From a virus: a DNA stretch of 22,315 nucleotides. How positions within the stretch are numbered: position 1 is the stretch's first letter; every line of letters starts with the position of its first letter. The DNA is taken from positions 1 through 22,315 of IMG/VR virus record IMGVR_UViG_3300006224_000040; one strand, given 5' to 3'. Shown one piece after another: positions 1-22,315 of the stretch. Below the pieces are notes generated by a model that worked only from the letters and a program-made list of their open reading frames with translations, did no database searches and was not told where the DNA came from. Both the position numbers and the translations under genes were made by a program.

Positions 1-3
1 TAT

Positions 4-26
4 GCGGCGATCTCCCGCCAGCATAC
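4..26 (+). repeat. Repeated GC-rich module, copy 1
   Basis: This 23-base module recurs at 556-578. The first 12 bases (GCGGCGATCTCC) and the last 6 (GCATAC) are identical with the same spacing, and the five bases between differ. Copy 2 begins 7 bases after the stop codon of the plus-strand gene at 294-548. By analogy copy 1 may lie just downstream of a gene that ends before the window. No function is known to me. Confidence 0.5.
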
Positions 27-69
27 CGGCTCGCGCTCCCGCGCTCAAAAGCGAGCGAGCTAGAGCCGC

Positions 70-147
70 ATGGCGGAAGAGGTACGAGCGAGCGCACGAG
101 CAAGAGCGGCAAGAGGCACAAGAGCGGCACGCGCGGCTCGTAAGTAA
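70..147 (+). CDS. Possible tiny Ala/Arg-rich basic peptide
   Basis: An ATG-initiated frame of 25 codons encodes a peptide made almost wholly of alanine and arginine after an initial MAEEV. Such a composition would bind nucleic acid, but the GC-rich GAGC-type repeats here produce Ala/Arg codons by chance, so coding status is doubtful. The upstream GAG-containing stretch is only a weak ribosome binding site. It precedes the better supported plus-strand gene at 294-548. Confidence 0.2.
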   Translation: MAEEVRASARARAARGTRAARAARK

Positions 148-228
148 ATGGGGCCTTGATATCTAGAGCCGGTTGCAAAATGTACTAGCGCGAGCGGAGC
201 CGTGCTATATACAAGTAACACGCAAGAG

Positions 229-278
229 CGAGAGCCGGGAAACCGGCTCTCGGCTTATAGTGCCGATTGGAGCGGCAC
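229..278 (+). other. Two hairpins in the leader of the plus-strand gene
   Basis: Bases 229-238 and 243-252 form a perfect 10-bp stem (CGAGAGCCGG) closed by a GAAA tetraloop, a typical stable GNRA hairpin. Bases 260-265 and 273-278 (GTGCCG/CGGCAC) form a second stem with a 7-base loop. Both lie immediately before the AAGAGG ribosome binding site at about 283-288, so they are probably part of the 5' leader of the 294-548 gene. They could mark RNA processing, stability or translational control. Which one is not visible from sequence. Confidence 0.45.
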
Positions 279-293
279 GGAAAAGAGGTATCT

Positions 294-548
294 ATGCTTA
301 GTGATTGGGAAGAGTACAGCAAGCCGGGAAGAGGTAAGCCAGCGCGCGACTGGAGCGCTCTACTTGCCAAGCTTGCCGAAACGGGCAAGCCGGTTGCGGT
401 ACAGCCTAACGGCGTGAGCACGGAGCCGGTTGCGGCTCTCAAGGCCGCGCAAGCGGCAATCGAAAGCGCGGGAGCGAAAGCTACCGCCAGTATCAAGCGG
501 AGCAAGTCTACCGGCTTGTATACCGTCATTCTCGCACCGCTCGCTTAG
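294..548 (+). CDS. Small hypothetical protein in GC-rich region
   Basis: This 84-residue protein starts at an ATG preceded by AAGAGGTATCT, a fair ribosome binding site. An upstream in-frame ATG at 267 has no such site. The N-terminal part reads SDWEEYSKPGRGKPARDW, followed by an Ala/Lys-rich helix (about residues 43-62) and a C-terminal hydrophobic strand ending in TVILAPLA. I recognise no family. Codons are strongly GC-rich (GCG, GCC, GGC, AAG, CCG), quite unlike the AT-rich genes from base 794 on, and the gene is on the opposite strand. It is flanked by hairpins and repeated modules. It may belong to acquired DNA or to a different genome arm. Confidence 0.65.
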   Translation: MLSDWEEYSKPGRGKPARDWSALLAKLAETGKPVAVQPNGVSTEPVAALKAAQAAIESAGAKATASIKRSKSTGLYTVILAPLA

Positions 549-555
549 AGCGGGA

Positions 556-578
556 GCGGCGATCTCCGCACCGCATAC
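556..578 (+). repeat. Repeated GC-rich module, copy 2
   Basis: Second copy of the module at 4-26. It overlaps the start of an inverted repeat, GCACCGC at 568-574 with GCGGTGC at 585-591, which makes a 7-bp stem with a 10-base loop just downstream of the gene's stop codon. The word GATTGGAGC also occurs twice near these modules, at 265-273 and 599-607, so the intergenic sequence seems to be built from repeated parts. Confidence 0.5.
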
Positions 579-603
579 GCAAGAGCGGTGCGCTACATGA
601 TTG

Positions 604-643
604 GAGCCGGGAGCAAGCGCGAGCGCGCGAGCGCTCCCGGCTC
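604..643 (+). terminator. GC-rich hairpin, possible terminator
   Basis: GAGCCGGGAGC at 604-614 is perfectly complementary to GCTCCCGGCTC at 633-643, an 11-bp stem with an 18-base GC-rich loop. It lies 56 bases after the stop codon of the plus-strand gene. The following bases, TTGTACC, do not form a real U-tract, so this may be a processing or stability hairpin rather than a true intrinsic terminator. Confidence 0.4.
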
Positions 644-680
644 TTGTACCGCTTGCTCGCGAGCGAAGCGCGAGCCGCAC

Positions 681-703
681 AATGGTACAAGGAGCGTACC
701 ATT
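681..703. other. Hairpin with AAGGAGC loop
   Basis: AATGGTAC at 681-688 and GTACCATT at 696-703 form a perfect 8-bp stem. The 7-base loop AAGGAGC resembles a ribosome binding site on the plus strand. No good plus-strand reading frame follows before the minus-strand operon ends, so a regulatory role is speculative. It could also end minus-strand transcription. Confidence 0.35.
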
Positions 704-737
704 AAACCAAGCGGTGAGTACCGCAGCGGCTACCTGT

Positions 738-807
738 TTATAGGATAACCTTAATTTTACTGTATCTGATTCTTATAGGATAACCACTTTTTTCTAGTAT
801 CTGATTC
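738..807. repeat. Two tandem 35-bp imperfect repeats at operon end
   Basis: Units 738-772 and 773-807 each begin with TTATAGGATAACC and end with GTATCTGATTC. The central 11 bases differ. The second unit overlaps the last codons and stop of the minus-strand gene at 794-991, so the arrangement is a local duplication of that gene's 3' end. It sits between the convergent GC-rich plus-strand region and the AT-rich minus-strand operon. Confidence 0.6.
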
Positions 808-991
808 TTTTTACTAATTCTATAGCTACTTCTTCTGGAGTTAATAAGATTGCACCACGATATCCTTCTGAGTCCATTCTAGCCAGCCTATGCATTTTTA
901 TTATCTCCAGAGTAACCTGATATTTCATGCCGTCACTAGTGAAAACATCTACATAACCAGTACGAAAGTTAAAATAAGCATGGTATTTCAC
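794..991 (-). CDS. Small hypothetical phage protein
   Basis: The last gene of the long minus-strand operon encodes 65 residues. I chose a GTG start at 991 because it overlaps the stop of the upstream gene as GTGA, the coupling style used throughout this operon. The sequence alternates strand-like and helical parts (YHAYFNFRTGYVDVF, then KMHRLARMDSEGYRG) and ends TPEEVAIELVKRIRY. No family is recognised. Its last codons and stop are duplicated just downstream in a 35-bp repeat. Confidence 0.6.
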   Translation of the reverse strand: MKYHAYFNFRTGYVDVFTSDGMKYQVTLEIIKMHRLARMDSEGYRGAILLTPEEVAIELVKRIRY

Positions 992-1158
992 TTGCTTGCT
1001 TCTAGCTCTAGTGTTAAGTCTCTTAGTGCTATCTTAGCTTTTTCTAGACTTTCTAATACTTCTTCTAGTTCTTCACTACAGCCGTCTTGTATTAGATAGA
1101 CACCGAATTTAGCCGCCGCCAGATGTTGCTCAATTTCTAAGAAATATCCTACATACAT
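988..1158 (-). CDS. Coiled-coil microprotein
   Basis: A 56-residue protein starting at ATG 1158, with a perfect AAGGAG site at 1165-1170. The first half contains YFLEIEQHLAAAKFGVYLI. The second half is an acidic heptad-like helix (EELEEVLESLEKAKIALRDL) likely to form a coiled coil and drive oligomerisation. Its stop overlaps the GTG start of the next gene. No family is recognised. The gene is short but well supported by its start signal and by coupling on one side. Confidence 0.7.
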   Translation of the reverse strand: MYVGYFLEIEQHLAAAKFGVYLIQDGCSEELEEVLESLEKAKIALRDLTLELEASK

Positions 1159-1168
1159 TCTTTACTCC

Positions 1169-1387
1169 TTAATACCAGTTCTTATAAAGACCATAGGTTT
1201 TCTGTTTTCTCTTTCCATCCTTACCTTCAGTCACTATCTTTACTTGGCTAGGTTCTACATGGTTAGGCTGGAACATTACTTCTGTACTTATGATTTTGCT
1301 ATGCTTGGCTTCACAGTTTTCTGCTTGCGCGGGAGTACTATAGACTCCCCCACAAATCTCACATTTATATTGTTCTATTGCTTTCAT
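1169..1387 (-). CDS. Zinc-finger microprotein
   Basis: A 72-residue protein with AAAGGAG placed 5 bases before its ATG. The N-terminal CEICGGVYSTPAQAENCEAKH has a C-x2-C ... C-x3-H arrangement typical of a single small zinc finger, at residues 9-29. The C-terminal half is polar and basic (GKDGKRKQKTYG) and may touch nucleic acid or protein. Such one-finger proteins are common among early phage genes and often have unknown roles. It lies between two small genes of the same operon. Confidence 0.75.
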   Translation of the reverse strand: MKAIEQYKCEICGGVYSTPAQAENCEAKHSKIISTEVMFQPNHVEPSQVKIVTEGKDGKRKQKTYGLYKNWY

Positions 1388-1396
1388 TTTTCTCCT

Positions 1397-1570
1397 TTAT
1401 AGAAAGTGACTATCACAGGCAAAATAGAAGTATTCTCGTCTTTCTTTTGGGTCTTTTGGTTTTTCTCCATACATACGAGTACGAATAGTTTCTCCTGCCG
1501 AACATAGCTCACAACTAGTTATAGTAATGAGATACCAATGCTTTTTCTTAACTGCTTTTGTCGCTGCCAT
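1397..1570 (-). CDS. Small Cys-containing phage protein
   Basis: The ATG at 1570 (MAATKAVKKK) is preceded by AGAGGAAAG, so it is preferred over an in-frame GTG at 1588 that has no site. The 57-residue product has a lysine-rich start, a strand HWYLITITS, then CELC and a later FACDSH. Together these give a plausible Cys3-His zinc site. The RMYGEKPKDPKERREYFYF segment is charged. It overlaps the end of the upstream Cys-rich gene by 23 bases. Function unknown. Confidence 0.65.
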   Translation of the reverse strand: MAATKAVKKKHWYLITITSCELCSAGETIRTRMYGEKPKDPKERREYFYFACDSHFL

Positions 1571-1712
1571 CTTTCCTCTTATACTCACTATGATTAATAC
1601 AAGCTCCTACTGGGCATTTGTCTAGATTACAGTATTTAAAGTTGCATTCTTTATTCTCGCAGCCGATACATCTGCAATAAAAACCCTTTTCTTTACAGAC
1701 TCCTTTAAACAT
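1548..1712 (-). CDS. Cysteine-rich microprotein
   Basis: This 54-residue protein begins at ATG 1712 with GGAG five bases upstream. That ATG overlaps the TAA of the membrane microprotein before it (TAATG), which supports it over an in-frame ATG at 1775 lacking a ribosome site. Nine cysteines are packed between residues 6 and 39 (GFYCRCIGCENKECNFKYC, then LDKCPVGAC), followed by NHSEY. This is probably a compact metal-binding or disulfide-rich fold. No named family is recognised. Confidence 0.65.
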   Translation of the reverse strand: MFKGVCKEKGFYCRCIGCENKECNFKYCNLDKCPVGACINHSEYKRKDGSDKSS

Positions 1713-1840
1713 TATACTCCATTTATAGCTAAAAACACGGAATTTATCAGGACTCCTACGATTATAAGTGTCCATTTAGGTAAGGTATATTTAATTAAAA
1801 ACCAAACTGCAAAAATAACAAAAAATAAGTAGAAGACCAT
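1712..1840 (-). CDS. Two-helix membrane microprotein
   Basis: A 42-residue frame nested by TAATG overlaps with both neighbours. It begins MVFYLFFVIFAVWFLI and continues, after a short KYTLPKW turn, with TLIIVGVLINSVFLAI. That gives two transmembrane segments joined by about seven residues, a hairpin membrane topology. The double coupling is strong evidence for translation despite the size. Similar tiny membrane proteins in phages may modify the host envelope or act in lysis or superinfection exclusion, but no such role is shown here. Confidence 0.65.
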   Translation of the reverse strand: MVFYLFFVIFAVWFLIKYTLPKWTLIIVGVLINSVFLAINGV

Positions 1841-1956
1841 TACTTATATCCCATGAATCTGTAGAATCTATCTTTACGGTCACTTACTTTCTTGGGTTTT
1901 TTGGGAATTCTATGCAGTATCACCAAAAGGATTATTATCAGCACTACCCATTCCAT
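1840..1956 (-). CDS. Single-pass membrane microprotein
   Basis: A 38-residue frame whose ATG overlaps the previous gene's stop as TAATG and whose own stop overlaps the next ATG the same way. Residues 1-14 (MEWVVLIIILLVIL) form a membrane segment. They are followed by a very basic tail (HRIPKKPKKVSDRKDRF), so the tail should face the cytoplasm. Together with the next gene it makes a pair of coupled membrane microproteins. Function unknown. Confidence 0.6.
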   Translation of the reverse strand: MEWVVLIIILLVILHRIPKKPKKVSDRKDRFYRFMGYK

Positions 1957-2285
1957 TAATCAAATCCCATCCCTCTATATTCCCGATGTAGCTCTTCAGG
2001 GGTTATTCTAGTAGATTCCTGCTCTTTTAAAAAATCTTCTCTTAGTTTTAAACCATCTACAATTAATTTAGCCATTTCATCAGGGTCTATGCGAGATTCT
2101 ACATGAATGGTGTTATCACAAAGAGTAACTAAAGGCTTATTAACCTCTTTCAAAATAGCATTAAGAGCATCTAGATAACCAAACCAATACCCAGTGGCAT
2201 ATCCCATACGAACACTATGCTTTTCATATTCATCATAAGCATTTTCGCGTTCTTTTATGATAAAGTTTTTTAATTCCTCATCCAT
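1956..2285 (-). CDS. Hypothetical phage protein, helical
   Basis: A 109-residue protein with AAGGAG 6 bases before its ATG. It is mainly helical and acidic: a charged N-terminal helix (ELKNFIIKERENAYDEYEK), an aromatic-rich centre (GYATGYWFGYLDALNAIL), and a C-terminal helix ending LHREYRGMGFD. No catalytic motif or family is recognised. Its stop overlaps the next start as TAATG. It also overlaps the upstream zinc-ribbon gene, so it is translated as part of a coupled chain. Confidence 0.7.
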   Translation of the reverse strand: MDEELKNFIIKERENAYDEYEKHSVRMGYATGYWFGYLDALNAILKEVNKPLVTLCDNTIHVESRIDPDEMAKLIVDGLKLREDFLKEQESTRITPEELHREYRGMGFD

Positions 2286-2430
2286 TATTTCTCCTTACTA
2301 GTTCTGGTCTGAACTTATATTTGCTACATTTACTACATTTCCATAAAGAACGGTTCCAGTTGGCTACAAAAATTATCCAGTCTCCGTAGATATTACAGAC
2401 AAATTGATAATCATGCTTACAAAAAATCAT
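2278..2430 (-). CDS. Zinc-ribbon-like microprotein
   Basis: A 50-residue protein starting at ATG 2430, which overlaps the upstream stop as ATGA. The order MIFCKHDY ... FVCN ... WKCSKCSKYKF gives four cysteines, with C-x2-C near residues 32-35 and single cysteines at 4 and 12, plus His 6, enough for a zinc ribbon. The C-terminal part is basic. The end overlaps the next gene's start, whose ribosome site lies inside this frame. Confidence 0.65.
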   Translation of the reverse strand: MIFCKHDYQFVCNIYGDWIIFVANWNRSLWKCSKCSKYKFRPELVRRNNG

Positions 2431-2636
2431 TTGAAGAACTTTTCTTCATACTCTCCGAGCAATTTACGGAGTTTTTTCATAGCTGGCCGATAAGATACTT
2501 CAGAATACATTTCATGAGCGCGCGCTAAAGTAGACATTCTTCCAATAGTATACTCAGAGTCATCTAAGGCTTTATATAGTTCTTCCGCAACTACTTCTAT
2601 TCTTCTTAATAACTTTATTTCTGCTTTTTCATCCAT
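2427..2636 (-). CDS. Small helical phage protein
   Basis: A 69-residue, almost entirely helical and charged protein (AEIKLLRRIEVVAEELYKAL, then MKKLRKLLGEYEEKFFK). AAGGAG lies before the ATG inside the upstream gene, and the frames overlap by 8 bases. Its stop overlaps the next start as ATGA. No family is recognised. The two amphipathic helices could form a dimerisation hairpin. Confidence 0.65.
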   Translation of the reverse strand: MDEKAEIKLLRRIEVVAEELYKALDDSEYTIGRMSTLARAHEMYSEVSYRPAMKKLRKLLGEYEEKFFK

Positions 2637-2835
2637 TCATAAGCTCCTTTATTTTTTGGCACTTATAGTTTCTACTTTTTTGCGTGTCAGAAATAAGTTG
2701 CTTATAAGCTGCTATATAAGAAGCAGCTACTATTTGAGTTTCTCTATCTGGAGCATAGCATAGTTTCCATTCAATTTCTAATGGGTCAAGAGGATTAGGC
2801 CAAGTCATATCATCAAAATGAATGAAGCTTTTCAT
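2629..2835 (-). CDS. Small hypothetical phage protein
   Basis: A 68-residue protein whose ATG overlaps the upstream TGA as ATGA, with AGGAGAAAA before it. The N-terminal segment (SFIHFDDMTWPNPLDPLEIE) is proline- and aromatic-rich. The centre carries a hydrophobic helix (QIVAASYIAAYKQLI) and the tail is basic. No membrane segment is convincing and no family is recognised. Confidence 0.65.
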   Translation of the reverse strand: MKSFIHFDDMTWPNPLDPLEIEWKLCYAPDRETQIVAASYIAAYKQLISDTQKSRNYKCQKIKELMNG

Positions 2836-3080
2836 TTTTCTCCTGAAATATACATATTACTAAATTCAAAGTCCATATCACAATATTCATTTCTATAACA
2901 TTCTTCACAACCACCATCACAAGTATGTTTATAACCGGCTCTACAAAGGTCTATACCATTATCCCAGCCAGCACAAGGCATTAAATCATCCAGTTCACAC
3001 CCACAATCTTGATTGAATAAGCCAGTATATCCATTGGCTTTAAGCCATTTTTCTATTATTTGTTTAACTGTAGGATTCAT
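2832..3080 (-). CDS. Cysteine-rich phage protein
   Basis: I start this 82-residue protein at ATG 3080, which has GGAG nine bases upstream. A farther in-frame ATG at 3128 would overlap the previous gene more and has no site. The N-terminal helix IIEKWLKANGYTGLFN followed by CGCELDDLMPC resembles a small protein recurrent in many phages. Nine cysteines (CRAGYKHTCDGGCEECYRN and others) suggest bound zinc or another metal. Its biochemical role is unknown to me. Confidence 0.75.
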   Translation of the reverse strand: MNPTVKQIIEKWLKANGYTGLFNQDCGCELDDLMPCAGWDNGIDLCRAGYKHTCDGGCEECYRNEYCDMDFEFSNMYISGEK

Positions 3081-3357
3081 TTTTAATCTCCAGAACAGCT
3101 TGTAATTCATCAATATTAGGATATCCACCGGCAGTTGCCATAGTTACCGTTGCTTTCGCTGCTTCTTCTAACAACATTAGTCGTTCATCACGTTCTGCTA
3201 AAAGATTTTGCAATCCTATGGTTTGCTTTTTCCATTCTTCCAGGCCATATTTCAGCCCAAGATTCTCTTCTTTGAGGTCATCTATTCGCTGTTCCGCTTC
3301 AAATAGACGGGTACGAAGTTCGTCTATAATTAGTTGTACTGCTAAGTCAGTCATCAT
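3064..3357 (-). CDS. Coiled-coil phage protein
   Basis: A 97-residue protein beginning MMTDLAVQLIIDELRTR with AAGGAATATA upstream. ATG 3354 is an equally possible start. Residues 12-70 are a long acidic/basic heptad-rich helix (EAEQRIDDLKEENLGLKYGL, AERDERLMLLEEAAK), a clear coiled coil. The C-terminal 25 residues are less regular (TAGGYPNIDELQAVLEI). It overlaps both neighbours. Probably an oligomeric accessory protein of unknown role. Confidence 0.7.
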   Translation of the reverse strand: MMTDLAVQLIIDELRTRLFEAEQRIDDLKEENLGLKYGLEEWKKQTIGLQNLLAERDERLMLLEEAAKATVTMATAGGYPNIDELQAVLEIKNESYS

Positions 3358-3481
3358 TATATTCCTTCATAAATTTAAACCAATCTTCCATGCTTCTTAC
3401 TAAAAGGATTTCTTTTTCTTTATCTAAGATAATTTCTCCTTCTGGAAGAGTTTCATCTATTATCAATTTCAGACAAGTCAT
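3347..3481 (-). CDS. Acidic microprotein
   Basis: A 44-residue frame from ATG 3481 to TGA 3347 overlaps the upstream gene by 29 bases and the downstream start by 11. It reads LKLIIDETLPEGEIILDKEK, then MEDWFKFMKEYNDD, with no cysteine or membrane segment. The ribosome site (AGAGATAG) is weak, so translation probably depends on coupling. It fills a space that would otherwise hold no gene. Confidence 0.5.
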   Translation of the reverse strand: MTCLKLIIDETLPEGEIILDKEKEILLVRSMEDWFKFMKEYNDD

Positions 3482-3788
3482 AATCTATCTCTGCATATCT
3501 AGGACGTAAACGGTTGTAAAGTTCATATGATTCTTCAGCAGTTTTACCCTGTTCTAGAGCTATAGCTGCTGCTCCTAATCTAGCACTTAAATCTTCTAAT
3601 TCTGGAATAATCCATTCTATATCATTCTTGATAGGCTCAACATATGGTTTCATATCATCTTGTTGCAACCAGGGATATAGACCTTCTTTAATTGCTCGTA
3701 ATTTTTGGGCAACATCATTACAATTTAGCCCATCGAGATAGAGATTTTTAATTAAAATATTGGGATAAAGAACGGCTGGAAGTTTCAT
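3453..3788 (-). CDS. Hypothetical phage protein
   Basis: A 111-residue protein with GAAAGGATTAAC before its ATG. It is predicted helical, with an N-terminal KLPAVLYPNILIKNLYLDGL, a tryptophan pair region (LYPWLQQDDM, DIEWIIPELEDL) and an Ala-rich helix (LSARLGAAAIALEQGKTAEE). No motif or family is recognised. A gap of about 38 bases separates it from the upstream gene, a little longer than usual here, and it begins a run of overlapping genes. Confidence 0.7.
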   Translation of the reverse strand: MKLPAVLYPNILIKNLYLDGLNCNDVAQKLRAIKEGLYPWLQQDDMKPYVEPIKNDIEWIIPELEDLSARLGAAAIALEQGKTAEESYELYNRLRPRYAEIDYDLSEIDNR

Positions 3789-3826
3789 GTTAATCCTTTC
3801 TAGTAAAGTTCATTTAAAATTCTGCG

Positions 3827-4024
3827 TTATCCTGCGCTAAAACCTCCCCCTCCCCCTCTTCTTAAAGCTTTTTTAGCTCGTATAACTAAGTCTTCTGAGA
3901 CTTCTCCATAGAGGGATTCATCATCATCTATTAAAATAGTAGTTTTTGCTAATTCTCTAAGAATTGAGAGAACTTCTTCTTCATCTGCTAAAATCTTCCT
4001 AGTATCAGTTTCTTTTCCATTCAT
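3827..4024 (-). CDS. Small acidic protein with glycine-rich tail
   Basis: A 65-residue protein starting at ATG 4024, four bases after the stop of the cupin gene. It has an acidic helical body (KILADEEEVLSILRELAKTT, DDDESLYGEVSEDLVIRAKK) and an unusual C-terminal RRGGGGGFSAG tail. Flexible Gly tails after an Arg pair can mediate partner binding, as with single-stranded DNA binding proteins, though here the tail is not acidic. No family is recognised. Confidence 0.6.
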   Translation of the reverse strand: MNGKETDTRKILADEEEVLSILRELAKTTILIDDDESLYGEVSEDLVIRAKKALRRGGGGGFSAG

Positions 4025-4027
4025 AAT

Positions 4028-4636
4028 CTATCCATACATTTCATAAAAGTCTTTATTTCTGGCTCGTTTTTCTTCTTCAGTTTCAGTAGAGTTAATGAAT
4101 CCTTGCTTTATTTCTTGCTCTGTAATGGGAGATTGTCTGCCATAGTCATCTTCCATTCTTTCTATATCATCTTCATAACAAAGGCCAGTTTGTATTTCGA
4201 CAAATACCAGAAGTTCAGGCTGATTGTTAGTCACTCGATGCCATACGCCTCTTTCAATATCTGCTGAATAGCCTGGATAAAGTATAACAGTCTGAGAATT
4301 GGCTGTCAAATCAGCTTCTCCTGCAACTACATACCAATGTTCTTCTCTATAATTGTGCTTCTGTAGACTAAGCCTGTGGCCGGGATTTACTTTAACAATT
4401 TTTACTACATATTGAGGGGTTCTAAACAGGTCTTCATAGCTTCCCCAAGGCTTTTCTACTAACCTAACATATGGAGCTACTGCTTTTTTAAAAGCCTCAG
4501 ACTGACTAAGATGGTCACTTTTATAATCTGGACTATACTTAACTTTCCCTACTTTATACTCCATATCTTCCTTCTTATATTCATACGACAATAATCCTTT
4601 TCCTTTTGATAATGCCCATGCTTTCCAAATGTTCAT
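4028..4636 (-). CDS. Mannose-6-phosphate isomerase type II / ManC-type cupin
   Basis: This is the stand-alone cupin domain found at the C-terminus of bifunctional ManC/AlgA enzymes, which interconvert fructose-6-phosphate and mannose-6-phosphate on the way to GDP-mannose. Hallmarks are KPWGSYEDLF, VKIVKVNPGHRLSLQKHNYR, EEHWYVVAGEADLT, YPGYSADIERGVWHRVTN and VEIQTGLCYEDDIERMEDDY. The histidines and glutamate of QKHNYREEHW and the VWHRV histidine are the expected metal ligands. ATG 4636 follows GGAGAAAA and gives about 202 residues. ATG 4564, with AAGGAAGAT upstream, is an alternative start that omits a 24-residue non-cupin extension. No pyrophosphorylase domain is present. A GDP-mannose dehydratase gene lies at 19930-20946, so both may serve one sugar pathway. 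Confidence 0.85.
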   Translation of the reverse strand: MNIWKAWALSKGKGLLSYEYKKEDMEYKVGKVKYSPDYKSDHLSQSEAFKKAVAPYVRLVEKPWGSYEDLFRTPQYVVKIVKVNPGHRLSLQKHNYREEHWYVVAGEADLTANSQTVILYPGYSADIERGVWHRVTNNQPELLVFVEIQTGLCYEDDIERMEDDYGRQSPITEQEIKQGFINSTETEEEKRARNKDFYEMYG

Positions 4637-4687
4637 TTTTCTCCTAGTTTGTCTACTATTACTCGACTTACTATGCTCAATTATCAG

Positions 4688-4758
4688 AGCGGGTAGCGAG
4701 AATCGGACTCGCATCGTCAGCTTGGAAGGCTGTCATAATGCCATTATACCATACCCGC
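4688..4758 (-). tRNA. tRNA-Gly (UCC)
   Basis: A 71-base cloverleaf with acceptor stem GCGGGTA/TACCCGC, discriminator U and anticodon loop CTTCCAA. The CCA end is not encoded. It is the last tRNA of the array in the direction of transcription, 3 bases from tRNA-Ser(UGA). Confidence 0.93.
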
Positions 4759-4761
4759 TTA

Positions 4762-4845
4762 CGGAAGCAAGAGGAATTGAACCCCTGAGTGTGATTAGCA
4801 CCAACTGTTTTCAAGACAGCGCCCTCGACCAACCGGACTACTTCC
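4762..4845 (-). tRNA. tRNA-Ser (UGA)
   Basis: An 84-base class II tRNA with a long variable arm, as expected for serine. The acceptor stem begins GGAAG and ends CTTCC with discriminator G. The anticodon stem-loop CTGTCTTGAAAACAG reads UGA. CCA is not encoded. It reads UCA-type serine codons, common in AT-rich genomes. Confidence 0.92.
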
Positions 4846-4854
4846 ATAACTTAC

Positions 4855-4950
4855 TTATTTTCTTCTTAAATTATATAACCATTCGGCTTTCCAAAAGAAT
4901 ATTCCAAGAACTATCATTACAATTATTGTAGTTATTAACCAATCTTCCAT
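4855..4950 (-). CDS. Membrane microprotein between tRNAs
   Basis: A 31-residue frame has an excellent GGAGG site seven bases before its ATG. Residues 4-21 (WLITTIIVMIVLGIFFWK) form one transmembrane helix, followed by a basic end (NLRRK). It sits between tRNA-Arg and tRNA-Ser(UGA), nine bases before the latter, so it is probably transcribed with the array. Function unknown. The strong start signal and clean membrane pattern make it likely real despite its size. Confidence 0.65.
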   Translation of the reverse strand: MEDWLITTIIVMIVLGIFFWKAEWLYNLRRK

Positions 4951-4963
4951 AGTAACCTCCTTA

Positions 4964-5040
4964 GACCCGATAATGGGATTCGAACCCATATTATTCCCGG
5001 TTCGTAGCCGAGTACCATAGTCCATTAGGCGATATCGGGT
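4964..5040 (-). tRNA. tRNA-Arg (ACG)
   Basis: Acceptor stem ACCCGAT/ATCGGGT, T arm GGGTTCGAATCCC and anticodon loop CTACGAA reading ACG. A34 would need deamination to inosine by host TadA to read CGN codons. The discriminator is C, unusual. The first 16 bases of this tRNA also carry the end of the HNH endonuclease gene, including its stop codon. Confidence 0.9.
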
Positions 5041-5405
5041 AATTCTGTTATACCTTCTTCTACTTCTCTATGACAATTCATACATAATAGAACACATTTT
5101 TTAACTTCTTTTTCCATATCTTTCCAACTAAGTGACCTTTCATCAGATATTGTTATACTTTTTGTACTAGGGTCTACATGATGAAAAGAAAGTGCGCCTT
5201 GATATTTATCGTAGCCACAAATAATGCATTTTCCTCCCAACATTTGTACGGCTCTAGCCTTATACTTTCTTCTTAATTCTCCCCTTTTTTCTTTTTCTCT
5301 TCTCTGGTCCATACAAGATGGGCAATAATCTCTGTTTGCATTTTCATCTAAATAAAACCAAGTTCTTCCACACTTTCTACACACCAATCTCTCAGCAGAC
5401 TTCAT
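5025..5405 (-). CDS. HNH endonuclease in tRNA array
   Basis: A 126-residue HNH-family nuclease. Residues 9-31 hold a zinc ribbon (CRKCG ... CPSC). The centre is basic (RGELRRKYKARAVQML), and the HNH core follows: CIICGYDKYQGALSFHHVD with paired histidines, then LLCMNCHREVEEG, the C-x2-C knuckle and final histidine. Such small HNH proteins often act as homing endonucleases and are frequent near phage tRNA genes. AAGGAAAGCAT precedes the ATG. Its last codons lie inside tRNA-Arg, so the RNA for both is shared. It may have entered the array as a mobile element, but no intron boundaries are seen. Confidence 0.88.
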   Translation of the reverse strand: MKSAERLVCRKCGRTWFYLDENANRDYCPSCMDQRREKEKRGELRRKYKARAVQMLGGKCIICGYDKYQGALSFHHVDPSTKSITISDERSLSWKDMEKEVKKCVLLCMNCHREVEEGITELPDIA

Positions 5406-5433
5406 ATGCTTTCCTTATTATAGTTTACTTATA

Positions 5434-5519
5434 CGGAGAGTAGTGGATTTGAACCACTGTGACTTTTACATCGTCTCGGTTTAGCAAACCGGCCCATTAC
5501 CTGACTCTGGCAACTCTCC
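5434..5519 (-). tRNA. tRNA-Ser (GCU)
   Basis: An 86-base class II tRNA with acceptor GGAGAGT/ACTCTCC, discriminator G and anticodon stem-loop CGGTTTGCTAAACCG reading GCU. It has a long variable arm as expected for serine and a T arm GTGGTTCAAATCCAC. It lies 3 bases upstream of the position where tRNA-Asn begins to be encoded on the same strand. Confidence 0.92.
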
Positions 5520-5522
5520 TTA

Positions 5523-5611
5523 CTCCAGCGGCAAGATTCGAACTTGCGAGGCGATTCAATCCTCCTACTTTCGGTTAACAGCCGAATGCCTTTCCTCTCG
5601 GCCACACTGGA
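5523..5611 (-). tRNA. tRNA with Asn anticodon (GUU) and long variable arm
   Basis: An 89-base tRNA with acceptor TCCAGTG/CGCTGGA, discriminator G and anticodon stem-loop TTCGGCTGTTAACCGAA reading GUU. Between the anticodon stem and the T arm (GCAAGTTCGAATCTTGC) lie 22 bases, which can form a GAGG/CCTC stem. That is a class II variable arm, not the 4-5 bases normal for tRNA-Asn. The D arm GCCGAGAGGAAAGGC also resembles serine-type tRNAs. U1-A72 and G73 do fit bacterial tRNA-Asn. Which amino acid it carries is therefore open. Confidence 0.85.
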
Positions 5612-5618
5612 CTATATA

Positions 5619-5689
5619 CTGAAGAACCAAGATTCGGACTTGGACCGACAGATTCAAAGTCTGTTATGCTACCATTACACCATTCTTCA
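5619..5689 (-). tRNA. tRNA-Gln (UUG)
   Basis: A 71-base cloverleaf with acceptor TGAAGAA/TTCTTCA, discriminator G and anticodon loop TTTGAAT reading UUG. The T arm has TCCGAAT rather than TTCGAAT, a small deviation. CCA is not encoded. Confidence 0.9.
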
Positions 5690-5693
5690 ATAG

Positions 5694-5764
5694 TGGGCAA
5701 TAAAGGATTCGAACCTTTAACTCAGGTATGTAACACCTACGCTTTACCCTTAAACTAATCGCCC
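5694..5764 (-). tRNA. tRNA-Val (UAC)
   Basis: A 71-base cloverleaf with acceptor GGGCGAT/ATTGCCC, discriminator A, anticodon loop GTTACAT reading UAC, and T arm AAAGGTTCGAATCCTTT. It starts three bases after a hairpin element at 5768-5803. Confidence 0.92.
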
Positions 5765-5767
5765 AAA

Positions 5768-5803
5768 TGTAGGTTCGATTTTTTATACAAGAACAAGCCT
5801 ACA
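5768..5803 (-). ncRNA. Compact stem-loop element in tRNA array (element G)
   Basis: A 36-base segment closed by TGTAGG/CCTACA, with an AT-rich interior, lies three bases from tRNA-Val and 13 from tRNA-Pro. It is the weakest of the seven non-tRNA elements, since the inner part shows little pairing. It could be a processing hairpin. Confidence 0.35.
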
Positions 5804-5816
5804 AGCAAACTCTAGG

Positions 5817-5894
5817 TCAGGGTGGTAGGATTTGAACCTACGTTATTCCTGGCTCCAGACCAGGGGCCATTATACCAGACTAGGCGACACCCTG
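5817..5894 (-). tRNA. tRNA-Pro (UGG)
   Basis: A 78-base cloverleaf with acceptor CAGGGTG/CACCCTG (C1-G72 as usual for bacterial tRNA-Pro), discriminator A, anticodon stem-loop CCTGGTCTGGAGCCAGG reading UGG, and T arm GTAGGTTCAAATCCTAC. Confidence 0.93.
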
Positions 5895-5898
5895 TTAA

Positions 5899-5952
5899 AG
5901 TAGAGAGCCAAGAATACCCTTTTTGCTAAGAGCCTTATGATAACTCTCTACT
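5899..5952 (-). ncRNA. Structured element in tRNA array (element A)
   Basis: A 54-base segment is closed by a perfect 9-bp terminal stem, AGTAGAGAG at one end and CTCTCTACT at the other. It lies four bases from tRNA-Pro and three from tRNA-Phe, the same spacing as between true tRNAs here. It has no T arm or recognisable anticodon arm. This may be a small stable RNA released by tRNA-type processing, a degenerate tRNA, or a processing signal. Confidence 0.5.
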
Positions 5953-5955
5953 AAG

Positions 5956-6027
5956 TGGACTGAATTCGCATCGAACGAATATCTCTGGTACTTCACACCA
6001 ACGCTCTGCCTATTGAGCTATCAATCC
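5956..6027 (-). tRNA. tRNA-Phe (GAA)
   Basis: A 72-base cloverleaf with acceptor GGATTGA/TCAGTCC, discriminator A, D arm TAGCTCAATAGGCAGAGC and anticodon loop GTGAAGT reading GAA. The T loop reads TTCGATG, and the T stem is ATTCG/CGAAT. Confidence 0.9.
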
Positions 6028-6034
6028 AAATGGC

Positions 6035-6127
6035 GAGGGAATAGGAGCTTATTATTGAAATTAATGCGCTTTTCAATAAGGCTCCATTTAGTCTTACGAC
6101 TCGGACTTTTCATGGTTTTAATCCCTC
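6035..6127 (-). ncRNA. Two-armed structured RNA candidate (element B)
   Basis: A 93-base segment closed by GAGGGA/TCCCTC. Inside are two arms. One has CCAT/ATGG enclosing AGTC/GACT. The other is strong: GGAGC/GCTCC followed by TTATTGAAA/TTTCAATAA with a short loop. The result is a three-way junction. It is seven bases from tRNA-Phe. No T arm is present and it is not a tRNA. It resembles no RNA family I know, and fits a small stable RNA of unknown function in the array. Confidence 0.55.
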
Positions 6128-6146
6128 AAGCCCAACCACTATATTA

Positions 6147-6184
6147 GCAGATATGATAGACCAGCGCCATCTACTTCTATCCGC
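6147..6184 (-). ncRNA. Mini stem-loop RNA candidate (element C)
   Basis: A 38-base segment with a 7-bp terminal stem GCGGATA/TATCTGC (one G-U), the same length as a tRNA acceptor stem. An inner TAGA/TCTA hairpin carries a 9-base loop. It lies between element B and tRNA-Leu(UAG), 12 bases from the latter. It looks like an acceptor stem capped by a single arm. Function unknown. Confidence 0.45.
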
Positions 6185-6196
6185 GAATAAGCACAG

Positions 6197-6271
6197 TAGG
6201 CAGGGGGGGAATCGAACCCCCAAAACCTAGCTTCTAAAGCTAGTATGTATGCCTAGTTCCATCACCCGCCC
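6197..6271 (-). tRNA. tRNA-Leu (UAG) with short variable loop
   Basis: A 75-base tRNA with acceptor GGGCGGG/CCTGCCT (ending in a G1-U72 wobble), discriminator A, anticodon stem-loop CTAGCTTTAGAAGCTAG and T arm GGGGGTTCGATTCCCCC. Only GTTTT separates the anticodon and T stems, so it is class I, whereas bacterial tRNA-Leu is class II. The D arm (ATG...CAT with a large loop) resembles that of normal tRNA-Leu. It shares a body plan with its neighbour tRNA-Leu(CAA). Confidence 0.87.
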
Positions 6272-6274
6272 ATA

Positions 6275-6347
6275 TACCCAAGGGTGGAGTCGAACCACCA
6301 AAACCTAGTTTTTGAAACTAGTATGTATGCCATTCCATCACTCGGGC
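6275..6347 (-). tRNA. tRNA-Leu (CAA) with short variable loop
   Basis: A 73-base tRNA with acceptor GCCCGAG/CTTGGGT (again G1-U72), discriminator A, anticodon stem-loop CTAGTTTCAAAAACTAG and T arm GGTGGTTCGACTCCACC. The variable loop is GTTTT, identical to that of tRNA-Leu(UAG). The segment GGCATACATACTAG is shared too, so the pair probably arose by duplication. They are separated by only three bases. Confidence 0.87.
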
Positions 6348-6351
6348 TTAA

Positions 6352-6425
6352 TGTCGCATAGGGGAGTCGAACCCACTATTAACAGGTTGAAAGCCTGTTG
6401 ACTTAATCCGTTAGTCGAATGCGAC
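6352..6425 (-). tRNA. tRNA-Glu (UUC)
   Basis: A 74-base cloverleaf with acceptor GTCGCAT/ATGCGAC, discriminator A, D arm GACTAACGGATTAAGTC and anticodon stem-loop ACAGGCTTTCAACCTGT reading UUC. The T stem has one mismatch around TTCGACT. It lies four bases from tRNA-Leu(CAA). Confidence 0.9.
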
Positions 6426-6430
6426 TTATA

Positions 6431-6480
6431 AGAGAAATAGCTACTCCCGTTATTGATAACGATGCCTTCACTATTTCTCT
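6431..6480 (-). ncRNA. Structured element in tRNA array (element D)
   Basis: A 50-base segment has a perfect 10-bp terminal stem, AGAGAAATAG/CTATTTCTCT, and an inner 6-bp hairpin CGTTAT-CA-ATAACG. It lies two bases from tRNA-Ala and five from tRNA-Glu. It lacks tRNA landmarks. Its perfect pairing and tRNA-like spacing suggest a small stable RNA or a processing structure. Confidence 0.5.
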
Positions 6481-6482
6481 AG

Positions 6483-6555
6483 TGGACCTGGAGGGATTTG
6501 AACCCTCATTACTGCCGTGCAAAGGCAGAGTAATCCCAGGTTATACTACAAGCCC
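6483..6555 (-). tRNA. tRNA-Ala (UGC)
   Basis: A 73-base cloverleaf with acceptor GGGCTTG/CAGGTCC, which includes the G3-U70 pair that identifies alanine tRNAs, and discriminator A. The anticodon stem-loop is CTGCCTTTGCACGGCAG and the T arm is GAGGGTTCAAATCCCTC. Confidence 0.93.
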
Positions 6556-6579
6556 CTATATTTAATTTTCAAAGTTCAG

Positions 6580-6651
6580 AGACACCGGGGGGATTCGAAC
6601 CCACCTTCAATCGTTTTGCAGACGATTTGGCTATCCAAAACCAACGGTGCC
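6580..6651 (-). tRNA. tRNA-Cys (GCA)
   Basis: A 72-base cloverleaf with acceptor GGCACCG/CGGTGTC, discriminator U as required for cysteine tRNAs, and anticodon stem-loop ATCGTCTGCAAAACGAT. The T loop TTCGAAT is standard and the T stem has one mismatch. Confidence 0.92.
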
Positions 6652-6658
6652 TATGCTA

Positions 6659-6739
6659 TTATCGACGGTAATATCCGAAACCACCACCAAAGAAAATTAT
6701 AACCAACACAATAATTAAAATTATAAGCCATAAATCCAT
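6659..6739 (-). CDS. Hydrophobic microprotein between tRNAs
   Basis: A 26-residue frame with a perfect AAAGGAGG site ten bases before its ATG. MDLWLIILIIVLVIIFFGGG is a single transmembrane helix ending in a triglycine, followed by FGYYRR. It lies between tRNA-Asp and tRNA-Cys, ending seven bases before the latter. It is one of three membrane microproteins inside the array. Function unknown. Confidence 0.65.
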   Translation of the reverse strand: MDLWLIILIIVLVIIFFGGGFGYYRR

Positions 6740-6767
6740 TTTATGCCCTCCTTTCTTTTTTTGTTAG

Positions 6768-6838
6768 CCACGCATAGGGGAGTTAAACCCCTGACTTCTG
6801 GTAGACGGCCAGATATGTTATCGCTACACCAATGCGCG
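6768..6838 (-). tRNA. tRNA-Asp (GUC), atypical loops
   Basis: A 71-base cloverleaf with acceptor CGCGCAT/ATGCGTG, discriminator G as in bacterial tRNA-Asp, and anticodon stem-loop TCTGGCCGTCTACCAGA reading GUC. Position 33 is C instead of the near-universal U, and the T loop is TTTAACT instead of TTCRANT. These changes raise the possibility of decay or of a non-standard role. Confidence 0.8.
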
Positions 6839-7033
6839 TTAATCTTGTTTTAATTCAAAATACATATTTACTCCCACTACTATTATAGCTATCAATCCAA
6901 TTGCAAGAAAAGTTATTCCTCCAATAAGTAAATTATGGTTTACTAATCTGTCAACTCCAAAAGCAAGTGTACCTGCTGCCGTAATTAATGGTAATATATG
7001 AGCATTAATAATATGAAGTCTATTTTTTTCTAT
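6839..7033 (-). CDS. Two-helix membrane protein with apparent ATA start
   Basis: An open frame of 64 codons ends with a TAA directly abutting the 5' end of tRNA-Asp. It encodes two hydrophobic segments, AHILPLITAAGTLAFGV and LLIGGITFLAIGLIAIIVVG, then a NMYFELKQD tail. A strong AAAGGAGG lies upstream, but the codon at the right spacing is ATA (7031-7033), with ATT just before it. No ATG, GTG or TTG exists near the site. Rare ATA or ATT starts are known in bacteria. Alternatively the gene has lost its start. The intact frame and clear membrane pattern support expression. Confidence 0.55.
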   Translation of the reverse strand: MEKNRLHIINAHILPLITAAGTLAFGVDRLVNHNLLIGGITFLAIGLIAIIVVGVNMYFELKQD

Positions 7034-7052
7034 AATATCCTCCTTTCTATCA

Positions 7053-7124
7053 AGCCACCACTAGGACTTGAACCCAGTACTGAGGTTTACAAAACCCCTG
7101 CTTTACCCGGTAAGCTATGGCGGC
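7053..7124 (-). tRNA. tRNA-Thr (UGU)
   Basis: A 72-base cloverleaf with acceptor GCCGCCA/TGGTGGC, discriminator U, anticodon loop TTTGTAA reading UGU, and T arm CTGGGTTCAAGTCCTAG. It lies six bases from structured element E. Confidence 0.92.
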
Positions 7125-7130
7125 AAATAT

Positions 7131-7202
7131 GGTAGGTACATCGTGAGTTTTTCCCCTCTGCCAAGGTTAAAACTGCACGTTATGTGTTCTCGCACACCTA
7201 CC
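7131..7202 (-). ncRNA. tRNA-sized structured RNA candidate (element E)
   Basis: Exactly 72 bases long and closed by a perfect 7-bp stem GGTAGGT/ACCTACC followed by an A, like a tRNA acceptor and discriminator. It has no T arm, GTTCRA loop or plausible anticodon arm. The interior pairs as CGTG/CACG continuing into GTTTT/AAAAC. It sits between tRNA-Thr and element F. It could be a strongly diverged tRNA or a tRNA-mimic RNA using tRNA processing. Confidence 0.5.
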
Positions 7203-7209
7203 AAATGCG

Positions 7210-7243
7210 CTCTTGAATGTAGTCTTGGCAGCTACCACAAGAG
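7210..7243 (-). ncRNA. Mini stem-loop element (element F)
   Basis: A 34-base segment with terminal stem CTCTTG/CAAGAG and an inner GTAG/CTAC hairpin. It is four bases from tRNA-Met and seven from element E, thus first of the non-tRNA elements in transcription order. Function unknown. Confidence 0.4.
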
Positions 7244-7247
7244 AGAT

Positions 7248-7318
7248 AGCGGAGTATGGGAATCGGACCCATTTCGTAGGCTTATGAAACCTCTGAGATA
7301 ACCATACCTCCCACCCGC
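7248..7318 (-). tRNA. tRNA-Met (CAU), possibly degenerate
   Basis: A 71-base tRNA-like sequence with anticodon loop TTCATAA, a D arm closed by GAG/CTC and a T arm ATGGGTCCGATTCCCAT. The acceptor pairs only for its first five positions (GCGGG against TCCGC). The anticodon stem is short and the T loop begins TCC. It is the first tRNA transcribed. It may serve as Met, or as Ile2 if C34 were modified, or be a decaying gene. Confidence 0.6.
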
Positions 7319-7327
7319 AGTAGTAAT

Positions 7328-7477
7328 TTATTCTATCGGCGCTATTTCAAAATACTTAATTTCTTCGGCTAATGCTCTAATTTGCTTACAAGTAAATTCA
7401 TCATAAGATGTAACTCCATATTTTATAGCCACATAGTCAAGTAAATCATACACCAAATCAAATAAATCCTTGCCCAT
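7328..7477 (-). CDS. Small hypothetical phage protein
   Basis: A 49-residue protein whose ATG overlaps the stop of the upstream DUF6899-like gene as TAATG, with a GGAGATGTATA site inside that gene. The sequence is helical and acidic (LFDLVYDLLDYVAIKYG, then KQIRALAEEIKYFEI), with one cysteine. It is the last protein gene before the tRNA array and ends nine bases before tRNA-Met. No family is recognised. Confidence 0.65.
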   Translation of the reverse strand: MGKDLFDLVYDLLDYVAIKYGVTSYDEFTCKQIRALAEEIKYFEIAPIE

Positions 7478-7743
7478 TATACATCTCCATTCTCTTGAAT
7501 TTTTATATCCTCATAAGGAGCTATAGCTCTACGATAAAGTTCCAGTTTAGCGCACTCTAGGACACCAACAGCAGCATTATATTCTCCATAATGACCGTTA
7601 TTATACTGACTTCTTATGATTTTAGTAATTACATAATTCATAACTCCATCAATTTCATCATTTTCACACCAATCTAGAAGTTGAATTAACGGATTAAGCC
7701 TTTCATCTATATCTTTTCTTAATTCTTGTTTAATATAGGGCAT
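7477..7743 (-). CDS. Conserved phage protein, DUF6899-like
   Basis: An 88-residue protein beginning MPYIKQELRKDIDERL and ending ELYRRAIAPYEDIKIQENGD. This beginning, the central MNYVITKII and the GVLECAKLELYRR end are typical of a small protein family widespread in phages, which I recall as DUF6899. No enzymatic activity is established to my knowledge. Its start overlaps the FmdB-like gene's stop (TAATG) and its stop overlaps the next start the same way. Confidence 0.8.
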   Translation of the reverse strand: MPYIKQELRKDIDERLNPLIQLLDWCENDEIDGVMNYVITKIIRSQYNNGHYGEYNAAVGVLECAKLELYRRAIAPYEDIKIQENGDV

Positions 7744-7916
7744 TATTTTCCCCTTGTATAGTTAAAATGGGTTACAAAAGGTGCTAATTTACGTTTTACT
7801 TCACTTCCACATCTATCACACTTGATTTTTTCTTCTATTTCAGCTAGTCTTTCATAGGTAGAGGATATTTCTTGAATTCTTCCACATTTAGTACAAATAA
7901 ACATATATGTAGGCAT
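7743..7916 (-). CDS. FmdB-type zinc ribbon protein
   Basis: A 57-residue protein starting MPTYMFICTKCG, with a second knuckle KCDRCGS about 25 residues later. This two-CxxC arrangement is the FmdB/CxxC regulatory ribbon, found in bacterial and phage small proteins that may bind DNA or RNA. The ATG at 7916 follows GGGAG. A farther in-frame ATG at 7931 is less well placed. The C-terminal KRKLAPFVTHFNYTRGK is basic. A transcriptional role is possible but not shown. Confidence 0.8.
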   Translation of the reverse strand: MPTYMFICTKCGRIQEISSTYERLAEIEEKIKCDRCGSEVKRKLAPFVTHFNYTRGK

Positions 7917-7940
7917 ATTACTCCCTTCCACATAGGTTTC

Positions 7941-8654
7941 TTAAAATAAAGTATCTCCATAAGGCTTTCCGCAAGTCATTTCTCCTTCCTTACACTCACC
8001 AGTCAAGCAAGAAGGCCCACAATTACTAAAAATAGCCGGGAATTCTTCTTTAAGCAAGTGTAACATAGTCCAAGCAAGTTGTCTAATCTCGTCTTGAGCG
8101 CGATTACAGCACCTTAATTCGAAAAAGTGCATCAATTCTCGCGCATTCATGGTCATAACAAGGTTAGTTTTCATACTTCCAGGCAAGATATAACGAGCAT
8201 TTTCAGCCGCTTGCGTTTCAGAAAACCCCTCTGTTTTAAGAATATCTACTAAATTTTCGTAAGCATTACAAATTTTATCTAAAGCATCTACATAATTTTC
8301 AAATACATGGTTATTTTCTGAGATTATTACCTCTGGAATCTCAAAAAGTTCATGATAATCCTTAGTTTTTGTATCGTATTTAACATATCTTTGACTTTGA
8401 ACTGAAAAACTAGCAATTCTATGCCTTGTAAGTTGTGCTAAAAGTACTCTTGAGACTCCATCTATTCCAAAAGTGAAATTTGCATGTTCAAATGGACTCA
8501 TATGCTTCATTTTACACAATTTTTGTAAAAAATCTTCTACATCATGGGTAGAATTCCATAATGTTTCAGTAGTTCCAGGAGAATAACAAGTTTTAGCAGC
8601 TACCGCGATAGTTTTTTCTGGATTTTCTGTACAACTAATCAATGAAACTTTCAT
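7941..8654 (-). CDS. thyX: Flavin-dependent thymidylate synthase ThyX
   Basis: ThyX makes dTMP from dUMP using methylene-tetrahydrofolate, FAD and NADPH, and is common in phages. The signature RHRIASFSVQSQRY is at residues 77-90, preceded by HMSPFEHANFTF, and the later NARELMHFFELRC provides the conserved arginine region. The length of 237 residues is normal. I chose ATG 8654 because GGAGATTAT precedes it. It overlaps the end of the SLOG gene by 20 bases. The C-terminus contains several cysteines (GPSCLTGECKEGEMTC) beyond the usual core. This gene should raise dTTP supply during replication of an AT-rich genome. Confidence 0.95.
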   Translation of the reverse strand: MKVSLISCTENPEKTIAVAAKTCYSPGTTETLWNSTHDVEDFLQKLCKMKHMSPFEHANFTFGIDGVSRVLLAQLTRHRIASFSVQSQRYVKYDTKTKDYHELFEIPEVIISENNHVFENYVDALDKICNAYENLVDILKTEGFSETQAAENARYILPGSMKTNLVMTMNARELMHFFELRCCNRAQDEIRQLAWTMLHLLKEEFPAIFSNCGPSCLTGECKEGEMTCGKPYGDTLF

Positions 8655-9036
8655 ATAATCTCCAATTTTCGCTTTTATCCCAAACAAAAAGCTCGTAAGA
8701 CTTGTTTTGCTTACGAGTTATCTTAATGTCATGGGCTGTACCCTTAGATTTTTCATCCCAAAAAATTAAAACATGGTCTGAAGCACTAATTATGTCAACA
8801 TTTCTACGCATTCCTGCACTTTTTCCGTATGTTTTCCATTCAGGTTTATAGATTATAGTTTCAATATTGAATTGCTTTGCTACTTCTTCTGCCCATTTAT
8901 CAGGTCCATTAGCACCACCAGAAATAATCGTAGTTATTTTACCATTAAAAAGTCTATTTCTGATGATATCTTGGGCAACAATTCTGGCTTGTAAATTGTC
9001 CTTGAAGCTTCTGGAACCTACTACAGCTAATTTCAT
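8635..9036 (-). CDS. SLOG-family nucleotide-binding protein
   Basis: A 133-residue Rossmann-like protein. MKLAVVGSRSF at the start, SGGANGPDKWAEEVA near residue 40, KPEWKTYGKSAGMRRN near 70, and WDEKSKGTAHDI near 93 are the conserved elements of the SLOG superfamily (DUF2493/YAcAr group), proposed to bind nucleotide ligands or metabolites. Phage copies are frequent and mostly uncharacterised. AAGGAA precedes the ATG. A small AT hairpin overlaps that site. It is coupled to thyX. Confidence 0.85.
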   Translation of the reverse strand: MKLAVVGSRSFKDNLQARIVAQDIIRNRLFNGKITTIISGGANGPDKWAEEVAKQFNIETIIYKPEWKTYGKSAGMRRNVDIISASDHVLIFWDEKSKGTAHDIKITRKQNKSYELFVWDKSENWRLYESFID

Positions 9037-9044
9037 AAAAATTC

Positions 9045-9060
9045 CTTATTTGCTAATAAG
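9045..9060 (-). promoter_or_regulatory. Small hairpin overlapping ribosome binding site
   Basis: CTTATT and AATAAG pair around a 4-base loop, with the 3' arm overlapping the AAGGAA site of the SLOG gene. The stem is all A-T apart from one pair, so its effect is probably weak. The surrounding 9037-9153 has no gene I can support. It contains one more AT-rich inverted repeat, CTTATTAAATAAG, just after the stop codon of the gene ending at 9154. Confidence 0.25.
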
Positions 9061-9153
9061 CTAGGCAAAACGTTTTAATCGTAGCCCAACTCCTTCTTAA
9101 CTAAGCTGGCCTGTTCTTGAAAAGTTTATGGCCTTATTTAATAAGATAGCGAC

Positions 9154-9402
9154 CTATCCTTTGCCTGTTCTAACAGACATTTCTGTTGGTTCAATCCCTG
9201 CTAGTCTAAAATCAAAAAGAGGGCATCTTGGGTCTGTACAACCCCTTACAAATTTCGGTTGAAAATTCATACATTCCTGACAAAAAAGTTTAATAGCTGC
9301 CGCAGCAGTAGTTGGGCGACCAGGAGCCATTTTTGTCTTTCTTGATACTCTTTGCTTAGGTTCTTGTGTTACTTCAACTGTTGCTTTCTTCGGTCTTCCC
9401 AT
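9154..9402 (-). CDS. Small zinc-finger phage protein
   Basis: About 82 residues starting MGRPKKATVEV. ATG 9402 gives the best spacing from GGAG, and ATG 9405 is also possible. An N-terminal basic tail (KQRVSRKTKMAPGRP) with two GRP motifs, typical of DNA minor-groove binding, precedes a metal site: AIKLFCQECMNFQPK, then GCTDPRCPLFDFR, a C-x2-C ... C-x4-C pattern common in small phage proteins. Probably nucleic-acid binding. It overlaps the upstream membrane protein gene by 29 bases. Confidence 0.75.
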   Translation of the reverse strand: MGRPKKATVEVTQEPKQRVSRKTKMAPGRPTTAAAAIKLFCQECMNFQPKFVRGCTDPRCPLFDFRLAGIEPTEMSVRTGKG

Positions 9403-9544
9403 CATCTTCTCCAAGTTTTAATGCTTTTACTAGTTCTATGTACTTAGATTTCCATAAATAAACTCTTACTGTTTGTATCATAGCTCCAATCGCAAATAGG
9501 CACATAAATCCTAATGCTAATAGTGTTTGTGCTTCCCAACTCAT
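9374..9544 (-). CDS. Membrane microprotein
   Basis: A 56-residue protein whose ATG directly follows the TAA of the upstream gene, with GGAAGGGCTTAA as ribosome site. Residues 4-26 (EAQTLLALGFMCLFAIGAMI) form a transmembrane helix and the rest is a charged cytoplasmic-type tail (LWKSKYIELVKALKLGEDDG). The position upstream of overlapping zinc-finger and structural genes gives no role. Holin function is conceivable but unsupported. Confidence 0.65.
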   Translation of the reverse strand: MSWEAQTLLALGFMCLFAIGAMIQTVRVYLWKSKYIELVKALKLGEDDGKTEESNS

Positions 9545-9835
9545 TTAAGCCCTTCCAGTTTTTTTAAGCCACGCCATAACTTCGCCTCTTCTATATAAAT
9601 CTCCAGAAGTGGGGGAGTCTACAGGGTCAGGAAAGCTAGGGTCGCGGTATTTCCAATGCTGCACCGTATTTCCTGGCACTCCTGCTATTTTACCAATATC
9701 TCCGACAGAAAGCAAGCCCCCTGCTTTGGGCTTGGCCTTATCTGGCTCAGAACGAACCTTTTTCTTCTTAGCTGGACCACGTTCAGGCTGTGCCTTTTTT
9801 TCTTTGGCCTTTGCTCTTTTTGAATCCTTTAACAC
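9545..9835 (-). CDS. Lys-rich protein with MerR/excisionase-like helix-turn-helix
   Basis: A 96-residue protein with a GTG start at 9835 preceded by GGGGGGTGACA. Residues 1-40 are a highly basic tail (KAKEKKAQ, AKKKKVRSE, DKAKPKAGG). Residues 41-96 read LLSVGDIGKIAGVPGNTVQ, then HWKYRDPSFPDPV and DLYRRGEVMAWLKKTGRA, the winged helix-turn-helix layout of MerR-like, excisionase or terminase-small-subunit DNA binders. It probably binds phage DNA. The exact role is unclear because no terminase is visible in this window. Confidence 0.75.
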   Translation of the reverse strand: MLKDSKRAKAKEKKAQPERGPAKKKKVRSEPDKAKPKAGGLLSVGDIGKIAGVPGNTVQHWKYRDPSFPDPVDSPTSGDLYRRGEVMAWLKKTGRA

Positions 9836-9864
9836 TTGTCACCCCCCTTCTTAAATAGGAGTAT

Positions 9865-10071
9865 TTATTTTTTTGCTCTTTTTCTTCCTGCGGCAGACCA
9901 TTTAGCCATTTTTTTCTTTCCATGTGCTGCTCTACCTGCTTGACCTGCAACTGCGCCACCAATACGTTCCGCTTCTTCTTTAGATTTACCTTTTTTCTTA
10001 TAGGCCGCAGCAACTTTAGCTTTGATTGCCGCTGCGCGTTTGCCGGTTCCTAGTTTTGGCTTCTTTGCCAT
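9865..10071 (-). CDS. Basic Ala/Lys-rich small protein
   Basis: A 68-residue protein with ATG 10071 preceded by GGGGGTGG. The sequence is strongly basic (KKPKLGTGKRAAAIKAKV, YKKKGKSKEEAERIGGA, GKKKMAKWSAAGRKRAKK) with no acidic cluster. KKGKSKEEAERIGGAVAG resembles a short helical motif seen in small basic phage and plasmid proteins. It probably binds DNA or is a virion-internal protein. A longer reading from ATG 10134 lacks a ribosome site. Confidence 0.65.
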   Translation of the reverse strand: MAKKPKLGTGKRAAAIKAKVAAAYKKKGKSKEEAERIGGAVAGQAGRAAHGKKKMAKWSAAGRKRAKK

Positions 10072-10084
10072 ATTATACCACCCC

Positions 10085-10264
10085 CTACGGTGTTGCCGGT
10101 AATTCAGGGAGTAACTCGGGAAGATATTTTGCAAACCTGCTTTGATTTAGTCCAATCACAAGAGCAATAGCTTCATTATTCTCAAAGTGAATAATAAATT
10201 CATCGTACATCTCTCTCATATCTTCAGCAGCCTGTTCAAAACTAATTGGTTGTAATTTCGCCAT
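10085..10264 (-). CDS. Small acidic hypothetical protein
   Basis: A 59-residue protein with an excellent AAGGAGG site seven bases before ATG 10264. It is acidic and helical (FEQAAEDMREMYDEFIIHFE, then AIALVIGLNQSRFAKYL) and ends PELLPELPATP. No family is recognised. Its start overlaps the preceding Cys-rich gene by 23 bases, and it ends 13 bases before the basic protein gene. Confidence 0.65.
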   Translation of the reverse strand: MAKLQPISFEQAAEDMREMYDEFIIHFENNEAIALVIGLNQSRFAKYLPELLPELPATP

Positions 10265-10424
10265 AAAAACCTCCTTCTAAACAAACCTCACAAATTCCCT
10301 CTTCTGAACCATAGAACAGTTTACCACAAACCTCACAATTCTGCCAATATGGACCCCATTCTTTACACATGGCGCACTCAAGCTTTTCATGCTTGCAAAA
10401 ATCTCCTATTTGACTACACCACAC
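10242..10424 (-). CDS. Cysteine-rich zinc-ribbon protein, start uncertain
   Basis: About 60 residues with three CxxC-type knuckles: CAMCKEWG, NCEVCGKLF and GICEVCLEG, plus an upstream FCKHEKLEC. This suggests two zinc sites in a ribbon or rubredoxin-like fold. The start is unclear. GTG 10424 overlaps the end of the protease gene by 11 bases and lacks a clear ribosome site, and TTG 10460 would overlap more. Translation may be coupled to the protease. Function unknown. Confidence 0.55.
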   Translation of the reverse strand: MWCSQIGDFCKHEKLECAMCKEWGPYWQNCEVCGKLFYGSEEGICEVCLEGGFYGEITTN

Positions 10425-11496
10425 GATAAGATATCGTTTTCTCTTTAATATATCGACCAATTATTAGAGCAAACTGATATCTAGTAATATATTCATCCCA
10501 TCGCTCTTCTAAAAACGTATATTGAGGCCAATTAGTATGAATCCATCCTCTTGTTGCAAAAGTTGACCATGTTGGTTTATCTTCTACAATAGGAAGAGTA
10601 AAATTAAGTCTTGTTGCTATAGTCATCGCTTGATGTTGAGTTACATTGTTTAACGGCTTAAAAGTTCCATCTTCATAACCTTTAAGAACTCCTGAGTTTT
10701 TTGTAAGCCAACCCAATTCTAGCTCCGATTCCGGCCAATCCGTCCACGGCTTTTTTCTAGCAATCACATCTACTATAGACCAAGCCTCTCCTAAATTTAT
10801 CATCTCCCAAACTGCCCAAGGAATTACACAGTAGCCTTTATTTCCCCATAAAATACTCCAAGAGTTTTTACAAACTAAACCGAGCTTATTATAGCCTACA
10901 ACTAGAAGAGCATGACCACCTTCTACTTTTCCAGATGGAAATTGAACTATTCCATCAGAACCAGTCTTCATAAAGCTTGTATGAGCTATAACACCTATTA
11001 AAATAGGTCCATTTTGATATATCGCAGTTTTAATAGCTTCCTTTGTAATTCCTACTGAAGCATAAGTAGAAATTTTATAATCTTTAGCATTATCAAGATA
11101 TCCAGGAGCCGGTGAACCACTTGGAGGAAATTTTCCTTCATATGGAAAATATTTCTCTTCACATACTCCTATATCTTTAAGAACTTTTAATGCTGCACGA
11201 AAATGAGTACCTTCAACATTAGGCATTCCATCTATTTTTTTACATTCTCCATAAAGAAATTGTTCAGATAAATCAGGTACAGCATTAAGTTCTTTATAAT
11301 CATATCCTTCTTTTTGACCATCAGTAGCAAATGAAACGCAAGCTCCTAATCCTGCCTGATATTTAACAGGAGTTTGCCATTTTTGCCATTCTAACCATTC
11401 TTCAGGAAGCGTAACAGTCAAAGGTGGTAAAAAGGCAGTTAATATATAATCTCTATTATCTTGTGGTGATTTTATTAACCCTGTTTTAAGTTCCAT
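10414..11496 (-). CDS. Papain-family (C1A) cysteine protease with SLH sequence
   Basis: A 360-residue protein. Residues 1-250 match C1A peptidases: oxyanion glutamine and catalytic cysteine in YQAGLGACVSFAT (Q47, C53), histidine in VEGGHALLVVGY (H195), and asparagine in CKNSWSILWGNKGY (N211). Residues 255-300 (LGWLTKNSGVLKGYEDGTFK, then PLNNVTQHQAMTIATR) are an S-layer homology repeat, and RYQFALIIGRYI near 340 looks like a partial second one. No signal peptide or prodomain is seen, so it may act in the virion or from inside the cell. SLH parts usually bind pyruvylated wall polymers, which suggests cleavage of envelope proteins during infection. It overlaps its upstream gene by TAATG and lies at the end of the fibre module. 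Confidence 0.85.
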   Translation of the reverse strand: MELKTGLIKSPQDNRDYILTAFLPPLTVTLPEEWLEWQKWQTPVKYQAGLGACVSFATDGQKEGYDYKELNAVPDLSEQFLYGECKKIDGMPNVEGTHFRAALKVLKDIGVCEEKYFPYEGKFPPSGSPAPGYLDNAKDYKISTYASVGITKEAIKTAIYQNGPILIGVIAHTSFMKTGSDGIVQFPSGKVEGGHALLVVGYNKLGLVCKNSWSILWGNKGYCVIPWAVWEMINLGEAWSIVDVIARKKPWTDWPESELELGWLTKNSGVLKGYEDGTFKPLNNVTQHQAMTIATRLNFTLPIVEDKPTWSTFATRGWIHTNWPQYTFLEERWDEYITRYQFALIIGRYIKEKTISYRVV

Positions 11497-11906
11497 TAGT
11501 CTAACTCCTGAGTCGCAGGTTGAGCAAAAACTAGGTTATAGTCTAGTACAAACGGCCACGAAGTTCCATCGGTTAAAACAACAACAATATCAAAACAATA
11601 TTTAACTGTATCTGCAATAATGTCTGCTTGGTCTGCTGCTTTTAGCCAAAAAGTCATTTCTCCATCAGCAGGAGTTATTCCTGCTCCTGAAACAATAAAC
11701 TGGTCAGCATTATCATCAGAATTAAGAGCTACAACAGCATCTTCATCAGCATCACTATCTAAAGCTTTAATTGTTGCATAATAAACATCAACATCTGTGT
11801 CTGTATTTGGGTGTGTTCCATCATTCCAGGTCAGAACACAATCTAGTTTATGGTCGCGTCCTAATACTAGCTTTCCACCAGTAGGTTTTTTAGTTACTAT
11901 AGGCAT
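11496..11906 (-). CDS. Probable baseplate/fibre-associated protein
   Basis: A 136-residue, mostly beta-strand acidic protein with AAAAGGAGG before the ATG. The order of strands (KLVLGRDHKLDCVLTWNDGT, VYYATIKALDSD, MTFWLKAADQADI, KYCFDIVVVLTDGTSWPFVL) resembles the small N-terminal domain of baseplate upper proteins (BppU-like), which attaches fibres to a baseplate. Similarity is by eye only. It lies directly after the giant repeat fibre and before the protease. Confidence 0.55.
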   Translation of the reverse strand: MPIVTKKPTGGKLVLGRDHKLDCVLTWNDGTHPNTDTDVDVYYATIKALDSDADEDAVVALNSDDNADQFIVSGAGITPADGEMTFWLKAADQADIIADTVKYCFDIVVVLTDGTSWPFVLDYNLVFAQPATQELD

Positions 11907-11917
11907 CTATCCTCCTT

Positions 11918-14900
11918 TTACCAGTTTGCTTTTCCTATAAGTTCTTTCCAAACGGCGCTTCCTTTTAAATCTTTCCAGGTAGCTTTCCCCGTCAATTCTT
12001 CCCATTCTGCGCTTAAAGTAAGGTCTTTCCATATTGCCTTTCCATCTAAGCTTTTCCATTCTGCGGTTCCAGTTAATCCAGCTACATCAAATCTAATTAT
12101 ACCATCTATAGTAACTGTAGTTTGAGTTCTTACTGAGATATATCCATCAATGGTGAATGTTTTAGAAGTAATTATTTCAATATAACCATCAACAGTGAAT
12201 GTCTCATATCTTCTATCGACTATAATACCATCTAAGTCAAGGGTATGTTCTACTATTTGCTTGATTATACCATCAAGAGTTATGTCCTTTGTAAGAGTCT
12301 CTTTTACATAACCATCTATAGTGAATGTTTGAGTGTTATAGACCTCAATTATACCGTCGATGGTAAAGGTCTTAGTAAGTATCTCTTTTACAACACCATC
12401 TATAGTTATTTGCTCAGTTAAAGTTTCCTTAACAAAACCATCAATAGTAATTTGTTCTTGATTACGAGTAGCAACAATACCGTCTATAGTAACAATCTGT
12501 GTTAAGACTTCCTTGATGATACCATCTAAAGTAATATCTTGAGTTTTTCTCTCAGCAATAAATCCGTCTAGTGAGAAATCTTCTATATTTGAAGCCTTAA
12601 CAATACCATCAATTGTAAATGATTTAGTAGGAATCTCTTTGATAAGACCATCAATTGTGAAGGTTTTAGTAAGAACTTCCTTTATAATACCATCTAAGGT
12701 TATTGTCTCAGTTAGTCTATCTACTATAATTCCATCAATGGTAAATATTTGAGTATCATGCACAAGAACAATACCATCAATAGTGAAGAACTTAATCCCA
12801 GCAGATTCAATTAAACCATCAATAGTAAAGGTCTTAGTACTTTGAACAAGGATAATACCATCTATGGTTACAGCTTTAGTCTTAATTTCTTTGATAATAC
12901 CGTCTAAAGTAATTTGTTCAGTTGTTCTTTCAGCTATAAAGCCATCAAGAGTAATCTGTTCAGTTTCAATTGTCTTGACAATACCATCTATGGTGAACTG
13001 CTCAATTGTTCTTTCAGCCACATAGCCGTCTAGAGTTACAGTCTTAGTTTTTATCTCTTTGACAATACCATCTATTGTAACTTGTGTAGATTTACGTTCA
13101 GCAATAGAACCATCTATAGTGACTGTTTCAGTTTCAACTGCCTTTACTATACCATCTATAGAGAAAGTCTCAGTAGTTCTCTCAGCAACATATCCATCAA
13201 GAGTAAATTCCTCAGTATTAACTTCTTTGATAATACCATCTAGTGTAATTTCTTCAGTAAAGGTATCTCTAATATATCCATCTAGAGTAAACTGTTCAAC
13301 TGTTCTTTCCGCAATATAACCATCTAGTGTGAAAGTTTTAGTGCTAAGTTCTTTTATAACACCATCAAGGGTAAACTCTTCAGTTTTTCGTTCTGCAATA
13401 TATCCATCAAGAGTGACTGTCTCTGTTTCTCTAGAAACGACTATTCCATCTATTGTGAATGTTTTAGTCTCTACACAGAGAACTATCCCGTCAATAGAGA
13501 AGTTAAGAGAGAACGCTGCTTCAATAATACCATCTAAGGTAAAGTCTTTTGTTAAAGTATCACGAACATAACCATCTATAGTTACTGTCTTGGTTAGAAC
13601 CTCTTTAACTATACCGTCAAGTGTAATAGTTTCTGTCTCTACGCTTTTTACTATACCATCTATTGTGAAAGTCTTGGTGTTAACTTCTTTAACTATACCA
13701 TCAATCGTAACTTGTTCAGTTTCAACAGACTTTATAATACCGTCTATGGTAACTGTCTTTGTTAGAATTTCTTTAACGATGGCATCAATGGTGAAAGTTT
13801 CTGTTTCTCTGGAAGCCACATAACCATCAATGGTAAAATCTTTAGTAAGAGTTTCTACACCAAGTTCAATAATACCATCTATAGTAAATTGTTCAGTTTT
13901 ACGTTCAGCTACATAACCATCAACGGTAACAGTCTCAATATTACGGTCTACTATGTAACCATCAATAGTAAATGTTTTTTCAACGACTAATTTAATACCA
14001 AGTAGTTCCATTTCACCAATAGCGGCAAAATCACTACCATTTATTGCACTAATCCAAAGAGAATAATACTGATATGTTGCAGGAGAGGCTAGAGTAAATG
14101 TTTTTTTAACGCCACCTGGAGTAGATGCCCAATCAGTTATATCAGTTTGAGTATCAAGTGAATCCCAAGTTTCTCCGTCTTCAGAACCTTTAAATTCCCA
14201 AGTTTTAAGTGCGCCAATATAATTTGCATCATCACGATTTCGTGTGGTAATAGTATAACTATAGATTGTTTGAGGGTACTCAAAATTATACCCAAAATAC
14301 GCTGGCATTCCAGCGCCATCACTAATCCAAGCATCCTCAAAAACAGTAGAATTATTGAAAGCTAAATAAGCAGCATACCACGCACCATCAGACCAAGCTT
14401 CTCCACTTGGAGCAGTATTAGAAGTCATAGTAGGAGTTAAATCAAATAGTGCTACATACTCAAAAGGAACTTCATTACTAGCAACTGAGAAAGAAGATAC
14501 TACAAACAAAGTTAATTCTTCTGCACCAGAAGGTGCGGCAGGAATTGTACAAGTTATTGTGTTATCATCAACAACAACTACATCAGCAGCACCAATCGGC
14601 CCAGTACCAAAGTCAAACGTAACATCAGTAGCGTCTGTAAACCCTGCTCCATAAATAGTTAGGGTATCACCACCAGCTAGAGGACTTTGAGATTGAGAAA
14701 GAGAATTGATACCAAAGATATTTCCATCTATGGTAAATGTCTTAGTTTTTACTTCTAAAATTATACCGTCAATAGTAAAAGCTTCAGGAGTACCAATATG
14801 TACTACTACTTCGTTAGAATATTCTGAGTAATGAACTGTATCTTCAAATGTAGTACTTCTTCTAGCGCGGTAAGTATAGGTATGACCAGGAAGTAAATCA

Positions 14901-15265
14901 CCTTCATTTTCATCTATCCATTGAGAAAGCGGAGTAGCACCAACTCCCTCCCAAGGTCCAAGATAAATTTCTTCAAAGGTAGGAGTAGCGTCTTCAGAAT
15001 CCTTACGTTCAATACGAATTTCATCAGCATAGATAATACCATCAATGGTAAATGTCTCAGTTAGAACTGCCTTGACAATACCATCAATGGTAAAAGTTTT
15101 ATCTCTAGTAGTGAAATCGGCATAATGCGCTCCACCAGGAAACACGCCAGATTGAATATAGCCAATATCTAGCTCATCAACAATACCTGTTAAATCTTTT
15201 CTGTGATAAGCACCTGTTAGTATATAGGCTGTATCCAGACCTTTGCTGTCTGCTGGCGTAGCCAT
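11918..15265 (-). CDS. Giant tail-fibre-like protein with about 45 TIDG repeats
   Basis: An 1115-residue protein. Residues 1-60 are a unique start followed by two repeats. Residues about 83-156 look like a fibronectin type III domain (GHTYTYRARRSTTFEDTVHY). About 186-271 is an IPT/TIG domain (GDTLTIYGAGFTDATDVTF). About 272-427 is an F5/8 type C, discoidin-like domain (WEFKGSEDGETWDSLDTQ), often sugar-binding. About 430-1060 holds roughly 45 tandem 14-residue repeats of consensus T-hydrophobic-DG-hydrophobic2 ... T-x2-hydrophobic. The last 53 residues are a second repeat with tryptophan every nine residues. It is probably a long surface fibre or adhesin. The start has only a weak ribosome site. 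Confidence 0.85.
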   Translation of the reverse strand: MATPADSKGLDTAYILTGAYHRKDLTGIVDELDIGYIQSGVFPGGAHYADFTTRDKTFTIDGIVKAVLTETFTIDGIIYADEIRIERKDSEDATPTFEEIYLGPWEGVGATPLSQWIDENEGDLLPGHTYTYRARRSTTFEDTVHYSEYSNEVVVHIGTPEAFTIDGIILEVKTKTFTIDGNIFGINSLSQSQSPLAGGDTLTIYGAGFTDATDVTFDFGTGPIGAADVVVVDDNTITCTIPAAPSGAEELTLFVVSSFSVASNEVPFEYVALFDLTPTMTSNTAPSGEAWSDGAWYAAYLAFNNSTVFEDAWISDGAGMPAYFGYNFEYPQTIYSYTITTRNRDDANYIGALKTWEFKGSEDGETWDSLDTQTDITDWASTPGGVKKTFTLASPATYQYYSLWISAINGSDFAAIGEMELLGIKLVVEKTFTIDGYIVDRNIETVTVDGYVAERKTEQFTIDGIIELGVETLTKDFTIDGYVASRETETFTIDAIVKEILTKTVTIDGIIKSVETEQVTIDGIVKEVNTKTFTIDGIVKSVETETITLDGIVKEVLTKTVTIDGYVRDTLTKDFTLDGIIEAAFSLNFSIDGIVLCVETKTFTIDGIVVSRETETVTLDGYIAERKTEEFTLDGVIKELSTKTFTLDGYIAERTVEQFTLDGYIRDTFTEEITLDGIIKEVNTEEFTLDGYVAERTTETFSIDGIVKAVETETVTIDGSIAERKSTQVTIDGIVKEIKTKTVTLDGYVAERTIEQFTIDGIVKTIETEQITLDGFIAERTTEQITLDGIIKEIKTKAVTIDGIILVQSTKTFTIDGLIESAGIKFFTIDGIVLVHDTQIFTIDGIIVDRLTETITLDGIIKEVLTKTFTIDGLIKEIPTKSFTIDGIVKASNIEDFSLDGFIAERKTQDITLDGIIKEVLTQIVTIDGIVATRNQEQITIDGFVKETLTEQITIDGVVKEILTKTFTIDGIIEVYNTQTFTIDGYVKETLTKDITLDGIIKQIVEHTLDLDGIIVDRRYETFTVDGYIEIITSKTFTIDGYISVRTQTTVTIDGIIRFDVAGLTGTAEWKSLDGKAIWKDLTLSAEWEELTGKATWKDLKGSAVWKELIGKANW
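11921..12079 (-). repeat. 27-bp (9-residue) tryptophan repeat
   Basis: The C-terminal end of the giant fibre has six tryptophans exactly nine residues apart (AEWKSLDGKAIWKDL, AEWEELTGKATWKDL, then AVWKELIGKANW). The unit is small residue-W-K/E-x-L-x-G-K/S-A-x. It differs from the 14-residue repeat before it and may be the fibre tip, a trimerisation element or a wall-binding segment. Confidence 0.8.
12085..13975 (-). repeat. 42-bp (14-residue) tandem repeats in fibre gene
   Basis: About 45 consecutive units encode variants of TIDGIVKEVLTKTF. TIDG or TLDG starts nearly every unit. Alternating types include GYIAER and GIVKEV. Period is almost perfectly 14 residues, with one unit of 17 (TIDGIIELGVETLTKDF). 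Four further isolated units occur near 15020-15110 and 14730-14790. Codon choice varies between units, so the array is old rather than freshly expanded. The pattern suggests two short beta strands per unit, as in a beta-solenoid. Confidence 0.9.
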
Positions 15266-15271
15266 AGTATT

Positions 15272-17917
15272 TTAAGCCTGACTTACGGCAAAATCATCAA
15301 CATAAGCATACTCAGAAGCACTACCATATACTTCTACATAGAATTCAAGAACGCCCTTTTGTGTTGGCACAACTTCAATAGAAAGTTGTTCCCATTCTGC
15401 TGAAGAAGCGGCAGAATCTTCTACTTTTGTAGTTAATCCACATTGATATGCTTCGCAAGTTAATTTAGAAATGACTGTTGTTCCGCTTCTATAAACCCAT
15501 ACTGTAGCAGTAATAGTTTCAGGAGTAGCACCAGGATTAACAGCAACTTGACCTACTAATAGTCTTAATGGAAATATACTAGAACCATAAGCAGTAGGAC
15601 TCATTTTCCAAGAAATACCACTAGCAGTATGTCTTGTAGTTGTTTCACTTAAAATTGTTCCTTCTCTATAGTATAATCTATGGTCATCTGTATCCTGATT
15701 ATGATTAGTAGAAATAAGAACTCCTGTATAGGCTAAGGCACCAACAGTTGCCGGGAAGGAAAAACTATCAAAGATACAATTGTCAAATTTATATACTCCA
15801 GTTAACGAAAAGGTTGTACCATTAAACAAACCAGCCCCGTTACTTTCAAAAGTACAGTTATAAAATTCTAGATTTGTTTGATTACCAGAGTTGGCGGTAA
15901 ATACTTCTCCAGTGTTATGTCTAAATTCAACATTCATAAATTTTGCTGGAAGTAATACTGTTGGATTTACAGATGAATAAAAGACAGTTGTATCAGCATC
16001 AAAACACCCAACTATTTTTCCATTTTTAAAAATAATTGGTCCTGCTACATATGCTGGATAAGTATTTGTTTGACTAATAAAAGTATTTTCTAAATAAACA
16101 GGCCCAGTAGTTGTACTTATTCCATAGTTATTTCCAGCAGAGATAAAGTTTTTAACTTTAATTCCTCCTGAAAAAAAGTATCCTCCTTTACCAAATCGTG
16201 CTACTCCCCAGTTTGATAAATCAAAATCATAATCAGCGGAGAAGTCCATTGGCGCTCTACCAAAACCACAAACACCATCAAACCATGACATTCCATCTTG
16301 AGTATTATCAGTAGTATTACAGCCAAATAAATAAGTTATAGGAGCAATACCAGTACCATCAAAATCTTGAGTATACGGTGCTATTGAACCGTCTACCGTT
16401 GAAGTCATTGTTTGTACAAAAATCATATTATTAATAGCAAAGGTTTCATATGTATCAGTATCGCCTGACCACGTTGTAGTTGTAAGCACACCATTAGCAC
16501 CAGGACCAACATCTATAATAACTGTAGTTCCACTAATGCTTTTTATTGGATAATAACAATCTTGTGGAACAGCGGCTCCATCAATACCTAGTAAAGTATT
16601 AAGAGTTAGTACGTTTGAATCACAAGCTAGGAAGTTATCAAAGCGCCATACTATTGTACCTGGGTCTAATAATGCGTAAACAGCCATAGAATTTATATTA
16701 GCTCCTAAATTACCGCCACCATCTTTTTTAAGCGTTATACAATTATAAGTATCATTATATACTAAATAAGGAAGAGTAAAGCTATCTACAGGAACCCCAG
16801 TTCCATCAGCCGATTCAAATAAATCAATTCGTATTGTATTTGCTACTACATTAGAACTAACATATAACCAAAATGAAATACAATCATAGTCAGACATATC
16901 TCCTGTTTCAGCGGTTGCTGCCCATGCCATTTGTCCTGTAGCAAAAGCAGAAGCAGGAGTTAATTCTAATCCATGAGAACCTTCTTTTCTATAACTAGTA
17001 GTATATGCTCTAGTAATATTAGCTTGTGCTGTCCATCCTTCGTTATTACAAAGATGTAAGGTTGAAGTTAAAGCACTAGATAATGTAATTGTAGCACTAT
17101 TATGTGTCCAAGTTGCGGCTGCATCAATAGATACTGGGTCAGGAGATTTAGCAAATTTAACTGTATCTCCCGCTGTGCAAGTAGGAATTGTGTTTTTAGG
17201 TCCAGCTACATTAGTTGTAGTTATAGCCTGTGCTCTTAATGTAGTATTAGATGTAACATAACCAGTAGCAGAATAGGTATCATATGGATTTCCTGTAGTA
17301 ATACAATTTCTATAAGCAATAATAGCTACTTGCATTTTAGGAGTAGTAGCATTATTGTGACTAAATGTATATGTACCACTTTCAGTAGAACATCTTTTCC
17401 AATAAATAGAAATTCTTGTGTTTGTTGGTGTAAGAGAGCCTATTACAGCCCAACCAGCAGGAGGGGTTATTGTTGGTACTGCACCACCAGAAGCCATAAC
17501 TAAAGCAATCATAATATCATTATCAGCTATATCAGCAGGAGCAGCAGCATCAACACTTTGGTCTGCTTCTCCAATTATACTAGTGTTTACAAGAGCTATA
17601 GGAGTAGCACCAGCAGGTTTTAAGGCGAGTAAAAAAGCCCCTTTTTGTGTAGCAGTACCACTTAATGTTGCATCTGTTTGAGCTATATCTGCATAAGAAT
17701 ACATATCAGCAAAAAAGGAAGTATATGCTGTTTCAGCATCAGCAGAATCTAATCTTTCTGTAAAGTTTGCTGGGGGAGTAACAGTAAAAGAAGATGCTCC
17801 AACAGAACCGGCAAAAAGAATTAAATATTCATCAATAATACCATGAGGCTGTACCAATGTAGAACCATCATAGTTTGCACTTCCTAGTAGATAATCTACA
17901 TGATAAGTAGTTGCCAT
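15272..17917 (-). CDS. Large tail fibre/beta-helix structural protein
   Basis: An 881-residue protein with GAGGGTGAGTTA before ATG 17917. Residues 1-210 contain two related all-beta modules of a type recurring in phage tail proteins (FTVTPPANFTERL and ITPPAGWAVIGSLTP). The middle (about 480-740) has repeated short strands with N/F ladders (NMIFVQTMTSTVDG, VYLENTFISQTNTYPAYV, LEFYNCTFESNGAGLF, YKFDNCIFDSF) typical of a right-handed beta-helix. The last 100 residues form a jelly-roll-like domain (ATVWVYRSGTTVISKLTCEA, then EFYVEVYGSASEYAYVDD), similar to carbohydrate-binding modules. It is probably a receptor-binding or depolymerase-like fibre. Catalytic residues are not identifiable. It lies next to other fibre genes. 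Confidence 0.75.
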   Translation of the reverse strand: MATTYHVDYLLGSANYDGSTLVQPHGIIDEYLILFAGSVGASSFTVTPPANFTERLDSADAETAYTSFFADMYSYADIAQTDATLSGTATQKGAFLLALKPAGATPIALVNTSIIGEADQSVDAAAPADIADNDIMIALVMASGGAVPTITPPAGWAVIGSLTPTNTRISIYWKRCSTESGTYTFSHNNATTPKMQVAIIAYRNCITTGNPYDTYSATGYVTSNTTLRAQAITTTNVAGPKNTIPTCTAGDTVKFAKSPDPVSIDAAATWTHNSATITLSSALTSTLHLCNNEGWTAQANITRAYTTSYRKEGSHGLELTPASAFATGQMAWAATAETGDMSDYDCISFWLYVSSNVVANTIRIDLFESADGTGVPVDSFTLPYLVYNDTYNCITLKKDGGGNLGANINSMAVYALLDPGTIVWRFDNFLACDSNVLTLNTLLGIDGAAVPQDCYYPIKSISGTTVIIDVGPGANGVLTTTTWSGDTDTYETFAINNMIFVQTMTSTVDGSIAPYTQDFDGTGIAPITYLFGCNTTDNTQDGMSWFDGVCGFGRAPMDFSADYDFDLSNWGVARFGKGGYFFSGGIKVKNFISAGNNYGISTTTGPVYLENTFISQTNTYPAYVAGPIIFKNGKIVGCFDADTTVFYSSVNPTVLLPAKFMNVEFRHNTGEVFTANSGNQTNLEFYNCTFESNGAGLFNGTTFSLTGVYKFDNCIFDSFSFPATVGALAYTGVLISTNHNQDTDDHRLYYREGTILSETTTRHTASGISWKMSPTAYGSSIFPLRLLVGQVAVNPGATPETITATVWVYRSGTTVISKLTCEAYQCGLTTKVEDSAASSAEWEQLSIEVVPTQKGVLEFYVEVYGSASEYAYVDDFAVSQA

Positions 17918-17943
17918 TAACTCACCCTCTCTCTTTTAGACAT
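17917..17943 (-). CDS. Eight-codon coupling ORF
   Basis: ATG 17943 overlaps the stop of the glycine-rich gene as TAATG. Eight codons later (MSKRERVS) a TAA overlaps the ATG of the 881-residue gene, again TAATG. The frame contains that gene's ribosome binding site. It may only keep ribosomes in place for reinitiation. A functional peptide is unlikely. Confidence 0.3.
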   Translation of the reverse strand: MSKRERVS

Positions 17944-18830
17944 TATATTTCCCAATCTAAGGTTACATCACCATCAGAAGCGGAAATAGAAAGTGTAGGC
18001 GGTTGTAAAGTTTTATATTTAACAACAACTAGTCCAGAACCACCATTACCAGGATTATCATATGGAGGGTCACTACCATTTCCTGCACCAGAACCTCCAC
18101 CACCAGTATTAGGTTGTCCATAAGCTGTTTCTTCATCAGTATCACCATATCCACCACCATGAGTAGCTACACCATCATGGTCAAACGCATTTCCAGCGCC
18201 ACCACCACAATATCCTACAAAAGTTCCTTCTTCAATAAAATCTGAGTCTAATCCTGCTCCACCATCACCAGCCCATCTATCTGTAGTACCACCATTACCG
18301 GGTTGTTCACCAGCACCACCCATTCCACCACCACCACCAGAAGCATTAGTACTAGCACCACCTTCAATATCACCTTCAAACCATCCAGCACCACCATCAT
18401 ATCCTACACTTCCAGCACCACCAGCACCATGAGCTTGATAACCTCCACCACCACAACCACCATCACCACCATGATTTTCTGTATTTAAATAGCTACCGCC
18501 ACCACCGCCACCTTCTGCGGTATAATCTCCAAATACACTATCTTCGCCTTTAGTTCCTCTACCATATCCTACACCAGCAGCACCACCAGCACCAACTGTA
18601 GCTGGCATACTTCCTGATAATGTTTGTGCGCCAGTTAATAAAGCACCAGCACCACCACCACCAGCAGTAGCAGCATTATCACGACTTCCTCCACCACCGC
18701 CACCACCAATAACTAAAACTTCAGCTTCAGCAGTACCAGTACATACTAAAGTACCATCTTCAGTAAAGATATGAACTGTATATTCACCGTGTACTTCTTT
18801 AGTACCCCCTGTGGCAGAGAAATAGGCCAT
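17943..18830 (-). CDS. Glycine-rich fibre-tip-like protein
   Basis: A 295-residue protein. Residues 1-40 form beta strands (HGEYTVHIFTEDGTLVCTG, then AEAEVLVIGGGGGGG), followed by about 200 residues extremely rich in glycine (AATAGGGGAGALLTG, YTAEGGGGGGSY, GGDGGCGGGGYQAHGAGG, ASGGGGGMGGAGEQ) and a beta C-terminus (SGLVVVKYKTLQPPTLSISA). Poly-glycine sandwich tips of this sort are known for T-even fibre adhesins (gp38 type) and occur in many tail proteins. It probably helps receptor recognition. The start overlaps the upstream gene by TAATG. Confidence 0.75.
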   Translation of the reverse strand: MAYFSATGGTKEVHGEYTVHIFTEDGTLVCTGTAEAEVLVIGGGGGGGSRDNAATAGGGGAGALLTGAQTLSGSMPATVGAGGAAGVGYGRGTKGEDSVFGDYTAEGGGGGGSYLNTENHGGDGGCGGGGYQAHGAGGAGSVGYDGGAGWFEGDIEGGASTNASGGGGGMGGAGEQPGNGGTTDRWAGDGGAGLDSDFIEEGTFVGYCGGGAGNAFDHDGVATHGGGYGDTDEETAYGQPNTGGGGSGAGNGSDPPYDNPGNGGSGLVVVKYKTLQPPTLSISASDGDVTLDWEI

Positions 18831-19186
18831 TAGAACTCCTGTTCTATCAATTCTAAATCATCTTTGGCACCAGCAAGAACAATCTTTCCATTAGGATAGA
18901 TATAGTTGATTACCTTGATTGATTTTCCATTTATATTTTCATGCCAACCAACAAGGTAAACCACACCTTTAATTTTTCCTACTAAATCCATGAATGTTCT
19001 TCTACGATAAATGAGTTTTTGGGAAGGACGTTCAAATTCAACAGAAAGGACAAGCTTATTTTCATCACTAAGCATAGCAAAGTGAGAAAGCTTGTCCCTT
19101 TGTATATCTGCATAACGATTCTCAGAACCGTCACTATTAAATTGTGCTAAAAACGTTTCATCGTTATAAACGGCTACCCATTTCAT
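18830..19186 (-). CDS. Conserved phage protein of unknown role
   Basis: A 118-residue protein beginning KWVAVYNDETFLAQFNSDGS, then ENRYADIQRDKLSHFAML, a beginning I associate with small proteins near phage tail or lysis genes. The rest alternates strands (KLVLSVEFERPSQKLIYRRR, VVYLVGWHENINGKSIKVI, YIYPNGKIVLAGAKDD). No enzymatic motif. AGAGG lies before the ATG. Between the fibre-tip gene and a basic microprotein, it may be part of tail assembly. Confidence 0.65.
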   Translation of the reverse strand: MKWVAVYNDETFLAQFNSDGSENRYADIQRDKLSHFAMLSDENKLVLSVEFERPSQKLIYRRRTFMDLVGKIKGVVYLVGWHENINGKSIKVINYIYPNGKIVLAGAKDDLELIEQEF

Positions 19187-19207
19187 TGATAAGCCTCTCT
19201 TCCTATA

Positions 19208-19393
19208 TTATTTTTTCTTTTTTCTTTTACCTCTTGGAAAAGTCTTAGTTAAATGACCTTCTTTTGTGGCTGTTTTTAAGCCTTTTTTGAATGCCGGTTT
19301 CCCTTCATTCTCCATAGCATGATAAATTTCCATAGCCTTTTCTCGGCCATATTTTTCTATTAGCGTTCTAGCTAATGATGCATTATATGGCAT
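19208..19393 (-). CDS. Basic microprotein
   Basis: A 61-residue protein with AAGAGAGG before the ATG. The N-terminal half is a helix (ASLARTLIEKYGREKAMEIY) and the C-terminus is strongly basic (FPRGKRKKKK). It is probably nucleic-acid binding or a virion-internal protein. No family is recognised. It lies in the structural module, 11 bases after the upstream gene. Confidence 0.65.
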   Translation of the reverse strand: MPYNASLARTLIEKYGREKAMEIYHAMENEGKPAFKKGLKTATKEGHLTKTFPRGKRKKKK

Positions 19394-19404
19394 TTAAACC
19401 TCTC

Positions 19405-19911
19405 TTATGTTTCGTCGTATCTAAACGTACAAGTTTCTGCTGCCAACGCACCAGCAACGGCACTATCAGAAACAACTGCTTGCATTTCAAGATACTGACT
19501 AACTTTACCAGTATCGGGGTTACTTATAGAACCAGTCATAGATAATGGAGAAGCAGAAGTATAGGTTGCAATATCCGTATTCAAACCTTCATCATTACCA
19601 GAAGTACCTTGTGTTCCTTCAGGCTCAGTATATGCATCTGCAACAGCACCTTCTACAACAACACCAGTCCATCCAATAGTACCATCTGTGTAGAATTTGA
19701 TGTTATTAATAGTACCAGTAGGAGAAGTATCTGCATTAAGATAAATAGATTTCTTAAAGCTATAATTTGTACCTGCTGGGTCAGGCTTCACCATAGGATA
19801 GTCTGTGCCAGGGTTATAATCATCATCTGTGCAAAAACGCACATTAGTTACGGTAGTAGCTACAGGAGTAGCACCACCATTAACTTCTTTCACGCTCATT
19901 GTAGCGGCCAA
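19405..19911 (-). CDS. Phage structural protein, tail-associated
   Basis: A 168-residue, beta-rich, low-lysine protein starting at TTG 19911 with GGGGGTGAATTAA upstream. ATG 19899 is an alternative. Segments such as SVKEVNGGATPVATTVTNVR, YLNADTSPTGTINNIKFYTD and GTIGWTGVVVEGAVADAY recur in small virion proteins encoded beside tail fibres. The alternating small and aromatic residues suggest a beta-sandwich that joins fibres. The exact position in the tail is unknown. Confidence 0.7.
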   Translation of the reverse strand: MAATMSVKEVNGGATPVATTVTNVRFCTDDDYNPGTDYPMVKPDPAGTNYSFKKSIYLNADTSPTGTINNIKFYTDGTIGWTGVVVEGAVADAYTEPEGTQGTSGNDEGLNTDIATYTSASPLSMTGSISNPDTGKVSQYLEMQAVVSDSAVAGALAAETCTFRYDET

Positions 19912-19929
19912 TTAATTCACCCCCTTTGC

Positions 19930-20946
19930 TTAAAAATTATGGGTATATTCATTTAATTTACTTACTATCATATCGACAACAAGAGCTTGGAAATTAAATT
20001 CTGGAATCCAACAAAGCTCTTTTCTCGCCCGAGTAGAGTCTCCTAATAGAGTTTGTACCTCATTAGGTCTGTAGTATTTATCGACAGATTTAACTAAAAC
20101 CTTTCCTTCTAAATCATATCCAATTGGTAAGTCATCCTTAGTAATCCAGATAATATCTATCCCGAAATAGCTGTACACAGTGTTAACAAATTCAAAAATA
20201 GAATGTGTTTCACCAGATGCTAAAATAAAGTTTTCTGGCTTATCATTCTGAAGCATCAACCACATACCTTCTACCATATCCGCAGCATGACTCCAATCTC
20301 TTCTAGCTTCCATATTACCTAGTTCTAATACAACATCTTCGCCACAAATTTGTCTAACTATGGTGTCAACGATTTTTTGGGTGACGAATTCAATTCCCCT
20401 GCGGGGGGATTCGTGGTTGAAGAGGATGCCGCAACAAATAAACATTCCATAAGACTCTTTGTATATCCTAGCCATTTCATGTGCAAATAGCTTTGAAACA
20501 CCATACGGACTCCTTGGTTTGTAATGTGTCTGCTCAGTCTGAGGAAAAGTAATACCATCAAACATTTCACTAGAACTAGCCTGATAGATTTTGGCTTCTG
20601 GACACGTTTGCCTTGCTGATTCAAATACATTTAACGCTCCTATTCCAGTAGTGTTACTAGTATGAATTGGTTCATCCCATGAAATTGCAACATAAGATTG
20701 AGCCGCTAGATTATAAATTTCATCTGGTTTGACTTTATTAAAAAGTCGTATTAGAGAAGATAAATCAGTAATGTCTCCTTCTTCCAAATGAAGATGTGGT
20801 TCATTTAATAACTGTTGAATGTTTTTATAGTTTGGAGTGCTTACTCTTCTAACTATCCCATAAACCTCATAGCCTTTATCTAATAGATTTTCTGCTAAAT
20901 AAGAACCGTCTTGGCCTGTTAATCCTGAAATTATCGCTTTCTTCAA
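19930..20946 (-). CDS. gmd: GDP-mannose 4,6-dehydratase
   Basis: This enzyme converts GDP-mannose to GDP-4-keto-6-deoxymannose, the precursor of GDP-fucose, GDP-rhamnose and GDP-perosamine. The product is 338 residues from TTG 20946, which has AAAGGAG six bases upstream. A GTG at 20976 lacks a site. Visible hallmarks: NAD(P)-binding GLTGQDG (residues 8-14), SSSEMF (124-129), YGVSK (Y148, K152), and NMEARRDWSHAADMVEGMW (211-229), which replaces the usual NLDARRDWG. The normal length is about 350. It probably works with the isomerase-like cupin at 4028-4636 to make sugars for host surface or phage glycosylation. No fucose synthase is seen. Confidence 0.92.
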   Translation of the reverse strand: MKKAIISGLTGQDGSYLAENLLDKGYEVYGIVRRVSTPNYKNIQQLLNEPHLHLEEGDITDLSSLIRLFNKVKPDEIYNLAAQSYVAISWDEPIHTSNTTGIGALNVFESARQTCPEAKIYQASSSEMFDGITFPQTEQTHYKPRSPYGVSKLFAHEMARIYKESYGMFICCGILFNHESPRRGIEFVTQKIVDTIVRQICGEDVVLELGNMEARRDWSHAADMVEGMWLMLQNDKPENFILASGETHSIFEFVNTVYSYFGIDIIWITKDDLPIGYDLEGKVLVKSVDKYYRPNEVQTLLGDSTRARKELCWIPEFNFQALVVDMIVSKLNEYTHNF

Positions 20947-20967
20947 TTGAGTCTCCTTTCTATAAAT

Positions 20968-20994
20968 AAGAGCCACTACTTTTGAGTGGCTCTT
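20968..20994 (-). terminator. Strong hairpin before gmd
   Basis: AAGAGCCACT and AGTGGCTCTT form a perfect 10-bp stem with a 7-base loop. It is followed on the minus strand by ATTTATAG, a weak U-rich tract, so it may end transcription from the endolysin gene or protect the gmd messenger. It lies 21 bases from the gmd start. Confidence 0.55.
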
Positions 20995-21114
20995 GGAGAG
21001 TTTTTATAGAGGTTCTCGCTTCGTTCCTCTTGCACCTTAGTTAAACGCCCAAGTTCCAACCTGTTGTTTATGGCGTAACGATTCGGGTGCTGTCTATAGT
21101 ATATATCGACAAAA
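20995..21114 (-). other. Noncoding spacer, possibly structured
   Basis: No gene is supported in this 120-base gap between the endolysin gene and gmd. A 60-codon frame across it has no ribosome site and looks accidental. It holds a 5-bp stem, AGAGG/CCTCT, around GC-richer sequence, and a TTGTCG ... TATAGACAG stretch that could be a promoter for gmd. The 35-10 spacing cannot be settled. Confidence 0.3.
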
Positions 21115-22083
21115 TTAGTTAGACTTATAACGAAGCATTTTCCATGTATTAGCTCCAACTATGCCATCTACTTCTAGACCATTTTGGGTTTGAAAAGCTT
21201 CAACCGCCACTAAGGTTTTGCTTCCAAATTTACCATCAAGGTCATCTTCTGTCCAACCAACTGTAACACCAATTTTGTATAGCACTTTTTGTACCCAAAG
21301 AACATCTTTACCATCTAGACCTTTTTTAAGAACTCTATCTGGTCTTTTAGCTAATAACTCAGTCCAAGTAACAGTACCGATAATCCCATCGCTTGTAAGC
21401 ATTTTACTAGCTTGAAAAGAACGAGCCATAGCATCGGTCTGTTTACCAAATGTACCGTCAACAGCTATATTGTATCCATAATATTTCATTAAATCTTGCG
21501 CTTCGGTTACGTCTTTTCCTTTCATCATTGGTTCTTTTAATGATAAGGTTCTTCTATAATCATAGTTTTTAACTGGTTCACCAAGATATTCAAAATGCAT
21601 AGTGTCTTTTACATGAACATAGGTTCCACCCCATTTAAAACCTTCTTCTTTAAAAATCTGTACAATTCTAGGAGGAAGGTCTGTTATTAATTTGTTATCA
21701 TAACGCATTGGATTTTGCTTAGGATTTATATCTATAGCTACTGGAAAAGCATGATTACTAGTCTGGTGTGTTCCAGCAATATATCTTTTGCTATAAGTAT
21801 ACATAACTTCCCAATGATAACTAGTATCAAAACCTTCAGCAACAAGTTTCTTTTGCACATTCATAAAGGGAACAACTGCCCATTTATGCCAAAGCATACT
21901 TTTTCCCATAAAACTAACTCTTACTACATATTCATTAAAATATCCTGAAGACCAAGGGTTTCCCCATTTGGAATAAGGAACAGTTCCAAGAATATTAGCA
22001 TCAACTTCTTCTGGAGCATCCTCATTAGGAACTACGTCTGTGTCTAATAACTTAGGATTCTCTTCTAAGAAAATTTCATCCAT
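21115..22083 (-). CDS. Endolysin: M15 peptidase with two peptidoglycan-binding domains
   Basis: A 322-residue protein from ATG 22083, which has AAAGGAAAGACTG upstream. Residues about 50-170 are a D-alanyl-D-alanine carboxypeptidase-type M15 domain. TSNHAFPVAIDINP carries H111 and D118, and DTMHFEYL carries H163, the expected zinc ligands. Residues about 188-245 and 255-320 are two peptidoglycan-binding type 1 domains (AVDGTFGKQTDAMARSFQ and GLEVDGIVGANTWKML). There is no signal peptide or membrane helix, so release would need a holin not identified here. It likely cuts peptide stems or cross-bridges at lysis. Confidence 0.9.
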   Translation of the reverse strand: MDEIFLEENPKLLDTDVVPNEDAPEEVDANILGTVPYSKWGNPWSSGYFNEYVVRVSFMGKSMLWHKWAVVPFMNVQKKLVAEGFDTSYHWEVMYTYSKRYIAGTHQTSNHAFPVAIDINPKQNPMRYDNKLITDLPPRIVQIFKEEGFKWGGTYVHVKDTMHFEYLGEPVKNYDYRRTLSLKEPMMKGKDVTEAQDLMKYYGYNIAVDGTFGKQTDAMARSFQASKMLTSDGIIGTVTWTELLAKRPDRVLKKGLDGKDVLWVQKVLYKIGVTVGWTEDDLDGKFGSKTLVAVEAFQTQNGLEVDGIVGANTWKMLRYKSN

Positions 22084-22315
22084 CAGTCTTTCCTTTCGTA
22101 TTGTAATACACTGTACCATTAATTATAACATAATCTACGTCTGGTTTCACTTCTTTCATAAAGGTTACATCAGGAACCTTTTCTTTTATTCTCTGTTTAG
22201 TTTCTTCTACTCGTTCTTCAATTGAAGGAGTTGCTTCTTCCGTAAATACTGGCGCTTGAACAGGAGGTATTTCAGTAGAGCTAGTCATAGTAGTAGCAGT
22301 TCCATTTTTTCCATT
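22076..22315 (-). CDS. Partial gene, acidic protein (5' end outside window)
   Basis: The frame is open to the window edge, so the true start probably lies beyond it. ATG 22288 has no ribosome site. The visible 79 residues are Thr/Glu/Pro rich (TSSTEIPPVQAPVFTEEA), then a charged helix (SIEERVEETKQRIKEK), then strands (VDYVIINGTVYYN). Its stop overlaps the endolysin start by 8 bases. No family is recognised. Confidence 0.65.
   Translation of the reverse strand, partial: NGKNGTATTMTSSTEIPPVQAPVFTEEATPSIEERVEETKQRIKEKVPDVTFMKEVKPDVDYVIINGTVYYNTKGKTDG

Follow-up and report, generated by a model that had tools for sequence, protein, structure and literature searches.

Closed non-tRNA structures in the gaps of a viral tRNA array, and a possible class of small RNAs carried by phage tRNA arrays

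Introduction

Between some of the tRNA genes of the virus analysed here lie segments that can fold back on themselves and close at their ends, and the question is whether these are RNAs in their own right, parts of the tRNA-processing machinery or accidents of composition. The window (the whole stretch of DNA analysed, 22,315 bases) is one complete virus record from IMG/VR, encoding an M15-type endolysin, a papain-like protease with an SLH domain, a DUF6899 protein and a ThyX whose relatives are found at 41-47% identity. An earlier note, made from the sequence alone, had counted seven closed segments in the array, most of them 2-7 nt from the nearest tRNA, and had likened them to the two stable RNAs made from the tRNA cluster of phage T4. 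We examined the folding of these segments against shuffled controls, searched for their relatives, and surveyed the spacers of other viral tRNA arrays.

Results

The array and the segments between its tRNAs

The array and its contents are as follows.

4687-7318, minus strand: tRNA array, 16 tRNAs by ARAGORN
5768-5803, minus strand: E1, a hairpin closed by 6 bp in the tRNA-Pro/tRNA-Val gap, at chance
5899-5952, minus strand: E2, a 12-bp closing stem, a 7/5 internal loop and a 6-bp inner hairpin, in the tRNA-Phe/tRNA-Pro gap
6035-6127, minus strand: E3, a 6-bp closing stem with a small and a long hairpin, in the tRNA-Leu/tRNA-Phe gap
6147-6184, minus strand: E4, a candidate H-type pseudoknot, at chance
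6431-6480, minus strand: E5, a perfect 10-bp closing stem (11 bp with a G-U pair), a 7/5 internal loop and an inner hairpin, in the tRNA-Ala/tRNA-Glu gap
7131-7202, minus strand: E6, a three-way junction with an 8-bp closing stem, adjoining tRNA-Thr
7158-7165, minus strand: E6 loop CUUGGCAG, putative kissing partner
7210-7243, minus strand: E7, a hairpin
7224-7231, minus strand: E7 loop CUGCCAAG, putative kissing partner
7248-7318, minus strand: weak tRNA-Met-like gene (CAU) flanking E7, 28.2 bits against the Rfam cut-off of 29
5025-5405: HNH-like gene in an array spacer
4848-4963, 6652-6766 and probably 6839-7052: short hydrophobic ORFs after Shine-Dalgarno-like sequences, read by eye

The CCA end is encoded in none of the 16 ARAGORN tRNAs. 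Most spacers of the array are 2-5 nt long and have no hairpin, and four contain ORFs (the HNH-like gene and the three short hydrophobic frames, one of them probable). One tRNA, at 5523-5611 on the minus strand, combines a long Ser-type variable arm with the anticodon GUU (Asn); were SerRS to charge it, Asn codons would be misread as Ser. Elsewhere in the window, 11918-15265 on the minus strand encodes a protein of 1,115 amino acids that consists mostly of degenerate TFTIDGIV-type repeats.

We considered whether the segments could be intrinsic terminators, which consist of a GC-rich hairpin with a run of U after it on the transcribed strand. This was rejected, since the array has no such site on its minus strand; the two terminator-like sites lie within tRNAs, on the plus strand.

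At least three units fold beyond chance

Each spacer was folded and compared with 500 dinucleotide shuffles, and its best single helix was compared with 300 shuffles. E5 is the strongest element (spacer z -4.8, equalled by 0 of 500 shuffles; best helix 11 bp, 0 of 300), followed by E2 (spacer z -4.4, 0 of 500; best helix 12 bp, p 0.007). E6 alone gives z -4.4, with a best helix of 11 bp (from 7203/7130, wobble included) at p 0.017, and E7 alone is not significant. Taken together, the E6+E7 spacer reaches z -3.35 (p 0.002, 500 shuffles). The loops of the two, CUGCCAAG in E7 and CUUGGCAG in E6, can pair perfectly along 8 nt (p 5e-5; predicted duplex -14.5 kcal/mol), which makes a single unit the better description of E6 and E7; they probably form one RNA of about 113 nt. 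The best-helix test was significant for E2, E5 and E6 only. For E2, E5 and E6+E7 the fold of the sense strand is stronger than that of the antisense strand, as would be predicted for RNA, and the three ORF-bearing spacers used as controls (z +1.1, -0.3 and -0.9) have no such structure. Thus, at least three of the stem-loops in the array gaps, E2, E5 and E6+E7, are clearly real non-tRNA structures.

Support for the structure of E3 is moderate (z -3.5 for E3 alone; z -2.4, p 0.02 over 500 shuffles for the E3+E4 spacer). In E4, GAUAGA/UCUAUC crosses GUAGAU/AUCUGC, an arrangement that 16% of shuffles also achieve (p 0.16), and the E1 spacer gives z -0.8 (p 0.19, 500 dinucleotide shuffles); the E1 hairpin and the E4 pseudoknot were therefore rejected. 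A 9-nt complementarity between E2 and E3 was dropped as well, since by our estimate these spacers should contain about 0.4 matches of this kind.

These results narrow the original description. All seven pairings are present, on the same strand as the tRNAs, but only three units clearly beat chance, and the count of seven gives way to three or four defensible units (three strong, one moderate, two unsupported). The close spacing applies to most of them (2 and 4 nt for E2, 1 and 5 nt for E5, 4-5 nt for E6/E7) but not to E1 and E4, which lie 11 nt from the upstream tRNA. The statement that none has a T arm is borne out: a search for an acceptor stem with an adjacent T arm found nothing in E1 or E6 and stayed below threshold in E3, and cmscan found no tRNA in the spacers. 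The suggested Rfam search (cmscan, at gathering and relaxed thresholds) matched the spacers to no family and gave only tRNAs in the array, every remaining hit scoring well under its cut-off.

Relatives of the array

E2, E3+E4, E5 and E6+E7 were compared with phage records at the nucleotide level, and no credible relative emerged. Used as protein anchors, ThyX, the HNH protein, the C1 peptidase and the endolysin led only to identical fragments or to distant phages lacking the array. The other contigs recovered are identical over the parts they cover (6,256 bases in L006, the endolysin gene in L012), and no diverged relative of the array was present among the nucleotide and protein matches.

The stem of E5, AGAGAAATAG/CTATTTCTCT, occurs twice in IMG/VR. 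At L259 4644-4695 a stem of this type lies in a tRNA-Phe/tRNA-Leu gap and encloses an unrelated interior, which is suggestive, as a single case, of the same logic of stem plus interior as in E5. The overall frequency of the stem is not above background, and 257 Gb of prokaryote genomes contain 56 matches to its pattern, none within 300 nt of a tRNA. L260 was dropped as a relative of E5, as its additional matching bases were also found in unrelated genome matches. The L259 contig, which is classed as viral, also has a tmRNA gene near its tRNA cluster (5312-5674).

Closed spacers are general among viral tRNA arrays

For a broader view, tRNA arrays were gathered from IMG/VR with two DNA patterns, and all spacers of 25-180 nt were tested. 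A crude structural filter removed tRNA-like spacers, and several closed spacers were set aside as tRNAs that ARAGORN had missed. An end-closing helix was found at p<=0.01 in 25 of the 153 non-tRNA spacers, where 1-2 were expected, and z was below -2.5 in 44 of the 153, in 19 of 63 contigs; the sample takes in the window itself and the Leu-probe loci, and these fractions are indicative. Because of this excess of closed spacers, the arrangement seen in the window is general among viral tRNA arrays, occurring in many unrelated viruses. The earlier note's observation of non-tRNA structures in the array at tRNA-like spacing is upheld, and closed stem-loops are common in other phage arrays. The maturation by tRNA enzymes that the note suggests would be compatible with where the elements lie.

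Two recurring closed RNA families were seen directly after tRNA-Glu, one of about 121-124 nt (L165, L196, L204, L220) and another of about 148 nt (L162, L193, L215). A gene for RNase P RNA of the bacterial class A type lies in a tRNA-rich stretch of L054 (9376-9703, minus strand), a contig classed as viral; the gene is either phage-borne or contamination.

A covarying stem with exchangeable interiors

One group of surveyed spacers, Family A, shares a 15-bp closing stem around a highly variable interior. Its elements, written ATATNNAAACACATT ... AGTGTGTTTNNATAT with the stem consensus ATATNNAAACACATT/ARTGTGTTTNNATAT, are 59-109 nt long. Examples are:

L147, 3526-3598: Family A element
L161, 1611-1683: Family A element
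L255, 9034-9104: Family A element

The stem pattern has at least 120 matches in IMG/VR and none in 257 Gb of prokaryote genomes. With looser criteria and tRNA 3′ ends as the anchor, 94 contigs yielded 121 elements that pair well. The elements start at the final base of the preceding tRNA, which is tRNA-Lys more often than any other (74 of 88 in the first set are flush with the tRNA end), and in many cases the next tRNA follows only 0-12 nt beyond.

Compensatory base changes, which the earlier note had expected of homologous arrays if the elements were genuine, are strong in this family of other phage arrays. Among 49 distinct stems, double changes occur at 11 of the 15 pairs and 95.6% of cells pair, a figure inflated by the pairing filter applied to the sets of 121 and 49 after the 3′ side had been picked by consensus rather than by pairing. 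This covariation was reached by 0 of 500 shuffles, and slid controls pair at 29-61%. In the unfiltered set (131 elements), 14 of the 15 positions pair at 95-98%; at the sixth pair, roughly half of the elements have A.C.

The interiors of the 121 elements fall into 80 clusters. Covariation is found within interior clusters as well, and an identical interior can be found after different tRNAs. In seven small Family A loci, Rfam models matched only tRNAs and one borderline group I intron; a larger Rfam run covers the best 150 matches, with weaker ones possible beyond these. A literature search returned no description of the family, which is not proof of novelty.

No Family A element is present in the window's array. 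The stems of the two are dissimilar, and a sequence link between them was rejected. What they have in common is a closed stem between tRNAs, with a variable interior in Family A. They differ in that the Family A stem has another sequence and begins exactly at the tRNA end, and in that its tRNAs encode CCA. E2 and E5 do have the generic form, an end-closing helix of at least 10 bp between two tRNAs. At L040 9278-9379, a stem like that of Family A surrounds what appears to be the 3′ part of a tRNA and, after it, a D-arm-like part, possibly a permuted or broken tRNA.

Elements with anticodon-like hairpins

A second family, Family C (TAGGATNN..CAGCAA..NNATCCTG, 53-76 nt), also lies between tRNAs, in L154 (minus strand), L157, L162, L171, L190, L258 and other loci. 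An anticodon-like hairpin with a 5-bp stem and 7-nt loop, U33 and a purine at 37, is present in 21 of 31 elements (mean in shuffled sequences 0.55). The anticodon-like triplet is most often UUU, and the D or T arm is usually absent. Family C could possibly consist of armless tRNA-like RNAs or of anticodon decoys. Salmonella phage Felix O1 (L262) has two closed spacers of a similar kind, with the motif ACAGCAA.

Comparison with known phage RNAs

The likeness to T4 extends to position but not to anatomy. Like the window elements, rnaC and rnaD of T4, its stable RNAs of species 1 and 2, are non-coding and lie inside a tRNA cluster, with gaps of 6 nt (rnaC) and 1 nt (rnaD) to their neighbours. They are 119-139 nt long, however; rnaC has a T arm, which the window elements lack, and rnaD, which lacks a helix closing its ends, has a fold no stronger than those of its shuffles. 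No blastn match in the phage collection pointed to the T4 RNAs. The structured phage RNAs GOLLD and ROOL, whose function is unknown, are also often found near tRNA islands (PMC12286853), and GOLLD is present in one surveyed locus (L112). They are several hundred nucleotides long and have no match in the window, so that only the neighbourhood is alike.

Discussion

The supported elements have their own closing helix, end 1-7 nt from the flanking tRNAs and contain no tRNA. We propose, with a probability of about 0.5, that E2, E5, E6+E7 and probably E3 are small structured RNAs that share a transcript with the tRNAs and leave it when the tRNAs are processed. The upstream tRNA would be cut behind its discriminator base by RNase Z, an enzyme we propose because CCA is not encoded, and the 5′ end of the following tRNA would be cut by RNase P. 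The two cuts would free each element as a discrete RNA of 55-125 nt, whose paired ends may guard it against exonucleases. The stem would then be a handle for maturation and stability and the interior the working part, whose most likely use would be to bind a host factor during infection, for example as an anti-defence decoy. Family A offers a precedent for such a division, with a closing stem held by compensatory changes and an interior swapped among many unrelated folded modules.

The main rival, which we regard as unlikely though worth serious attention, is that the stems act in cis, as sites for an RNase III-type cut or as insulators against misfolding of the neighbouring tRNAs, with interiors that have no job. 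An 11-12-bp stem with a 7/5 internal loop resembles the RNase III processing signals of phage mRNAs, and both E2 and E5 have a lower stem of this length, an asymmetric 7/5 internal loop and a 6-bp upper stem. A kept stem with a varying interior, as in Family A, would also fit. Jobless interiors, on the other hand, would not be expected to be structured, to covary within Family A clusters and to recur between phages, nor would a putative kissing-loop unit (E6+E7). Hairpins are also dispensable for processing in this array, because most of its spacers are only 2-5 nt long and have none.

We consider it improbable that the elements are degenerate or armless tRNA-like genes, either remnants of missing tRNAs or anticodon-arm decoys against defences that cut tRNAs. 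The anticodon-type hairpins of Family C and the T arm of rnaC show what such a reading could build on in other arrays, but the window elements have neither a T arm nor a match to the tRNA covariance model, and E1-E7 have no convincing anticodon-type hairpin. Chance hairpins in AT-rich spacers, which we hold to be a similarly poor explanation overall, would account for E1, E4 and possibly E7 alone, but not for E2, E5 and E6+E7, which reach p<=0.002. Self-cleaving ribozymes that trim tRNA 3′ ends are very improbable: theta ribozymes, HDV-like ribozymes of gut phages, do directly adjoin phage tRNA 3′ ends (PMC10879173), but their nested double pseudoknot and catalytic C are seen in no window element, no Rfam ribozyme family matches (cmscan with the Rfam models), and E4, the sole element with crossed helices, has by eye no room for a P3 stem and catalytic C and is at chance.

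A wider proposal can also be made, which we put forward tentatively and with somewhat less than even confidence. Phage tRNA arrays may be general carriers of a new class of small RNAs with a constant closing stem and an exchangeable folded interior, placed flush between tRNAs and set free as the tRNAs mature, whose fast-changing interiors would act on targets in the host, defence nucleases for example; the window would be an independent example that has three or more of these RNAs.

To our knowledge, the function of the two stable RNAs of the T4 tRNA cluster has remained unknown for decades. The presence of closed non-tRNA RNAs in many phage tRNA arrays turns this single oddity of T4 into a testable class, to which one covarying family belongs that occurs in about 100 contigs and is absent from the sampled prokaryote genomes. 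If the interiors counter host defences, tRNA arrays would carry regulatory or anti-defence RNAs besides aiding translation.
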